Source: Salinibacterium sp. M195 (lineage in GTDB: Bacteria > Actinomycetota > Actinomycetes > Actinomycetales > Microbacteriaceae). Taken from it: a stretch of DNA of 64,000 nucleotides. The translations under genes and the position numbers were made by a program. The stretch spans positions 1,736,001-1,800,000 of the forward strand of contig NZ_CP040814.1 in the NCBI RefSeq assembly GCF_019443965.1, given 5' to 3'. Below are positions 1 to 64,000 of the stretch, in pieces. The stretch's first letter is position 1. Every line of letters begins with the position of its first letter. The notes beneath the pieces are model-generated. The model ran no database searches and was not told the DNA's origin. It saw nothing but the letters and a program-made list of their open reading frames with translations.

Positions 1-162
1 ATGAAGAATCGAATTGCGAAACAGGACTCGCTGGCAGAGCAGCGAACAGGCCACGGACTCATTGGAATGCGAGAACGAGCACTTCTGACCGCAGCTCAAT
101 TGGATGTCGGTCCTGAGGGCGAGAATTTTTTGGTTCGCTTAGCCCTGCCGACAACACAATGA
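1..162 (+). CDS. sensor histidine kinase, C-terminal end only (partial)
   Basis: The gene enters from the left edge, and only its last 53 codons are visible. They read through a GHGLIGMRERA motif, which is the G2-box region of the HATPase domain in NarX/DesK-type (HisKA_3) kinases, and end in TGA at 160-162. The stop overlaps the ATG of the response regulator at 159 (ATGA), which is typical of a co-translated two-component pair. The ATG at position 1 is simply an internal codon at the window edge; the real start lies outside. The partner regulator is the next gene, and an ABC exporter follows it, so the kinase probably senses an envelope or antimicrobial cue, though nothing in this fragment shows the signal. 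Confidence 0.8.
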   Translation: MKNRIAKQDSLAEQRTGHGLIGMRERALLTAAQLDVGPEGENFLVRLALPTTQ

Positions 163-806
163 CCCGCATCAGAGTCGGTTTAGTCGACGACCAAGCGCTC
201 TTTAGAGCAGGCATCCGGATGCTGATTTCATCTCAGCCAGATCTCGAATGCGTTGGGGAAGCGAGCGACGGATACGAGGCCATCACCATGGTGGCGGCGG
301 CGCGCCCTGATGTTGTGCTGATGGACCTTCGGATGCCGGTGATGGACGGCATTGAGTCCACTCGGTCAATTCTCAGCGGGCGAGATCAGAAACTACCTCG
401 AATAGTGGTGTTGACTACCTTCGACCTCGATGAGGCCGCTGCCCGGGCGATTAGAGCAGGAGCGAGCGGCTTCGTGCTCAAAGACGCTGAGCCCGAGTTC
501 TTGCTTGCCGCTATTCGGACCGTCCACGCGGGAACGAGCGTTATTGCGGCGTCTGCAACCCGTGAGCTGTTCGAACACTTTGGCAGTGCTCCTTCGCAAC
601 GCCCCCCTGAATTCGACACTCTGACAGCGCGAGAGCGGGAAATATTCTCGCGCGCCGCCCGCGGACTGAGCAACGCGGAGATTGCCCGCTGCGAATTCTT
701 GAGTGAAGCGACAGTCAAGACGCATGTCAGCCGCATTCTCTCGAAACTCGGCCTTCGCGACCGCGTGCAGCTGGTCGTCTTCGCGTATGAAAATGGACTT
801 GCCTGA
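159..806 (+). CDS. NarL/LuxR-family response regulator
   Basis: This is a 215-residue two-domain regulator. The receiver domain (about 1-120) has the acidic pair D10-D11, the phosphoacceptor Asp56 in VVLMDLRMP and the conserved Lys in FVLKD. The C-terminal LuxR helix-turn-helix (about 148-210) reads LTAREREIF...NAEIA...TVKTHVSRILSKLGLRDR. The start overlaps the upstream kinase stop, so the two are co-translated. An ABC exporter begins about 75 bases downstream, which makes it the likely target of this system. A paralogous regulator is encoded at 34463-35128 with its own kinase. Confidence 0.93.
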   Translation: MTRIRVGLVDDQALFRAGIRMLISSQPDLECVGEASDGYEAITMVAAARPDVVLMDLRMPVMDGIESTRSILSGRDQKLPRIVVLTTFDLDEAAARAIRAGASGFVLKDAEPEFLLAAIRTVHAGTSVIAASATRELFEHFGSAPSQRPPEFDTLTAREREIFSRAARGLSNAEIARCEFLSEATVKTHVSRILSKLGLRDRVQLVVFAYENGLA

Positions 807-880
807 GTCATCCTTCCGGATGACGTGACGCCTACCTTGGGCCGACGCGGGGAGCACACCCGCATTGGCATCGTTGAACT

Positions 881-1642
881 ATGCACACTTCAACAGACAC
901 TCCCAGTATGGTCGCTCGAGTCGACCGTCTATCAAAATCATACGGCTCAGGAAGCACCAAGGTCGCGGCCCTCAGCGATGTCACCGTCGGAATACGAACT
1001 GGCGAATTCACGGCAATCATGGGGCCGAGTGGGTCGGGCAAATCCACGCTCATGCACATAATGGCTGGTCTTGACACAGCATCTTCTGGCAAAGTATGGC
1101 TTCGTAATACGGATATTACCGACCTCGGCGATGCAGACCTCACGATGGTCCGGCGGAGGAGAGTCGGTTTCGTCTTCCAAGCGTTCAACCTCGTGCCAAC
1201 GCTCACTGTTGAGCAGAATATTCTGCTCCCGTTCCAACTCGATGGACGTCTACCGTCGACCACGGAGCGCGGCTGGATAGACGAGCTTATCCAGTCATTG
1301 GGTCTGGGGCAGCGGCTGCACCACCGGCCCCACGAGTTATCTGGTGGACAACAGCAACGGGTTGCCATTGCCCGCGCGCTTGGATCACGACCCGAGTTGA
1401 TCTTCGCGGATGAACCAACAGGAAACCTCGATTCTCGCACGGGGCGCGAAGTGTTGTCCCTTTTGGCTGCGTCCGCGACGGCCTACGGTCAGAGCATTGC
1501 AATGGTGACCCACGATCCCATCGCTGCCAGTTATGCAGATCGCATCATCTTCATCGCCGACGGTCGAGTTGTGGCTGACCGCGCACGCTCGACTGCTGCT
1601 GAAATCAGCGATTTCATGCTTCAGATGGAGAGTGCGTCGTGA
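881..1642 (+). CDS. ABC transporter ATP-binding protein, MacB/LolD type
   Basis: This 253-residue ATPase belongs to the family that partners FtsX-like permeases. It has Walker A GPSGSGKST (about residues 47-55), a Q-loop in VGFVFQAFNLVPTLTVEQN, the signature LSGGQQQR, Walker B ELIFADEPTGNLDS and a switch His in MVTHD. The EPTGNLDS and FNLVPTLT strings are typical of MacB/LolD/BceA-type ATPases. An in-frame ATG/GTG choice exists at 881 and 908; 881 is used here. It overlaps the permease gene by 4 bases (GTGA), so the two form one exporter, probably controlled by the two-component system upstream. Confidence 0.93.
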   Translation: MHTSTDTPSMVARVDRLSKSYGSGSTKVAALSDVTVGIRTGEFTAIMGPSGSGKSTLMHIMAGLDTASSGKVWLRNTDITDLGDADLTMVRRRRVGFVFQAFNLVPTLTVEQNILLPFQLDGRLPSTTERGWIDELIQSLGLGQRLHHRPHELSGGQQQRVAIARALGSRPELIFADEPTGNLDSRTGREVLSLLAASATAYGQSIAMVTHDPIAASYADRIIFIADGRVVADRARSTAAEISDFMLQMESAS

Positions 1643-3033
1643 GAACTTTTAATGCACGAGAACATAAGTCCAGCATCCTTGTAGCGGTGCTGAGTAGCGC
1701 TTTCGGTGTCGCTCTTCTTCAACTGACGACGAATATTGCGACGGCAGTGGCCGTAGCTACTCCGTACGACGACGGCGGTACGCAAGCGGCGATTTTCGCC
1801 GCCCTTGCCTCTGTATTCATCGTGATCTCCGTCTATGTGGGGGCGGTGGTTACAGCAAACACATTCGCGACAATAATTGCTGGTCGAACTCGCAGCATCG
1901 CGCTTGTGCGGCTCATTGGTGGGAGCGCACGAAGTCAAAGGCTTCAGGTCGTCAGAGAGGGATTCGCCGTGGGAACGCTAGGGGCGATAGGCGGTGCCGT
2001 TATTGGTGTATTCGTCGCGTTCGCGATATTCCAGTTCACCCAAACCCCAGATGGATTGCCGATAATCGAGTACAGCTTTCTTGATCCCGTTGCATTCGCC
2101 CCCATAATCGCGGTTGTTCTCACCACCGGGGCCGCATCGTGGCTCGGTTCCCGTCGGGTGCTTGACGTAACTCCGCTTCAGGCATTGGGGGCATCAATAG
2201 ATTCGGCGCAGGACTCGGAAACACCTCGTGTCGCCCGCGCGGTCGTCTCAACGCTCATGGTCGGTGCAGGAATCGGAATTGTCGTGTTGGGAATGATCGT
2301 GGGTTTAGCCGGGCCAGAGGGAGTACTCATTTCTCTCCTCGGCGGCGTGATTTCCTTTACTGGTTTCCTCGTTGGCGCACAATTTGTTATGCCAGCAGTT
2401 CTGCGCATTATTGGACAGCTAATTGGTCGAGGTGCAGCTGGAGCATTGGCAGCAAAAAACGCGGTGAGATATCCGAAGCGAAGCACCCGGATCACCGTGG
2501 GCCTAGTTATCGGGATAACTCTCGTCACCATGTTCGCGGTCGCTGCTGAGAGTTTTGCGTCAATGATGCGAACGATTCCCGGCGAAGGAAACACCGCTGA
2601 GGCGGAACAGGCATTGGCGGTTGCCACTGCGACATTTTCGATTCTGATCGGCTTTAGCGCAATAATCGCGGGCGTCGGGCTAGTGAACAATCTCTCACTC
2701 AGCATCGTTCAACGCACCCGAGAACTAGGGCTACTCCGAGCTCTGGGATTCACCGGCGCCCAGTTGCGAGCAATGATTCGATCGGAAAGTGCTCAGTTGA
2801 CAATCGCGGCAAACGTCGTCGGACTTACGCTGGGAATCTTCTACGGATGGGCCGGCGCGCAAGCGCTACTGGGATCAGTCACCGGACAACCTGGATTCAT
2901 TCCTCCCGTTGTGCCGTGGTGGATCTTGGCGGCGGTAATCGTTTCCTCAGCGGCGCTCGCGCTAATCGCGTCAGTGGAACCGTCGCGTCGTGTCACCACA
3001 ATCTCGCCGGTAGAGGCCCTCGCGATCGAGTAG
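1639..3033 (+). CDS. FtsX-like ABC transporter permease
   Basis: The product is a 464-residue membrane protein that starts with GTG inside the end of the ATPase gene. It is built as two FtsX-type units: an N-terminal pair of membrane segments flanking the motif IIAGRTRSIALVRLIGGSARSQ, and a C-terminal unit with IVQRTRELGLLRALGFTGAQLRAMIRSES. These R-x-x-ELGxLRAxG strings are the cytoplasmic coupling helices that contact the ATPase. It has no large periplasmic domain, so it resembles the BceB/macrolide-exporter-like permeases of Gram-positives rather than full MacB. The likely function is ATP-driven extrusion or remodelling at the membrane; the substrate is unknown. Confidence 0.9.
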   Translation: MRTFNAREHKSSILVAVLSSAFGVALLQLTTNIATAVAVATPYDDGGTQAAIFAALASVFIVISVYVGAVVTANTFATIIAGRTRSIALVRLIGGSARSQRLQVVREGFAVGTLGAIGGAVIGVFVAFAIFQFTQTPDGLPIIEYSFLDPVAFAPIIAVVLTTGAASWLGSRRVLDVTPLQALGASIDSAQDSETPRVARAVVSTLMVGAGIGIVVLGMIVGLAGPEGVLISLLGGVISFTGFLVGAQFVMPAVLRIIGQLIGRGAAGALAAKNAVRYPKRSTRITVGLVIGITLVTMFAVAAESFASMMRTIPGEGNTAEAEQALAVATATFSILIGFSAIIAGVGLVNNLSLSIVQRTRELGLLRALGFTGAQLRAMIRSESAQLTIAANVVGLTLGIFYGWAGAQALLGSVTGQPGFIPPVVPWWILAAVIVSSAALALIASVEPSRRVTTISPVEALAIE

Positions 3034-3171
3034 GTTTCGATCATCTTCCCGGCGATCGCTGAGCACGCGCTCGACCCTGCTGCGTCGACTGAATCATTGC
3101 GATTCAGCGACCGGTGCGGTCGAGCGTTCCAATCTGACCCTCCCGGGGACTCGCAGCAGTGCTACTCTGAA

Positions 3172-3219
3172 ATGGTGTTGTTCGGTCTGCTCCTCCTTAG
3201 CTGCCGCGACGAGTCCTAA
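3172..3219 (+). CDS. leucine-rich leader peptide of the leuA attenuator
   Basis: This is a 15-codon open frame reading MVLFGLLLLSCRDES. It holds five Leu codons, four of them consecutive (CTG CTC CTC CTT). It ends within the left arm of a perfect 10-bp hairpin and lies 90 bases upstream of leuA, the classical arrangement of a transcription-attenuation leader that senses charged tRNA-Leu. A TACTCT hexamer at 3163-3168 could be the -10 box. If so, the transcript would start near the GTG at 3175 and the leader would be translated leaderless; this last point is inference. Leader peptides before leuA are known in other actinobacteria. Confidence 0.75.
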   Translation: MVLFGLLLLSCRDES

Positions 3220-3246
3220 TCCAGGCCTCACTCGTCGCGGAGTTTG
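3204..3246 (+). terminator. attenuator hairpin before leuA
   Basis: CCGCGACGAG at 3204-3213 pairs perfectly with CTCGTCGCGG at 3231-3240 across a 17-base loop, and AGTTTGTCATT follows. The leader-peptide stop (TAA 3217-3219) sits at the base of the loop, so a ribosome stalled on the Leu run would leave the hairpin free or blocked depending on an alternative fold. The trailing U-run is weak, so the mechanism could be attenuation of transcription or of leuA translation. Confidence 0.65.
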
Positions 3247-3291
3247 TCATTGGCTGACCAGATTCGTAACGAGTGGCTCACAAGGCCTTGA

Positions 3292-5088
<1,797 letters not shown>

Positions 5089-5100
5089 ATTTGCTCATCA

Positions 5101-5136
5101 CAAACGCCCCGCAGCTCAAGGCTGCGGGGCGTTTGT
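5101..5136 (+). terminator. leuA terminator
   Basis: A perfect 15-bp stem, CAAACGCCCCGCAGC (5101-5115) against GCTGCGGGGCGTTTG (5121-5135), encloses a 5-base loop just after the leuA stop. The A-rich left foot and T-rich right foot make it usable in both directions, so it may also end transcripts coming from the minus-strand gene at 5199. Confidence 0.9.
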
Positions 5137-5198
5137 GCGTTTGCGGCCCATCTCGTTGTTGATGGCCAACCGCGAGCGGCACTCTTGGCGTGGGCCGA

Positions 5199-5861
5199 TT
5201 AGCGCGGCGGGCGACGGAACTTAGGGATGCCGTTAATGGTGCGCTGCTCGGGCAGCGTCCAGTTGAAAAGCACCGCGAGCACGCGCACGCCAACGGTGAT
5301 GCCCACGCAGATGGACGCGGCGAGAAGCACCGGCACATCAAAGTTGCGCATGATCACGAGACTTGTCGTGCCAGAGACGGCCGCGACGGCGTAGAGCGAC
5401 CCCACGTGCATGAGAGCGATCGGCATCGAGAGCAGCATGTCGCGCAGAATAGATCCCCCGACAGCCGAGATCACTCCAACGAAGATGGCCGGCACATCGG
5501 GAAGGCCCATGGCGAGGGCCTTCGTGGTGCCAATGGCGCCGAAGAGTCCAATGGTGAGGGCGTCGAGCAACGTAACCAGCGGACCCAGACGCGAGATGAG
5601 ACGCTCGAGCAGCATTCCAAAGAGCGCTGCGCCAGTAGCGACGAGGAGATACCAGTTTGTGGTGAGCACGGCAGGCACTTCAGAGAGCACGATATCCCGC
5701 ACCATTCCGCCGCCGAATCCCGACGAAATGCCGATTATCGCGACGCCGAGGAGGTCGAGCCTGCGGTCGCGAAATTGAGACGCGAACATCGCCCCCTGCA
5801 TGGCTCCAACGCCGACAGCCAACAGCCCAGCCCACAGCGGAATCTCGAAAGTCTCGTTCAC
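5199..5861 (-). CDS. TRIC/UPF0126-family membrane protein
   Basis: The protein has about six to seven membrane helices with the glycine-rich duplicated motif of the YeiH/YicG family (UPF0126, trimeric intracellular cation channel fold). The two repeats are GISSGFGGGMVRDIVL and GVISAVGGSILRDMLL; the G-G-x-x-R-D pairs mark the pore region. I place the start at the GTG at 5859-5861 (VNETFEIPLWAG, 220 residues). Upstream the frame stays open only because of a low-complexity CTG/CCG tract encoding Arg/Gln runs, which is unlikely to be translated. There is no strong ribosome-binding site before the GTG, so the start is uncertain. The physiological ion and role are unknown in bacteria of this kind. 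Confidence 0.85.
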   Translation of the reverse strand: MNETFEIPLWAGLLAVGVGAMQGAMFASQFRDRRLDLLGVAIIGISSGFGGGMVRDIVLSEVPAVLTTNWYLLVATGAALFGMLLERLISRLGPLVTLLDALTIGLFGAIGTTKALAMGLPDVPAIFVGVISAVGGSILRDMLLSMPIALMHVGSLYAVAAVSGTTSLVIMRNFDVPVLLAASICVGITVGVRVLAVLFNWTLPEQRTINGIPKFRRPPR

Positions 5862-5935
5862 GCACCATTCGTACCACGCGTGTGCTGCCTCGCGCCGTTG
5901 TGCTCCGGGCAAGCCTGCAATCGGCAGGCTGTAGC

Positions 5936-6000
5936 GCTGCTGCTGCTGCCGCTGCCGCTGACGCTGACGCTGACGCCGCCACCGCCACCGCCGCGCGCGC
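5936..6000. repeat. low-complexity triplet/hexamer tract
   Basis: Runs of GCTGCT, GCCGCT and GCTGAC, then GCCACC, then alternating GC, occupy about 65 bases just upstream of the TRIC-family gene and next to the ~100-bp inverted-repeat element. On the minus strand it would encode Arg/Gln repeats. Such tracts are slippage-prone and could vary in length between strains. Confidence 0.7.
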
Positions 6001-6004
6001 GACA

Positions 6005-6104
6005 TCTCGGAAATTCAGGAGAAATGGTCTGGACGTTAGGTAGGTGCCGCGGAAGTAAAGCAACCTGGTGAATGCGGAAGCCCAATTCTCCTGAGTTTCC
6101 GAGG
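6005..6104. repeat. inverted-repeat element, copy 1 (~100 bp)
   Basis: The left arm CTCGGAAATTCAGGAGAA (6006-6023) and right arm TTCTCCTGAGTTTCCGAG (6086-6103) are inverted with a single change that keeps a G-U pair in RNA. They enclose a 62-base unrelated core. Copies with the same arms and near-identical total length occur at 17937-18034 and 18988-19085. The size and terminal inverted repeats resemble a small non-autonomous mobile element or a REP-type element. No flanking target duplication was evident to me. Confidence 0.8.
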
Positions 6105-6173
6105 ATGGGCGGAGCGGACGGGACGGAAGAGTCGAGCGTGAGAGGAAGAGCGGAGGGCCGAGAGCGCGGAGCG

Positions 6174-6920
6174 CTAGCGCGGGCCTGCGGCGGCCTTGGC
6201 GTACTCCGCGAATGTGGCTCGCCCATCACCGGGGAGCGTGCTGAGGTGGTCACCGCGCGCAAAAGATCGCCCGACCGCGCCAGGCATCGGCACCGTCCAC
6301 ACAGGGCGACGAAAGCTGTGGGCAGAGTTCCATTGTTGCGCCAGCGCCGTGAACGAGAGCTGCTCTGGCCCGGCGAAGTCGGCAACGCGCTGGCTGGGCC
6401 CGGCAGCCACCAGCGCCGTCAGGCGTTCGGCGACTTCCTCGACCGCGACCGGCTGCATTGTGAACGCTGGCACTACCGTCACTGGTGACCAACGTTGAGC
6501 GCTGAAGAGCCGCGAAACGAAGCTATGAAACTGAGTGGCGCGAAGAATCGTGTAGGGAATACCCGAAGCGGCAATCAGATGCTCGCTGAGGAATTTGTCG
6601 CGATAGTAGGCGAGTGAGTGCTTGTCGACGCCGACGATTGACATGAAGATGAGGTGCTCAACGGGATGCGCGGCCAAAGCGTCTAAGAGAATCCGGGTTT
6701 GTTGCGAATCGCGGGCATTCGCGCCAGAAGCGAGGTGCACGACCGTGGTGACTCCGGCGAGGGCATCCTGGAGTCCGATGCCGGTTGAGAGATCAGCGAC
6801 GACGGTCTCTGAATTGTGTGCGGGGTGTCGACTGAGGGACCGCACAGAGTATCCCGCTGCGCGGAGCAAATCCACGGTCGGCTTGCCGAGAGTGCCGGTG
6901 GCACCGGTAACGAGAATCAT
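6174..6920 (-). CDS. NmrA-like NAD(P)-binding protein (atypical SDR)
   Basis: The 248-residue Rossmann protein opens with MILVTGATGTLGKPTVDLL, which contains the TGATGxLG dinucleotide-binding loop of the NmrA/HSCARG-like atypical SDRs. A second conserved region is VVHLASGANARD. An Arg at the end of beta-2 (SLSRHP) suggests NADP(H) preference. This subfamily usually lacks the YxxxK pair and serves as an NAD(P)H quinone reductase or redox sensor; a precise role cannot be read from the sequence. It stands alone on the minus strand between the repeat element and the divergent recO gene, with about 150 bases of shared upstream region. Confidence 0.85.
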   Translation of the reverse strand: MILVTGATGTLGKPTVDLLRAAGYSVRSLSRHPAHNSETVVADLSTGIGLQDALAGVTTVVHLASGANARDSQQTRILLDALAAHPVEHLIFMSIVGVDKHSLAYYRDKFLSEHLIAASGIPYTILRATQFHSFVSRLFSAQRWSPVTVVPAFTMQPVAVEEVAERLTALVAAGPSQRVADFAGPEQLSFTALAQQWNSAHSFRRPVWTVPMPGAVGRSFARGDHLSTLPGDGRATFAEYAKAAAGPR

Positions 6921-7076
6921 CAGCTGGCCTCTCTACGCTGGCGCCGTCTGGGGGTGGCGACCGCTCGTGAACACAATCTACTGCGCGCTGAATGATCGCG
7001 GGAGAACGCCGGGTGAAACGAGGGGAGTACGGGCCGTCGCTCAGCAAACTCGCGACAAGCGGAGGATACTTGTCGA

Positions 7077-7805
7077 GTGCCAACTTATCGTGATGAAGCC
7101 GTCGTGCTGCGAACCCACAAATTGGGCGAAGCCGACCGCATCGTCACGATGCTGTCGCGTGAGCACGGCAAGATCCGCGCGGTAGCTAAGGGGGTACGTC
7201 GCACTGCCTCTAAGTTCGGAGCGCGACTGGAACCCTTTATGGTCGCCGACATCCAGTGCTATATCGGGCGGAGCCTCGACATCATCCAGCAGGCAGAATC
7301 GTTGGGATCGTACGGCTCAGAAATCACCTCCGATTACGCGAGCTACACCGCCGCGAGCGTGATGGTCGAAACTGCTGACAAGGTCACGGATGACGACGGC
7401 TCGCTGCAGCAATACCTTCTGTTGGTCGGTGCGCTGCGGTCTCTCGCGCGGCGCGAGCACAACCCGAGTCTCACCCTCGACTCGTACCTTTTGCGCAGCC
7501 TCTCTATCGCCGGCTGGGCGCCAAGCTTTGTCGATTGCGCGGTTACCGGGGCGCCAGGACGGCACACGGTGTTCGTGGCGCAGATGGGTGGTGTGGTTGC
7601 CGATGAGGTTGCCCCACCGGGGTCACCCCGGCTGAGTTTTGACACTCTCGACTTGTTGGGCGCTCTTCTGGCCGGCTCGTGGGATGTTGCTGAAGCATCC
7701 GACGAACGCGCACGGTCTCAGGCCAGCGGCGTTGTTGCTGCCTATGCCCAATTTCATTTGGAACGCAGTCTTCGTTCCATCCAGCATGTGGATCGGAGCG
7801 CATGA
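7077..7805 (+). CDS. recO: DNA repair protein RecO
   Basis: RecO loads RecA in the RecFOR pathway and anneals single strands coated with SSB. The 242-residue protein starts at GTG 7077 with [23 protein letters not shown], the N-terminal OB fold, followed by [20 protein letters not shown], which is highly characteristic. In many RecO proteins a four-Cys zinc site follows. Here only the first Cys (C154) remains: the CxxC partner is Thr157 and the second pair is absent (GGVVADEV), so zinc is probably not bound. It overlaps uppS by 4 bases, an arrangement common in actinobacteria. Confidence 0.95.
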
Positions 7806-8614
7806 GCCGCGTAGCCAAAACTCACAAAGATGCCGTGGAGTTTCGTCCTCTTGATTGGACGGGCATCCAGCCGCCGGCGTTGCCGAAGGGCTCTGTTCCT
7901 GAGCACATCGCGCTCGTCATGGATGGCAATGGCCGTTGGGCTAACGCCCGCGGACTCACCAGGGTGGAAGGCCATAAGGCGGGGGAAGCGAGCCTTCTTG
8001 ATGTCGTGGCTGGCGCTATCCAGATCGGCGTGAAGCACATTAGCGTGTATGCGTTCTCGACCGAGAATTGGAGCCGTTCGCCGGACGAGGTGCGCTTTCT
8101 TATGGGCTTCAACCGCGACGTGTTGCACCGTCGCCGAGACCAACTCAATGAGTGGGGTGTGCGTGTGCGCTGGGCTGGGCGACGCCCGCGGCTGTGGACT
8201 TCCGTAATCAAAGAATTGCAGTTCGCAGAGAAACTCACCGAGAAGAACAGCACCATTACGCTCACAATGTGCGTCAACTATGGCGGACGCACGGAGATCG
8301 CGGATGCCGTGCGCTCGATTGCTGACGATGTGGCGGCGGGCAAGCTGAGGCCGTCAGCAGTGTCGGAAAAACTCATCCAGAAGCGTCTTTATCAGCCGCA
8401 ATTACCTGACGTTGACTTGTTTGTGCGCTCGTCGGGGGAGCAGCGGATGAGCAACTTCATGCTCTGGCAGAGTGCCTATGCAGAGATGGTGTTTCTTGAC
8501 CGTTTGTGGCCCGATTTCACGCGCGAAGACTTGTGGGAAGCGATTCGCATTTATGCGAGCCGTACGCGCCGTTTCGGTGGGGCAGTCGATGCTCCGACGG
8601 GCGACGACGGCTAA
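7802..8614 (+). CDS. uppS: isoprenyl transferase (undecaprenyl/decaprenyl diphosphate synthase)
   Basis: This is a cis-prenyltransferase that elongates isoprenyl diphosphates with IPP to make the lipid carrier for peptidoglycan and wall polysaccharides. Its 270 residues include [14 protein letters not shown] (P-loop-like motif with the catalytic Asp), [11 protein letters not shown] and the C-terminal [24 protein letters not shown] signature. ATG overlaps the recO stop (ATGA), so the two are translationally coupled. Actinobacteria often carry a second, short-chain homologue elsewhere, so the product chain length (C50 or C55) is not certain. Confidence 0.95.
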
Positions 8615-8709
8615 CTCTCGCGATTACGGCGCGAGCAGGTCGTGGCTGATAGTGAGTGCCGAGCAGCCCTTTTGGTCACGGTGACTTTAAGGTGTATTCT
8701 GTGTTCAGG

Positions 8710-8728
8710 TCAGTATGACTCTTACTGA
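8710..8728 (+). promoter_or_regulatory. palindromic operator candidate for the NrtR-type regulator
   Basis: TCAGTATGACTCTTACTGA contains a perfect 6-bp inverted repeat (TCAGTA/TACTGA, 7-base spacer) ending 11 bases before the regulator ATG. A second short palindrome, GTCACGGTGAC, lies at 8675-8685. The position before an NrtR-like gene and a nad operon suggests autoregulation and control of NAD synthesis. The exact actinobacterial NrtR consensus was not compared. Confidence 0.5.
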
Positions 8729-8739
8729 AGGGAGTGGCG

Positions 8740-9456
8740 ATGCAGAAGAACGAACAGCGGATTTCGCTCGCGGTGTCCACCGTGATTTTCGCGCTGCGCC
8801 CCATTCCCGAGTCAGGCCAAAGCGCGCTCTGGATTCCCCTAGTGCGGCGAACTCGCGAACCGTTCGCTGGCCAGTGGGCATTGCCGGGCGGGTGGGTCGA
8901 TAACGACGAGAGTCTGGCGGATGCTGCGGCCCGCAACCTGCTCGAGACCACGGCACTTGAGCCGGCCTATCTAGAGCAGCTCTACGCATTCGGCGACATT
9001 GAGCGCTCAATGAGCAGCCGCGTCGTCTCGATCATCTACTGGGCGTTGGTGCGTCAAGAAGAAGCCGAACGTGCGACCGAAGGCGAGAACGTCCGTTGGT
9101 TCGCCGCAGACGATCTTCCCGAGCTGGCGTTCGACCACAACGTCATCATTGACTACGCCCTCTGGCGGCTCCGCACCAAGATGGAGTATTCGCGCATCGC
9201 CCGTGCCTTCTTGGGCGAAACTTTCACTTTGAGTGAGTTGCGGCTCGTGCACGAGGCAGTGTTGCAGCGACAGCTCGACCCGGCGAACTTTCGCCGTCAG
9301 ATTGAGAATTCGGGCTCGCTTGTGCCCACAAACCATGTTGTCTCGGGTGGGCGTCACCGGCCGCCGAGGCTATATCGCTACGACGAGGGCGTTGAGCTCG
9401 TAGACAATGGCCCGCTGGGTCACAAAAAGACAGGGAGCACTCGTGTCATCAATTGA
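8740..9456 (+). CDS. nrtR: NrtR-type Nudix regulator of NAD synthesis
   Basis: The protein has an N-terminal Nudix-like domain (about 10-145) and a C-terminal winged helix (about 155-235) containing FTLSELRLVHEAV and RQIENSG, the fold of NrtR regulators that sense ADP-ribose or related NAD metabolites. The Nudix box is degenerate: GGWVDNDESLADAAARNLLETTAL lacks the REExxEE glutamates, as expected for a regulator without hydrolase activity. I chose ATG 8740 over the GTG at 8734 because AAGGGAG sits 5 bases upstream of it. The gene overlaps nadA, so regulator and pathway are in one transcript; repression when NAD is plentiful is the expected behaviour of the family. Confidence 0.85.
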   Translation: MQKNEQRISLAVSTVIFALRPIPESGQSALWIPLVRRTREPFAGQWALPGGWVDNDESLADAAARNLLETTALEPAYLEQLYAFGDIERSMSSRVVSIIYWALVRQEEAERATEGENVRWFAADDLPELAFDHNVIIDYALWRLRTKMEYSRIARAFLGETFTLSELRLVHEAVLQRQLDPANFRRQIENSGSLVPTNHVVSGGRHRPPRLYRYDEGVELVDNGPLGHKKTGSTRVIN

Positions 9457-10732
9457 TTCGACTATTCAGCGCATCACGAAGACGGGCGAAGGGGAGACCT
9501 GTGCTCCTGAGCTAGCTGACGGTCCGTGGACTTTTGACCTTGGCGTGCCCAGCTATGGTCCGGGCGCATCAATGGGTGACGTCATCCCGACGGGGGCGCC
9601 TCGTCAAGGCCAGCTTCCGGTCGAGTACCAGAAAGCGTCAAACGAAGACCTTCACGCACGCATCATCGCGGCGAAAGCGACCCTCGGTGACCGCGCCGTC
9701 ATCCTCGGCCATTTCTATCAGCGCGATGAGGTTGTTCGGCACGCCGACTTCCTCGGTGACTCCTTCCAGCTTGCCAATGCGGCGCAGACGGTGCCGAATG
9801 CCGAAGCGATTATCTTCTGTGGCGTGCACTTCATGGCAGAGACAGCAGACATTCTCGCGAGCCCCAATCAGGCCGTGATTTTGCCGAACCTTGCCGCTGG
9901 TTGTTCCATGGCCGACATGGCAGACATTGACTCGGTCGAAGAGTGCTGGGAGCAACTCACTGAGGTCTACGGAACCGAGCCGGATGCCGATGGCCGCGTG
10001 CCGATCATCCCGGTGACGTACATGAACTCGTCTGCCGCGCTCAAGGGCTTCTGCGGCCGAAACGGTGGAATCGTCTGCACGAGCTCGAACGCGACAACCG
10101 TGCTGGAGTGGGCCTACGAGCGCGGTCAGCGCGTGCTCTTTTTCCCCGACCAGCACCTCGGTCGCAACACGGCAAAGAAGATGGGCATTTCGACCGATCT
10201 CATGCCGATGTGGAACCCCAACAAGCCTCTCGGCGGCAACGACGCTGAAACGCTCAACGAGGCGAAGGTTGTGCTCTGGCACGGCTTCTGCAGCGTGCAC
10301 AAGCGCTTCAATGTCGGCCAGATCGAGCAGGCCCGTGCCGAGCACCCCGGTGTTCGCGTGATCGTGCACCCCGAGTGCCCGATGCCTGTCGTGGATGCTG
10401 CTGACGAGGCCGGGTCAACCGACTACATCCAGAAAGCGGTTGCCGCCGCGACCGAGCCGACAACCTTCGCGATCGGTACCGAAATCAACATGGTGAACCG
10501 TCTGGCCGCCGAGAACCCGCAGCACACAATCTTCTGCCTCGATCCCGTGGTGTGCCCGTGTTCGACGATGTACCGCATCCACCCCGGCTACTTGGCCTGG
10601 GTGCTTGAAGGGCTCGTCCGCGGAGAGGTTCTCAACCAGATCACTGTTGCCGACGATGTAGCGGAACCGGCGCGTGTCGCTCTTGAGCGGATGCTCGCCG
10701 CGAAGCCCCCGGTAGCGACGAAAGAAGCGTAA
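9443..10732 (+). CDS. nadA: quinolinate synthase
   Basis: NadA condenses iminoaspartate with dihydroxyacetone phosphate to quinolinate, using a 4Fe-4S cluster. The 429-residue protein has ILGHFYQRDEVVRHADFLGDS near residue 85, cluster Cys candidates in IFCGVHFMAE and LAAGCSMADMA, HPECPMPVVDAAD and the C-terminal CLDPVVCPCSTMYRIHPGYLAW. I chose GTG 9443, with AGGGAG 5 bases before it, over an upstream ATG at 9407; it overlaps the nrtR end by 14 bases. It is followed directly by nadB and nadC, giving the complete aspartate-to-NaMN route. Confidence 0.95.
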   Translation: MSSIDSTIQRITKTGEGETCAPELADGPWTFDLGVPSYGPGASMGDVIPTGAPRQGQLPVEYQKASNEDLHARIIAAKATLGDRAVILGHFYQRDEVVRHADFLGDSFQLANAAQTVPNAEAIIFCGVHFMAETADILASPNQAVILPNLAAGCSMADMADIDSVEECWEQLTEVYGTEPDADGRVPIIPVTYMNSSAALKGFCGRNGGIVCTSSNATTVLEWAYERGQRVLFFPDQHLGRNTAKKMGISTDLMPMWNPNKPLGGNDAETLNEAKVVLWHGFCSVHKRFNVGQIEQARAEHPGVRVIVHPECPMPVVDAADEAGSTDYIQKAVAAATEPTTFAIGTEINMVNRLAAENPQHTIFCLDPVVCPCSTMYRIHPGYLAWVLEGLVRGEVLNQITVADDVAEPARVALERMLAAKPPVATKEA

Positions 10733-10734
10733 GC

Positions 10735-12318
10735 ATGGCACGGGTCATTGTTGTCGGCACCGGAATCGCCGGTCTCATCACCGCCTTTCGCGCGAGTGCC
10801 CACCACGACGTGGTTCTCGTGACTAAAGCGGAGATGGCAGAAAGCAACACCAAGTACGCCCAGGGTGGTATTGCTGCAGTGTTGTTCCCGGATGACTCGG
10901 TGGCGAGTCACGTAGCTGACACGATGCGTGCCGGCGCCGGACTGTGCGAACGCGATGCTGTTGAGGTGCTCTGTAGCGAGGGTCCGTTGCGCGTGCAGGA
11001 ACTCATCTCTCTGGGAGTTGAATTCGACCGCATCAACAACGGAGAGTTAGCTCGCGGTCACGAAGCAGCCCACTCCTCGCGTCGCGTTATTCATGCCGGT
11101 GGGGATGCCACTGGTCTCGCCATCGAGGTGGCATTGCTTCGCGCCGTTCGTGCTCTCGCCGTCGAAACTTACGCGTACACCTTCATGCGCGATCTCATTA
11201 CGGAAACAGACGCCGACGGAAAGCCGCGCGTGACCGGCATCGATGTGATCGCTCCCGATGGCAACTCTCGCGTGATCGATGGCGACATTGTGATCATCGC
11301 TAGTGGTGGTGCCGGCCAGCTGTACAAGCACACCACTAACCCGTTCGTCACGACCGGCGACGGTGTTGCTGCCGCTTACCGTGCTGGAGCAGCTCTGGCC
11401 GATGTCGAATTCTTCCAATTTCACCCCACATCGCTCGCCGTTCCTGGCAACCCGCTCGTCTCTGAAGCGGTGCGCGGAGAAGGGGCGACCCTGCTCGACG
11501 AGCACGGCAAACGCTTCATGTTTGACGTGCACCCGGATGGCGAACTTGCCCCGCGTGACGTTGTTGCCCGTGGCATTGCTCGCGCCATGGAAAAGCAGGG
11601 CGGTCGTCCGATCATGCTCGACGCGACGGCGCTCGGGTCTGAGTTTCTCGCGAAGCGATTCCCGGGGATCACCGAAGTGTGCGAGCAGCACGGCTTCGAC
11701 TGGGGCAACGAACCCATTCCGGTCACGCCGGCAGCCCACTATTGGATGGGCGGCATCCGCACCGACATCGATGGCCGCACGAGCGTGCGTGGACTCTATG
11801 CCGTCGGCGAAGCATCCTGCACTGGTGTACACGGAGCAAACCGCCTCGCCTCAAACTCGCTGCTCGAATCGTTGGTGTTTGCGTGGAGGGCCGCGGATGC
11901 CCTCAACGAGCCTCAGCGGGCGATCGAAGTGGATGCTCTCGAGCCCCAATTCGAGATCACCGGAAAAGAGTCATTCACTCGGGATCAGCTGCGTGAACTC
12001 ATGTGGAGCCATGTCGGCCTCGAACGTGATGCAACCCGCCTCAACGAAGCTGCGGCAATTTTGGCCAGCTGGCACTCCGAGGCAAACACTGTCGAGGGTG
12101 CCGAGAACGCGAACCTGCTCGACCTTGCGCGCCTTGTCGTCGTAGCGGCGCTACGTCGTAAGGAATCGCGGGGAGCACACGAGCGCACCGATTACCCGGA
12201 GGCGCGCGAAGAACTCGCCTTCTCCACACGGTGGGCTGCCGTCAACGTTGCCGGGGACTTTATCCCGGCCGAAGACCGGATCCGAGCCGAAGATCAAGCA
12301 GAAGCGGTTAACCGATGA
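10735..12318 (+). CDS. nadB: L-aspartate oxidase
   Basis: This FAD enzyme oxidises L-aspartate to iminoaspartate, the substrate of NadA. The 527-residue protein starts 2 bases after the nadA stop. It shows the FAD-binding GTGIAGLITAFRA at the N-terminus, YAQGGIAAV, the substrate-region HSSRRVIHAGGDATG, HYWMGGIRTD and GVHGANRLASNSLLE. A helical C-terminal domain of the succinate dehydrogenase/fumarate reductase family covers about 425-527. The ATGA overlap with nadC argues for coupled translation. Confidence 0.96.
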   Translation: MARVIVVGTGIAGLITAFRASAHHDVVLVTKAEMAESNTKYAQGGIAAVLFPDDSVASHVADTMRAGAGLCERDAVEVLCSEGPLRVQELISLGVEFDRINNGELARGHEAAHSSRRVIHAGGDATGLAIEVALLRAVRALAVETYAYTFMRDLITETDADGKPRVTGIDVIAPDGNSRVIDGDIVIIASGGAGQLYKHTTNPFVTTGDGVAAAYRAGAALADVEFFQFHPTSLAVPGNPLVSEAVRGEGATLLDEHGKRFMFDVHPDGELAPRDVVARGIARAMEKQGGRPIMLDATALGSEFLAKRFPGITEVCEQHGFDWGNEPIPVTPAAHYWMGGIRTDIDGRTSVRGLYAVGEASCTGVHGANRLASNSLLESLVFAWRAADALNEPQRAIEVDALEPQFEITGKESFTRDQLRELMWSHVGLERDATRLNEAAAILASWHSEANTVEGAENANLLDLARLVVVAALRRKESRGAHERTDYPEAREELAFSTRWAAVNVAGDFIPAEDRIRAEDQAEAVNR

Positions 12319-13175
12319 ATCAGCAGCTAGTCGACAACGTCATCCTGATGGCGCTCGCGGAAGACGCACCGTGGGGTGACGTGACGAGCGAGGCTTTTGT
12401 GCCCGCCGATGCCGTCGCAACGGCCGTGCTCAATGCTCGTGAACCGGGCGTCGCGAGCGGCCTCGACGTTTTCGCCCGCACGTTCTTGCTGGTGGATGCC
12501 CGGGCCGAGGTCACGCTGCAGGCCAGTGACGGCGACACGTTCGCCGCCAGCCAGCAACTCGCAACCGTCTCTGGCAATGCTCGTGCCGTTCTGCGGGCGG
12601 AGCGCATCGCTCTCAACCTCAGCCAGCGGATGTCGGGAATTGCCACGCAGACGGCGGCCTATGTCGCCCAGGTGGCTGGCACCCACGCGCGCATCGTGGA
12701 TACGCGCAAGACGACTCCGGGGCTGCGCGCGCTGGAACGTCAGGCTGTTCGCAACGGCGGCGGACGCAACCACCGCTTCAGCCTCTCGGATGCGGTGATG
12801 GCGAAAGATAACCACCTCGCTGTGCTCGCGGCGGCCGGGATTGATCTCGGTGAAGCAATCCGTCGTGCCCGGGAACGCATTGGCCACACAACCCACCTTG
12901 AGGTTGAGGTCGATCGTCTCGACCAGGTAGAGACTGTTGTCGCTGCCGGCGTAGACACGATCATGCTCGATAACTTCTCGCTCGAAGACCTTCGGGCCGG
13001 TGTTGCGCTCGTAGCAGGGCGCGCGATCGTCGAAGCCAGTGGGGGCGTGAACCTCGACACTGTGGCGGCTATTGCAGCCACCGGTGTTGATGTGATCTCT
13101 GTAGGGGCGCTCACCCACAGTGTGCGCTCGCTTGATCTGGGTCTCGACGTTGCGGTGAGGGCCGTCGGCGAATGA
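12315..13175 (+). CDS. nadC: nicotinate-nucleotide pyrophosphorylase (carboxylating)
   Basis: NadC converts quinolinate and PRPP to nicotinate mononucleotide with loss of CO2. The 286-residue protein has the family motifs RMSGIATQT, IVDTRKTTPGLRALERQAVRNGGGRNHRFSLSDAVMAKDNHL (the substrate-binding Arg/Lys/His set) and VEVDRLDQ, followed by EASGGVNLDTVAAIAATGVDVISVGALTHS. It overlaps both nadB and the cysteine desulfurase gene by 4 bases, so all four form one operon. Confidence 0.96.
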   Translation: MNQQLVDNVILMALAEDAPWGDVTSEAFVPADAVATAVLNAREPGVASGLDVFARTFLLVDARAEVTLQASDGDTFAASQQLATVSGNARAVLRAERIALNLSQRMSGIATQTAAYVAQVAGTHARIVDTRKTTPGLRALERQAVRNGGGRNHRFSLSDAVMAKDNHLAVLAAAGIDLGEAIRRARERIGHTTHLEVEVDRLDQVETVVAAGVDTIMLDNFSLEDLRAGVALVAGRAIVEASGGVNLDTVAAIAATGVDVISVGALTHSVRSLDLGLDVAVRAVGE

Positions 13176-14326
13176 TCTTTCTCGACTCAGCAGCAACCAC
13201 ACCCGTGCGCCGTGAGGTGCTGGAGGCGATGTGGCCGTTGCTGACGGGAGACTTCGGTAACCCCTCAAGTCATCACGAGCTGGGGGAGTCCGCGAAGCGT
13301 GCCCTTGATGGTGCGCGCAAGAGTGTCGCCGCGTCGATCGGGTGTCGCGCATCCGATGTCATCTTCACCTCGGGCGGCACGGAGTCAGACAACTTAGCGA
13401 TCAAGGGATTGGCGCTCGCCGAGCCTCGGGGGCGCCACATCGTCACGAGTGCTGTTGAGCACGAAGCAGTGCTCGAATCCGTTGACTATCTCGCACGGAT
13501 CCACGACTTCGAGATCACGGTGTTGCCGGTAGACAGTCGCGGCCGTGTCGATCTCGACCACGTGCGTGACGCGCTGCGCCCCGATACGACCCTCTGCGCC
13601 ATCATGTACGCCAATAACGAGGTCGGTGTTGTGCAGCCCATTGCGGCGATAGCCGAGCTCTGTCGAGTACACGGGGTGCCGTTGCATACGGACGCGGTGC
13701 AAGCCGCCGGTTGGCTTCCTCTCGACCCTGCGGGGTTGGGCGTCGACGCGCTCAGTCTCTCGGGTCACAAACTCGGGGCGCCGAAAGGCATTGGCGTGCT
13801 AATTGCCAAGGGCCGCCGAAGCCTTGAGCCTGTGCTGCACGGGGGAGGCCAAGAACGCGGCAAGCGCTCCGGAACAGAGAACGTTGCCGGTGCGGTGGGC
13901 TTCGCTCATGCCCTTGCGCTCGCAGAAAGCGACCGTATTGAGCGTGCGGAGCGCATAGGGCAGCTGCGTAATGACTTCGTGGCCGATGTGCAGGCCCGCG
14001 TACCGGCTGCGATCCTCACCGGGCCCGAACTTGGCGCGTCATCCCACCGCCTCCCCAACAACGCCTCGTTCTGTTTCCCCGGCACCAGCGGCGAATCACT
14101 GCTGCTCGAACTCGGTCGCGCCGGCATCATCTGCTCAGCAGGCTCAGCCTGCGCGGTCGGAAGCGATGACGCCTCCCACGTGCTCACCGCAATGGGAATT
14201 GACGAAGAAGTCGCGCAAACCGCGGTGCGTTTCAGCCTCAGCGGGGAGACCACTGCCGAAGAACTCGCCACCGTCGCCGCCGAGATCGAGACCGCCTACC
14301 GTGCGGTGCGCTCGCTCTCGGGGTAA
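13172..14326 (+). CDS. cysteine desulfurase, NifS/IscS type
   Basis: This PLP enzyme mobilises sulfur from cysteine. The 384-residue protein has LDSAATTPVR at the start, FTSGGTESDNLAIKG, the PLP-Asp region HTDAVQAAG, the PLP-Lys in SLSGHKLGAPKG and the catalytic Cys loop SAGSACAVGSDDASHVL. Its place at the end of a nrtR-nadABC operon, with a 4-base overlap, suggests it builds the Fe-S cluster of NadA, as known for NifS-like enzymes co-encoded with nadA in other bacteria. A general Isc/Suf role is not excluded. Its 3' end overlaps the convergent LysR gene by 31 bases. Confidence 0.92.
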   Translation: MIFLDSAATTPVRREVLEAMWPLLTGDFGNPSSHHELGESAKRALDGARKSVAASIGCRASDVIFTSGGTESDNLAIKGLALAEPRGRHIVTSAVEHEAVLESVDYLARIHDFEITVLPVDSRGRVDLDHVRDALRPDTTLCAIMYANNEVGVVQPIAAIAELCRVHGVPLHTDAVQAAGWLPLDPAGLGVDALSLSGHKLGAPKGIGVLIAKGRRSLEPVLHGGGQERGKRSGTENVAGAVGFAHALALAESDRIERAERIGQLRNDFVADVQARVPAAILTGPELGASSHRLPNNASFCFPGTSGESLLLELGRAGIICSAGSACAVGSDDASHVLTAMGIDEEVAQTAVRFSLSGETTAEELATVAAEIETAYRAVRSLSG

Positions 14327-15258
14327 TCCCGCAACCCCCACGACGCGCCATCCAGGGCAGTCAACGTCGCAATCGTTGTTGCCACACTCGGGATCCGCGT
14401 AGCCCCCGGCTGAATGACGTACTGAATCGTGCGCTCGCTCGATGGCTGAGGGGCGTGGATGCTCACGCCCTCCGGCAGCGTCAGCGACGAGAGAGCCAGC
14501 TGGGGAAGCAACGCAACCCCGAGCCCTCGCGACACAAAGTTCAGCACCGCAAGCGCGTTATCCGTTTCCAGACCGATCTCGGGGGCGAAACCCTCGAGAT
14601 TGCAGAGAGCAAGCAAGTGGCCGCGGCAGAGAGTGCAGCCCGCAATCCAGGGGTCGTTGGCGAGATCTGCCAGGCGCACATCATCCGCTTTAGCGAGAGA
14701 GTGACTATCGGGCAAGACCAACACGACGGGCTCCGTAAACAGGGGAACCGTCCTATGCCCGCCATCACGTGCCAAGTGTGGGTCAGCCCGGTCCTCTGGA
14801 TAAGAAAACGTAATCGCTACATCCGCCGCGCCATCCCTCAACAGTTGCAGCGCCTGTGGGGGCTCAGCTTCGACATAGTTCACCGTCAAATTTGGATGCT
14901 GCTGGCGCAATTGACGGATCAGCCGCGGCACGAGCGTCGACGATGCTGTCGGGAATGCCGCGATGCGAACCGTTCCGCTCGAGAGGCCCGCCAGTTCTGC
15001 GAGTTCGGCGCTCGCCGCATCCACGGCATTGAGCACGGTGACGGCGTGACTGGCTAGCGCCCGCCCGGCCTCGGTGAGGCGTACCCCGCGGCCGGCCCGA
15101 ACAATGAGCGCAAGCCCCAGGCGCGTTTGGGCGCGGGTGAGGTGTTGGCTGAGGGCGGGTTGGCTGTAACCGAGGATGTTGGCTGCTTCGCTGATGGTGC
15201 CGTGGTCGGAGATTGCGCGAACGATACGCAACGTGAGGAAGTCTGGCGTGGTGTCCAT
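14296..15258 (-). CDS. LysR-family transcriptional regulator
   Basis: The 320-residue regulator starts at ATG 15256-15258, MDTTPDFLTLRIVRAI. The N-terminal winged helix contains GTISEAANILGYSQPALSQHLTRAQTRLG and GRGVRLTEAGR. The remainder is a periplasmic-binding-like effector domain with DVAITFSYPEDR and ALLPQLALS. It is divergent from the class V aminotransferase gene with an 81-base shared intergenic region, so that enzyme gene is the likely target. The effector is unknown. Confidence 0.93.
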   Translation of the reverse strand: MDTTPDFLTLRIVRAISDHGTISEAANILGYSQPALSQHLTRAQTRLGLALIVRAGRGVRLTEAGRALASHAVTVLNAVDAASAELAELAGLSSGTVRIAAFPTASSTLVPRLIRQLRQQHPNLTVNYVEAEPPQALQLLRDGAADVAITFSYPEDRADPHLARDGGHRTVPLFTEPVVLVLPDSHSLAKADDVRLADLANDPWIAGCTLCRGHLLALCNLEGFAPEIGLETDNALAVLNFVSRGLGVALLPQLALSSLTLPEGVSIHAPQPSSERTIQYVIQPGATRIPSVATTIATLTALDGASWGLRDYPESERTAR

Positions 15259-15264
15259 GCCAAA

Positions 15265-15282
15265 ATCATAACAAAACGTGAT
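15265..15282. promoter_or_regulatory. possible LysR binding site in the divergent region
   Basis: ATCA-N10-TGAT forms an imperfect dyad in the 81-base region between the LysR gene and the divergent aminotransferase gene, where a T-N11-A type site would be expected. The half-sites are short, so this is only suggestive. Confidence 0.3.
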
Positions 15283-15339
15283 TCTTCGTATCTCAATCAT
15301 GCCCTTGTCGCATGTATCCGACCGGGGCACTATGGAGGC

Positions 15340-16386
15340 ATGACATCACCGGCCCTGACCCACGCGATGGGGAGCTTCGCCAACACGCACGGCTACCTCT
15401 CTGCCGCCACCATGGGTTTGCCGACGTGCGCTGCCGTCGCCGAGATGACCGAGAAACTTCAACAGTGGGCCACTGCAACCTGCAACCCCATGAACTACGG
15501 CGACATTGTTGAGCGCACGCGCGGGCACTACGCGCGCCTCGTCGGCATCGACTCCACTCGCGTTGCCATCGGCTCGCAGACCTCGGTCATGGCCTCGCTC
15601 ATTGCGTGCTCGCTGCCCGCCGGCTCGCACGTGCTCGTCGTCGAATCCGACTTCACGTCGATCGTGTTCCCGTTTCTGCAACACCGCGACCTCATCGTGC
15701 AGGCGGTTCCGCTGGAGAAACTTGCCGCCTCGATCACCGACAGCACCGCACTCGTCGTGTTCTCGCTCATCCAATCCTGCAACGGCAAAGTCGCCGACAC
15801 TGAGGCGATTATCGCGGCAGCCGCCCAGCACGGGGCTCGCACGCTGTGCGACGTGACCCAAGCTGCCGGCGTCTACCCGGTGGATGCCAGCCAATACGAC
15901 GCGACCGTCTGCCACGCCTACAAATGGTTGTGTTCGCCGCGCGGCGTCGCGTTTCTCACAATCTCCGAGGATTTTGGCCAGCACATCACTCCCGTTCAGG
16001 CCGGCTGGTACGCCGGTGATGATGTGTGGGGCAGCGTCTACGGAACCGAAATGAACCTCGCCAAGGATGCGCGCCAATTCGATGTTTCGCCCGCGTGGCA
16101 AGCCTGGGTAGGCGCCGAGCATCCCATCGCCATGTTCGCCGACCTCGACATTTCCGAAGTGTGGGAGCACTGCGCCGGCCTTGGCAACGCGCTGTGCGAC
16201 GAGCTCGGAATTGAGCGTCAAAACCAAGCGATCGTCACCTGGCCAGACGAAACGGGCAGCGATCTCGCCAAACTCACCGCCGCAGGTATCACCGCCTCCG
16301 GTCGTGCCGGCCGACTCCGCGCCGCCTTTCACCTCTGGAATACCGAAGAAGATGTTGCGGCGGTTATCGCTGCGCTGCGCGTCTAG
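15340..16386 (+). CDS. aminotransferase class V-fold PLP enzyme
   Basis: The product of about 348 residues (from ATG 15340) has the class V fold: SQTSVMASLIACSLP near residue 77, the PLP-Asp in LCDVTQAAGVYPVD, and the Schiff-base Lys in CHAYKWLCSPRGVAF. It resembles kynureninase/isopenicillin-epimerase-like members of unknown substrate. A GGAGG lies only 1 base before the ATG, so initiation could instead occur at a downstream codon such as ATG 15367. It is divergent from a LysR regulator that probably controls it. No pathway partner is adjacent. Confidence 0.85.
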   Translation: MTSPALTHAMGSFANTHGYLSAATMGLPTCAAVAEMTEKLQQWATATCNPMNYGDIVERTRGHYARLVGIDSTRVAIGSQTSVMASLIACSLPAGSHVLVVESDFTSIVFPFLQHRDLIVQAVPLEKLAASITDSTALVVFSLIQSCNGKVADTEAIIAAAAQHGARTLCDVTQAAGVYPVDASQYDATVCHAYKWLCSPRGVAFLTISEDFGQHITPVQAGWYAGDDVWGSVYGTEMNLAKDARQFDVSPAWQAWVGAEHPIAMFADLDISEVWEHCAGLGNALCDELGIERQNQAIVTWPDETGSDLAKLTAAGITASGRAGRLRAAFHLWNTEEDVAAVIAALRV

Positions 16387-16442
16387 CTAAACTGGATGTC
16401 CGCCGACCGTGCATCCAGCTCGGCTGACTATTGGAGTTTTAA

Positions 16443-17828
16443 GTGGCTACGCCTAACCCCCTCGACGCCGTAATCAACCTCGCCAAGCGCCGAGGTTTCG
16501 TCTTCCAATCGGGAGAGATTTACGGCGGTTCACGCTCAGCCTGGGACTATGGCCCGCTGGGAACCGCCCTCAAAGAGAACATCAAGAAGCAGTGGTGGCA
16601 AACCATTGTTCAGGGCCGCGAAGATGTCGTCGGCATCGATTCCGCCGTCATCCTTCCCCGCAAGGTCTGGGAAGCATCCGGTCACGTTGACGTGTTCTCC
16701 GACCCGCTCGTCGAGTCGCTGCACACCCACAAGCGTTACCGCGCCGACCACCTTCTCGAAGCCTACGAAGAGAAGCACGGTCACCCTCCCGTTAACGGGC
16801 TTGCCGACATCCGCGACCCTGACACCGGTCAGCCCGGATCATGGACCGAACCGCAAAACTTCTCCGGACTACTGAAGACATTCCTCGGCCCTGTCGACAA
16901 CGAAGAGGGCATGCACTACCTGCGGCCCGAAACTGCTCAAGGTATCTTCACCAACTTCGCCAACGTCATGGGTGCTGCTCGCATGAAGCCTCCCTTTGGA
17001 ATCGGCCAGGTCGGAAAGTCGTTCCGCAACGAAATCACGCCCGGAAACTTCATTTTCCGTACCCGCGAATTCGAGCAGATGGAGATGGAATTCTTCGTCG
17101 AGCCCGGCACGGATGAAGAGTGGCACCAGTACTGGATCGACGAATCCATGAAGTGGTACACCGACCTCGGTATCAAGCCCGAAAACCTGCGCTTCTACGA
17201 GCACGCTCAAGAGAAGCTGTCGCACTATTCCAAGCGCACCGTGGATGTTGAGTACCGATTCCGCTTTGCTGGCGGCGAGTGGGGTGAGCTCATGGGCATC
17301 GCCAACCGCACCGACTTCGACCTGCGCACGCACTCCGAAGCTTCTGGCTCAGATCTGTCGTACTTCGACCAGGCCAAGGATGAGCGCTGGACGCCCTACG
17401 TTATCGAGCCCGCGTTCGGACTCACCCGTGCACTCATGGCGTTCCTCATCGACGCCTACGCAGAAGACGAAGCTCCCAACGCCAAGGGTGGCGTCGACAA
17501 GCGCACCGTTCTGCGCCTCGACCGTCGCCTCTCGCCCGTCAAGGTTGCCGTTCTGCCGCTATCGCGCAACGAACGCCTGTCGCCGATGGCTCGCGGAATT
17601 GCTGCTGACCTTCGCAAGTACTGGAACGTCGACTTCGATGATGCCGGTGCCATTGGTCGTCGCTACCGTCGTCAAGACGAAATCGGCACCCCGTTCTGTG
17701 TCACGATCGACTTCGATTCGCTCGATGACAACGCGGTGACAATCCGCGAACGCGACTCGATGGAACAGAAGCGCATGCCGATCGAAGAGCTGCGCGGTTA
17801 CCTCGCGCAGGAGCTCATCGGCTGCTAG
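16443..17828 (+). CDS. glyS: glycyl-tRNA synthetase (class II, dimeric type)
   Basis: The enzyme charges tRNA-Gly. The 461-residue alpha-2-type protein starts at GTG 16443, with [25 protein letters not shown], class II motif 2 [34 protein letters not shown] and motif 3 [16 protein letters not shown]. The C-terminal anticodon-binding domain (about 355-455) contains KVAVLPLS. The length and architecture match the eukaryotic-like GlyQS form usual in actinobacteria. No T-box was seen in the 56 bases upstream. Confidence 0.96.
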
Positions 17829-17879
17829 CAGCTACCGCGCGGCCGGGCTCTGAGTGGTTCCCGCTCCGAGCTCGGCTCG

Positions 17880-17922
17880 CGCCTCTCGCTGCTCTCGCCT
17901 CTCGCTGCTCTCGCCTCTCGCT
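17880..17922. repeat. 16-bp tandem repeat downstream of glyS
   Basis: The unit CGCCTCTCGCTGCTCT occurs twice in full (17880-17895 and 17896-17911) and once in part (to 17922). It lies in the 299-base space between glyS and the next gene, directly before copy 2 of the inverted-repeat element. It may be a variable-number repeat. Confidence 0.8.
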
Positions 17923-17936
17923 CGACGCCGGCGCAT

Positions 17937-18034
17937 CCTCGGAAATTCAGGAGATCTGCGCCGGCGAATCCTTACTCCCGCCGAAACTAAGGGATCTCGC
18001 GGCGCGTAGTTGCCGATCTCCTGAGTTTCCGAGG
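17937..18034. repeat. inverted-repeat element, copy 2 (98 bp)
   Basis: Left arm CCTCGGAAATTCAGGAGATC (17937-17956) and right arm GATCTCCTGAGTTTCCGAGG (18015-18034) are inverted with one A/G change that still pairs as G-U in RNA, the same change seen in copy 1. The 58-base core differs from the other copies and is GC-rich. It fills most of the glyS-DUF559 intergenic space. Confidence 0.85.
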
Positions 18035-18127
18035 TGAACAGCTCGTCCACAGCGCGATGGCCACCCCCGAGTCCACCGATCGCGGCCGGCAATCCACGCC
18101 ACGAGTGGCGCCGACGATGCTGTCCCC

Positions 18128-19075
18128 ATGGCAGATGTGCGTGAACTAGTCGATGAACTCGATGGCCTTGCTCAAAAACGTCAGCTCGTAGCCCGCGGAG
18201 CCAGCGACTACGACCTGACTCACGCGGTCAGGCGGGGCGAAGTAGTGCGAGCTCGCCAAGGCTGGTACACGACGGCTGATCCCTCCGAGCCTCGAGTGAG
18301 GGCCGTGCGTGTGGGCGGTCGTCTTACGGGTATTTCAGCGATCGTTGACTGGGGCGGATGGGTGCTGGGCGAGCATCCACTGCACGTTTCGGTTGCTCAC
18401 AATGCCGCTCGCCTTCGCAGCCAATGGAATCGGAGGCATCCACTTGGAGTGCACCGCGGTGTGGAGCTGCACTGGGCTCCGATTTTGGTCAGCGACCAAG
18501 GTTCGAATTGGCATGTCAGTGTGCTTGAGGCGCTCAGACGTGTGATCGTCGATCACGATCTCGAGACGGCGGTCGCTGCGGTGGACTGGGCACTTCACAC
18601 AAGAAGGGTTGACGAGTTCGATTTCGAACTGTTGATACTTAGTTTACCTAGTCACAAACGGGCGATTCGGTCGTGGGTCGACCGACATTGTGAGAGCCTG
18701 CCGGAGAGTCTCGCTCGTACGCGGCTGCGGCTTAGGGGTCATCGGGTCGAAATTCAGGTTCCTGTCGGTGGCAAGCGAATTGATCTGGTCGTGAACGGCG
18801 TTGTCGGTCTCGAGATCAATGGCAAACAGTTTCACGCGCACACTTTTGAGGAGGATCACCTCAAAGGGCTCGAGATCACGATCGCGGGATTTCATGCCAT
18901 GAGCTTGAGCGCAAGGATGGTTTTCGCGCAGTGGGAGCTATTTCTCCGGGCACTGGAGAGCGCGTTGGCCTCGCATCCGCTCGATGACCTCGGAAATTCA
19001 GGAGATTCCGCTTGCGAGCTGGCGGCAGGCCCGAGAATACGCACACCCGCAAGCCAGAGTTTCGGAATCTCCTGA
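18128..19075 (+). CDS. DUF559/AbiEi-like domain protein
   Basis: The 315-residue protein has an N-terminal winged-helix-like region (about 1-60: LARRGASDYDL-type string, then VRRGEVVRARQGWY) as in type IV toxin-antitoxin AbiEi-like proteins. The C-terminal region (about 200-285) is a Vsr-type/DUF559 nuclease-like fold with GKRIDLVVNGVVGLEINGKQFHAHTFEEDHLKGLEITIAGFHAMSLSARMVFAQW. The usual EIDG appears as EING. Such proteins are abundant in Microbacteriaceae and their role is unknown. The last ~30 codons are supplied by copy 3 of the inverted-repeat element, so the natural C-terminus was probably replaced or extended by its insertion. Confidence 0.75.
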   Translation: MADVRELVDELDGLAQKRQLVARGASDYDLTHAVRRGEVVRARQGWYTTADPSEPRVRAVRVGGRLTGISAIVDWGGWVLGEHPLHVSVAHNAARLRSQWNRRHPLGVHRGVELHWAPILVSDQGSNWHVSVLEALRRVIVDHDLETAVAAVDWALHTRRVDEFDFELLILSLPSHKRAIRSWVDRHCESLPESLARTRLRLRGHRVEIQVPVGGKRIDLVVNGVVGLEINGKQFHAHTFEEDHLKGLEITIAGFHAMSLSARMVFAQWELFLRALESALASHPLDDLGNSGDSACELAAGPRIRTPASQSFGIS

Positions 19076-19085
19076 ATTTCCGCGG
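18988..19085. repeat. inverted-repeat element, copy 3 (98 bp)
   Basis: The left arm from 18988 (CCTCGGAAATTCAGGAGATT, extending to 19010) and the right arm 19063-19085 pair over 23 positions with one mismatch (GAGG versus GCGG). The core differs from copies 1 and 2. The element overlaps the 3' end of the DUF559 gene and encodes its last ~30 residues including the stop. Confidence 0.85.
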
Positions 19086-19186
19086 AGGGGAGCGAAAAAC
19101 GTAGCGAAGGCGAGCGAACCCAAACGGCATCGCCACCGAACTACCGCAACCGGGAATATCCGTGCGGCGCAGACGTTGAAGCCACA

Positions 19187-19855
19187 GTGAATGAATCAGC
19201 AGCAAACCCGATTGCCCCCGTCAAAGTCGATATCTGGTCTGATGTTCAGTGCCCCTGGTGCTACATCGGAAAGCGACGCTTTGAAGCAGCGGTCGATAGC
19301 TCCGGCATCGCCGTTGACATTGAGTACCATTCCTTTGAATTGGCACCCGATACTCCTGTTGAGTACGAGGGCACTCCCACTCAGTACCTCAGCGAGCGCA
19401 AGGGTCTCGCAATTCCTCAGGTAGAGGAGATGCTCACCCGTGTCACCGATATCGCCACGAGTCTCGGTCTCGACTATGACTACGAGCACATCCACCAGAC
19501 CAATACGGTGAAGGCCCACGAACTTCTTCATTTTGCCAAGGCTCGCGGCCGTCAGCTCGAGATGAAGGAGCGCCTTCTCGACGCGTATTTCGTTAAGACT
19601 GAGCACGTCGGACGCATCGAAGATCTCGCCGACATCGCGGCCTCTATTGGCTTCGACCGTGACGAGGTTGTGGGTGTTCTTGAGTCAAGCGAGTACCTTC
19701 CGGCGGTCAAGGCCGATATGGAAGTTGCGATGCAATATGGCATCCAAGGCGTGCCCTTCTTTGTGATTGACGGCAAGTATGGAGTTTCGGGCGCGCAAGA
19801 AAGTGAAACTTTCGCTAACGTTCTCACACAGGTACTTACTGAAAGAGATGCGTAA
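19187..19855 (+). CDS. DsbA-family (FrnE-like) oxidoreductase
   Basis: The 222-residue protein has a thioredoxin fold with a helical insertion. It contains KVDIWSDVQCPWCYIGKRRFEAAV with a CPWC active site near residues 23-26, a helical segment with NTVKAHELLHFAKARG and the cis-Pro region GIQGVPFFVIDGKYGVSGAQ. No signal peptide is visible, so it is probably cytoplasmic, as in the FrnE/2-hydroxychromene-2-carboxylate isomerase-like group. The GTG start has no strong ribosome-binding site. A tiny gene follows after 3 bases and is probably co-transcribed. Confidence 0.9.
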   Translation: MNESAANPIAPVKVDIWSDVQCPWCYIGKRRFEAAVDSSGIAVDIEYHSFELAPDTPVEYEGTPTQYLSERKGLAIPQVEEMLTRVTDIATSLGLDYDYEHIHQTNTVKAHELLHFAKARGRQLEMKERLLDAYFVKTEHVGRIEDLADIAASIGFDRDEVVGVLESSEYLPAVKADMEVAMQYGIQGVPFFVIDGKYGVSGAQESETFANVLTQVLTERDA

Positions 19856-19858
19856 CTA

Positions 19859-20008
19859 ATGGATGCCGCAACGAAGCCACTCCCGACCTTCGCCCTTAAA
19901 CAGGTTGGAGACCCCAATGTTGGTGTGTGCGAGGGCGACTCGTGCATCGTGGATGACCACCAGTCTCAAGCTTTCGTGAACCGCCAGATCGATGAAGGAC
20001 TCGTCTAA
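19859..20008 (+). CDS. 49-residue protein downstream of the DsbA-like gene
   Basis: An ATG 3 bases after the DsbA-like stop opens a 49-codon frame ending in TAA. It contains two Cys four residues apart (CEGDSC) in an acidic context and ends in a helical segment (AFVNRQIDEGLV). Codon use and tight spacing support a real gene co-transcribed with the oxidoreductase. The Cys pair next to a thiol-disulfide enzyme suggests a redox link, but this is inference; I recognise no family. Confidence 0.6.
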   Translation: MDAATKPLPTFALKQVGDPNVGVCEGDSCIVDDHQSQAFVNRQIDEGLV

Positions 20009-20084
20009 AGCAATCCAGCATTCTGCAGCCTGACCGAGCTTGGGTTTTTGTGCGTTCGGGGTTGGGCTGGGCCTGCGGTCGGGG

Positions 20085-20525
20085 TTATCCGACGAAGCCT
20101 CTGTTCGACCATTCGATAATTTCGGTCGCGCTTGAGTCCTCAGGGGCAGCGCGGGCTACTCGCGGCGGTACTCGCGTGAGCGGTACTGTCGTCGGGCGGT
20201 CGGGCAGTGATGCGTGCTGCCGTTCTGGAGCGTTGATCCTCTTGTTCACGAGCGCTCCGAGTATGGCGCCTCCTCCGAACCCGAGCGGGAGCAGAAACAG
20301 GTAGAGCGTCGGATTGATGCCCGATCCTGTGCCGAGTGCAAACGTTGCGGCGACGCCGGCTACAGCTCCGAGGCCCATTGCGAGCCACCAGCGCTGAAGT
20401 TTCGCGTTTGTTGAATCCCACGCTCGCTGCGCTCGTAGCTGTGCTGATGCTTCCTCGCGTGGTGCCAAGCTCACCCACGTGTGGCCTTCGAATCGAAAGA
20501 CGTTCGGATGCTCGTCGAGGGCCAT
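20085..20525 (-). CDS. small membrane protein of unknown function
   Basis: The 146-residue protein starts at ATG 20523-20525, overlapping the stop of the YbaK-like gene by 1 base. It has a cytoplasmic N-terminus of about 45 residues (MALDEHPNVFRFEGHTWV), then two hydrophobic segments at roughly 47-65 and 71-92, and a Pro/Arg-rich tail. A longer open frame upstream is an overlap with the deacylase gene and is not used. I recognise no family. Confidence 0.65.
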   Translation of the reverse strand: MALDEHPNVFRFEGHTWVSLAPREEASAQLRAQRAWDSTNAKLQRWWLAMGLGAVAGVAATFALGTGSGINPTLYLFLLPLGFGGGAILGALVNKRINAPERQHASLPDRPTTVPLTRVPPRVARAAPEDSSATEIIEWSNRGFVG

Positions 20526-21004
20526 TAGTTGCTTCCTTCTTCGGTCGTGATGTCGGCAACGACCGCGTCGAGGCGGCTGATGAGTTCGTCGGCGTGCACC
20601 CAGGCGGTGTGGCCGTGATCGCCGGCTCCTATGGAGATGCGCTTTCCGACCATCCGTTCGTCCGCGTACACGGGCCAGGCAGTAGTGCTGCCGAGTGGGG
20701 TGATGGTGCCGCGCGCGTAGCCGGTGGCGTTGAGGGCAACCTCGGCATCGGGCATCCGGAGCTTGTTGGCACCCACGAGCGCACGCAGCTTTGGCCACGA
20801 AATTTGACGATCGCCGGGCACGAGAGCGAAGAGAAAGCTGCCGTCGCTGCGCTTAACGACGAGCGACTTCACGATTTCGGCCGGGGTGATGCCGAGCAGT
20901 TCAGCCGCGTGCTCGAGTGACGTCGCTGGGGCTCGCTCGATGATCTCGATCGGGATGCCGCGGCGCTCGGCATCCTCGCGAACGCGGTCGGTTCCTGCCG
21001 TCAT
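20525..21004 (-). CDS. YbaK/EbsC-type aminoacyl-tRNA deacylase
   Basis: The 159-residue protein has the YbaK/ProX editing fold: TSLEHAAELLGITPAEIVKSLVVK with the conserved Lys, FALVPGDRQISWPKLRALVGANKLRMPDAE, the GYARGTITPLG loop and ISIGAGDHGHTAWVH. Proteins of this group clear mischarged tRNA (for example Cys- or Ala-tRNA-Pro) in trans. It is followed with a 1-base overlap by a small membrane protein gene and is divergent from dusB. Confidence 0.88.
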   Translation of the reverse strand: MTAGTDRVREDAERRGIPIEIIERAPATSLEHAAELLGITPAEIVKSLVVKRSDGSFLFALVPGDRQISWPKLRALVGANKLRMPDAEVALNATGYARGTITPLGSTTAWPVYADERMVGKRISIGAGDHGHTAWVHADELISRLDAVVADITTEEGSN

Positions 21005-21061
21005 TCGGGGCCTTCCGGGGTGGGCGGCACCGGTTCAGGCGCGCCGTGGGACAATTGCTCT

Positions 21062-22228
21062 GTGACTATTCTTGCCCCTGCCGACCCGCGTGTCGCGCCA
21101 CAGCTCTCAATCGGCAACCTCGACCTCGATGTTCCGGTCGTTTTGGCGCCCATGGCAGGCATCACGAACACCGCTTTTCGTCGTCTCTGCCGCGAATATG
21201 GTGCGGGCCTTTACGTCAGTGAGATGATCACGAGCCGCGCTCTTGTTGAGCGCACGCCCGAAAGCATGCGCCTTATTACGCACCACGAATCGGAGACGAC
21301 GCGCAGCATCCAGCTTTATGGTGTTGACCCGAAGACGGTGCGCGAAGCGGTCACGATGTTGGTAGCCGAAGATCGTGCAGACCACATCGACTTGAATTTC
21401 GGATGCCCTGTTCCTAAAGTAACTCGCAAGGGTGGGGGAGCGGCGCTTCCTTGGAAGATCGATTTGTTCCGCGACATTGTCGAGGGCGCTGTGAAGGCTG
21501 CCGGCGATGTGCCGTTGACGATCAAGATGCGCAAGGGCATCGACTCTGACCATTTGACCTACCTCGAGGCTGCCCGGGTGGGCGCCGGTGCCGGCGTGGC
21601 CAGCATTGCGCTGCACGCGCGCACTGCTGCCGAGTTCTATTCGGGCCATGCCGACTGGTCTGCGATCGAAAAGCTTAAGAACACCATCACCGATACGCCA
21701 ATTCTGGGCAACGGTGACATTTGGAGTGCAGCCGATGCTCTTCGCATGGTCGATGAGACCGGATGCGACGGGGTTGTTGTCGGTCGCGGTTGCCTTGGTC
21801 GTCCGTGGCTGTTCGGTGACCTCGCTGCCGCCTTCCGCGGTGAATCCCTCAAGGCAGAGCCGACACTTGGCGAAGTCGCCATCGCGTTTAAGCGCCATGC
21901 CGAGCTCTTGGTGGAATTCTTCGGTGATGAAGATCGTGCGTGCCGCGACATCCGCAAGCATGTTGCGTGGTATTTCAAGGGTTATGCGGTGGGCGGAGAG
22001 TTGCGCGCGGCGATGGCGACTGTTCACGATCTGGCTCAGCTCGACGAACTGTTGGCTCAGCTCGACTGGAGCCAGCAATACCCGGGTGCCGATGCTGAAG
22101 GTCAACGTGGCCGGGCGGGCACCCCCAAGAAGCCTTCGCTTCCGCAGGGCTGGCTCGATAGCCGCGAACTGCACGAGACTCACCGAAGCGAACTCAACCA
22201 AGCAGAATTGAGCACCAGTGGCGGTTAA
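21062..22228 (+). CDS. dusB: tRNA-dihydrouridine synthase
   Basis: This FMN enzyme reduces uridines in the tRNA D-loop. From GTG 21062 the protein is 388 residues: VVLAPMAGITNTAFRRLCREYGAGLYVSEMITSRALVER, DLNFGCPVPKVTRKGGGAAL with the catalytic Cys, KMRKGID, ALHARTAAEFYSGHADW and NGDIWSAADALRM...GVVVGRGCLGRPWLF. A longer GTG start at 21020 is possible, but the family start fits 21062. The end overlaps dgt by 11 bases, giving a dusB-dgt-dnaG operon. Confidence 0.94.
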   Translation: MTILAPADPRVAPQLSIGNLDLDVPVVLAPMAGITNTAFRRLCREYGAGLYVSEMITSRALVERTPESMRLITHHESETTRSIQLYGVDPKTVREAVTMLVAEDRADHIDLNFGCPVPKVTRKGGGAALPWKIDLFRDIVEGAVKAAGDVPLTIKMRKGIDSDHLTYLEAARVGAGAGVASIALHARTAAEFYSGHADWSAIEKLKNTITDTPILGNGDIWSAADALRMVDETGCDGVVVGRGCLGRPWLFGDLAAAFRGESLKAEPTLGEVAIAFKRHAELLVEFFGDEDRACRDIRKHVAWYFKGYAVGGELRAAMATVHDLAQLDELLAQLDWSQQYPGADAEGQRGRAGTPKKPSLPQGWLDSRELHETHRSELNQAELSTSGG

Positions 22229-23468
22229 GGGCTATACCGAGGCTGACGCTGAGCGTTGGTTCCCTGAGCAGCATTCGAGTCGTCGTAGCGATTTTGCGCG
22301 TGACCGTGCGCGGGTTCTTCACTCCAGCGCGCTTCGCCGCCTAGCCGCAAAGACTCAAGTCTTGAGCCCGACGATGGGCGCTGACTTTGCCCGCAACCGT
22401 CTTACCCACTCTCTTGAGGTCGCCCAGGTGGGTCGCGAGCTCGCCGACAGCCTCGGCCTCGACCCCGATGTTGTCGACACAGCATGTCTTTCGCACGATC
22501 TCGGGCATCCGCCGTTCGGCCACAATGGTGAGCGCGCACTCAATGAGTGGGCGGATGACATCGGTGGCTTCGAGGGCAATGCTCAGACCCTGCGTCTGCT
22601 GACGCGCATCGAGCCGAAGGTGTTTGGTCCTAACGGCCAGAGCTATGGGCTTAATCTCACACGCGCGAGCTTGGACGCGAGCACCAAGTACCCCTGGCCG
22701 AGCGCCCAAGGCATCCCTGACCCGAGCGGTCGCAGCAAGTACGGCTTCTTCGACGATGACACTGCGGCGTTCGAGTGGTTGCGTGCCGGTGCCCCTGATC
22801 GCCAGCGCTGCATTGAGGCTCAGGTCATGGATCTTTCCGATGACATCGCGTACTCGGTGCATGACTTCGAAGACGCCATTGTTGGCGACTTCATTGATGT
22901 GACGGCTCTGGGCGCCCGGGTGAACCACGATGACCTCGTGAAGTCGATGTTTGAGTGGATCGGCGGCGAGTTCACGCACGATGAGCTCATCGCAGCCTTC
23001 GACCGCCTTGATCTTCTCGATCCGTGGATTGATCAGTGGGATGGCTCGCGTGCCGCCCACGGGCGCCTCAAGAACCTCACGAGCCAGTTGATCGGCCGCT
23101 TTGCGGGAGCTGCAGTTCAGGCTACGCGCGAAGCGCACCCGAGGGATGCCCTTGCTCGCTTCGGCGGAAGCCTGGTCGTTCCCAAGGAAATTCAGGCCGA
23201 AATCGCCGTGCTCAAGGGCATTGTTGCCGCTTTTGTGATGTCGACAAACGCGCGCCGCCCGATTTATCAGCAGCAGCGTGACGTGCTTACGGAGCTCGCT
23301 GACGTTCTGCTGTGGACCGGCCCGAGCAACCTCGATTCGGGGTTCACGGCCGATTGGAATTGCGCTGTGAACGATCACCAGCGCAAGCGTGCGGTAGTAG
23401 ATCAGGTGGCTAGCCTCACGGATCAGTCCGCCATGGCGTGGCATACACGACTGGTTGGCGAGAGGTAG
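22218..23468 (+). CDS. dgt: deoxyguanosinetriphosphate triphosphohydrolase-like protein
   Basis: This 416-residue HD-domain enzyme hydrolyses dNTPs to deoxynucleoside and triphosphate. Metal ligands are seen in RLTHSLEVAQVGREL and CLSHDLGHPPFGHNGERAL (H...HD), then VMDLSDDIAYSVHDFEDA supplies the distal Asp. The N-terminal ARDRARVLHSSALRRLAAKTQV is also family-typical. It starts at GTG 22218 inside dusB and is followed 26 bases later by dnaG, the gene order usual in actinobacteria, where dNTP control and primase are co-expressed. Confidence 0.94.
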   Translation: MAVKGYTEADAERWFPEQHSSRRSDFARDRARVLHSSALRRLAAKTQVLSPTMGADFARNRLTHSLEVAQVGRELADSLGLDPDVVDTACLSHDLGHPPFGHNGERALNEWADDIGGFEGNAQTLRLLTRIEPKVFGPNGQSYGLNLTRASLDASTKYPWPSAQGIPDPSGRSKYGFFDDDTAAFEWLRAGAPDRQRCIEAQVMDLSDDIAYSVHDFEDAIVGDFIDVTALGARVNHDDLVKSMFEWIGGEFTHDELIAAFDRLDLLDPWIDQWDGSRAAHGRLKNLTSQLIGRFAGAAVQATREAHPRDALARFGGSLVVPKEIQAEIAVLKGIVAAFVMSTNARRPIYQQQRDVLTELADVLLWTGPSNLDSGFTADWNCAVNDHQRKRAVVDQVASLTDQSAMAWHTRLVGER

Positions 23469-23494
23469 ACCGCGGTAAGCCTAGAATTGCGATT

Positions 23495-25384
23495 GTGGCT
23501 GGCCTGATCAAAAGAAGCGATATCGACGAGGTGCGTTCGCGCACGAACCTCGCCGACATTGTTGGCGACTATGTCACCCTCAAGAGCGCTGGTTCGGGCT
23601 CGATGAAGGGCTTGTGTCCTTTTCACGAGGAGCGCAGCCCCAGCTTCCACGTGCGGCCCCAAGTCGGCTTCTATCACTGCTTCGGATGCGGTGAAGGCGG
23701 CGACGTTTACACCTTCCTGCAGCGCATGGACCACGTGTCGTTCTCCGAGGCCGTTGAGCGCCTCGCCGGTCGTATTAGTTACGAACTTCACTATGAGGAT
23801 GGCGGTGCGGCGACCGATCACGGCAACCGCGCCCGCATCCTGGCAGCCAATCAGGCCGCCTCCGATTTCTTCGTCGCTCAACTGGCGAGCGCCGAGGCAG
23901 CTCCCGGTCGCAGTTTCTTGGGGGAGCGCGGCTTCGATCAGTCGGCGGCAGAGCGTTTCGGAATTGGGTTCGCCCCTCGTGGTGGTGCCCTCACAAAACA
24001 CCTCAACTCTCTCGGATTTTCGTCCGACGAACTCGTGATCGCTGGCCTCATCGGCAAGGGGGAGCGAGGCGACTATTACGATCGATTCCGCGGCCGACTG
24101 GTGTGGCCCATCCGCGATGTCACGGGGCAGACGCTTGGTTTCGGTGCGCGTCGTTTACTTGAGGACGATAAGGGTCCCAAGTACTTGAACACTCCTGAGA
24201 CGCCGGTTTATCACAAGAGCCAAGTGCTCTACGGGCTCGATCTTGCCAAGAAAGATATTTCGCGCGGCAAGCAGATCGTGGTCGTTGAGGGCTATACGGA
24301 TGTCATGGCTTGCCACCTTGCTGGCGTCACGACGGCTGTTGCTACCTGTGGAACCGCGTTCGGTGTCGACCACATCAAGATTGTTCGCCGGATGATCGGC
24401 GACTATGACAACGCAGACACCACCGCCACGGGCGAAGTGATCTTCACCTTCGACCCGGATGATGCTGGCCAGAAGGCAGCAAACCGGGCGTTTGCCGAAG
24501 AGCACCGTTTCGCTGCGCAAACTTTTGTTGCGGTCGCATCTGATGGCCTCGATCCGTGCGATCTCCGGCTCAAAAAGGGTGATGGCGCTGTGCGGCGTCT
24601 TGTGAGCACGCGCAAGCCCATGTTCGAGTTCAAGATTCGCCGTGAGTTGGCGGTGCATGACCTCGAGACGGTGGAGGGTCGTGTCGCTGCCCTGCGTGCG
24701 GCGGCGCCGGTCGTGGCGGGCATTCGAGACCAAGCGTTGGGAATTGGTTACGTGCGCAGCGTCGCCGGCTGGCTGGGTATGGAGCCGAGCGAAGTTCAGG
24801 GCGCGGTGAACTCTGCCAAGCGTCAGCAGGCGCCGGCTACGGCTCCGAGTGTGCCTCAGCAGTCCGCTGCAGCGGCTGAAAGCATGGGTGAGCAGCCGCC
24901 GCAGGCTGGCCCGTCGATCATGGATCTCAAGACGGACGCATCCACACGACTGGAGCGTGACGCCTTGATGGCGGTGTTGCAGCATCCGGATGTCGTCGGG
25001 GACGATCTCATTCGAAAGCTCACGCAGATATCTTTCGCCGATAACAGTCTCGCCGTCGTGCGTGACGCGATCGCTTCACTGGTTGAGCGTGCACAGCTCC
25101 CGGGCTGGGCCTCAGCCGTTGCCGATGAAGTGCCTCAGTCGTTCTCGACTTTCGTCAAACAATTGAGCGTTGCGCCGATTCCGGAGCGCGAGGAACGAAT
25201 CCCGATCTACTGTGTCCAAGTCGCTACAGACTTGGTCGAGCGCGATCTTTTGCGGCAAAAGCGCGAGCTGTTAGGGGTGCTTCAGCGCATGGATCGGGAG
25301 AGTGATCCCGAGCGCTATGTGCAGACGCAACGCGACCTCATGAGGATCGAAGCAGAGCGTCGCACTCTTCGTGAAGAAAAGTAG
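23495..25384 (+). CDS. dnaG: DNA primase
   Basis: DnaG makes RNA primers at the replication fork. From GTG 23495 the protein is 629 residues: the CHC2 zinc finger CPFHEERSPSFHVRPQVGFYHCFGC, the N-terminal core with YGLDLAKKDI, the TOPRIM motifs VVVEGYTDVMACHLAG and FTFDPDDAGQKAA, and a C-terminal helicase-binding region (about 480-629) after an Ala/Pro/Gln linker. The longer frame opening at 23438 overlaps dgt and is not used. It is the last gene of the dusB-dgt-dnaG run. Confidence 0.96.
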   Translation: MAGLIKRSDIDEVRSRTNLADIVGDYVTLKSAGSGSMKGLCPFHEERSPSFHVRPQVGFYHCFGCGEGGDVYTFLQRMDHVSFSEAVERLAGRISYELHYEDGGAATDHGNRARILAANQAASDFFVAQLASAEAAPGRSFLGERGFDQSAAERFGIGFAPRGGALTKHLNSLGFSSDELVIAGLIGKGERGDYYDRFRGRLVWPIRDVTGQTLGFGARRLLEDDKGPKYLNTPETPVYHKSQVLYGLDLAKKDISRGKQIVVVEGYTDVMACHLAGVTTAVATCGTAFGVDHIKIVRRMIGDYDNADTTATGEVIFTFDPDDAGQKAANRAFAEEHRFAAQTFVAVASDGLDPCDLRLKKGDGAVRRLVSTRKPMFEFKIRRELAVHDLETVEGRVAALRAAAPVVAGIRDQALGIGYVRSVAGWLGMEPSEVQGAVNSAKRQQAPATAPSVPQQSAAAAESMGEQPPQAGPSIMDLKTDASTRLERDALMAVLQHPDVVGDDLIRKLTQISFADNSLAVVRDAIASLVERAQLPGWASAVADEVPQSFSTFVKQLSVAPIPEREERIPIYCVQVATDLVERDLLRQKRELLGVLQRMDRESDPERYVQTQRDLMRIEAERRTLREEK

Positions 25385-25544
25385 TCGTCGCTACTTAGTT
25401 GCGTTCGTGTAAATATCGGTCATTTGGAAGCCAACAACCTAGTGGTTAAGTCTCAGGTTGTGTTTCCATTGAAGTACTACAGTGCGCGGCACCTACAAAC
25501 GTGCCGTCGCATTTACTGCACGCAACAGGAAGAGGTAGACGGAT

Positions 25545-27173
25545 ATGACATCCGCATCCAAGAACAGCAAGCGAATCCTTGCTGTAGTTGCCGGCTCAGC
25601 AGCGTTCGCGCTCGCTTTGACTGGCTGCCAAGCTGGAGGAGATTCCTCTAGCGATGGCGGTTCTGAGCCGCTTATCGTGGGCACGACCGACAAGGTCACG
25701 TTCCTCGACCCGGCCGGTTCGTACGACAACGGTTCTTTCGCACTGATGAACCAGGTTTTCCCGTTCTTGCTCAACTCCCCGCTCGGTACTTCCGATGTTG
25801 AACCTGACATCGCTGAGTCCGCCGAGTATACGAGTGACGACGAGTACACAGTTGTACTCAAGTCGGGCCTGAAGTTTGCCAATGGCAACGACCTCACGTC
25901 GTCTGACGTGAAGTTCAGCTTCGACCGCCAGGTCGCCATTGCTGACGAAAACGGACCTGCAGTTCTTCTCGGCAACATCGACAGCGTTGAAGCAGTCGAC
26001 GACACCACAGTGGTATTCCACCTGAAGAATGGCAACGACCAGACGTTTGCACAGATCCTGTCGAGCCCTGCCGCGCCGATCGTTGACGAAGACGTATTCT
26101 CGGCTGACAGCGTTACTCCCGACGCAGATATTGTTGCGGGCAACGCTTTCGCTGGCCAGTACGTTATCGACAGCTACGACTTCAATAACATTGTGTCGTT
26201 CAAGGCCAACGCTGACTACCAGGGTGTTCTTGGTGCAGCAGCGACTGACAGCATCACGCTCAAGTACTACACCGATGCTTCGAACCTGAAGCTCGAAGTT
26301 CAAGAGGGTGGCATCGATGTCGCGCACCGCAGCCTTTCGGCTACGGACATTGCTGACCTCGAAGGCAATGACAACGTCAATGTCGTTGTAGGCCCTGGTG
26401 GAGAAATCCGCTACATCGTGTTCAACTTCGACACCCAGCCGTTCGGTGCAAAGACTCCTGAGGCTGACGCCGCGAAGTCGCTTGCCGTTCGTGGAGCCGT
26501 TGCTGACCTCATCAACCGTCAAGAAATCTCAGAGCAGGTTTACAAGGGCACCTACCTTCCGTTGTACTCTTACGTTCCCGAGGGACTGACCGGCGCAACC
26601 GAGGTTCTGAAGGACCTCTACGGCGACGGTTCAGGCGGACCGAGCACCGAAGCAGCGCAGAAGCGTCTTGCGGATGCCGGTATTGAGACTCCTGTATCGC
26701 TCAACTTGCAGTACAACCCAGACCACTACGGTGAGTCTTCGGGGGACGAGTACGCGCTTGTTAAGAGCCAGCTTGAGGCCGACGGTATCTTCGAGGTCAG
26801 CTTGCAGTCGACCGAGTGGGTCACGTACGCCAAGGAGCGCACGGCAGATGCTTACCCCGCATACCAGCTGGGTTGGTTCCCTGACTACTCCGACGCCGAT
26901 AACTACCTGACCCCGTTCTTCGGCGATGGCAACTTCCTCGGTAACCACTACGCGGATGCCGAAGTCAACGATCTGATTGTGGCTCAAGCAACCGAACTCG
27001 ACCCTGCAACACGTGAGGGAATGATCGAGGAAATCCAGGCGAAGGTCGCGGCGCAGCTGTCGACCGTTCCGTTCCTTCAAGGAGCGCAAATCGCTGTAAC
27101 GGGCAAGGACGTCACCGGAGCTACGCTCGACGGTTCGTTCAAGTTCCGCTACGGCAGCTTGGCAAAAAACTAG
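25545..27173 (+). CDS. ABC transporter substrate-binding lipoprotein (family 5)
   Basis: The 542-residue binding protein of the Dpp/Opp type is the receptor of the importer encoded downstream. The N-terminus is a lipoprotein signal with lipobox LTGC near residue 28, then a Gly/Ser-rich linker (QAGGDSSSDGGSE) and the SBP_bac_5 body with TVVFHLKNGNDQTFAQILSSP. ATG is preceded by AGGAAGAGG. Two hairpins separate it from the permease genes, which usually allows higher expression of the binding protein. Ligand class (oligopeptide, nickel or sugar) cannot be told from sequence alone. Confidence 0.92.
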   Translation: MTSASKNSKRILAVVAGSAAFALALTGCQAGGDSSSDGGSEPLIVGTTDKVTFLDPAGSYDNGSFALMNQVFPFLLNSPLGTSDVEPDIAESAEYTSDDEYTVVLKSGLKFANGNDLTSSDVKFSFDRQVAIADENGPAVLLGNIDSVEAVDDTTVVFHLKNGNDQTFAQILSSPAAPIVDEDVFSADSVTPDADIVAGNAFAGQYVIDSYDFNNIVSFKANADYQGVLGAAATDSITLKYYTDASNLKLEVQEGGIDVAHRSLSATDIADLEGNDNVNVVVGPGGEIRYIVFNFDTQPFGAKTPEADAAKSLAVRGAVADLINRQEISEQVYKGTYLPLYSYVPEGLTGATEVLKDLYGDGSGGPSTEAAQKRLADAGIETPVSLNLQYNPDHYGESSGDEYALVKSQLEADGIFEVSLQSTEWVTYAKERTADAYPAYQLGWFPDYSDADNYLTPFFGDGNFLGNHYADAEVNDLIVAQATELDPATREGMIEEIQAKVAAQLSTVPFLQGAQIAVTGKDVTGATLDGSFKFRYGSLAKN

Positions 27174-27187
27174 GGTAATTCGCCCCA

Positions 27188-27250
27188 GCTAGGCTTCGGT
27201 CTAGCGTTGTGACGAACAGGGGGTGGTCCACACACAATGTGGGTCACCTC
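27188..27250 (+). terminator. two hairpins between binding-protein and permease genes
   Basis: The first hairpin, GCTAGGC-TTCG-GTCTAGC at 27188-27205, has a stable UUCG tetraloop right after the stop codon. The second pairs GGTGGTCCACA (27222-27232) with TGTGGGTCACC (27238-27248), with two internal mismatches. Neither has a long U-run. They probably act as a partial terminator or as 3' protection of the binding-protein message rather than a full stop. Confidence 0.5.
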
Positions 27251-27281
27251 CTCGTCTTCATTTTCTGCACGATAGGTAGGT

Positions 27282-28376
27282 ATGTCGCAGTCTGCTCCCG
27301 CCGTGATTAATCCGGCACCATCACCAGCGCCCATCCGGCGTTCTCGGGGGATCACAAATCCTCTTGTACGTTTTCTGATTGTTCGTTTCCTTCTCATTAT
27401 TCCTACGGTGTTCATCCTCGTAACGATGGTGTTCGTGTTGATGCGCTCGATTGGTGATCCGATCACGGCTGCCCTCGGTGGCCGCCTCACCGCGGCTCAA
27501 CTTGCCGAGCGAATTAGCTCCGCTGGTTACGATCGCCCGATCCTTGTGCAGTATTTCGAATACCTGGGTCAAATCTTTACCGGAAACTTCGGTACGGCGA
27601 TCACTGATGGTCGCCCGGTTTCTGAACTTCTCGTGACCTACGGCAGTGCAACGCTCGAGCTCGCGTCGTACGCGATTCTTGTCGCTCTTATCTTCGGTAT
27701 TCCGCTCGGAATGATCGCGGCATACTTCCGCGACAAGTGGCCAGACGCAGTGCTGCGTGTTGCCGCGATCCTCGCCTATGCCACCCCGGTTTTCTTCGCC
27801 GGGTTGCTGCTCAAACTGGTCTTCGCTGTGTGGCTCAAGGTGTTGCCGGTCGCCGGCCGGGCATCCACCCGCACGGAACTGCAGCTCACCGCTATGGATG
27901 ACGCGTCGGGGATCTATCTGATCGATGCGATCCGGTTGGGAAGCCCAGCGGCAGTTGGCGACGTGCTGTCTCATGCTGTGCTGCCGGGTCTCGCACTCGG
28001 TCTGCTCACCGCCGGCATCTTCATGCGTCTGGTCCGCACCAACGTGATCGGCTCGCTGTCGATGGATTACGTAGATTCTGCCCGTTCGCGGGGAGTCAGC
28101 GAGTTCCGCTTGGTACGCAAACATGCTTACAAGCCAGCGCTCATCCCGATCATCACGGTGATCGGTCTGCAGATCGCTCTCTTGCTTGGTGGTGCAGTGC
28201 TGACAGAAACCACCTTCGAGTGGAAGGGCCTCGGCTTCAAGCTCGTCGAATATCTTGGCGCTCGTGACTTCGTTGCGGTGCAGGGCATTGTTGTTCTGCT
28301 TGCCGTCATCGTGGCTCTTACTAACTTCATTGTCGACATTATTGCGGCGATCATCGACCCGAGAGTGAGGTACTAA
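27282..28376 (+). CDS. ABC transporter permease, DppB type
   Basis: The 364-residue inner-membrane protein has six predicted helices. The first, FLIVRFLLIIPTVFILVTMVFVL, is followed by the family string RPILVQYFEYLGQIFTGNFGTAI. The BPD_transp_1 domain contains the EAA-like loop DYVDSARSRGVSEFRLVRKHAYKPALIP, which docks with the ATPase, and ends with FIVDIIAAIIDPRVRY. It is 2 bases from the second permease gene. Confidence 0.93.
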   Translation: MSQSAPAVINPAPSPAPIRRSRGITNPLVRFLIVRFLLIIPTVFILVTMVFVLMRSIGDPITAALGGRLTAAQLAERISSAGYDRPILVQYFEYLGQIFTGNFGTAITDGRPVSELLVTYGSATLELASYAILVALIFGIPLGMIAAYFRDKWPDAVLRVAAILAYATPVFFAGLLLKLVFAVWLKVLPVAGRASTRTELQLTAMDDASGIYLIDAIRLGSPAAVGDVLSHAVLPGLALGLLTAGIFMRLVRTNVIGSLSMDYVDSARSRGVSEFRLVRKHAYKPALIPIITVIGLQIALLLGGAVLTETTFEWKGLGFKLVEYLGARDFVAVQGIVVLLAVIVALTNFIVDIIAAIIDPRVRY

Positions 28377-28378
28377 TC

Positions 28379-29407
28379 ATGGCTACGACTTCCTCTCGAT
28401 TGGTCCAGATCTGGCGGCGTTTACCCGTCGTTCGCCAAGTACGTCAGGCCGTTGGCTTGCAACGCGGAATGCTTGTCGCCGGTCTTATTTTGACCGGAAT
28501 TTTCCTGCTTACGGCGCTCTTCGCGCCGCTCCTTGCGCCCTATGGTTTCGCGCAACTGCGTGACGACGATGGCACGTTCGGTGCCCAAGTCCCTCCGGGT
28601 GGCCAGCACATTCTCGGTACCACTGTCGGCGGCTACGATGTGCTCTCTCGGGTGATCTGGGGATCGCGTACCGCGGTGCTCGTCATTGTTGTTGCGGTTG
28701 CGCTGTCGATCTTTGCCGGCGTGCTCCTCGGCCTCGTCTCTGGCTATCTGGGGAGCTGGCTTGACCGGGTTCTGGTCGTCATTTCTGATGCCGTTTACGC
28801 CTTCCCGACGCTGTTGCTTGCGATCGTCGCGGCAATCGCTATTAGCGGTGGCCGTTCCAGTTTCTGGGGTGGCGTCTTCGCGGCGGCGATCTCCATCACG
28901 GTCGTCTATATTCCGCAATATTTCCGGGTAATCCGGGCCGAAACGGTGCGAATCAAGTCGGAAGCCTATGTGGAGTCTGCAAAGGTTCTTGGCGCGAGTA
29001 CACCTCGCATCATGTTCCGTCACGTGTTCCGCAATGCAACGCGTACTCTGCCGTTGATCTTCACTCTGAACAGTTCAGAAGCAATTCTGACGCTGGCAGG
29101 ACTCGGCTTTCTCGGTTTCGGTATTGAACCGTCCGCGGCTGCGGAGTGGGGCTATGACCTCAATAAGTCGATCTCGGATGTCACGAGCGGTATTTGGTGG
29201 ACGTCACTGTTCCCCGGTTTGGCTATCGTGCTCGTCGTGCTCGGAATCACTTTGGTCGGGGAGAGCCTGAACGACCTTGCGGACCCGCGACTGCGTACAC
29301 GTCGCCGCGCCGACCAATCGGCGCCGGTCCTCGAGACATCGGCTCTGAGCACTGTTGACCTTGACGATGACGGAACACCGATCGATCCTCTGGAGGCTCG
29401 CTCATGA
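28379..29407 (+). CDS. ABC transporter permease, DppC type
   Basis: The 342-residue partner permease has an N-terminal helix LILTGIFLLTALFAPLLAPYG, the family string GTTVGGYDVLSRVIWGSRTAV, the EAA loop EAYVESAKVLGASTPRIMFRHVFRNA and WGYDLNKSI. A C-terminal extension of about 45 residues is acidic and probably cytoplasmic. It overlaps the dual-ATPase gene by 4 bases. Confidence 0.93.
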   Translation: MATTSSRLVQIWRRLPVVRQVRQAVGLQRGMLVAGLILTGIFLLTALFAPLLAPYGFAQLRDDDGTFGAQVPPGGQHILGTTVGGYDVLSRVIWGSRTAVLVIVVAVALSIFAGVLLGLVSGYLGSWLDRVLVVISDAVYAFPTLLLAIVAAIAISGGRSSFWGGVFAAAISITVVYIPQYFRVIRAETVRIKSEAYVESAKVLGASTPRIMFRHVFRNATRTLPLIFTLNSSEAILTLAGLGFLGFGIEPSAAAEWGYDLNKSISDVTSGIWWTSLFPGLAIVLVVLGITLVGESLNDLADPRLRTRRRADQSAPVLETSALSTVDLDDDGTPIDPLEARS

Positions 29408-31083
29408 GCGACATTGTTGAGATCACGAATCTCGAAGTAACCTTCGCGACCGATAGCGGAGATGTAAAAGCTGTTGATGACGTGTCGCTGACTCTCGCTC
29501 CTGGCGAAGTGTTGGCAATTGTTGGCGAGAGTGGCAGCGGTAAGAGCGTCACGGCAAAGAGCATTCTTGGGCTGTTGCCTGAGACTGCGGTCGCGCGTGG
29601 CGCGATCCTGCTTAATGGCAAGAATGTGGTCGGGATGTCTGGAAAACGGCTGCGGGAGTTGCGTGGCGTTGACGTTGCGATGGTATTCCAGGAGCCGTCT
29701 TTGGCTCTCAACCCCGTGTTCACGGTCGGCTGGCAGATTGCAGAAGGCATTCGGGCGCACGGAAAGGTCAGCAAAAAGCAGGCGCGCGTCAAGGCAATTG
29801 AGATCTTGACCAAGGTGGGCATTCCGGAGCCGGAGAAACGGGTCGACTTCTACCCGCACCAGTTTTCTGGCGGACAGAAGCAGCGTGTGGTCATTGCGAT
29901 GGCACTCGTGCTTGAACCTGAGTTGATCGTTGCTGACGAGCCGACCACGGCTCTGGATGTCACCGTTCAGGCCGAAATTCTCGATCTGCTCCGGCGGTGT
30001 CGTGATGAGTTCGGGGCTGCGATCATCCTGATCACTCACAACATGGGTATCGTCGCTGATCTTTCTGATCGAGTCGCTGTGATGTATCAGGGCAAGGTTG
30101 TCGAAGAGGCACCGGCTCAGGAGCTTTTCGATTCGGCGAAACACCCGTATACGCAGAAGCTGCTCGCTGCCGTTCCCCGCGTGGGATCCGGTGCCGCGCG
30201 TGCTGCGGCGCGAGTCGTCGACCGCCAGAAGGCCGGCGGTAGCGACATCGTTGAGCCCGTGGTTGTGGCGAAAGATCTCAAGATCTCCTTCCCTGGGCGT
30301 ATTGGTCAGCCACGGTTCCGCGCGGTTGATGGTGTGAGCTTCAGCATTTCGCCTGGCGAGGTGCTTGGTCTGGTGGGGGAGAGCGGATCGGGTAAGACCA
30401 CAATCGGTCGCGCCATTGGCGGGCTCAACAAGGTCACCGGTGGTTCGCTTCAGGTGCTCGGTCACGAAATGCTTGGCTTCAAAGAGCGCAAGTTTCGTCC
30501 CCTTCGCAGCGATATTGGGTTTGTGTTTCAGGACCCGGCATCAAGCTTTAATCCTCTACTCACGATCGCGGAGTGCGTCGCGGAGCCTCTGATCGTTCAC
30601 GGTCAGGCCAAGGACCCCAAGGAAGCTCGTGGTCGCGTCAACGAACTGCTTGAGGCTGTTCAGTTGCCTCGCGCATTCGCGGATCGCTATCCGCACGAAT
30701 TGAGCGGTGGACAACGTCAGCGCGCAAGCCTTGCCCGTTCGCTCGCCTTGCGGCCTCGACTTCTGATCGCCGATGAGCCAACCAGTGCGCTCGACGTCTC
30801 CGTGCAGGCAAAGGTCCTAGAACTGTTTGCTGATCTCCAGCGGGATCTCGGATTCGCGGCTTTGTTCATCAGCCACGACCTCGCGGTCGTTGACATGCTG
30901 TCTGACCGAATCGCGGTGCTCTATAAGGGACAGCTGGTTGAGGAGGGCGTTGGCTCGGATGTGCTTCAGAATCCGCAACATCCGTACACGCAACGCCTGC
31001 TCGCCTCGCTTCCGGTTCCCGATCCACGGGAGCAAGCTGAGCGTCGCGAAGCACTGCGGTCGCTCACTGACGTAGATTATTGA
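29404..31083 (+). CDS. fused dual ABC ATPase, DppD-DppF type
   Basis: The 559-residue protein carries two complete nucleotide-binding domains. Domain 1 (about 1-270) has [26 protein letters not shown] and ITHN; domain 2 (about 285-555) has [27 protein letters not shown] and ISHD. Both contain the C-terminal oligopeptide-type tail ([12 protein letters not shown] and [12 protein letters not shown]). The fusion alone could power the importer, which makes the separate, degenerate ATPase encoded next notable. Confidence 0.94.
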
Positions 31084-31084
31084 G

Positions 31085-31906
31085 GTGACTTCCTCTCAGC
31101 CCACAGTGAGCGCGCGTGACTTGTCGTTGCGCTATCCGTCGCGCAACCCCGAAACGCGGTCAGTTGCTGTCAATGGACTGAGTTTTGAGATTGCCGCCGG
31201 CGAAGTGCTGACGGTGGTTGGCGAGAGTGGCTCGGGAAAGAGCACTCTTGCCAAAGCGGTCGCGCTTCAAGCTGAAACCGGTGACTACGGATCTCCCATG
31301 TTCAGCGGTGGACAACTGTCCGTGATGGGTACCGAGTTGAAATCGGTGAGTCGACGCAAGCGCGATCGGCTCAGCCTCAAAGTTGGATACCTGCCTCAGG
31401 ATGCCGGCAACCACCTCAATGGTCGCCTCACTGTGGGGGAGAACATCGCCGAACCCATCTTCATCCGTGATCGGCGCTTCAACCAGCGCGAGGCGGCTGA
31501 GGCGGTGGCGACGCTGATCGACACCGTGCGGCTGCCACTGGCGATCATGAATCGCTACCCCTATGAGCTGAGCAAGGGGCAGCGTCAGCGCGTTGCGATA
31601 GCGCGGTCGATGATCCTCGAACCGCAGCTGCTCATCGCCGATGACCCTACAGCGGGAATTGACGTGAATGTTCGCGCCGCGATTCTCGATCTGATCGTTG
31701 ATCTCCAGCGCGAGCGAGAATTCTCCGCACTGCTTGTCACCGCCGACCTTGCGGCAGTCCGTCGCGTGTCGACCAACATCGCGGTTATGCACCGCGGAAT
31801 CTTGGTGGGTATCGGCGAGGTCGACGAAGTCTTGTCCGACCCTTGGCATCCTTATGTTCGGGGACTCGCCAACTCACTCGTGGAGCTTAAGCGTGAGCAG
31901 AACTGA
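31085..31906 (+). CDS. ABC ATP-binding protein with degenerate catalytic residues
   Basis: The 273-residue ABC domain starts at GTG one base after the dual ATPase. Walker A (GESGSGKS, 46-53) and the Q-loop (Q105) are intact. The signature is LSKGQ instead of LSGGQ (162-166). Walker B ends Asp186-Asp187, so the catalytic Glu is Asp. The D-loop is AGID, and the switch His is replaced by Ala220 in LLVTADLAAV. It should still bind ATP but probably hydrolyses it poorly. The operon context ties it to the same importer, perhaps as a regulatory or accessory ATPase, although the fused protein already provides two competent sites. Confidence 0.88.
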   Translation: MTSSQPTVSARDLSLRYPSRNPETRSVAVNGLSFEIAAGEVLTVVGESGSGKSTLAKAVALQAETGDYGSPMFSGGQLSVMGTELKSVSRRKRDRLSLKVGYLPQDAGNHLNGRLTVGENIAEPIFIRDRRFNQREAAEAVATLIDTVRLPLAIMNRYPYELSKGQRQRVAIARSMILEPQLLIADDPTAGIDVNVRAAILDLIVDLQREREFSALLVTADLAAVRRVSTNIAVMHRGILVGIGEVDEVLSDPWHPYVRGLANSLVELKREQN

Positions 31907-32927
31907 ACCTTCAGTAGCGTCGAATTCACTGTGGCTTGTCGGAGGATTCGGCGCCGATATGGCCTGCGAGTCTGAAGGAATCTCTGTTATGCGCAGTCGT
32001 GCGGATGGTTCCCTCGAACTTTCCCACGTAGCGGTAGAAGTACCCTCGGCATCGTTTCTCGTGGTTGACGGCGATCGCGTTTATTCGACGCTCGAGGGCT
32101 CGGGCCAGGTTGCCGCATTCGAGCGTGTTGGTGACACTCTCAAGACTGTAGACACCGTAACCAGCGGTGGACAGTATCCCTGCCACCTGACCGTCCAGGG
32201 CAACGCGGTGATCGCGGCGAACTACGGAACCGGAACCTTGGGCGTAATCGCGCGGTCATCAGATTCGAAGTCAGGTGTGGCGGCGTTGGAACACAAGCAC
32301 AGCGAAGCTCCGACAGGTTCGGGACCACGACCGCAGCAGGATGGCCCGCACGCTCATTCGTCTTTTTTCGTTGACGATCACACCCTATTGACCCTCGATC
32401 TTGGCGCAGATCGCATCCGAATTTTCGACTACAAAGACTTCGCACTGAGCGAAGTGGATGAAGTTATCTTGCCCGCCGGATTCGGCCCACGTGACATTGT
32501 GGCCCGCCCCGGAAACCTGTTTTATGTTCTCGGAGAGCTCGGCCTCGGTTTTCTCGTTTTCGAGTGGCGAGATCGTCAGCTGCACCGGCTGTGCGCAGTT
32601 GCGCTGCCAGGGGCGAGCGAGGGCGACCAAGCATCCGCGATCGCAATATCTGCGGACGGAAGACACGCCTATGTGGGGGTGCGTCGCAGCAACCTCATTG
32701 CGATCCTCGCGATTGCCGAAGACGGCCGCAGCGTTGCCCCTCTCACCGCCGTCTCGTGCGAAGGGGATTGGCCGCGTCACATTGTCATGGACGGCGACGT
32801 TTTACATGTGAGCAACCAGTTTTCTCACTCGGTGGCCAGTTTTCGCATCGATGAAAAAGGAATTCCGAAGCTGATAGCCCCGCCAGCCCGGGTTCTTTCG
32901 CCGACATACCTTGCGCGAATGTCGTGA
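31893..32927 (+). CDS. lactonase-family beta-propeller protein
   Basis: From GTG 31893 (GGAG 7 bases upstream) the protein is 344 residues and overlaps the ATPase gene by 14 bases. Repeated blade strings such as GQYPCHLTVQGNAVIAANYGTGTL, GPRPQQDGPHAHSSFFV, GFGPRDIVARP and DWPRHIVMDGDVLHVSNQ match the 7-bladed 6-phosphogluconolactonase-like (YbhE) family. No signal peptide is seen, so it is cytoplasmic. Its place at the end of the importer operon suggests it acts on an imported sugar lactone or related compound; that is inference. Confidence 0.85.
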   Translation: MSRTEPSVASNSLWLVGGFGADMACESEGISVMRSRADGSLELSHVAVEVPSASFLVVDGDRVYSTLEGSGQVAAFERVGDTLKTVDTVTSGGQYPCHLTVQGNAVIAANYGTGTLGVIARSSDSKSGVAALEHKHSEAPTGSGPRPQQDGPHAHSSFFVDDHTLLTLDLGADRIRIFDYKDFALSEVDEVILPAGFGPRDIVARPGNLFYVLGELGLGFLVFEWRDRQLHRLCAVALPGASEGDQASAIAISADGRHAYVGVRRSNLIAILAIAEDGRSVAPLTAVSCEGDWPRHIVMDGDVLHVSNQFSHSVASFRIDEKGIPKLIAPPARVLSPTYLARMS

Positions 32928-32931
32928 TGGT

Positions 32932-32960
32932 TTTTCAACTGCTGAATCGTTTGCTAAAGT
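32932..32960 (+). promoter_or_regulatory. candidate promoter of tRNA-Asn
   Basis: TAAAGT at 32955-32960 lies about 18 bases before the mature tRNA 5' end, and TTTTCA at 32932-32937 lies 17 bases upstream of it. The -10 is reasonable but the -35 is weak. Confidence 0.4.
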
Positions 32961-32978
32961 AGTTCCGTTGCACAGTGA

Positions 32979-33051
32979 TCCTCGATAGCTCAATTGGCAG
33001 AGCAACGCACTGTTAATGCGTAGGTTCTTGGTTCGAGTCCAAGTCGAGGAG
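32979..33051 (+). tRNA. tRNA-Asn (anticodon GTT)
   Basis: The 73-base cloverleaf has acceptor strands TCCTCGA (32979-32985) and TCGAGGA (33044-33050), discriminator G, a D-arm GCTC...GAGC, anticodon loop with GTT and T-loop TTCGAGT. CCA is not encoded. A terminator hairpin follows within 7 bases. Confidence 0.95.
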
Positions 33052-33057
33052 CTTATG

Positions 33058-33087
33058 AGTCCCGGCCACAATGTGGCCGGGACTTTG
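33058..33087 (+). terminator. terminator after tRNA-Asn
   Basis: AGTCCCGGCCAC (33058-33069) pairs perfectly with GTGGCCGGGACT (33073-33084) across a 3-base loop, followed by TTGTG. Confidence 0.85.
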
Positions 33088-33230
33088 TGCATTCCGCCCG
33101 CGGCTTTTCGTCTGATGTATGCCCGGGCGGGGGAACGCGAGACACCCGCCGCCGCATACTCCCTCAGGAGTACCGAAGGCTGCGCCGCCGAGCCGATGTG
33201 AGGCGGCTGAACGGCTACTAGCATCAGAGC

Positions 33231-34466
33231 ATGCCCTCATCCGCTCGATCCTCTCGTACAGCCAGCGCGATGGCTGACGCGGTGATGCGTGGGCACGGCT
33301 TCGGCTTTCCGCCTACGCGCCGCTCAACAGTGTTACGGCGTTGGGTGCCGGTGATTGCTTCTCTGATCGTGCAGGTGCCGATCACAGTGATTAGTGTCGT
33401 CAGCTCCGAAGATTTCGGGCTTGCGGGCGTTGTGCTCGTGTTGCTTTCAGTTCTCGGGCCCGCTCTGTTGTTTTGGGTTCGCCGATACCCTGGACCAATC
33501 GTTGCGGTGATGGCGGCCGCCGCTGCCAGTGATTTCCTGTTGGGCTATTCGGCGATCTCGCCTCCCTATTTAGCGCTGGCATTCGCGATCGTCATTGCGA
33601 TTTCGCGCGGTGCGCGCTCGTGGACCTGGATTTCATTGATTGTCGTGTGGGAGGCAACACTATTAGCGGCCCTTCTGGTCGGCATCGCGCTCGAGCCTGC
33701 ACGCATTATTGTGACGACGCTTGGCCTCCTGCTAGTTCTGGGGGTTGCGGAATCGTATCGACGTCGTCGCGAACAGTTTGTGCAGTTTCAGGAGGCGTTT
33801 TCTGTTCGACGGGAGGCTGAACTTCAGGCCGAACGGGTGCGCATTGCCCGCGAGCTGCATGATGTTTTGGCCCATTCGCTCAGCCAGATCAATGTCCAAG
33901 CAGGAGTGGGGCTTCACCTCATGCACAAACAGCCTGAGCAGGCTGAGGCTGCCCTCGCGAGTATCAAGAGCTCGAGCAAAGACGCCCTTGATGAAGTTCG
34001 GTCACTCCTAGGGATGTTGCGCGCAGAAGGAGTGGGTGGCGATGGCAGCCACAACGAGGCTGTGCCGCCGGTGCCGGAGCCGAACCTATCGCGGCTACCC
34101 AGCTTGGTCGAGTCAGTGCGGAGCCAGGGGCTCGATGTGCGCTTTGTGTGCGAAGTCTCTGCCGAGGCACCGACCGCAGTGCAGCTGGCCCTGTACCGAA
34201 TTGTGCAGGAATCACTGACGAACATTGTGCGCCATGCCCACGCCAGCGATGTGAACGTCAGTCTCCGGCGCGATGACGGCGACTATCTCGTTACTATTGC
34301 CGACAACGGCATCGGATTCGACGGTGCTGTCGACCGCGAGGGGCGAGGCTTGCTAGGTATGCGTGAACGAGCCGAATTGTTGGGTGGCAGTCTTCAGGTG
34401 AGCCGAACGCTCACCGGCGGTGCTCTGGTGACGGCCCGCATTCCGAGTCGACAGACATCCGCATGA
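33231..34466 (+). CDS. sensor histidine kinase (HisKA_3 type)
   Basis: The 411-residue kinase has a run of about five to six membrane helices (about 38-170), a short coiled segment (FQEAFSVRREAELQAERV) and the dimerisation domain RIARELHDVLAHSLSQI with the phosphoacceptor His210. The HATPase domain contains YRIVQESLTNIVRHAHAS, ADNGIGFD and GRGLLGMRERAELLGG. The membrane part has no large extracellular loop, so it may sense the membrane itself or an intramembrane signal. The ATGA overlap with the regulator gene shows co-translation; azlCD follow in the same operon. Confidence 0.94.
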   Translation: MPSSARSSRTASAMADAVMRGHGFGFPPTRRSTVLRRWVPVIASLIVQVPITVISVVSSEDFGLAGVVLVLLSVLGPALLFWVRRYPGPIVAVMAAAAASDFLLGYSAISPPYLALAFAIVIAISRGARSWTWISLIVVWEATLLAALLVGIALEPARIIVTTLGLLLVLGVAESYRRRREQFVQFQEAFSVRREAELQAERVRIARELHDVLAHSLSQINVQAGVGLHLMHKQPEQAEAALASIKSSSKDALDEVRSLLGMLRAEGVGGDGSHNEAVPPVPEPNLSRLPSLVESVRSQGLDVRFVCEVSAEAPTAVQLALYRIVQESLTNIVRHAHASDVNVSLRRDDGDYLVTIADNGIGFDGAVDREGRGLLGMRERAELLGGSLQVSRTLTGGALVTARIPSRQTSA

Positions 34467-35128
34467 TTCGAGTTGTTATTGCTGACGATCAGCAGCTGAT
34501 CCGTGCCGGCTTTCGTAGCCTCCTCGATGCCGAAGATGACATCGAGGTTGTAGGCGAGGCTGGCACCGGCACTGAAGTGGTTGATGTTGTGCGCCGAATG
34601 CGCCCTGATGTTGTGCTGATGGACATTCGGATGCCCGACGGCGATGGGCTCTGGGCAACAGAACAAATCGCTACCTTTCCTGAACTTTCTGGCACCAGCA
34701 TTGTTGTGGTGACGACCTTTGAGATTGACGAGTATGTTGCTCGAGCAATTCGTGCGGGGGCCAGCGGATTCCTCGTCAAAGACACGGAACCCGTGGAACT
34801 GATTCGCGCGGTGCGAGTTGTCGCGTCCGGCGACGCGTTGTTGAGCCCCGGCGTGACCAGACGGCTCCTGGAACGGGTTGCTCGCGGTTCGCAGGCGACG
34901 GTGGATGCCAGTGCGCTCTCGGTAATCACCGGCCGTGAGCGCGAAGTGCTTGCCTTGGTGGGGCGCGGCCTCACGAACACTGAAATCGGAGCCAAACTCT
35001 TTCTCAGTCCGCTCACGGCCAAAACTCATGTTTCGCGCATCATGGCGAAGCTCACGGCGCGGGATCGTGTGCAGCTGGTTGTCATCGCCTATGAGACCGG
35101 CCTTGTCCCTCTCGGGCGGGCGGTGTGA
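34463..35128 (+). CDS. NarL/LuxR-family response regulator
   Basis: The 221-residue regulator has receiver residues D8-D9, phosphoacceptor Asp54 in VVLMDIRMPDGDG and Lys in FLVKDTEPVEL. The LuxR helix-turn-helix (about 150-215) reads ITGREREVLALVGRGLTNTEIGAKL...TAKTHVSRIMAKLTARDRVQL. It is a paralogue of the regulator at 159-806. The stop overlaps the azlC start, suggesting that the system controls or is controlled with the amino-acid exporter genes. Confidence 0.94.
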   Translation: MIRVVIADDQQLIRAGFRSLLDAEDDIEVVGEAGTGTEVVDVVRRMRPDVVLMDIRMPDGDGLWATEQIATFPELSGTSIVVVTTFEIDEYVARAIRAGASGFLVKDTEPVELIRAVRVVASGDALLSPGVTRRLLERVARGSQATVDASALSVITGREREVLALVGRGLTNTEIGAKLFLSPLTAKTHVSRIMAKLTARDRVQLVVIAYETGLVPLGRAV

Positions 35129-35892
35129 CTGGCGGCGTGGCGGGTGGCGTGACGGGTGAACGGCCGCGACGCTCTCCCGAGGTTTCGGCAGCGATCCGGT
35201 CGAGCTTTGCGGTCGGGCTCGCTGTCGCCGCGTATGGCATTTCGTTCGGCGCACTCGCGGTCGCTGCAGGGTTGGATGTCTGGCAAACCTGTGTCTTGAG
35301 TCTTCTCATGTTCTCCGGCGGCTCCCAATTCGCTCTCGTGGGTGTCATCGCTACGGGAGGCGCGTCCGCGGGCGGAGCGGCGATTGCGAGTGCTGTGCTC
35401 CTCGGCACCCGCAACTCTCTCTACGCTCTGCGAGTGGCACCGATGATTGGTCCTGGCCTGGTTAAGCGGCTGCTGGCGGGGCACTGGACCATCGACGAGA
35501 CCACGGCCGTCGCTACGGCGCAGCCCACACTCGAAAGCCAGCGTGCCGGATTCTGGTGGACAGGGATCATCATCTACGTGGGCTGGAATCTGACAACTCT
35601 GCTGGGGGCACTGATCGGCGATCAGCTCGGCGATGTCAGTCAGTACGGGCTGGATGCTGCCGCAGCGGCAGCGTTCTTGGGTCTCCTGTGGCCCCGACTG
35701 AAGCAAGTGCAACCGATCGTGGTCGCGATTGGTGCCGCAGTGGTTGCTGCGGTGTTGATGCCCGTTCTTCCGGCAGGGATCCCGGTGCTCGCGGCTGCTC
35801 TCGTTGCCGTGGTCGTTGGGCTTACTAACCTTTTCGGTACGCGCGAAAGCGACCTTGCCGAAGCGGAACCTGACCCGATGGGGGAGCGATGA
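35125..35892 (+). CDS. azlC: AzlC-family branched-chain amino acid exporter subunit
   Basis: The 255-residue membrane protein starts at GTG overlapping the regulator stop. The AzlC signature FAVGLAVAAYGISFGALAVAAGLDVWQTCVLSLLMFSGGSQFALV is clear, with a further GTRNSLYALRVAPMI motif and about six helices. AzlC works with the small AzlD partner encoded next, exporting branched-chain or related amino acids. Linkage to a two-component system in one operon is somewhat unusual; azl genes are more often tied to Lrp-type regulators. Confidence 0.9.
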   Translation: MTGGVAGGVTGERPRRSPEVSAAIRSSFAVGLAVAAYGISFGALAVAAGLDVWQTCVLSLLMFSGGSQFALVGVIATGGASAGGAAIASAVLLGTRNSLYALRVAPMIGPGLVKRLLAGHWTIDETTAVATAQPTLESQRAGFWWTGIIIYVGWNLTTLLGALIGDQLGDVSQYGLDAAAAAAFLGLLWPRLKQVQPIVVAIGAAVVAAVLMPVLPAGIPVLAAALVAVVVGLTNLFGTRESDLAEAEPDPMGER

Positions 35893-36194
35893 CGATCTGG
35901 AATATTGTGCTGCTCGCATCCATTGCGGTGTTAGCGCTCAAGCTAGCGGGGTTCGCCGTGCCAACGGCGTGGTTCGAGAAGCCGACAGCGGCACGACTGG
36001 CTAACCTGCTGACGGTGGCGCTGCTCTCAGCACTCGTTATTGTGCAGACGTTCGGTACCGCTCGCGGTTTCGAAGTGGATGCTCGACTGCCCGCCATTGT
36101 TGTCGCTGCAGTGCTGTTCGCACTGCGGGTGCCGTTCATCCTCGTTATTATCGCGGCAGCACTTGTCGCTGCGGGAATTCGCGCGTTTACCTAG
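35889..36194 (+). CDS. azlD: AzlD-domain membrane protein
   Basis: The 101-residue protein with three to four hydrophobic segments (IVLLASIAVLALKLAG, LLTVALLSALVIVQ, VVAAVLFALRVPFILVIIAAALVAAGIR) matches the AzlD partner of AzlC. It overlaps azlC by 4 bases and converges on def with a 4-base overlap of the two stop regions. Confidence 0.88.
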   Translation: MTIWNIVLLASIAVLALKLAGFAVPTAWFEKPTAARLANLLTVALLSALVIVQTFGTARGFEVDARLPAIVVAAVLFALRVPFILVIIAAALVAAGIRAFT

Positions 36195-36754
36195 GCGTCG
36201 AGCTGTTCTTCGGTGGGAAGCCACGAATTGCCTGGCTGGCCCCAGCCTTGCTTACGGATCGCCTTCGCGGCGGCTTTGACCTCTGCTCCACGCAGGCGAT
36301 CGGAGTACAAGACGCCGTCGAGGTGGTCGTATTCGTGCTGGAAGATGCGAGCGAGCCAGCCGGAGGCTTCGATTTCGAACGGCTTCTGATCAAGGTTTAC
36401 CGCACGAAGGATTACGCGATCGGCACGCATGAGACCGAATCGTTCGCCGGGAAGGGAAAGGCACCCTTCCTCATCCGCTTCGCTTGGCTCAAGTATTGGC
36501 GTGGTGCTCTGCCAAAGTTCAGGGTTGATAGCCACCCCGCGCCAATGGGTATCGTTCTCGTCGATCCAGTCATAGACAAAGATTCGGAGACCGACTCCGA
36601 CCTGAGGAGCGGCAAGGCCAACACCGGGGGCCTCTTCCATGGTCTCAAACATGTCGGCCACAAGCGTGCTGAGCTCGCTATCGAAGGCCGTTACCGGTGT
36701 CGCGGGAGTGTGGAGCACCGGTTCGCCGGTGATGATGATGGGAAGAACGGCCAT
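36191..36754 (-). CDS. def: peptide deformylase
   Basis: Def removes the formyl group from nascent proteins. From ATG 36752-36754 the protein is 187 residues with the three family motifs GVGLAAPQVG, EEGCLSLPG (metal Cys) and FQHEYDHLDG (HExxH metal ligands and catalytic Glu). A longer frame upstream has no ribosome-binding site and is rejected. It converges on azlD and is divergent from the transporter gene at 36795. Confidence 0.95.
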   Translation of the reverse strand: MAVLPIIITGEPVLHTPATPVTAFDSELSTLVADMFETMEEAPGVGLAAPQVGVGLRIFVYDWIDENDTHWRGVAINPELWQSTTPILEPSEADEEGCLSLPGERFGLMRADRVILRAVNLDQKPFEIEASGWLARIFQHEYDHLDGVLYSDRLRGAEVKAAAKAIRKQGWGQPGNSWLPTEEQLDA

Positions 36755-36794
36755 GCACCCAGAATATCCCGGTTCAACCGAGTACATTTGACGG

Positions 36795-37736
36795 GTGCCA
36801 CCGGACATTCTTGAGCTCACCGATCAGATCAGTCTCACCCCATCGCAGGCTGTCGGCATTCCGCTCGCTCTGATCGGCGCCGTACTTCTATCGCTTGGGG
36901 CACAGTTTCAACATCGTGGCGTTGCGCGAATGGAAAAATTTCACGGTACTGAAGCGAGTTCTGGGCTTAATTTCGGGCAAATTAGAGCCTTGTTGGCTCG
37001 ACCATCGTGGGTTCTCGGCACCACGTTCCTCGGGCTTGCGATCGTCTTCCAGCTCTCGAGCTTGGCGATTGCGCCCATCATGGTTGTTCAGCCGTTAGGG
37101 GCGGTTGCCCTCGTGATGACGGCCATCATGAATTCACGACTAACCAAAATTCGCTTGGATGCCATCTCAATCCGCGCAATAGTGATGTGCGTTGCGGGCG
37201 TCGGTGCCTTCGTCGCGATGGCCGCCACGTTCGCGAAATCGACGCGAGTGACGGAACGTGAACTGTCGATTGTGCTGATTGTTTTGGTCATCGTGCTGGC
37301 ATTGTGGATCACGCTCTTTGTCATCTTCCGCAAGAACGCGTCGCCGGTGTTCTACATCTTGGGAGCCGGAATGCTTTTCGGTTTCGTTGCAACGCTCGCC
37401 AAGGTCGTCATTGATCGAATTAAGACGATCATGATTTTCGGATCAGGTCTTGAGAGCACTGACCTTCTGACCGCGTTGTGCATTGTGGGGCTAATCGCGG
37501 CCTCGTTGCTTGGTTCTTACTTTGTTCAGACCGCATATGCTTCCGGGCCACCCGATTTGGTCGTGGCGGGGCTCACCGTCGTCGATCCACTCGTCGCTGT
37601 CTCTGTCGGCATCATTGTGCTCGGCGAAGCGTCGAATGCGCCAATGTGGGCGGTGGTCGCCTTTGTGATCAGCGGCGCTGTAGCCATCTGGGGCGTCTTT
37701 TTGCTTGCGAAACACCACCCGCAATTGAAGTCGTAG
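36795..37736 (+). CDS. DMT-superfamily transporter, NIPA-like
   Basis: The 313-residue protein has nine to ten hydrophobic helices. The first, GIPLALIGAVLLSLGAQFQHRGVARME, resembles the NIPA (DUF803) magnesium transporter group within the DMT superfamily. Later helices include IMVVQPLGAVALVMTAIMNSRL and FVQTAYASGPPDLVVAGLTVVDPLVAVSVGIIVLGE, the latter typical of EamA-type exporters. The GTG start follows the divergent def gene by 40 bases. Substrate is not certain. Confidence 0.8.
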   Translation: MPPDILELTDQISLTPSQAVGIPLALIGAVLLSLGAQFQHRGVARMEKFHGTEASSGLNFGQIRALLARPSWVLGTTFLGLAIVFQLSSLAIAPIMVVQPLGAVALVMTAIMNSRLTKIRLDAISIRAIVMCVAGVGAFVAMAATFAKSTRVTERELSIVLIVLVIVLALWITLFVIFRKNASPVFYILGAGMLFGFVATLAKVVIDRIKTIMIFGSGLESTDLLTALCIVGLIAASLLGSYFVQTAYASGPPDLVVAGLTVVDPLVAVSVGIIVLGEASNAPMWAVVAFVISGAVAIWGVFLLAKHHPQLKS

Positions 37737-37866
37737 CTTTCCCGACCCCCGGTGGAGCGACCCGCGCGTGCAGCCGTGGTGAGGTACCTTATTAGGTGCC
37801 CTCGGACTCACCGGGTCTTAAAGCGCGCTGGCTCATGATGCAAAATTGTTAAGGAAATCTTCGACT

Positions 37867-39111
37867 GTGACTTCCGCTGTGAAACGCTCGCCTCACGAGG
37901 GCAAACCGCGACTTCGCATCCTGATCGGTGCCGACACGTTCTGGCCTCAAATTAATGGGGCGGCCACGTTCATCGCTCGGCTGGCTGCTGGCCTCGCCGA
38001 GCGCGGACATGACGTGCATATCGTGGCGCCGTCGTACTCCAACAACACCTTGGGCACGATGGTTGAGGAACATGAGGGTCAGAAGGTGACCCTCCACCGT
38101 CTCTATTCGTGGCAATGGCCCGGTCACCCGTGGCTACGATTCATGATGCCGTGGCGCGTCAAGCAAAACTCAGCACGAATTCTCGACCAGGTGAAACCTG
38201 ACGTCATCCACTTTCAGTCACACATCATCGTGGGCCGCGGGATGACGCTGGAGGGCGGCAAGCGAGGCATTCGACTCGTGGGTACCAACCACTTCATGCC
38301 CGAGAATCTGTTGGATCACGCGTTCATCATCCCCAAGTTTTTGCGTCGCAAAGCGATCCGGATGGGCTGGGCAGCCGCGGGTCGTTCGTTCGCGCGTGCC
38401 GCGTCGGTAACCACTCCGACGCGTCGGGCAGCGGAATACCTTGAAGACAACACCTTGATTCGCAACGTGGTTGCCGTTTCTTGTGGCATCAATGCTGATG
38501 GCTACAACGGAAACCTCGACCCCAAGCCTGAAAACTTGGTGGTGTTCTTGGGGCGTCTGTCTGACGAGAAACAGATCGACAAACTCATTCGGGCAATATC
38601 GATCATGGATCCTGCGCTCGAGACAAAGCTGGAAATTGTCGGCGGGGGAGAGCTCGAAGGCAAACTCCGGGCCCTCGCTGCCTCCTTGGGCCTCGCAGAT
38701 CGCGTGACGCTCACCGGTTTTGTTGAGCAGGACCAACTGCGTGACGCTCTGCAACGTGGTTCTGTGTTCGCGATGCCGTCTATCGCCGAACTGCAGAGCA
38801 TCTCCACCATGGAAGCAATGGCATCCGGATTGCCTGTCGTTGCGGCAAACGCGATGGCATTGCCACATCTCGTGCGCGACGGTGAGAATGGCTTCCTGTT
38901 CGATCCCACCAGCGTCGAAGACCTTGCCGAAAAGCTGACCCGCGTGTTGACAATGCCGGCGGATGAACTTCTCAAGCTGAAGAAGGGGAGCCTCGCTATC
39001 GTCGCGTCCCACGACATCCAGCGCACGCTCGACACTTTCGAGAGCATGTATCGCGGCGAAGAAGTCACTGACCCCGCTGCGCTAGGAAAAGCAAGCGAGA
39101 GCGCCTCCTAA
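37867..39111 (+). CDS. GT4-family glycosyltransferase
   Basis: The 414-residue retaining glycosyltransferase of the GT-B fold starts at GTG 37867 (AAGGAA upstream). The N-terminal domain has ADTFWPQINGAATFIARLAAGLAERGHDVHIVAPS. The C-terminal domain has VVFLGRLSDEKQIDKLIRAI and MPSIAELQSISTMEAMASGLPVVA, the E-x7-E motif that binds the nucleotide-sugar donor. It is close to actinobacterial mannosyltransferases of the PimB/MgtA kind, which make glycolipids or lipoglycans; the acceptor is an inference. Confidence 0.88.
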   Translation: MTSAVKRSPHEGKPRLRILIGADTFWPQINGAATFIARLAAGLAERGHDVHIVAPSYSNNTLGTMVEEHEGQKVTLHRLYSWQWPGHPWLRFMMPWRVKQNSARILDQVKPDVIHFQSHIIVGRGMTLEGGKRGIRLVGTNHFMPENLLDHAFIIPKFLRRKAIRMGWAAAGRSFARAASVTTPTRRAAEYLEDNTLIRNVVAVSCGINADGYNGNLDPKPENLVVFLGRLSDEKQIDKLIRAISIMDPALETKLEIVGGGELEGKLRALAASLGLADRVTLTGFVEQDQLRDALQRGSVFAMPSIAELQSISTMEAMASGLPVVAANAMALPHLVRDGENGFLFDPTSVEDLAEKLTRVLTMPADELLKLKKGSLAIVASHDIQRTLDTFESMYRGEEVTDPAALGKASESAS

Positions 39112-39125
39112 TCGGAGACGCTCTC
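39097..39125. terminator. bidirectional terminator between GT4 gene and dps
   Basis: GAGAGCGCCTCC (39097-39108) faces GGAGACGCTCTC (39114-39125) with one mismatch across a 5-base loop that contains the GT4 stop codon. It serves both the plus-strand GT4 gene and the converging dps gene. Confidence 0.7.
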
Positions 39126-39160
39126 GGCTGAGCGACAGCTCACTCACGCAGGCGTGGAGC

Positions 39161-39703
39161 CTACTTCTTTGCGGGGGTACGATTTTCTGCGGAAACCATC
39201 CAGGCATACTGCTCGAGGGTTTCGATGATGGCGTGGAGCAGATCAGCGCTTGTGGGGTCTTCTTCATCGATCGGGTCGTGAACCTCACGGATGGTGGCCA
39301 CCGTTCCTTCAAGGCGTTCGGTGAGCAGATCGATGGTGTCTGTAGTGCTGATCTCACCCGCCGGAAATTCAGGAAGCGTCGTTGTGACAGCTACCGTGTC
39401 GCTGCGGCCATCCGGTGTGGCATGCAGCGCGCGCATCCGTTCGGCGATGGTGTCGCTAAACCCCCGGGTCGCTTCGATGATTTCGTCGAGAACGAGGTGC
39501 GTGTCGCGGAAGTTCTTACCGACGACATTCCAATGAGCTTGTTTGCCCTGAAGCTGCAGTTCGATCAGGTCAACAAGTACCTGCTGCATGCGGTCAGCAA
39601 GCGCTTTCGACGCGACGAAACCGTGCTCGGCGTTCTGTTGGCGGGTTTTACGAGCCCCAGATTTGGCTGGACTCTTGGTCTGCGCTTTCTGCGAATCAGT
39701 CAT
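39161..39703 (-). CDS. dps: Dps-family ferritin-like protein
   Basis: Dps forms a 12-mer that oxidises and stores iron and protects DNA. The 180-residue protein has a basic Lys/Ala-rich N-terminal tail (about 1-25, likely DNA-binding), the ferroxidase signature QGKQAHWNVVGKNFRDTHLVLDEI near residues 53-76 and the four-helix body with IAERMRAL and DLLHAIIETLEQYAWMVSAE. A terminator lies just beyond its 3' end. Confidence 0.92.
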   Translation of the reverse strand: MTDSQKAQTKSPAKSGARKTRQQNAEHGFVASKALADRMQQVLVDLIELQLQGKQAHWNVVGKNFRDTHLVLDEIIEATRGFSDTIAERMRALHATPDGRSDTVAVTTTLPEFPAGEISTTDTIDLLTERLEGTVATIREVHDPIDEEDPTSADLLHAIIETLEQYAWMVSAENRTPAKK

Positions 39704-39828
39704 AAGCCAAACGTAGGAGCGCTGGATGAATGATTGCTCAAAGTTTTTTGTGAGGATGCCGAACAGCCGTGCGAACGGACGACCACTTTGCCGGTAACGT
39801 AGATACGCGTTCGCACTAGTGCGGACTC

Positions 39829-39868
39829 GGGGCGGTAGCTCAGCTGGTTAGAGCAGCGGACTCATAAT
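39829..39868 (+). pseudogene. 5' half of a split tRNA gene (anticodon CAT)
   Basis: The 40 bases contain acceptor GGGGCGG (39829-39835), TA, D-arm GCTC...GAGC, anticodon 5' stem GCGGA and loop CTCATAA, then T. The sequence then leaves tRNA homology abruptly at 39869. The missing 3' half is at 43189-43233. Its acceptor strand CCGCCCT pairs fully with GGGGCGG (one G-U), and its anticodon strand TCCGT pairs with GCGGA (one G-U), so the two were one gene. The CAT anticodon means elongator/initiator Met or the Ile2 precursor. Confidence 0.85.
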
Positions 39869-39918
39869 TGCTTGTTCCACGCAAAATACGCACGCGAACT
39901 ATGGGATTTTGGCGGCAA

Positions 39919-39933
39919 GTGCACCCTACGGTG
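39919..39933. repeat. 15-bp repeat near the left island end
   Basis: GTGCACCCTACGGTG occurs here 50 bases inside the left att core, and again at 43063-43077 about 110 bases inside the right core. In a 64-kb window one or two 15-mer repeats can arise by chance, but the placement near both ends makes an arm-type recombinase site possible. Confidence 0.4.
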
Positions 39934-40253
39934 ATCCCTATATTTTTGCCGGTTCTTCTCCCGTAACCAGCGGAATTTTTCCATCGGTTTGACTCTCAGT
40001 GACAGATTCCGAACCGCTGATGACAGTCGGCGAAATCGACTATTGACGCCTCGCAACAGCGCATGCGGCACCCGCAAAGCGGGTTTTGCCGACTACAACG
40101 GTCTTGTGCAGTCCAGTGTCCGTGCTCGCAAATTTTTACCTCGAACCGATCCGTGAGCGGCCTCGTCTCAGGCTTCTGCTCGTGCTAGAGGTGCGCTAAA
40201 GTCAGGATGTCCAGCACTGTAGTGAGCGGTGCTCAAAGATGAGTGAGGGAACC

Positions 40254-42551
40254 ATGCTTACGCGCATAGAGAAGATCAGTGGAACTGGGCTATTGCATCA
40301 TGCGACGGGCGCAAATCTGAAGCTTGAGCCTGTGTCTCTTATCTACGCGCAAAATGGTCGAGGTAAGTCGACGCTCAGCGCGGTCCTTCGCTCGGTTGCA
40401 ACTGGTAATTCCGACGAAATATTATGTCGAAAGACCATCGATGGAACCAACGATCAGACCGCTAGGCTCCAGTTTCAAAACGGGCAACGAAGCATCTTCG
40501 CGAATGGCATGTGGGACTCCACCCGTCCCGAGTTGCTCATCTTTGACACTCATTTCATCGAAAGTAACGTTTATTCGGGCGTGAGCGTTACGACCGAGCA
40601 CCGTCGAAATTTGCTCGATTTTGCTATCGGAAATCGCGCTGTCGACGCTCGTCAAACGGAAGAAGCTGCGGCGTCGACTCTTCAGGAATCCAAGGACGCC
40701 TTGCAATCCGTTAGGGGGAAGATCGAGGCGTTAGCCCAAGGATTGTCGGCCGAGCAGTTCGAGGTGTTGCCGCAAGTCGCCGACATCGAGGTAAAACTAG
40801 AAGCCTTAAAAACACTCCGTGCCGACGCGGAGCGTTCTGAAATCATCCTTGAGCAGGCTTTGCCGTCGCGCCTGTCGAAAGTGAAACTCGACGTCGACCA
40901 AATTTTCGAAATTCTCAACACCCAGCTCGAAGGAATTGAGACAAATGCAGAAGCCGTGGTGCTTGAGCATCTTCGTTCTCTCCGTGGCGAGTCATCATTG
41001 GAAGAGTGGGTAAGTGAAGGCCTTAGTCACCAAGTGGGCGACTCTTGCCCATTCTGCGCGCAATCGACTTCTGGTGTCGAATTGGTCGAAATGTACCGGG
41101 ACTACTTCAACCAAGAGTTTCTAAATTTTAAGAAGGAAATCTCGGTTGGAAGGGCTGCCGTTGAGCTCGCAACGGATGATGGTGCCGCCGCGAACTTTCG
41201 TTCCGAGCAGACAGCGCTAGGCAATCAGATACGAATGTGGAATGTCTTAGTCGGGCAGAGTTCGTTAACCTCCTTGGACGATTCGGAATTCGAGACTCTT
41301 TTGGCCGCGGTAAATCGAAAGTTGTTGGGACTGTTCGACGTAAAGATTCAAAACCCTGCCAGCCAGCCGGGAAGTGAGGGCGCAAAGGCTGAGGTCGCGA
41401 TGCAACTGGATATGTGCAATTCGATCATTGAGTCTCAAAACGCGGTCCTCGAAACCAACGAGATTGCTATCAATGCCTATCGAGCCGCGCTTGCGGGCGC
41501 TTCCGTTGAGATGATCGACGGCCAGATTGCATCCCTTGAACAAACGATCGTTCGTTTCGATTCGGCGACTGCTGGTTTCTTCTTAGAGTTCGAAGCTCTG
41601 AAGTCCAAAGTGGCGGCAGCGGAACGAGCAAAGTTGGAGGCTCGATCGGCACTCACTACCATCATGTCGGCGACGCTTGACGCGTACAGCACGAGTATCA
41701 ATGGGATTCTTTCCAAGCTCGGTGCTGCTTTTTCCATCCAGAGTTTGAGCAACAACTTCCGGGGCGGAACAGCCCGTAGCAACTATGAAATTTCGCTGCG
41801 AGGGCGGGCTGTCGGCCTTAGCGGCGGGGAGCCCGCGTTTGATACAGCGTTGAGCGAGGGGGACAAGCGCACGCTCGCTTTTGCATTCTTCGTTGCGTCT
41901 GCGCTGGCAGATCCAGACTTGGCTTCGAAGACTCTCATTATCGATGACCCTGTTAGCAGTTTGGACAGACATCGTAGAGAGAGCACTATTGCGCTTCTCA
42001 GTAGACTGGCGGATGCAAGCGAGCAGTTGATCGTCCTCGGGCATGACGCCGTGTTCTTGCGTGCCCTTCGCGACTCGTTGAATAAGTCTGCTGAGCGTTC
42101 TATCGCTGAGTTGGAGATTCAGCACGTTGGCTCGGCCTACTCAGATTTCGCTGCGTTTGATCTCGACATCGAATGCGAGACTCCCTATTACAGCGATTAT
42201 CGAGCCGTAAGCGACTTTGTTCAGGGACGGTCGCAGGACGCTTCTGCGGCAGCCAAGGGTCTTCGTCCGCTCCTGGAAGGGCACTTACACCGCCGTTTCC
42301 CTGGTCTTATCCCAAATGGCCGTATGTTGGGTAGCTCGATCACGGAAATAGCTGCGGCCACACCCCCTAGTCCGCTTGCTCTGGTCGCCCCGTGGGTTCC
42401 AGAGCTTCGCGAATTGAACGACTTCGCAAGCGGCTTCCATCACTCGACGGAACACGCGCGTCAATTGGAGCCAGCCGATGATGCCTCAGTCCGCTCTTTC
42501 GGGGAGCGCGTCCTCAACATGATTCACGGGGCCCCGGTTCCGGAGTTCTAA
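40254..42551 (+). CDS. PrrC/RloC-like AAA_13 ATPase, predicted tRNA anticodon nuclease
   Basis: The 765-residue protein (ATG 40254 after GAGGGAACC; an in-frame ATG at 40239 is possible) has an ABC/SMC-like ATPase split by a long coiled coil. It has Walker A AQNGRGKST (32-40), signature LSEGDKRTLAFAFFVA, Walker B TLIIDDPVSSLD with D564-D565, and His597 in LGHDAVF. In the coiled coil, CPFC (Cys265, Cys268) is a zinc-hook-like motif as in RloC. The C-terminal ~110 residues contain Arg671-x3-Glu675 (GLRPLLEGHL) and His729/730 (LNDFASGFHHST), similar in order to the Arg320/Glu324/His356 triad of PrrC anticodon nuclease. Family membership (PF13166) is well supported; nuclease activity is inference. 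It is the only long gene of the island. Confidence 0.82.
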   Translation: MLTRIEKISGTGLLHHATGANLKLEPVSLIYAQNGRGKSTLSAVLRSVATGNSDEILCRKTIDGTNDQTARLQFQNGQRSIFANGMWDSTRPELLIFDTHFIESNVYSGVSVTTEHRRNLLDFAIGNRAVDARQTEEAAASTLQESKDALQSVRGKIEALAQGLSAEQFEVLPQVADIEVKLEALKTLRADAERSEIILEQALPSRLSKVKLDVDQIFEILNTQLEGIETNAEAVVLEHLRSLRGESSLEEWVSEGLSHQVGDSCPFCAQSTSGVELVEMYRDYFNQEFLNFKKEISVGRAAVELATDDGAAANFRSEQTALGNQIRMWNVLVGQSSLTSLDDSEFETLLAAVNRKLLGLFDVKIQNPASQPGSEGAKAEVAMQLDMCNSIIESQNAVLETNEIAINAYRAALAGASVEMIDGQIASLEQTIVRFDSATAGFFLEFEALKSKVAAAERAKLEARSALTTIMSATLDAYSTSINGILSKLGAAFSIQSLSNNFRGGTARSNYEISLRGRAVGLSGGEPAFDTALSEGDKRTLAFAFFVASALADPDLASKTLIIDDPVSSLDRHRRESTIALLSRLADASEQLIVLGHDAVFLRALRDSLNKSAERSIAELEIQHVGSAYSDFAAFDLDIECETPYYSDYRAVSDFVQGRSQDASAAAKGLRPLLEGHLHRRFPGLIPNGRMLGSSITEIAAATPPSPLALVAPWVPELRELNDFASGFHHSTEHARQLEPADDASVRSFGERVLNMIHGAPVPEF

Positions 42552-42732
42552 TCCGTTTTCAGGTGCAGCTGGTGTGAGAGTAGGTGCTGGAATCTTCATG
42601 AGCCCGTATCATCCGTACATTACGAGTAGGGCAATTGCTCCTGCTGCGGCTCGTATCGAACCGAGTGGTCCAGAAAGGGCGGATCAGTTCTTGGCCTTCG
42701 CGAGGGCTTCGAACCAATAGGATTGTCTGCAA
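42552..42732 (+). other. non-coding stretch between nuclease gene and island tRNA
   Basis: I see no gene, hairpin or clear promoter in these 181 bases. The tRNA that follows must be transcribed from here or by readthrough from the nuclease gene. Confidence 0.5.
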
Positions 42733-42806
42733 GGGGTGGTAGCTCAGCTGGTTAGAGCACCCGGCTCATAACCGGGCAGTCGCGGGTTCAAGTCCCGCCC
42801 ACCCTA
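42733..42806 (+). tRNA. tRNA with anticodon CAT (Met or Ile2), island-borne
   Basis: The complete 74-base cloverleaf has acceptor GGGGTGG/CCACCCT (one G-U), D-arm GCTC...GAGC, anticodon stem CCCGG/CCGGG with loop CTCATAA, T-arm GCGGG-TTCAAGT-CCCGC and discriminator A. It differs from the split tRNA in acceptor, anticodon-stem and variable regions, so it is not a duplicate. Whether it is elongator Met or the lysidine-modified Ile2 tRNA cannot be settled by eye. Confidence 0.92.
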
Positions 42807-43188
42807 CAAGCGCCCATAACGGGCGAATCCCCTGAAGCAAGTGCGCATTGTCGTTCCATCCGAACTTTGGGAGCTCTTTCGGCCGCACGAGCAAGCAGGT
42901 GGTCTGTTTCCGGCGCGTCTCGTGTCGGTTACCGCGAGAGTGCCGATTCGACTGCGACGTAGATTTGCTTCGGCTCCGGCTCATGGCTCGTTGCGGCCGC
43001 TCGTGACCTTGGTCACTTTTCGCGCGGTGGTGCTCGCAGTGCGCTACTCGGACCGCGAGCAGGTGCACCCTACGGTGCACCCTACGCTACGACCCCGTAC
43101 GACCCCGTACGGGGGTCTCAGCGGAACGCAATCCAGCAAACCGCTGCAAGAACCACGTAAACCAAGGGATCTCGAAAGTGCTCGCTAT
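42807..43188. other. right part of the island without a convincing gene
   Basis: A long plus-strand frame runs through this stretch and on across the split tRNA half, but it has no recognisable domain and cannot be real across the tRNA. Two 12-bp tandem copies of GTGCACCCTACG (43063-43086), two copies of TACGACCCCG (43088-43107) and the hairpin GACCCC-GTACG-GGGGTC (43101-43117) cluster near the right end. Confidence 0.5.
43063..43117. repeat. tandem repeats and hairpin at the right island end
   Basis: GTGCACCCTACG is repeated twice in tandem and is followed by two tandem TACGACCCCG units that run into a 6-bp palindromic stem (GACCCC/GGGGTC). The first unit matches the repeat at 39919-39933 near the other end of the island. 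These could be recombinase arm sites, but no recombinase is present to test against. Confidence 0.6.
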
Positions 43189-43233
43189 GGACTCATAATC
43201 CGTCGGTCATGGGTTCAAGTCCCATCCGCCCTA
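43189..43233 (+). pseudogene. 3' half of the split tRNA gene (anticodon CAT)
   Basis: After the repeated core GGACTCATAAT come TCCGT-type anticodon 3' stem, variable loop, T-arm ATGGG-TTCAAGT-CCCAT, acceptor CCGCCCT and discriminator A at 43233. It restores a full cloverleaf when joined to 39829-39868. As it stands there is no promoter or 5' half, so it cannot yield a tRNA unless the halves are joined in trans or the island excises. Confidence 0.85.
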
Positions 43234-43416
43234 CGAATATGGCTCTGGATCTGTGATATTTCAGAGTTTTTGGCCTTCGCGTGGGAGGCTGAATTGTCCG
43301 GATACACGAAACCTACGCCCCGACCTACGCTTACAGGGATGCGGCGCGTGACAAGAAGCTTCGGGAAACTTTGGCTTTTGACGGATGCGGTCCGCCGTAC
43401 GTCTAGGGATTTCCGG

Positions 43417-43452
43417 CGCAAAAATGGGCAGCGGCTAAAAGCCACCGCCCAT
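43417..43452 (-). terminator. terminator of the LAxTG surface-protein gene
   Basis: On the minus strand ATGGGCGGTGGCT pairs with AGCCGCTGCCCAT over 13 positions, two of them G-U, across a 3-base loop, and TTTTT follows. On the plus strand the same stem has two mismatches but is followed by a T7 run, so it could work weakly both ways. Confidence 0.8.
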
Positions 43453-43463
43453 TCGTTTTTTTG

Positions 43464-45038
43464 CTATAGCGCCTTGCGACGGCGAACCATCGTGAAGAGC
43501 GCGGGGATGCTGCCGAGCGCGAGAAGCGCGGCGGCTAGCCATGCAGTCGCACCTGTAGCTGAGCCCGTGGAGGCCAGTGCGTCGCGATCTGATGTCGGAA
43601 CGATGGTCACGCCATCGTCTGTGTCGCCGACTCCGGGATCGCCATCGCTAGGATCTGTCGGATCAACCGGTGGCTCGCCGCCGTCAGTTACCTCTGCTTT
43701 GTAGAGGCCCTGCGTGGTGCGGCCTTCGGCATCGGTGATGCGGTACGTGATCAGCGACGAAGCGCCAACGTAGCCCGAGGCGGGCGTGAACACGATGTCG
43801 CTGCCCTCTACGGTGAACGTGCCGACACCGGGTGTGGCGAGCTCAGTGACAGCGTCTCCCGCGGCGTTGAGTAGCTCTGTTGCCGTTGCGATAACAACGT
43901 CACCCGAACCTTCATCGGTCGGACTTGGCGCGAAGCGCTGGGTCTCGTCGATGTCGCCGTGGGTCAGACCCGAGTCGGTGAGGATGCCGCACTCGAGCCA
44001 GGTCAACGTGACGGTACCGTCGAAGCTGCCCTGACCTCGACTTACCGGGATGAGACCCAAGCTCGATGAGACGCCCAGGGCTGAGGCTGGGTTTCCGCTC
44101 GGCGAGTTCTCATTGACATAGCTAGCGCCGCCGCCGCCACCACCGGCGGAAGAATCGCCGCCGTAGGTAGCAGCGCCGCCGCCACCTCCGAAGTAGCCGC
44201 CACCTCCGCCGCCACCGGTTGAGTAGTCGTTGGTGTCATGTGCGCGACCGTTGCCTCCGGCGCCACCCTGATTACCTGCGCCCGAGAACCCGGCGAGCAG
44301 AGCCTGCTCGGAAGCGGGTACGTCGGCTACTCGAGCCGAGTAAGTACCGCCGGCGCCACCATCTGACTCTTGGCCACCCTGGCCGCCGCGAACCATAGAA
44401 CTGTCGATGTCATCGGCGCCGTCTTCCCCATTGCTTCCGGCAACTGCTCCGGCGCTCGTCGGGAGACCTGCGTTTCCACCATCTGAAGTAGTTGGAATGG
44501 TTGGGCCGAAGCCGATCCCACCGCCACCACCGGCAACGATCAGTTCCATGCCGCCGATGGAGATGGAAGTTGCTCCTCCACCGGACCCACCTGTGTGGGT
44601 ACCTTCGACACCTCCATCGCCACTAAAGCCGAGACCTCCGTGGCCTCCGTTGCCGCCATTGGGCCAACCTCCCTGGGCTGCGGGGTAAGCGCCTCGGCGT
44701 CCGGCCCCTGGTTCACCAGCGCCGCCGACCTCTGCGGAGATTGCCATGCCGGGTGTGACCTTGTAGGTGGCGGTGATGTCAGCGCCTGCGCCGGGGTTGA
44801 GTGGCGGAAAGGGGAAGGGTGCCGCCCCGCCGCCACCACCAACTGCGTTGATCGTGACACCGCAGGCTGCGCCCGGAACGACAGATGTGTACTGATCGCC
44901 GGTGAAGGTGATGGTCTCGGCGGCTGGCGCCGGTGCAGCGCTGGCGGCTGTGGCGCCTGTTGCAACGAGCACAGCGGCTAAGCCGAATGCGCTCCCAGCG
45001 GCTACGACGCGTCGTTGTTTGGGCGTGGCTGTTTTCAC
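43464..45038 (-). CDS. glycine-rich LAxTG sortase-anchored surface protein
   Basis: The 524-residue secreted protein has a signal peptide (about 1-35, ending ASAAPAPA). A very glycine-rich region (about 65-335) with short repeats such as GGGGGGGYFGGGGGAA resembles ALK/LTK-type glycine-rich domains. A CshA/Ig-like beta domain (about 350-460) contains FTVEGSDIVFTPASGYVGASSLITYRITDAEGRTTQGLY, followed by an acidic Pro/Asp-rich spacer. It ends in the sorting signal LASTG, a hydrophobic helix and RRRKAL. LAxTG is the motif used by class E sortases of high-GC Gram-positives. It is probably a wall-linked adhesin or fibril subunit. Confidence 0.88.
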   Translation of the reverse strand: MKTATPKQRRVVAAGSAFGLAAVLVATGATAASAAPAPAAETITFTGDQYTSVVPGAACGVTINAVGGGGGAAPFPFPPLNPGAGADITATYKVTPGMAISAEVGGAGEPGAGRRGAYPAAQGGWPNGGNGGHGGLGFSGDGGVEGTHTGGSGGGATSISIGGMELIVAGGGGGIGFGPTIPTTSDGGNAGLPTSAGAVAGSNGEDGADDIDSSMVRGGQGGQESDGGAGGTYSARVADVPASEQALLAGFSGAGNQGGAGGNGRAHDTNDYSTGGGGGGGYFGGGGGAATYGGDSSAGGGGGGASYVNENSPSGNPASALGVSSSLGLIPVSRGQGSFDGTVTLTWLECGILTDSGLTHGDIDETQRFAPSPTDEGSGDVVIATATELLNAAGDAVTELATPGVGTFTVEGSDIVFTPASGYVGASSLITYRITDAEGRTTQGLYKAEVTDGGEPPVDPTDPSDGDPGVGDTDDGVTIVPTSDRDALASTGSATGATAWLAAALLALGSIPALFTMVRRRKAL

Positions 45039-45357
45039 TTGATACTCCGATATTCGGTCGTGCTGGTTGATGGTTGGTTAGGCCATGAGCTGATGGTCTT
45101 CGTGAGCTGAGTTCGTCTCATTCGTGAAGATGCGAACAGGCTGTGTTTCTTGAGCTTTTTTCGAAATAGAAGATGCGGCCAGCCTATCGGGAATCGCGGG
45201 CCGAGTCAGCGCGTGAGTGAGACGCTTGTGATGCATGTGTGAATTAATCGTGATTGCTGCGCGAAAAAGCGCAGCTGCTATAAGCCGTAAGGACCCCTCT
45301 GCAGTTCGTGGACGTCGCAGAGGAGGTTGACGATCTCGGTGCATTTCTCGCTGGGCT
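45039..45357. other. upstream region of the surface-protein gene
   Basis: This 319-base stretch should hold the minus-strand promoter of the surface-protein gene. It is locally AT-richer (around 45220-45270). No RNA gene or repeat was recognised; a minus-strand frame inside it looks non-coding. Confidence 0.4.
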
Positions 45358-45642
45358 CTAATGTGGGGCCGGCTGAAGGTGCTCGTAGAGCGTTTGGCGG
45401 GTAACGCCGAACTCGCGCATGAGTGCTCTTTCGAACTCTGCGAGCGCTCGGATCACGGAAAGCAGAAAGGTGACCATCGCGGTGTCATCACAAGTGGAGG
45501 TCAGGTTCTCTTTCACGAATCGCACCTGGACCTTCGTGACGGCGAGTTGTCGAACGATCGCTTGGAGGTCGTCGAGGTTTCGAGCTAGGCGGTCCATCGA
45601 GCGGACCAGGACTGTGTCGCCGTCGCGGGTGAAATTGATTAG
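45358..45642 (-). pseudogene. serine resolvase relic (Tn3-type), truncated
   Basis: The frame encodes NFTRDGDTVLVRSMDRLARNLDDLQAIVRQL and VRFVKENLTSTCDDTAMVTFLLSVIRALAEFERAL, the core of Tn3-family resolvases/invertases. It then jumps to MREFGVTRQTLYEHL, the end of the C-terminal DNA-binding domain. The roughly 50 residues normally between AEFERAL and the helix-turn-helix are missing, and an in-frame TAG at 45643-45645 cuts off the catalytic Ser region. It is therefore a dead fragment of a transposon or integron-like element. Confidence 0.8.
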
Positions 45643-46054
45643 CTACGGCGCTAGGAAACTCACGCGCGGGTAATCCGGCAGTTTCGCCGCGAAGAGTAAT
45701 GAGCTGTCCGCCGATGAGCCTGCGCTCCGGACCTTGTACAACGTCGACGGTGCCCGGTTGTGGATTCTCAGACGAGAACTGATTGGCTCGATTACCGCGA
45801 AAAGTCACGTGTTGCGAGTGACCGGTTAGCGGGACGAGCGAGCCGAAGCCGACGGTAGGCATCGCCCTCGCGACGCGTGTCTACTCCTTGCTCGCTACGA
45901 CAGAGAGAAATAACAACAACAGCGCCCAAAATGGCTACTTTGTAACGTCAGATGACACCGGAGCTGGTGCTTGACTCATCGAGTAGCGGTGACCGTCGAT
46001 CAGTAGACCCGCGCATAGAGAATTGGGCATTTCGACGGCTTCAGTGGGCGGCCT
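45643..46054. other. intergenic region, possible transposon remnant
   Basis: About 410 bases next to the resolvase relic have no convincing gene. A dyad TTCTC-AGAC-GAGAA lies at 45765-45778; such dyads occur in resolvase res sites, but this is only a possibility. The part after 45900 is AT-richer. Confidence 0.4.
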
Positions 46055-46645
46055 TCACGAAGCAGTCGGCCGAAGAATCAGGCGTACGGAGTCTTCCGGT
46101 GCCATTTCCGCGTAGAAGACGCATTCGGTGATCGTCAGGCTTGGGGGTACCAAACGCTCGAGGCTGTCGGGCAAGTAGCGAGTGTCATGAAGCTCTCCGT
46201 GGTCATTCGACGTGGCTCCCGCCCATAGGCCGTGGAGAATGAGGCCGCCGGGCTGGAGGATTTCGGATTGACGAATCAGCGAGAGCCGGAGTTCTTCGCG
46301 GGTCAGGTGCTGAAGCACCTTGTTGCTGTAAATGGCATCGAAGCGTCGGGTGGTGTTGATCGTGACTGCATCAAGCCGTTCAAGCTCGATGCCGGGCCGG
46401 AGGCGTCTGTACCTGTCAAGGAATGCTTGGGAGAGATCCGACCCGACGACCGTGTATGTTTTGGCGAGCATGTCGAGGTCAACTCCCGGGCCCATGCCCA
46501 ATTCGAGCACACTAGAGCCCGGTTTGAGCAGCTGGGTCAGCCGTTCGACGTGGGTTCGTCCGTCATATCCTCGAGCCATTCTCGTGTAGGCGTGGATGCC
46601 CTCGGTAGTGTCATACATGCTCGCGCCAGTCATGCTCGGTTCCAT
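46055..46645 (-). CDS. class I SAM-dependent methyltransferase
   Basis: The 196-residue protein has the SAM motif I VLELGMGPGVDLDMLA, motif II DAVTINTTRRFDAIYSNKVLQHL and the post-II region ILQPGGLILHGLW. The family resembles UbiE/Tellurite-resistance-type small-molecule methyltransferases. The start overlaps the end of the FAD oxidoreductase gene by 16 bases (other in-frame ATGs at 46633 and 46618 would reduce the overlap), so both are in one minus-strand operon under the divergent TetR regulator. Confidence 0.88.
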   Translation of the reverse strand: MEPSMTGASMYDTTEGIHAYTRMARGYDGRTHVERLTQLLKPGSSVLELGMGPGVDLDMLAKTYTVVGSDLSQAFLDRYRRLRPGIELERLDAVTINTTRRFDAIYSNKVLQHLTREELRLSLIRQSEILQPGGLILHGLWAGATSNDHGELHDTRYLPDSLERLVPPSLTITECVFYAEMAPEDSVRLILRPTAS

Positions 46646-47574
46646 CGCTGTGTTGCGATCTCATGCACGATCGATTCAACACACTCGGCGCCCTGGGCGG
46701 CGGCTGCGACAATTCCGCTAAACCCGGTCTTGGCATCGCCAACCACGTAGAGGTCAGCAACGTTCGTCGCCCCTGCTTCGCTAATGTCCAATGCCGTTGT
46801 TCCCCAGTCAGTAGGCGAACTGGTGACTCCGAGCGACTGCGCGAACGTCGTGGTCGGATGCGAATACTCATCGCTGATGAAGCCAGCGTCGCGTTCGATT
46901 CGTTCACCGGACTCTAGTTCGACGGCGACTAAGCGCCCGTCGTGCGCCTCAAGGCTCCGGATAGGTTCGAGATAAACAGGAACATCGTGTGACGTAAGTG
47001 CGTTGAGCGCCTCGGGTTCAATGGTTGCGCCATTGGTGAAGACCGCGAGGTCTTTGGACCACAACCGGATCATCGGCGCATAGTGAATGGCCATTTCGCC
47101 GCCAAATAGCGCCAACCGTTCGTTGCGGTGCTCGAACCCGTCGCAGAATACGCACGGATACACGCTCTTGCCATACACAGCTTCTATGCCGGCCAAACCC
47201 AACAGTTGCAGGTCATCGGTATAACCGGTAGCGATCACCAGTTTTCTGGTGCTCAGTACGCTGCCATTGGAGAGTGAGACTTCGAACCCCTCGGGGACCC
47301 GGCGAGTCGAAGTCACGGTGTCATTGATGTACTGAACGGTGCCGTAGGCAGCGAGTTGGGCTTTCGCGGTCTCGAACAGCTCACTCGGATGGGCCCCGTC
47401 TCGGGTGAAGAACCCGTGTGAGGCGTTCGTGACGGCATTGCGAGGGGACTCGGCGTTGACGACGACTGTGTCGACTAGGCTGCGCCCCGCGATGAGCGCC
47501 GCGCTCATGCCTGCGGGACCCCCGCCAATGATCACAAGGTCGAGGATATTGAGGTTGGGAAGTTTGGTGCTCAT
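46630..47574 (-). CDS. thioredoxin-reductase-like FAD/NAD(P) oxidoreductase
   Basis: The 314-residue two-dinucleotide-domain flavoprotein has VIIGGGPAGMSAALIAGRSLVDTVVV for FAD, the redox pair CVFC in VYPCVFCDGFEHRNERLALFGG, and the closing LYVVGDAKTGFSGIVAAAAQGAECV. It differs from true TrxB in the CVFCDG motif and loops, matching the group of TrxR-like proteins co-encoded with regulators or small methyltransferases. It is divergent from the TetR gene across a region with two tandem operators. Confidence 0.9.
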   Translation of the reverse strand: MSTKLPNLNILDLVIIGGGPAGMSAALIAGRSLVDTVVVNAESPRNAVTNASHGFFTRDGAHPSELFETAKAQLAAYGTVQYINDTVTSTRRVPEGFEVSLSNGSVLSTRKLVIATGYTDDLQLLGLAGIEAVYGKSVYPCVFCDGFEHRNERLALFGGEMAIHYAPMIRLWSKDLAVFTNGATIEPEALNALTSHDVPVYLEPIRSLEAHDGRLVAVELESGERIERDAGFISDEYSHPTTTFAQSLGVTSSPTDWGTTALDISEAGATNVADLYVVGDAKTGFSGIVAAAAQGAECVESIVHEIATQRWNRA

Positions 47575-47603
47575 GAAAATTCTCCGTCGTTTGCGGCAAG
47601 AGT

Positions 47604-47638
47604 ATGACTGTTGGTCATTCGAGTATGACCGTCGGTCA
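47604..47638. promoter_or_regulatory. tandem TetR operators
   Basis: Two inverted repeats, ATGAC-TGTTG-GTCAT (47604-47618) and ATGAC-CGTCG-GTCAT (47624-47638), are spaced by exactly 20 bases, about two helical turns. They lie between the divergent FAD-oxidoreductase and TetR genes. This is the usual arrangement for cooperative TetR dimers repressing both directions. Confidence 0.85.
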
Positions 47639-47669
47639 TTCGTTCTGCAACTCTGCTATCGTGAGAGCC

Positions 47670-48269
47670 ATGGAACCCTCCGAAAAAGCCCAACTCACCG
47701 GCCGGTTCCAACCCCCCGAGGTCCGTCGTCGCCAAATTCTTGACGCTGCTGCCCGGCTGGCGGTCGACGCCGGTCTCGCTCACACCTCGATTGCAATGGT
47801 CGCGGAGGCCGCGGGAATCGCCAAGGGGTCGATTTACCTGCACTTTGCGTCACGGCAGGAGCTCTTGGCCGCGCTGCAAGCCGATCTCTGGACGCACATG
47901 CTTGAACGACCCGCCGAGATCATCGCGGATCGTGGGTTGACCTGGACTGAAAAACTCGACGCTGTGATTGAACATTGGATGCGTTTCGAAATTGACTCGC
48001 ACGAGCTCTATCACGCTGTATTCCACGCGGTAGCAAGCGAGACGGAAGAGCCGTTTGAGGCGGCGCGGACCTTGCTGGCCGAGATCGTCGACGAGGGGAG
48101 CAGCTCGGGCGAATTCGACCTCGAGGGTCTGGATCCCCAGACGGTCGTTGAATTCCTTCTTCACGCATACAGCGGAGCCTGCCTCCACCACACCGATGCC
48201 CTAACCACGATCGTTGATATCAAAAAGCTCTTCCGTCGAGTCGTCGGAGCAACGCCGCAAGTCCGTTGA
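47670..48269 (+). CDS. TetR-family transcriptional regulator
   Basis: From ATG 47670 the regulator has 199 residues. The N-terminal helix-turn-helix reads RRRQILDAAARLAVDAGLAHTSIAMVAEAAGIAKGSIYLHFASRQELLAAL. The rest is a helical ligand/dimer domain. An upstream in-frame start at 47604 would run through the operators and is rejected. It most likely represses itself and the divergent oxidoreductase-methyltransferase pair; the inducer is unknown. Confidence 0.9.
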   Translation: MEPSEKAQLTGRFQPPEVRRRQILDAAARLAVDAGLAHTSIAMVAEAAGIAKGSIYLHFASRQELLAALQADLWTHMLERPAEIIADRGLTWTEKLDAVIEHWMRFEIDSHELYHAVFHAVASETEEPFEAARTLLAEIVDEGSSSGEFDLEGLDPQTVVEFLLHAYSGACLHHTDALTTIVDIKKLFRRVVGATPQVR

Positions 48270-48685
48270 CGGCGAACTTCAGATCAAGCTCGATCGCCAC
48301 GAGAGCAACCGCTACGCCGGTGAGCGCTCTTCGACGCCATCGATTGTTTGGTCGAGGGGGCGCTCTGCTGCTGTCTTCAAAGACCGCCGAGTTTCACGAT
48401 AATGAATAATCACGTTGACTTTGTGTATTTATTCAATATAGTTGTGTTTAGTCCTCAAGTGCAGTGCCAACAGTGTAGGCCCGGTTCTCCGATTCGCCTT
48501 CACCAATGCACTGAAAAGTCTACGAAGAGCAATGCGTAGTACTTCGGGTTAGCGCCCGTCCTTGAGGGACAAGGACCTCTAGAGGTCGTCCAAAAACCGA
48601 TAGGCATTCACCGACGTGACCTCGTTGCGGTGGCGAATTCCAGCACCCTCATGCGCCAATGGCGGCGTAAAAGAAGGAATCAAAC
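48270..48685 (+). other. long upstream region of the catabolic cluster
   Basis: This 416-base region is AT-rich near 48390-48450, where a promoter and two operator-like motifs are found (separate entry). About 235 bases of untranslated leader follow to the transporter ATG. It holds the partial dyads GGGACAAGGACC/GAGGTCGTCC, but I recognise no riboswitch. Confidence 0.5.
48400..48442 (+). promoter_or_regulatory. promoter with two operator-like motifs
   Basis: TTGACT (48415-48420) and TATAGT (48437-48442), 16 bases apart, form a good sigma-70-like promoter. TAATGAATAAT (48400-48410) lies before the -35 and ATTTATTCAATA (48427-48438, reverse complement TATTGAATAAAT) fills the spacer. A matching motif, ATTATGAATTATTT on the reverse strand, lies before the XRE-cupin regulator at 56938-56951, so that regulator is the likely repressor. 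Confidence 0.6.
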
Positions 48686-49984
48686 ATGCTCAGTACGACT
48701 GTCACAGACACAGTGCACCTCCCCAAGCACCTCACTCCAGAAGTTAGACGGGGCCTTCTCGGTCTCGGGCTCGGCAACACGCTGGAATGGTTCGACTGGA
48801 TGATCTTCGGTCTCCTCTCCGCTTTCATCGGCCCTAAGTTCTTTCCCTCCGACGATCCCCTCACTGCCACGCTGAGCGCTCTCGCCGTCTTCGCCGTTGG
48901 CTTCGCCTTCCGGCCCCTCGGCGGAATCCTGCTCGGAACAATCGCCGACCGCATCGGTCGCCGCCGGGTCATGCTTCTCTCGATCTCGATGATGGCTGGC
49001 ACGACCGCGGTTATCGCGATCGCGCCAACCTACGAACAGATTGGTGCCTGGGCTGGCGTCATCCTGTTGGTCTGCCGTGTAATCCAAGGCGTTTCCACCG
49101 GTATCGAAGCTCCGCTCTCTACGGCGCACGCCGTGGAACTCGCCCCGGTCGGCCGTGAAGGTCTCGTTGCCGGGCTCATGTCTTTCTATGTAAACATCGG
49201 CATCCTGCTCGCGTCACTCACAAGCTTCCTCACCAGTCTTCTTCTCGGCGGCGAGGCCATGGCCGAGTGGGGTTGGCGCGTGCCGTTCATAATCGGGGCC
49301 CTCTTTGGACTCGTCGTTATCTATCTTCGTCGCTCCCTTCCCGAGACAATGACCACCGAAGAACTCGCGGAAGGTTCCCCCAAAAAGGTGTGGACAGATG
49401 TGCGGAAGCACTGGCTCAGTGTCCTCGCGATCATTTTCGTGGTCGGTGCTGCCCAGGCGTACAGCTACGCCTGGAACGTCGGCCTTCCGAGTGCCGCTCG
49501 CGGCAACTTCAAAGAAGACCCCACTCTGGTCTTCGCCCTCACAACGGTGCTCGGCGTCATCCTGGTAATCGGCAGCTGGATCATCGGCAAGCTCGTTGAT
49601 GGCAAAGCAATGTCGAAGTGGTTCCTCGTGACCAGACTCCTCGCCATCCCGTCGGTCTTCCTCATGCTCTTGTATGTCGAGCCAGGAATTTTCAGCTTCG
49701 CTGCGGTTCTCCTCGGCGGCTCGATCGTCCTGGTGCTCAACATGACGCTCTACAACGTTGTCGCCTCATCACTCATGCCCAAGACCTGCCGCGGAACTGG
49801 CGTCTCGCTGGGATACGGAATCGGAGTCGCTCTCTTCGGCGGAACCGCCTCGTACCTACTCGTGTGGCTGCAATCCGAGGGATTGACGTGGGTGTTCCCG
49901 GTCTACGTCGCCGTGCTCTCCATTCTCAGCATCGTCTTCTATCTGCTCGCCCGCCGCTCAAACGGCCTCTTCGTTGGAAATTAA
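48686..49984 (+). CDS. MFS transporter, metabolite:proton symporter type
   Basis: The 432-residue protein has twelve predicted helices. LGNTLEWFDWMIFGLLSAFIGPKFFPSDDP and GFAFRPLGGILLGTIADRIGRRRVM are the signatures of the MHS family (KgtP, ShiA, ProP), which takes up organic acids. RVIQGVSTGIEAP follows. It heads the catabolic cluster and probably imports the substrate degraded by the genes downstream. Confidence 0.9.
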   Translation: MLSTTVTDTVHLPKHLTPEVRRGLLGLGLGNTLEWFDWMIFGLLSAFIGPKFFPSDDPLTATLSALAVFAVGFAFRPLGGILLGTIADRIGRRRVMLLSISMMAGTTAVIAIAPTYEQIGAWAGVILLVCRVIQGVSTGIEAPLSTAHAVELAPVGREGLVAGLMSFYVNIGILLASLTSFLTSLLLGGEAMAEWGWRVPFIIGALFGLVVIYLRRSLPETMTTEELAEGSPKKVWTDVRKHWLSVLAIIFVVGAAQAYSYAWNVGLPSAARGNFKEDPTLVFALTTVLGVILVIGSWIIGKLVDGKAMSKWFLVTRLLAIPSVFLMLLYVEPGIFSFAAVLLGGSIVLVLNMTLYNVVASSLMPKTCRGTGVSLGYGIGVALFGGTASYLLVWLQSEGLTWVFPVYVAVLSILSIVFYLLARRSNGLFVGN

Positions 49985-49993
49985 GGAAACACC

Positions 49994-51358
49994 ATGACTG
50001 CTCTCGACTTGCGCACCACCACCGCCGATGTCACGGCGCCCATCGTCTCTCACTCAGACATCCTCGTTGTGGGTGGCGGCCCGGCCGGCGTCGCTGCCGC
50101 CGTCACCGCAGCACGAAGCGGTGCGAGCGTTACCCTGCTCGAGCGCTATTCAGCGCTCGGCGGCCTCGCCTCCGGCGGAATGGTCCTCGTACTCGATGAC
50201 ATGATCAACGGCCCAGAAATAACCGTCACGGGAATTGTCAGCGAGTATGTCGACCGCCTCGAAAGCATCGGACTGGCCGTCGTCCCTCCAGAGGAGGACC
50301 GTCACGCTGCAACCGAAACCTGGAACAAGTGGGGTCGCTTCGGACTCTTCGACTTTCACTCGCACAGTAACCCCAAGCCGGTTTGTTACGCGGCCGCTTT
50401 TGACCCGGATGGGTGGAAGCGTGTGTCTAACGATTTGGTCCGCGAAGCTGGGGTTAATCTCCGACTTCATTCCTGGTTCTCCCGCCCGATCGTCGACGGC
50501 GGGGTAATCAAGGGAGTAATTTGCGAGACCAAGTCAGGCCCGCAGGCGTTCACTGCTGACATTGTCATTGATACCACTGGCGACATTGACGTTGCCTCTC
50601 GTGCCGGGGCGAGTTACGCCCATGACAGCTACCTCACCACCTTGGTATTCCGTCTCGGCGGCGTAGACACCGTCGCTGCGGAAAAGTACGAACAAGAACA
50701 CCCGAAGGAAGCCCGCGCTATCAACCGTCAGGTGAAAAGGCTTCTCGGCGGGGCGTGGGAGCTGTGGTGGTTGAAGACCCCGATCCCGGGTGTTGTCTGG
50801 TGCAATGCGCCTCACATGACCGGATTCGATGGTGTTGACCCTGAAGACATGACCAAGGCGGAGTTCGCCGCTCGCGACCGAATCACCGAAGCGGTCGATT
50901 TCGTCAAGGCGAACCTCCCCGGTTTCGAGAACACCTACATTGTCGATGTCGCCCAGCAGATGGGCGTGCGCCAAACTCGGCTCCTTCAGGGCGAATACGT
51001 CATGACGAAAGAAGATGTGACGTCACGACGCCACTTCACCGACTCCGTTGCGCGGGGTCGTGACTACTACTACCCCTACCGCTCGCTACTGCCCAAGGAA
51101 GTTGACCAGTTGCTCGTTGCTGGACGGCACTATTCCGCAACGCCGGAAGCGCAAAAAATGTCACGCGAGATCCCGCCATGCATGGCGATGGGTCAGGCCG
51201 TCGGCGTGGCAGCAGCGCTCGCTATGGATCAGAACGTTCTCGTCCGTGACGTGCCGGCAGCCGACATCCAGCGCGAAATGCACAAGCATGGCGCCGACCC
51301 CGGAGACGTACCCTCCGCTAACGCCAGCATCGACTCGGATGCGTTGGCTCAGGTATGA
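49994..51358 (+). CDS. FAD-dependent oxidoreductase (FAD_oxidored family)
   Basis: The 454-residue protein has the FAD-binding VVGGGPAGVAAAVTAARSGASVTLLERYSALGGLASGGMV and the closing DQLLVAGRHYSATPEA...SREIPPCMAMGQAVGVAAALA typical of PF12831 enzymes. The stop overlaps the CoA-transferase start by 4 bases. It could oxidise the imported acid or a CoA-linked intermediate; the reaction is unknown. Confidence 0.87.
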   Translation: MTALDLRTTTADVTAPIVSHSDILVVGGGPAGVAAAVTAARSGASVTLLERYSALGGLASGGMVLVLDDMINGPEITVTGIVSEYVDRLESIGLAVVPPEEDRHAATETWNKWGRFGLFDFHSHSNPKPVCYAAAFDPDGWKRVSNDLVREAGVNLRLHSWFSRPIVDGGVIKGVICETKSGPQAFTADIVIDTTGDIDVASRAGASYAHDSYLTTLVFRLGGVDTVAAEKYEQEHPKEARAINRQVKRLLGGAWELWWLKTPIPGVVWCNAPHMTGFDGVDPEDMTKAEFAARDRITEAVDFVKANLPGFENTYIVDVAQQMGVRQTRLLQGEYVMTKEDVTSRRHFTDSVARGRDYYYPYRSLLPKEVDQLLVAGRHYSATPEAQKMSREIPPCMAMGQAVGVAAALAMDQNVLVRDVPAADIQREMHKHGADPGDVPSANASIDSDALAQV

Positions 51359-52548
51359 CTGGCACCGCAACGATGCCCTTAGCCGGAGTCACCGTCGTTG
51401 ACTTCACCCAGGTGTACATGGGGCCGAGCTGTACCCAATTGCTTGGCGACTATGGCGCAGACATCATCAAGGTCGAACGACCGGGTCTCGGCGATATCTC
51501 GCGCAATTCTTTTCCCGACAAGGACGGTCAAGATAACCCGATCTTCCTCTCGATCAACCGCAACAAGCGCAGCTTGTCTATCGACACCCGCAAGGATGAG
51601 GGCCGCGAAGTCCTGCGCAAGCTCCTTGTCGATGCCGATGTTGTTGTCAGCAATTTCCGCGCCGGGGTAATGGATCGGATGGGGTTCGGTTATGAGGAAC
51701 TGAAGGAGATCAACCCTCGCCTCATTTGGGCCTCGGGAACCGGTTTCGGCACGGAAGGGCCTTACGCACATAAGGGCGGCCAGGATGTCATTGCTCAGGC
51801 TTATTCGGGAGTGATGTGGCGCCGGGAGTCTGCGGATTCTCCGCTCTCGGTCTACCCGACAACGCTGTGCGATTACACGACCGGAATGCACCTCATGCAG
51901 GGCATCCTGTTGGCGTTGCGTACTCGTGACGAGTCCGGTGTCGGCCAAAAGGTCGAGGTGACAATGTACGACTCCATGCTGCACATGCAGATGCAGGAGG
52001 CGTGCATGCAGCTCAATCGCGGCTACGAAGTTAACTGGGGAGCCATGCCGCTCAGTGGTGTCTACGCGACGACGGATGGCGCGATCACCATGGTCGGCGG
52101 CTTCACCCCCGATCCGTTGCAGCACATTTCGCGTGCCCTTGAGCTGGACGAGGATCTTAGCCTGCGTCCCGAGTTCGCGACCCTAGAGCAGCAGTTCGAG
52201 CACAAGCCCATTCTGCAAAGCATCTTTCGCGACCGGATTGCCACAAACACCACCGCGTACTGGGGTGAGCGTCTGGAGAACGAGGGTCTGTTGAATGCGC
52301 CGGTACACACGCTGGAGCAGGCACTCGCCGACGAACAGACCGCGGCAAACAAGATGATCGTCGAGGCCGAGCATCCGTCGGTAGGAACGGTGCGGATGCT
52401 CAACGCCCCCATTCGGTTGTCGGCGACGCCGCCGACGATTCGCCGGAGCGCGCCGCGCCTTGGCGAGCACAACGTGGAGGTTCTCAAGGAAAACGGCTAC
52501 GACGCGGATGCTATTGCCAAGTTGCAAGAGTTGGGCGTGCTGCGATGA
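51355..52548 (+). CDS. CaiB/BaiF-type CoA transferase
   Basis: The 397-residue class III CoA transferase has PLAGVTVVDFTQVYMGPSCTQLLGDYGADIIKVERPGLGD, NRNKRSLSIDTRKDEGREVLRKL with DVVVSNFRAGVMDRMG, and ASGTGFGTEGPYAHKGGQDVIAQAYSG. The catalytic Asp lies in LCDYTTGMHLMQGIL, the usual HxD/YD-type region. It would transfer CoA to the carboxylate substrate. It overlaps both neighbours by 4 bases. Confidence 0.92.
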   Translation: MTGTATMPLAGVTVVDFTQVYMGPSCTQLLGDYGADIIKVERPGLGDISRNSFPDKDGQDNPIFLSINRNKRSLSIDTRKDEGREVLRKLLVDADVVVSNFRAGVMDRMGFGYEELKEINPRLIWASGTGFGTEGPYAHKGGQDVIAQAYSGVMWRRESADSPLSVYPTTLCDYTTGMHLMQGILLALRTRDESGVGQKVEVTMYDSMLHMQMQEACMQLNRGYEVNWGAMPLSGVYATTDGAITMVGGFTPDPLQHISRALELDEDLSLRPEFATLEQQFEHKPILQSIFRDRIATNTTAYWGERLENEGLLNAPVHTLEQALADEQTAANKMIVEAEHPSVGTVRMLNAPIRLSATPPTIRRSAPRLGEHNVEVLKENGYDADAIAKLQELGVLR

Positions 52549-53363
52549 GCGCGACAGCTGCACTGAGCGAGGTACAGCCGAGCGACGGCGTCAGCCTGGA
52601 GATTGAAAACCACGTTGCCACGGTGAGCATCAACCGACCTCACGTGATGAACGCCGTGGATGAGGCTACGACAGCGCGACTCAATGAGATTTGGGATCGG
52701 ATCGAGAACGACAGTGACATTCGTGTTGTCGTTCTGACGGGCGCGGGGGACCGTGCGTTCTGCGTGGGCGCCGACATGTCTGCAGCGGCTGTCGATAAGA
52801 CGGGCTTACAGTACTGGGCTGACCTCGACCCGAACGGTTTTGGCGGCATTAGTCTCCGCACAACCCTCGACATCCCTATTATCGCCCGCGTTAATGGCTA
52901 CGCCCTCGGTGGCGGCATGGAAATGGTGCTCGGAGCCGACATCGTCGTGGCGGCCGAGTCAGCTCAATTCGGTTTGCCCGAACCACGCGTGGGACGGCTA
53001 GCTCTCGACGGCGGCATCAGCCAGCTCGTTCGCAAAATTCCGTACACCCAAGCGATGGGGATGCTTCTGACCGGTCGCAAGGCGCCGGCTGTCGAGATGG
53101 CGACCATGGGCCTCGTCAATGACGTTGTTCCGGCCGCCGAACTTGACGCGGCCGTCGACCGTTGGGTGCAGGACATCCTGGCCTGCGCACCGACATCGGT
53201 GCGCGCGGTGAAGCAGATGGTCACCCGCACGACTCACCTCTCAGCCCGCGACGCCCGCGCTGTGCGGCTTCCCGCTCTGATGGATGCCCTCGATAGCAGC
53301 GACTCCGCTGAAGGTGTCTTAGCTTTCCAAGAGAAGCGCCGACCTGTTTGGCCGGGAAAGTGA
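52545..53363 (+). CDS. enoyl-CoA hydratase/isomerase family protein
   Basis: The 272-residue crotonase-fold protein has the oxyanion-hole segments GAGDRAFCVGADMSAA and VNGYALGGGMEMVLGADIVVAAESAQFGLPEPRVGRL. The catalytic Glu positions differ from classical hydratase (GGGMEMVLGAD and PEPRVG), so the exact reaction (hydration, isomerisation or cleavage) is open. It follows the CoA transferase directly. Confidence 0.92.
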   Translation: MSATAALSEVQPSDGVSLEIENHVATVSINRPHVMNAVDEATTARLNEIWDRIENDSDIRVVVLTGAGDRAFCVGADMSAAAVDKTGLQYWADLDPNGFGGISLRTTLDIPIIARVNGYALGGGMEMVLGADIVVAAESAQFGLPEPRVGRLALDGGISQLVRKIPYTQAMGMLLTGRKAPAVEMATMGLVNDVVPAAELDAAVDRWVQDILACAPTSVRAVKQMVTRTTHLSARDARAVRLPALMDALDSSDSAEGVLAFQEKRRPVWPGK

Positions 53364-54286
53364 CTGGGCAGCCGAGCGTGACCGCGCGCGGAACCTTCGC
53401 CCCCGGCGTGTGGGGTGTGCTCGCGACACCATTCCAGGGCAGCACTTTCGATGTTGACGTGGATAGTCTTGCCATGCTCGCCGAGCACTACGAGGCCATT
53501 GGTGCAACTGGGCTAACCGTGCTGGGTGTCTTCGGTGAAGCGGCCGCACTCTCTGCTTCAGAACGAGAACTGGTTCTCGAGATTGTGACTGAGACCACGA
53601 CACTCCCGCTTGTCGTCGGCATCACAGCATTGGGTACCCACACCGCGATCGAAGAAATTCAAGCCGCACAGGCCGCCGCCGGCGACCGGATCGCCGCCGT
53701 TATGGTGCAGGTCAATTCGCCGAATCCGCAGGTCGTGATCCGCCACTTGCAGGCTATCCATCAGGCTACGGGCGCGTTCGTCGTGCTTCAGGACTACCCG
53801 CTCGCGAGCGGCGTCGCTATCCCGACGGCTGCTCTGGTCTCCGTGGTGTCGTCCTGCGTGTTCGTCGTCGCTCTCAAGGCTGAGGCTCCGCCAACACCGG
53901 TCGCGATTGCAGCGCTCACCGCTGCGCTCGACGTTCCCGTCTTCGGTGGCTTGGGCGGCCAAGGGTTGCTCGATGAACTAGTTGCCGGTGCCGCCGGTGC
54001 GATGACAGGATTCTCCTACCCTGAGGCTCTCATTGCCTGCGTAAATGCGTGGACGAGCTCCGGTTACGAGGCGGCACGCGATGCGCTCCTGCCCGTTCTG
54101 CCGCTGATCAACTTCGAACAGCAAGCGAAGATTGCTCTTGCCCTGCGCAAGGAATGCTTCCGTCAGCGCGGTCTGATCAAGGAGTCCGCTGTGCGGCCCC
54201 CGGCTGCGGAATGTCCGGAAAGCCTGCGCGAATCGATGCTCATCCATTTGGGTGAAGCCGCAGAAGCCTACCCCGAGAGGAAGTAA
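53360..54286 (+). CDS. dihydrodipicolinate synthase (DapA) family lyase
   Basis: From GTG 53360 (GTGA overlap) the protein has 308 residues. It shows the DapA motif GVLATPF, GLTVLGVFGEAAALSASER, the catalytic Tyr in VLQDYPLASG and the Schiff-base Lys in VVALKAEAPPTP. Members outside lysine synthesis are aldolases, dehydratases or decarboxylases on 2-oxo acids. With the aldehyde dehydrogenase two genes downstream, it might release or use an aldehyde; that is inference. Confidence 0.88.
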   Translation: MTGQPSVTARGTFAPGVWGVLATPFQGSTFDVDVDSLAMLAEHYEAIGATGLTVLGVFGEAAALSASERELVLEIVTETTTLPLVVGITALGTHTAIEEIQAAQAAAGDRIAAVMVQVNSPNPQVVIRHLQAIHQATGAFVVLQDYPLASGVAIPTAALVSVVSSCVFVVALKAEAPPTPVAIAALTAALDVPVFGGLGGQGLLDELVAGAAGAMTGFSYPEALIACVNAWTSSGYEAARDALLPVLPLINFEQQAKIALALRKECFRQRGLIKESAVRPPAAECPESLRESMLIHLGEAAEAYPERK

Positions 54287-55059
54287 TGGATCTCAAACTT
54301 CAGGGAAAGACAGCCTTGGTTGCCGCCTCCACGGGAGGCCTGGGCCTCGCTGTGGCAACAGCACTTGCCGAGGAAGGTGCCAACGTCGTTATCACCGGCC
54401 GGCGTGGCGACAGCGCTCAAGAGATCGCGGACGGCCTGCCGAGTGCGGTCGGCATTGGGGCCGACCTCACTACTGAAGATGGCATCAACAGCGCGGTCGA
54501 TGGCGCGGTCGCGGCTTTCGGCCCGATCGATGTGCTTGTGCTGAACGGACCCGGCCCCAAGCCCGGTGCTGCGGCTGCGCTCAGCAGCGACGAAATCGCG
54601 ACAGCGTTCGACCTGCTCGTCAAGCCGCACCACGCCCTAGTTAGTCGGGTATTGCCCAGTATGCGAACCCGGCGTTGGGGGCGCATTCTTGCGATCGGAT
54701 CCAGTGGAGTTGTCGCGCCGCTACCCAATCTCTCGGTCTCGAATATCGGACGGGCGGCACTTGCTGGCTATCTCAAAACGCTCGCGGCGGAAGTGGCGTT
54801 GGACGCAGTGACCGTCAATATGCTTTTGCCGGGCCGGATCGAGACTGATCGGGTCTACGAAATTGATCATGCTGCAGCCAAGCGACGTGGAACCTCCATT
54901 GAGGCGATTCAGCAAGAGTCTCGGAACAGCATCCCCGCTCGGCGCTACGGCGATCCGGCGGAGTTCGGGGCCGCGGCGGCCTTCCTCTGTAGTGGACCGG
55001 CCTCCTACATCACCGGAGTAGCTCTGCGCTGCGACGGCGGCCTCGTTCGCACCCTCTAA
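54286..55059 (+). CDS. SDR-family protein without the YxxxK pair
   Basis: The 257-residue Rossmann protein starts one base within the DapA-like stop (TAATG). It has LVAASTGGLGLAVATALAEEGANVVITGR for the cofactor and VLNGPGPKPG. At the catalytic position the usual YxxSK is LSVSN (PLPNLSVSNIGRAAL), so Tyr and Lys are absent, although a Ser pair (GSSGVV) remains. The last residues CDGGLVRTL are normal. Some SDRs of this divergent subgroup are known, and the chemistry is unclear. Confidence 0.85.
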   Translation: MDLKLQGKTALVAASTGGLGLAVATALAEEGANVVITGRRGDSAQEIADGLPSAVGIGADLTTEDGINSAVDGAVAAFGPIDVLVLNGPGPKPGAAAALSSDEIATAFDLLVKPHHALVSRVLPSMRTRRWGRILAIGSSGVVAPLPNLSVSNIGRAALAGYLKTLAAEVALDAVTVNMLLPGRIETDRVYEIDHAAAKRRGTSIEAIQQESRNSIPARRYGDPAEFGAAAAFLCSGPASYITGVALRCDGGLVRTL

Positions 55060-55085
55060 TTACTGACCTCAACGAAGGAGTCCCC

Positions 55086-56519
55086 ATGACTAACGCAGCA
55101 ATTGCACAGAACCTGATCAACGGCGAATGGCTGGGCGGAGCAGACGTCGAGAGAATGAACCCTGCGCGCCCCGGTGAGGTTGCGGTCGTGTCTCCCCACG
55201 CGAATCCCGAAGCTCTCGATCAGGCCATTGCCGCCGCCACGTCGGCTCAAGAATCGTGGGCCACAATGCCATTGCCTGCGCGAGGTGCCATTCTCATCTC
55301 CGCGGGAACGCTGCTCGAGCAACGCAAGCGTGCCATCGCCGAAGACCTTGTTCGTGAAGAAGGTAAGACGATCGCTGAAGCGCTGGGCGAAGTTACTCGC
55401 GCTATCGATGTGATGCGCTTCTTCGGATCGTTGGGTTGGGCTTCGACCGGTGACGTCCTGCCGAGCGGTCTCCCCAACACCTCCATCTATACGCGCCGCG
55501 AGCCTCTCGGCGTGGTTGGACTGATTACCCCCTGGAACTTTCCGATCGCCATTCCGGCGTGGAAGACTGCGCCCGCACTCATTAGCGGGAATGCTGTTGT
55601 GCTTAAGCCCGCTGAAATGACGCCGATGTCGGCCACTCACCTTGCCCGTGCCCTCACCGACGCTGGCCTGCCGGATGGTGTGCTCAATATCGTGCACGGC
55701 GCAGGGCGCATCATCGGTTCTGCTCTCGCGCAGGACACCCGCGTTGCCGGGCTCTCGTTCACCGGGTCCACAGCTGTCGGCTTGGGACTGCACCAAGTGA
55801 TGAGTGAGCGGCGCGCCCGAGTGCAGCTCGAAATGGGCGGCAAGAACGGCGTGCTCGTCCTCGACGACGCCGACCCCCGCAAGGCTGCTCAGGTCGTGGC
55901 GGCGGGCGGATTCGGCCTCACGGGTCAGGCATGCACGGCGACATCGCGCGTCTATGTAACGCCGGGCATCCGTTCCGCGTTCCTTGACGAGCTTGTGGCA
56001 CAGGCGGGGGCGTACCTCCCCGGAGATGGGCTCGATGCGGCAACAAAAATGGGGGTCGTCGTCAGCGACAACCAGATGGAACAAAACCAGGGCGCCGTAC
56101 GTGGCGCGCTGGGGCGTGGTGCTACTGCTCTGCATGGCTCCACCGGCGACAACGGCCTGCACTTCACCCCGACGGTGCTCACGGATCTCGCGCTCGACGA
56201 CCCTGCCGTGCGCGATGAAATCTTCGGCCCGGTTGTTGCCGCGCTGGAGGTCCCGGACTACGAGGCTGGGCTGGCTGCGATTAACGACTCGCGTTACGGA
56301 CTCACGGCGGGGATTTGCACCGACAGTCTTGCCCGCTCCACCGATTTCGCCCAACGCGCTCAGGCCGGCGTCATCAAGATCAATCGCCCGACAGCGGGAC
56401 TCGACCTAAACGTGCCGTTCGGAGGGGTGAAGGACTCCTCGACGAACACGTTCCGCGAACAGGGTCGCACCGCATTGGACTTCTTCACCTGGGGCAAGAC
56501 GGTTTACACCGGTGTGTGA
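55086..56519 (+). CDS. NAD-dependent aldehyde dehydrogenase
   Basis: The 477-residue enzyme has [39 protein letters not shown], the catalytic Glu in [18 protein letters not shown], the nucleophilic Cys in [17 protein letters not shown], and the C-terminal EIFGPVV and [11 protein letters not shown]. It is close to 2-oxoglutarate-semialdehyde-type dehydrogenases. A DapA-family enzyme plus such a dehydrogenase is known in hydroxyproline and pentose routes, but the CoA genes do not fit these. Confidence 0.92.
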
Positions 56520-56528
56520 TCCCCAACA

Positions 56529-56861
56529 ATGACCTACGTAATTGCCCAGCCCTGTGTGGATGTGAAGGACAAAGCCTGTATTGATGCGTGTCCCGTTGAC
56601 TGCATCTACGAAGGGGGAAGGTCTCTCTATATTCACCCGGACGAGTGTGTGGACTGTGGAGCCTGCGATCCAGTGTGCCCCGTCGAAGCAATCTTCTATG
56701 TGGACGATGTTCCCGATGCCTGGGCTGAATACACCCGAGCCAACGTAGATTTCTTCAGCGAGTTGGGCTCGCCGAAGGGCGCTGCGCCACTCGGCAACAC
56801 CGGTCAGGATGATCCGTTCATCGCCGCGCTTCCTCCGCAGAATGACGGAGTAGCCGAGTGA
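56529..56861 (+). CDS. fdxA: 7Fe-type ferredoxin
   Basis: The 110-residue ferredoxin has Cys9, 17, 21, 25, 40, 43, 46 and 50. The pattern CxxxxxxxCxxxCP followed by CxxCxxCxxxCP matches the 7Fe (3Fe-4S plus 4Fe-4S) FdxA family of actinobacteria. An acidic, Pro-rich tail follows. It lies 9 bases after the aldehyde dehydrogenase stop, so it may accept electrons from the cluster's flavoprotein. Confidence 0.9.
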   Translation: MTYVIAQPCVDVKDKACIDACPVDCIYEGGRSLYIHPDECVDCGACDPVCPVEAIFYVDDVPDAWAEYTRANVDFFSELGSPKGAAPLGNTGQDDPFIAALPPQNDGVAE

Positions 56862-56937
56862 CGGATGACGTCGCGCAATAACGCGTTGCTGGCATCGAGG
56901 TTGCCGTAGGCGGTTACGAAAAGACGATGATGGACTA

Positions 56938-56951
56938 AAATAATTCATAAT
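56938..56951. promoter_or_regulatory. operator-like AT motif before the XRE-cupin gene
   Basis: AAATAATTCATAAT (reverse complement ATTATGAATTATTT) lies 34 bases before the regulator ATG and matches the two motifs in the promoter at 48400-48442. The common core is TGAAT flanked by AT-rich sequence. Confidence 0.45.
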
Positions 56952-56984
56952 GGTGAAGATTTCATCGATCGACGAGGGAGCCCG

Positions 56985-57590
56985 ATGACTGACATCAAAC
57001 CGGGAGTCAACACAGCCGCGCTGAGTGGGCTCTTGACCACGGTCGGGGCCATGGTGCACTCGGTGCGAAAAGAGATGGGGATGACGCTGGCGCAGTTGGC
57101 CGCGAAGTCCGATCTGAGCCCGGCAATCGTGAGCCAAATCGAGCGCGGTAAAGCTAACCCGTCGTTCACCACGTTGGCGCAACTCGCCCACGGCCTCGAG
57201 ATTCCGGTAGGGCGCTTCTTCGTCGGACATACCGAACCGGCGTCACCCGTCGTGCGGGGTTCCGACCGACGCAATCTACAAGGTGTCACACGCGAATCAG
57301 TGGGGGAGGCGGTTCACGAACTGCTCACTCCAGACCAGAACGGCCTCATCGAGGCGCAATGGATTGTGAGCCCCCCTGGGCACGACACGAGTGCAACCCC
57401 GTTCCATCACGGTGGCGAGGAATTCGGCATCGTGATCTCTGGCAAGATCGACGTCTACCTCGACGGGGAGGCGCACGTCCTGGAGGCGGGCGACTCAATC
57501 ACCTTCAACCCGGCCGCTCCGCACTGGTACATCAACCGCTACGAAGAGCCGTGTGTCGCGATCTGGGTGAGCACCCCGCCCACTCGCTGA
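56985..57590 (+). CDS. XRE-cupin transcriptional regulator
   Basis: The 201-residue regulator has an N-terminal Cro/XRE helix-turn-helix, KEMGMTLAQLAAKSDLSPAIVSQIERGKANPSFTTLAQLAHGLEI (about 27-71), and a C-terminal cupin (about 125-200) with HHGGEEFGIVISGKIDVYLDGEAHVLEAGDSITFNPAAPHWYINRYEEP. Such regulators sense a small carboxylate or amine in the cupin. Location at the end of the catabolic cluster and the shared AT-rich motif suggest it controls 48686-56861 and itself. Confidence 0.9.
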   Translation: MTDIKPGVNTAALSGLLTTVGAMVHSVRKEMGMTLAQLAAKSDLSPAIVSQIERGKANPSFTTLAQLAHGLEIPVGRFFVGHTEPASPVVRGSDRRNLQGVTRESVGEAVHELLTPDQNGLIEAQWIVSPPGHDTSATPFHHGGEEFGIVISGKIDVYLDGEAHVLEAGDSITFNPAAPHWYINRYEEPCVAIWVSTPPTR

Positions 57591-57880
57591 TTTCACTCGG
57601 ATCTGATGTCGGTTCGGTTGAGTCTGGGGTTTACGACGCCACGGCGACGGCATCGATCATTATGGTCTCAGATTTGACGCTTGGTTGCCGAGCGCATGGA
57701 GCTCATCAGTCAGGAACCTGTACCCGAACTTTCGGTCCTCAGCAGACCACTCCTGTCGGCATCGCGGGCCGAGACGACGTTGCTCGCCACACACCGTTCA
57801 CGACGGGGAAAATTCGCTAGTTCCGCTGAACGCCGCAAGAATACAGGCACTGCAAGTTCTGCATGTTCACGCACCCGGGG
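57591..57880. other. intergenic region after the XRE-cupin gene
   Basis: About 290 bases separate the plus-strand cluster from the minus-strand sugar cluster. No RNA gene, repeat or convincing terminator was recognised. A plus-strand frame from 57681 has no known domain and overlaps the next gene's end. Confidence 0.4.
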
Positions 57881-60101
57881 CTACTTCTCCGGAGCGACGG
57901 ACCACTCTTCTTGGTGTCCGCCGTGCAACGGCGTCACGGTTGTTCGCCTTCGATAGATGACCAGAATGCTGGAAACGATCATCAGGCTTACGCCACCGCC
58001 GAATAACCACCAAGAGAGGGAGCGACCCGGAGTCACGTATTCAAGTTTCAACTCAAAGTTCCCCTGCGGTAGCTGCAATTGAACAAGGCTAGTGTCGCTG
58101 CGAACGACGGCAATACGCTGGCAGCCTTGATCCGTAGAACAAATGGTGGCTTGCCAGCCCGGATAGTACGCTTCGTTTAAAACGACGAGTGTTTCTTTCT
58201 CGACCACAACCTCATACTCGTACTCACCGGCGCTATAGGAGGCTGGCATCGAGTTTACAGAGCCACACACCCCAGTAGAGGCGCACGCGGCTATTTCGGC
58301 TTCTGACACCAATTTCGGGTCGTTACCCAGCACAATGCCGGGCGCGGAGAGAAGAGCCATGAAACGCTGCCCATGATCCTCGCTGAGCAAGTTAGCGGTC
58401 AACTCCTGCTGCGTGAGGGAAATATTCGACGCCCGGTATCCACCAACGGTGTACTCGCCGCTAAATGCACCGCGATTCCACCGCGCGCTGTAAAGCGCCT
58501 TCATGCTTTCTCTGTCGGCAACGGGCGTTCGCGATGGCCGCTGAATGCCTTCGTTTGGGTCGGGTATCTGCGTGCGGCTTTAAAAGTTGGCTTACCGTGG
58601 ACCCATACTTCGTCACCTCGGCTTGCTCGCGATCAGTCTGCCACATGTGGGTATTCGTCGTCGCCCATAAGACACCCGACGCGGCAGTCAATACAATTAA
58701 CGCAGCGGAGACAATTACACGTGACCGGGAACTTCGTGGGCGCCAAAGCAATGCGCCAATAATAAGCACTATCACCGCGGTCAGAATTACGATTTGTGGA
58801 AGCCAATCCGCTCGCACAAACGGACCTTTCCGGCCTATTTCTACCAGTGCCCCGGTAAGGACGATAAGGATTATGACCCTGCCCCAAGCCGTGCGTGGTG
58901 TCAGCCGCTGACCGCCGATACCAAGCAGGTGAGTCATCCCTGAACAGGCGAGAAGAGTAATTCCCAGAATCAGAAAGACCTTGAAGTCACTCATCGTAAA
59001 CCTGCTGATGTCCAGTCCAGGAAGGCCCTGGGATGCATTGAACCAAGGCAAGAAAGGCATCCCCAACAGAAATGCCGGAACCGCGAGTGAAAGCCCGAGC
59101 GAAAAGACGGGGTCGCGCCACCGAGATAAAAATGCCAAGGCAAGTACTGTCGCCGGAATAAAAAAAGATCGCATGGACATCGAGTTTGGGAGTGAGTTTG
59201 ACTCATAGCCGAACAAGAGAGTGCCGATCATGCTCGGGACAAAAATTGATGTGTCGGGAGTTGCCATGTCGAGAGGTTCCCGCAGAAGGAGGTAGGGGAG
59301 AATGCGTGGAGCAGAGAGCAGCGCGGCCGCGCCAACGGCGATCAGGAGAGGGACCAGATACTGTCGGAAAGTGGACCTAGTTTGGAACTGCCAAACGGTC
59401 ACCCAGACTAGGCCAACGTATATCGCGGCTATGGCCATTCCTGGGTAGATTCCGGTCGCGGCCTGCCACAAGATGAACGCCGCCACGGGTATCGACCATG
59501 CCTTGGCCCAAGGCCATTTAGGGCTGATCGTCAGAAGAATCCAAGGGACGAGGGCATACCCCCGGGCAATGTCCACGTGTTCGGCATTTGTGAAGTATCC
59601 AACCCCGAAAAAAAAGGAGACCGCGGCGGCCAAAGCAATTTTGTAGTCGAGCTTCATCGTTCGAGCTAGAAGGTAAACACCGATATAGCCGACACCCACG
59701 TGCAAGGCGGCAAGAATAGCTGACGAATGGAGGGTAAAGGGCTCGAATAGGTTGGATATTCCGATGGGCAAGTACCATGCGCTGTTTTGTACGTTGACTG
59801 CGGCAGGAAAACCCGCCCATGTCGTGGGGAGCCAATCGACGGGCGAGAAGAACTGGCCGTTCTGCCACCAATAGTGCGCATCCGTGTTGTATCCACCAAG
59901 AAAATCGAGTGGAGGAATGAGTGCCCCGCTGAAGTATCCGCGAAATACAATGATTTCCAGCGCGGTGAGAATGCCCATTGCTAGTGCCGCGCGAAAGAGG
60001 CGCGTCTGGTGGAGTCTCAAGTTGGATCGGAGTCGTGTCCGTACTCGTGTCTTCAATGTCTGCCATACTCTCGTGGTGATCACTGATCGGCTGCGAGCCA
60101 T
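57881..60101 (-). pseudogene. large YfhO-like membrane protein with a frameshift
   Basis: Two minus-strand frames form one gene. The first (60101 down to about 58540) encodes a multi-membrane protein of the YfhO/GT-C type: an N-terminal helix LFRAALAMGILTALEIIVF, then GGYNTDAHYWWQNGQFFSPVDWLPTTWAGFPAAVN and at least ten more helices. The second (to 57881) gives the periplasmic C-terminal domain with NEAYYPGWQATI, typical of YfhO, and a last helix. The shift lies between 58510 and 58580, where the first frame runs into Arg/His-rich nonsense and the second opens with PNEGIQRPSRTPVADRESMKA. Joined, they give about 740 residues. It is either a true mutation or a sequencing error near CCCAAA; the role would be transfer of a lipid-linked sugar. 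Confidence 0.75.
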
Positions 60102-60181
60102 TATGAGTTCTCGTCAGCGATGAGGCTATCTGCGTTGTTACCGAATGTGTTCAGTTTGGTTAGCCATACTGGTGTCGGACG

Positions 60182-61129
60182 CTAATGGACTCTCACCTCG
60201 GACACGAGGTTCAGTTCATCTTGGAATTCTGAGTATGTGCGAAGGTAGTCGGCGTTGTCATACGGCAAGGAGGCGAATACAGCCAGAACAGCGTCAGCGC
60301 TGTACGCGTATTGTGTTCCCCATGTCATCGCGGGCATATAGAGGCCGACATCGGGAGAATTGAGAAGAAATTCCTCCCGCTTCGTGCCGGAATCACGTAT
60401 GGCGCGTACAGACCCCGCCAAGCAGACCAGGAACTGCTCACATTCCCGGTGCGCATGTTCCCCCCGAACATCTATCGACGGCACGTTATACACAGTGAAA
60501 AAGCGCTGGGGCACGAACGGGATATCTGCTTGGAAATCTGCTACGACTAAGCTGCCGCGCATGTCGGTGGTTTCGCGGAGCCGTACCAAGGGCGTGTCGA
60601 CCAGGTCGATTGCGGCGTGGGTGCCTTCGGCGCTGCGCGAAACATTCATCGGTTTTCCGGCCTCATCGGTGTACCCGGATATGCGCGCGGGGTTGCCGAC
60701 AACTATCGCGAAGGGCGGGACGTCTCGTGTGACGACCGCTCCGGCACCTACCATTGCCTTTTGCCCGATGCGAGTTCCCGGAAGGATGACTGCGCCGCCG
60801 CCAATCGACGCTCCTGCCTCTACTGTCGTGCGTGGGAACGAAGTGGGGTAGCGCTTACTGCGCGGGAAAAGATCATTTGTAAAAGTCACGTTGGGTCCGA
60901 TGAACACATCGTCGCCGAGGTGGATGCCGTCCCACACTTGTACGCCCGACTTAACCGTGACTCGATCCCCAATGGTGACATCGTTTTCGATGAACACATG
61001 GTCGTTAATATTCACGTTTCGACCGATTACTGCTCCGGACAGTACGTGTGAGAAAGCCCAAATGGTGGTGCCGTCTCCCACGTCAGTACTTTCGCAGATC
61101 CCGTGGGGGTGAATAAATGCAGCCGTCAT
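60182..61129 (-). CDS. bifunctional sugar 3,4-ketoisomerase / N-acetyltransferase (FdtD-like)
   Basis: The 315-residue protein is a fusion. The N-terminal part (about 1-175) is a left-handed beta-helix of hexapeptide repeats (VGDGTTIWAFSHVLSGAVIGRNVNINDHVFIENDVTIGDRV...GGGAVILPGTRIGQKAMVGAGAVVTRDVP). The C-terminal part (about 180-310) is a WxcM/FdtA cupin with PFVPQRFFTVYNVPSIDVRGEHAHRECEQFLVCLAGSVRAI. The same order is known in FdtD-type enzymes that isomerise dTDP-4-keto-6-deoxyglucose and acetylate the 3-amino sugar. With the aminotransferase at 62467 it suggests dTDP-Fuc3NAc or dTDP-Qui3NAc synthesis. Confidence 0.87.
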   Translation of the reverse strand: MTAAFIHPHGICESTDVGDGTTIWAFSHVLSGAVIGRNVNINDHVFIENDVTIGDRVTVKSGVQVWDGIHLGDDVFIGPNVTFTNDLFPRSKRYPTSFPRTTVEAGASIGGGAVILPGTRIGQKAMVGAGAVVTRDVPPFAIVVGNPARISGYTDEAGKPMNVSRSAEGTHAAIDLVDTPLVRLRETTDMRGSLVVADFQADIPFVPQRFFTVYNVPSIDVRGEHAHRECEQFLVCLAGSVRAIRDSGTKREEFLLNSPDVGLYMPAMTWGTQYAYSADAVLAVFASLPYDNADYLRTYSEFQDELNLVSEVRVH

Positions 61130-61140
61130 CAGTTCAATTC

Positions 61141-61491
61141 CTACTTCTTATTGGATCGGGTAAAGATAAGGCGGCCGGCAATAAAGCTGAGTGGGGCCGT
61201 TAGCAGCACGCTTGCGCCGTTCGCCCAAGGTGGCAACCCCCAGAGTCCGAAGACGACGACTACTCCGAGGCCACAGAAGTAAATTACGCCGTAGGAGCCG
61301 ATATAGAGAAGAGCGCGGTGACGCGTCAGGAAGGAACTGAATACCCAACGACTCGTCAAAAGAACGGAATAAACGAGACCTAACGCAAAGGCAATGGTGA
61401 AGGCGATTGGTCCGGGTATGACAAAACTGAACGCGGCAACGAGAAATGCGGTCACAAGAGTGTTGGATCCCCCAACGAGGAGGAACCGCAT
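61141..61491 (-). CDS. GtrA-family membrane protein
   Basis: From ATG 61489-61491 the protein has 116 residues and four helices: MRFLLVGGSNTLVTAFLVAAF, IAFTIAFALGLVYSVLLTSRWVF, LLYIGSYGVIYFCGLGVVVVFGLWGL and GASVLLTAPLSFIAGRLIF. This is the GtrA/DPMS-flippase-like fold. Upstream in-frame TTG codons (about 61506) could extend it by a few residues. GtrA proteins assist transfer of lipid-linked glucose or similar sugars across the membrane, in keeping with the GT2 gene upstream. Confidence 0.82.
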   Translation of the reverse strand: MRFLLVGGSNTLVTAFLVAAFSFVIPGPIAFTIAFALGLVYSVLLTSRWVFSSFLTRHRALLYIGSYGVIYFCGLGVVVVFGLWGLPPWANGASVLLTAPLSFIAGRLIFTRSNKK

Positions 61492-61513
61492 CAGTGGACG
61501 CTGCAGCAAGCGC

Positions 61514-62470
61514 TTAACGATTGACTCTCTCTCGGTAGTCCCGCTTCGTTCGAACGATAGCGTCTGGCCGACCCTTGGTGTTCTCAAAAGCACGCCAAAC
61601 GTATAGCCCGACAATTCCGAGGGCCACAAGAATACTGAACGTTGAGAAGAGAATCACCAACATTAGCGGCGCATACCCTGGTTCGGTGATGCCCCCGGTG
61701 ACGTAGGCAATTAGGACTATAATTCCGAAAAGGAGGGTGAAAATGCCTCCAAGCATACCTACGGCGATCAGCAATGTTAGCGGAAGGTCTGTGAAATTGA
61801 AGACGCTATCCAGGAGGTAGCGAATCTTCTTGACTGCTGTCCAACCACTTTTCCCGTGTTCACGCGGTTGGCGCTCATAGGGGATTTCAGTTCGGCGAAA
61901 TCCCACCCAGTACAGCAGGCCGACGAGACTTGAATGGGATTCGCCCAAGGCGAGCACTTCGTCCGAAACGGCGCGATTGCAGGCGAAGATGTCAACTCCG
62001 CCTTCAGGCATTTCCGGGAAAATATAGCGCCTATATAGGCGCCAAAATACCCCAGAGGTCCACTTGCTTAGTGCAGGATCGTTCCGAGCTACCCGGCGGC
62101 CAACGGTGATGTCGACTTCGTCTGTCGCCAGCGCTCGGAAAAAGTCAATGACGAGTTCGGGTGGTTCTTGCATGTCTGCGGCCATCACGGCAATGTAGTC
62201 GCCCGTGGCGTGCTTCATGCCTGTCCGGATCGCTGCGAATGAACCGAAGTTCTTGGAGTGCAGGATGAGCTGCGTGGGAAGCTGAAATGTTGGCAGCAAT
62301 TGGGTCAAAACTGCATAGGAGTCGTCGGGCGAGGCATCGACAACGAAGACGATTTCGATTTGGCCGTTTATTTCACCGGCTAGGCCTTTAAGCCGTGCCA
62401 GCAAATCGGGGAGGCTCCCGGCATTCCCATAGACAGGAACAACAATTGAGAACGTTTTCATAGCCGTCAA
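61514..62470 (-). CDS. GT2-family glycosyltransferase, polyprenyl-phosphate type
   Basis: The 318-residue enzyme has an N-terminal GT-A domain (TFSIVVPVYGNAGSLPDLLARL, FVVDASPDDS, IAVMAADMQEPPELVIDFF with the metal-binding Asp, GRRVARNDP) and two C-terminal helices (LLIAVGMLGGIFTLLFGIIVLIAYV and LMLVILFSTFSILVALGIVGLYVW). This is the DPM1/GtrB/YfdH layout that makes a polyprenyl-phosphate sugar. It overlaps the DegT aminotransferase by 4 bases. Confidence 0.9.
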   Translation of the reverse strand: MTAMKTFSIVVPVYGNAGSLPDLLARLKGLAGEINGQIEIVFVVDASPDDSYAVLTQLLPTFQLPTQLILHSKNFGSFAAIRTGMKHATGDYIAVMAADMQEPPELVIDFFRALATDEVDITVGRRVARNDPALSKWTSGVFWRLYRRYIFPEMPEGGVDIFACNRAVSDEVLALGESHSSLVGLLYWVGFRRTEIPYERQPREHGKSGWTAVKKIRYLLDSVFNFTDLPLTLLIAVGMLGGIFTLLFGIIVLIAYVTGGITEPGYAPLMLVILFSTFSILVALGIVGLYVWRAFENTKGRPDAIVRTKRDYRERVNR

Positions 62471-63600
62471 ATCAGCGTCCCGATAGCGTTGCAGACGCGA
62501 TCGACCTCGCCCTCAGTCAGCTCAGGAAAGCACGGGAGAGAGAAGATTTCAGACGAGGCTAGTTCAGTGACCGGAAGTGACTGACTGACGGGCCTAAAGC
62601 CGGGTTGTTTATAGTCCGGGTAAGGAAAATGAATATCTGTTTGCACGCCCTGCCTGACTAGCGCTGCGCGCAGCTCCGTTCGTCGAGAGCTTCGTGCGAC
62701 AGCGAGGTGGCCTACGTGGTGCTCACCCACTGCAGGCATAACTTGGAGGGGGCCTCCGGCCGAAGCCTCTGTATAACGGGCAATGATGGCGCGGCGACGT
62801 CCGTTCAGTCCATCCAGCTGGGGTATACGGGAACGAAGGAAGGCGGCCTGCAGCTCGTCGAGGCGCGAGTTCATGCCCCCCGGAAGCTCGGCCTGGTACT
62901 TTGATGACCATCCGTATTGGCGCAACTGCTTGACGGTGTCCGCATGCTTCTGGTTGTTGGTCAGGACCGCGCCACCATCTCCGATCGCGCCGAGATTTTT
63001 CGTCGGATAAAAGCTTGTTGCTGCTATATCCCCAAATGAACCTGCAACACGTCCATTTCGGCGCGCTCCGATGGCTTGCGCGCAGTCCTCCACGACGCGG
63101 ATGCCTGATGCATGGCACATTTCAACCAGCGTCGTTATGTCCGTCAGATTTCCGTAGAGATGGGTGACAACCAACACTCCGACGTCAGCTGTTAGCGAGG
63201 ATTGAACTGAAGTGGCGCTGAGGCAGAGTGAATCTGAGTCCACGTCGGCATAGCGAACAACGAAGCCGGCCCGCAGTGCCGCTGTGGACGTGTAGCCGCC
63301 GGCGTTGGCCGCAGTCACGACAACGTTACGGCCCTTTGGCATGACGGCCTTGATCGCCAACTCCAGTGCGTCGGTACCGGAAGCTACACCTAGTACGTGG
63401 TCAAGGTTAAGGTAAGCACCCAACTCTTGTTGAAACGCATCATGGTTGGGCCCCATAACGACATGTCCTGAATCCAAGACATTGGCGAGAGCACCGGACA
63501 GCGCAACTCGGTCCCGCGAGATTGCGCGTGAGAGGTCGTTCATGGGGACTACGGGACGGTCGGGAGATTCGATCAAAGCAGGGTCCTCAATGTGGGTCAT
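62467..63600 (-). CDS. DegT/DnrJ/EryC1-type sugar aminotransferase
   Basis: The 377-residue PLP enzyme has SGHVVMGPNHDAFQQELGAYLNLDHVLGVASGTDALELAIKA, VVVTAANAGGYTSTAALRAG, VEDCAQAIGARRNGRVAGSFGDIAATSFYPTKNLGAIGDGGAV with the Schiff-base Lys, and YGWSSKYQAELPGGMNSRLDELQAAFL. It is like FdtB/QdtB, the 3-aminotransferases of dTDP-3-amino-3,6-dideoxyhexoses, in agreement with the FdtD-like protein nearby. It is the first gene of the minus-strand cluster as far as the window shows. Confidence 0.9.
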   Translation of the reverse strand: MTHIEDPALIESPDRPVVPMNDLSRAISRDRVALSGALANVLDSGHVVMGPNHDAFQQELGAYLNLDHVLGVASGTDALELAIKAVMPKGRNVVVTAANAGGYTSTAALRAGFVVRYADVDSDSLCLSATSVQSSLTADVGVLVVTHLYGNLTDITTLVEMCHASGIRVVEDCAQAIGARRNGRVAGSFGDIAATSFYPTKNLGAIGDGGAVLTNNQKHADTVKQLRQYGWSSKYQAELPGGMNSRLDELQAAFLRSRIPQLDGLNGRRRAIIARYTEASAGGPLQVMPAVGEHHVGHLAVARSSRRTELRAALVRQGVQTDIHFPYPDYKQPGFRPVSQSLPVTELASSEIFSLPCFPELTEGEVDRVCNAIGTLI

Positions 63601-64000
63601 TGTGAAGTCTAACCGTGCACCAGTGATCGTCGACGCCGGGTGAGCTTCGGGCTCCGCGAGGTCGGCTCCTCAGAGTTGATGTTTTGCTGAAATAGCCCAT
63701 TGATGGCGTCGTTCGAGCGAGGGATATCTCTGCGGTTCCTCTAATCCGATTGATTCAACCCTGAGAGGTTAGAGGCCGTCAGCAAGTGCGTGTCGAACGA
63801 TGTGGAATGTTCCGGAGCCGTTTGCGTGCACAGAATCTCTCAATACTTGGGAGTGAGTTTCGAGCGTGCTCCCGAGCGGGACTAGGAAAACGTGATTCGG
63901 CCCTAGTGGGCACCAAAACGGTTGACTTCGGCCTGGCCTCAAGTCGAAGTGGTCTGGAAGTTGACGTGGGTGAAATCTCCGCATGAGGCCGGAAGACCGC
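63601..64000. other. right-edge intergenic region
   Basis: The 400 bases beyond the aminotransferase start contain the upstream region of the sugar cluster. No RNA gene or convincing gene was found. Short frames on both strands near 63770-63986 have no recognised domain. Confidence 0.4.

Follow-up and report, generated by a model that had tools for sequence, protein, structure and literature searches.

In the present study, the window, that is, the whole stretch of 64,000 nucleotides from Salinibacterium sp. M195 that was analysed, was found to contain a tRNA gene whose two halves are separated by a short island carrying a further, complete tRNA. The features of the locus, in window coordinates, are as follows.

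39787..39809, + strand: block TTTGCCGGTAACGTAGATACGCG ahead of the split gene (assigned from its position and from relatives)
39829..39868, + strand: 5' half of the host tRNA (nt 1-40)
39858..39868, + strand: 11-base core at the left junction; contains the anticodon loop CTCATAA
39919..39940, + strand: left arm-like repeat, starting 51 nt past the loop
40239..42551, + strand: open reading frame of 770 aa, AAA_13 / PADLOC PDC-S06, with RloC-like features
42733..42806, + strand: complete carried tRNA(CAT), Ile2 type
43063..43086, + strand: right arm-like repeat, consisting of GTGCACCCTACG in duplicate, with starts 129 and 117 nt ahead of the right loop
43189..43199, + strand: right copy of the 11-base core
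43189..43233, + strand: 3' half of the host tRNA (nt 30-74)

First, the joined halves form a sequence of 74 nt that ARAGORN called as tRNA-Met(cat), with complete pairing in the acceptor (7/7) and the anticodon stem (5/5), and the core GGACTCATAAT was observed at only two places in the window, 39858-39868 and 43189-43199. The joined sequence was found at full length in 24 of 26 other genomes of the same genus (identical in seven of the 26, 91-97% in 16 and 84% in one) and was not found in the remaining two, G003 and G013. Because the relatives carry an intact tRNA, the split is more than a product of chance. The left flank of the window adjoins the intact tRNA in 11 of the 24 relatives' loci fetched, mostly with 1.5 kb of flank, and the right flank is not common to the relatives, so that the empty site is supported on the left side only. 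The block TTTGCCGGTAACGTAGATACGCG is retained with few changes ahead of the relatives' intact tRNA, and we infer that it is probably the old promoter of this gene. Neither junction of the split tRNA has been rebuilt. The original prediction of a single tRNA(CAT) gene broken in its anticodon loop, with pairing stems, an att-like short repeat at both junctions and neither end rebuilt, is borne out by these results, including the scoring of the joined halves as a tRNA, and the splitting of the tRNA by an island is confirmed as an observation. What the prediction missed was the complete tRNA(CAT) at 42733-42806, as well as the arm-like repeats that lie at either end of the island.

Second, the carried tRNA, identical to the split tRNA at 61 of 74 positions, is the only intact gene of the Ile2 type in this one-contig genome. 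The intact CAT tRNAs among all 44 tRNAs are the initiator, the elongator Met and the island gene, with nothing else, and no Ile-TAT tRNA was found among the 44. This complete foreign tRNA would explain how the cell manages although its own gene is broken. In a promoter scan, no sigma-70-like promoter was seen directly ahead of the carried tRNA. A 21-base repeat precedes this gene and also follows the 3' half. Carried tRNA genes resemble native Ile2-type genes of other genomes, with 96% to that of G018 and 93% to that of G158. A phage or plasmid origin of the carried tRNA was considered and rejected, the best matches (87.5% for Mycobacterium phage Hilltopfarm and 86.1% for a Streptomyces plasmid) being lower than those to native genes of relatives; in the stretches inspected of four records, no plan like that of the island is annotated. 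It might be proposed that the two halves are transcribed separately and that their RNAs are then joined, a process found in certain archaea, the second tRNA being incidental. Split tRNAs of the archaeal type are characterized by complementary leaders and a bulge-helix-bulge where the gene is broken (PMC3293823). Both the upstream block kept before the 5' half and the full pairing of the halves would agree with such joining. However, the carried tRNA would make it needless, and bacteria are not known to trans-splice tRNA halves; this explanation is hardly conceivable.

Third, the ends of the island have the appearance of integration sites. The 14-base core of the arm-like repeats occurs exactly twice in the 3.04 Mb genome, once at each island end, and the arm distances are compatible with an attP whose core is the anticodon loop, so that a core and arm sites are both recognizable, as a sequence layout only. 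The repeats at both ends suggest that a tyrosine integrase mediated the entry. In viral contigs, no match was found to the exact arm patterns of two of the islands. No tyrosine recombinase (PF00589) was found in the window, and none among the island open reading frames tested in a search for this type; the earlier statement that no recombinase is visible therefore holds for the tyrosine type within the window. Elsewhere in the genome, two PF00589 genes are present, at 1524481 and 2268296, with open frames of 335 and 314 aa, both Xer-like by size only.

The same plan was observed beyond the single case from which it had been described. Three genomes of three other genera (G089, G127 and G077, two of them one contig) contain a 5' half, an island with arm-like repeats, a complete divergent tRNA and a 3' half, and no PF00589 was found in the main open reading frames of their islands. 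In the four genomes with a split tRNA, the left arm starts 51, 52, 52 and 52 nt after the loop, and the right arm lies 129, 129, 112 and 130 nt before it. In G089, the complete tRNA is in the opposite orientation, and the arm match taken alone is at chance level, 17 of 200 internal window pairs reaching the same match. For G127, the congener G321 carries the tRNA unbroken, and the sequences on both sides of it are collinear with the G127 flanks; the right flank of G127 is seen in one of three congeners only, with 129 and 369 nt unmatched; a further CAT tRNA of ambiguous type at 1594951 means that the carried gene of G127 may not be the sole one. Nothing was seen that favours an assembly error, which is extremely improbable, as the present genome is one contig and the plan recurs in three others. 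The family search covered 398 genomes, with the best matches listed, and coordinates were listed for 14 and 47 genomes, selected largely because their matches were weak, missing or double. A total of 27 loci of 25 genomes were read, and the four split genes are a lower bound from which no frequency is claimed. Excluded from the count were G251, G257, G347, G152, G387 and G153, with tRNA fragments on short contigs or contig ends, and G059, with no right half in the 14 kb fetched. The island backbone (42552-43188) was also tried as a marker and set aside, as it identified three of the 398 genomes at E <= 1e-24, namely the present genome itself (G000) and two through the tRNA part only.

Islands that rebuild the gene were also found at the same tRNA. 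Clear arms were recognized in three of 12 tested loci of this kind (G001, G126 and G395) and were not clear in the other nine; where clear, the left arm lies 84-91 nt after the loop, 33-40 nt further out than in the split genes, a shift close to the 35 nt length of the rebuilt part. The split genes might accordingly represent ordinary gene-rebuilding islands in which the rebuilt 3' half has decayed, the extra tRNA being chance cargo or a later arrival that then became needed, in which case these elements would not form a kind of their own. Consistent with such decay, G059 retains tRNA-like sequence to about nt 53 with an arm at +84, like the rebuilding islands, and in G071 the native tRNA is intact and is followed, at a distance of 7 kb, by another complete tRNA and then by a 3' part. 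However, the left arm stands at 51-52 nt in all four split genes, the 3' part is missing as a block rather than mutated in place, a complete divergent tRNA is present in all four, and the decay of an essential gene requires a second copy beforehand; this explanation is unlikely. Far less likely still is that homologous recombination or a chromosomal transfer, neither of them site-specific, brought a foreign tRNA and the sequences next to it in between the native halves. The likeness of the carried tRNA to native genes of other lineages and the 21-base repeat before the carried tRNA and past the 3' half would agree with such a transfer, but the break falls in the anticodon loop in four of four cases with matching arm distances, and the content otherwise differs.

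The cargo of the present island is the 770-aa open reading frame, whose homologues begin at residue 6. In 15 aligned proteins, the Walker A residues, C270 and C273 are invariant, as are R676, E680, H734 and H735, and in a structure model long helices flank the CX2C hook; the protein thus has the ABC ATPase motifs of RloC and a CX2C hook in a coiled coil. RloC likewise combines a Rad50-like ATPase and a coiled-coil CX2C hook with the motif Arg-X3-Glu-X36-52-His near the C terminus (PMC2610378), whereas in the cargo the His lies 53-54 residues past the Glu. The cargo resembles the anticodon nuclease RloC, with tRNA cleavage as a putative activity. Among the 50 listed rows of a fold search were SMC/Rad50-like heads, Lamassu LmuB and retron proteins. 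Among 66 loci of RloC-like relatives from genome contigs, eight had a tRNA in the fetched stretch, and no partial tRNA copy was found by blastn; one, L139, contains two nearly identical complete tRNA-Arg. The cargo of the other three islands differs from the RloC-like ATPase; across the islands, the cargo is defence-like and probably anti-phage.

tRNA genes are classic landing sites for mobile DNA since the elements restore what they break (PMC4383910). The islands collected by Islander share with the present island the tRNA target, the displaced fragment, the anticodon-loop crossover, the short end repeats and the arm-like sites, but they restore the gene from the attP fragment and must contain an integrase (PMC4383910); neither self-restoration nor a tyrosine integrase was found here. 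Because the Islander filters reject candidates without an integrase (PMC4383910), split-tRNA islands would be missed, and small defence-carrying islands of this sort would escape any finder that requires both an integrase and a tRNA that has been rebuilt. In the tRNA-Thr locus of Caldiarchaeum, a mobile element likewise separates a tRNA fragment from a full but different version of the tRNA, but this locus is archaeal, with tRNA introns, an encoded recombinase and a 5' fragment only, without flanking halves (PMC3293823). Tycheposons, too, are islands that carry cargo and have a tRNA at their border, in some cases tRNA-Met(cat), but they are described with a tyrosine recombinase and a length of 4-200 kb, and the passages considered mention no split host tRNA (PMC10872708). 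No islands with a replacement tRNA were found among the titles and abstract openings listed in literature searches, which covered few subscription papers and preprints.

Herein, as the carried tRNA is the only intact Ile2-type gene and the same plan occurs in three other genera, we propose that these islands are self-complementing and depend for their movement on an integrase acting in trans, which, judged from sequence, is quite likely. The island of 3.3 kb would be a small integrative element that encodes no integrase itself. A tyrosine integrase, acting in trans or since lost, would have joined an attP, consisting of the anticodon-loop core with arm sites on either side, to the host tRNA-Ile2(CAU) gene at its anticodon loop; we infer both the action of this integrase and its supply in trans. 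Because the 3' part of the tRNA is missing from such an attP, the host gene would stay broken, and a complete tRNA-Ile2 of another lineage, carried in the island, would replace it. Once a whole tRNA had been acquired, the element may no longer have needed its former tRNA 3' part, and the carried tRNA is presumably expressed, TilS-modified and functional. The results suggest mobile islands that replace the gene they have broken and do not repair it, a variant of tRNA-targeting islands. If so, replacement would offer mobile elements another route, besides restoration, to exploiting essential genes as targets and an uncomplicated way of being retained, and it would carry tRNA genes from one genus to another. 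More tentatively, and with somewhat less than even confidence, we hypothesize an RNA-gene addiction in which non-autonomous defence islands break an essential single-copy tRNA and hold the sole working copy. If true, any loss of the island other than precise excision would kill the cell, and the island would be maintained through its replacement tRNA. Moreover, a whole foreign tRNA would free the element from matching the host 3' half, so that the anticodon loop would suffice as its target and the element could cross between genera.

The tRNA(CAT) sequences of the locus in the present study are arranged as follows.

39829-39868, 5' part of the split tRNA(CAT), containing GGACTCATAAT
42733-42806, complete carried tRNA(CAT), between the two halves
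43189-43233, 3' part of the split tRNA(CAT), containing GGACTCATAAT

First, the original prediction that one tRNA-CAT gene has been split was borne out, and the complete second tRNA(CAT) between the halves, which it had missed, was added. The joined halves form a 74-nt tRNA that is intact in 24 of the 26 other same-genus genomes compared (identical in 7, 91-97% identical in 16, and 84% identical in G018), with no copy in the remaining two, G003 and G013. The window's left flank also adjoins the intact tRNA in 11 of 24 fetched loci, and the common flank and the intact tRNA of relatives together indicate that one tRNA gene was split. The split gene is of the Ile2 type, the type that reads AUA; it agrees with E. 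coli ileY at 56 of 76 aligned columns, compared with 50 of 74 for metT. The window's right flank is not common to the fetched relatives; no synteny of their kind was observed from 43234 to 64000 and on to G000:C1:1801356 of the same genome. Their usual right neighbour, a gene judged by eye to be dehalogenase-like, is found at a distance of 22 kb.

Second, the carried tRNA agrees with the split gene at 61 of 74 places and is 96% identical to a G018 gene located downstream of the same glycosyltransferase gene. The genome bearing the window is one contig with 44 tRNAs (Rfam), each of which was assigned its anticodon by ARAGORN. Only three intact CAT tRNAs are present, namely, an initiator-like gene (2667414), an elongator-Met-like gene (150518, beside Thr-ggt), and the island gene; Ile-TAT was absent among all 44. 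The carried gene scores nearly equally against E. coli ileY (52/74) and metT (51/75), and its identities to eight Ile2-locus genes (79-96%) and five Met genes (78-85%) overlap; it is assigned to the Ile2 type because of the G018 match and because it is the third CAT gene. The sole intact gene of predicted Ile2 type in this genome is that of the island, and the AUA codon is in use, e.g. at codon 10 of the island ORF. A promoter scan revealed none directly upstream of the carried tRNA. A 21-base direct repeat (D5, 90%) occurs before the carried tRNA (42686-42706) and again right after the host 3' half (43265-43285), and is perhaps a trace of tRNA capture.

Third, the same plan was observed in other genera. 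The tRNA was searched in 398 family genomes, and coordinates were listed for 14 + 47 genomes, picked chiefly because their matches were weak, absent or doubled; among the genomes with coordinates listed, three more, each from a different genus, showed the following orders, in which both weak HEPN matches are under the Pfam cut-off.

G089: 5' half, weakly HEPN-like gene, ParA-like gene, complete tRNA (opposite strand), 3' half
G127: 5' half, complete tRNA, GmrSD_N gene (PADLOC NsnA), weakly HEPN-like gene, 3' half
G077: 5' half, complete tRNA, two small ORFs, AAA_21 ATPase (PADLOC HEC-04), 3' half

In the window, G089, G127 and G077, respectively, the loop-to-loop lengths of the islands are 3331, 2309, 2356 and 2698 nt, the left arm begins 51, 52, 52 and 52 nt past the loop, and the right arm begins 129, 129, 112 and 130 nt ahead of it. 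A further copy of the right arm is located 12-13 nt closer to the loop. The arm sequences are not alike among the four islands. No internal control among 200 reached the arm match in the window, G127 or G077, but 17 of 200 did so in G089; the matching arm distances are the stronger argument than the arm match by itself. In G321, a congener of G127, the match to the left flank stops at 6140 and the intact tRNA follows at 6173-6246; the match to the right flank begins again at 6615, i.e. 369 nt past the tRNA, compared with 129 nt past the 3' half in G127; the congeners G189 and G239 share only the left flank with G127. The left loop of G127 (L215) reads CTGATAA instead of CTCATAA. The other matching genes that were read in G089 are Met and Lys, a further CAT gene of G127 (1594951) is equally close to Met genes and to some Ile2 genes, and the G077 matches were listed to E <= 1e-9 only. 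G059 represents a partial fifth case, with a left part reaching ~nt 53, an arm at +84 and a complete tRNA; its right half was not found in the fetched stretch.

The left end of the window island carries GTGCACCCTACGGTGATCCCTA, 51 nt past the loop, and the right end carries GTGCACCCTACG twice, 129 and 117 nt ahead of the loop. Within 3.04 Mb, exactly two copies of the 14-base arm core TGCACCCTACGGTG are present, one per island end, and at most 12 of 14 bases were common to any of the 200 pairs of stretches taken from inside the island as controls. The attP of a tyrosine integrase consists of arm sites, core and arm sites, and the circularised island would show this plan. PMC4383910 gives an attP of ~250 bp. 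No tyrosine integrase was found in the window.

Islands that rebuild the gene occupy the same site. An intact tRNA with a displaced 3' part downstream was observed in eleven loci (G001, G016, G023, G057, G116, G126, G167, G205, G330, G361 and G395). Arms, tested in these and in G071, were clear in three of the 12 (G001, G126 and G395; left arm 84-91 nt past the loop, right arm 103-132 nt ahead of it) and not clear in the other nine. The left-arm offset relative to the four splitting islands, 33-40 nt, approximates the 35 nt of tRNA beyond the loop; thus, the splitting islands look like gene-rebuilding islands without the tRNA 3' part. The GmrSD_N gene of G126, accompanied by a HEPN gene, and its G127 counterpart are 25% identical across 286 columns, and the second cargo genes of the two islands do not align to each other. 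Tyrosine integrases are encoded in the G395 and G023 islands. TIR-TM and Shedu-like genes are present in the 5-kb gene-rebuilding island located at this tRNA in G205 (L280). In G071 (L272), an intact native tRNA (8243) is followed 7 kb on by a second complete tRNA (85%; 15295) and then a 3' part (15501), perhaps an intermediate arrangement.

Rebuilding would fuse the host 5' half with the element's 3' half, and pairing between them would be needed. Host 5' and carried 3' halves form 2, 3, 3 and 4 of five anticodon-stem pairs in G000 (the window's genome), G089, G127 and G077, compared with 5, 5, 4 and 5 in the host genes and 5, 5, 4 and 4 in the carried genes. A complete carried tRNA would sidestep this mismatch, clearly in three of the four cases. 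The carried gene of G127 is 93% identical to one in G158 located directly after the glycosyltransferase gene, and this likeness of carried genes to native genes of other lineages suggests that capture from a chromosome is likely.

The window island ORF is assigned to AAA_13/PDC-S06, and several of its 51 relatives bear the source name wobble nucleotide-excising tRNase. Walker A, CX2C and R-X3-E...HH are unchanged across 15 aligned proteins. The features of RloC stated in PMC2610378 are CX2C and Arg-X3-Glu-X36-52-His; the ORF shares CX2C, whereas its His spacing is 53-54 residues rather than 36-52. The structure model (pLDDT 80.8, pTM 0.53) is similar to SMC/Rad50 heads as well as to LmuB and retron proteins, and no nuclease fold was identified in it. 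It is striking that an island breaking a tRNA gene in its anticodon loop should encode a predicted anticodon nuclease. The ORF is read as predicted defence cargo because the other islands bear different genes; a search of 24 same-genus genomes revealed no close relative of it. A relative of this ATPase (38% identical; L087:7648-10712, G030) lies ~690 nt downstream of tRNA-His, and another is located between two complete tRNA-Arg genes (98.7% identical; L139:2535-2611 and 13238-13314).

The elongator tRNA-Met may be another island site, as suggested by its 31-base 3' part being repeated nearby (G015:C2:355409/356692, G006:C2:619948/624121 and G001:C2:102417/106336). The window island works like tRNA-targeting integrative islands, but lacks two of the features that define them: it neither rebuilds the gene nor has its own integrase. 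In a literature search covering few subscription papers, no island bearing a replacement for a tRNA broken by the same island was found. Herein, we propose that the island very probably provides the replacement for the tRNA gene broken by it; parallel cases are present in three further genera.
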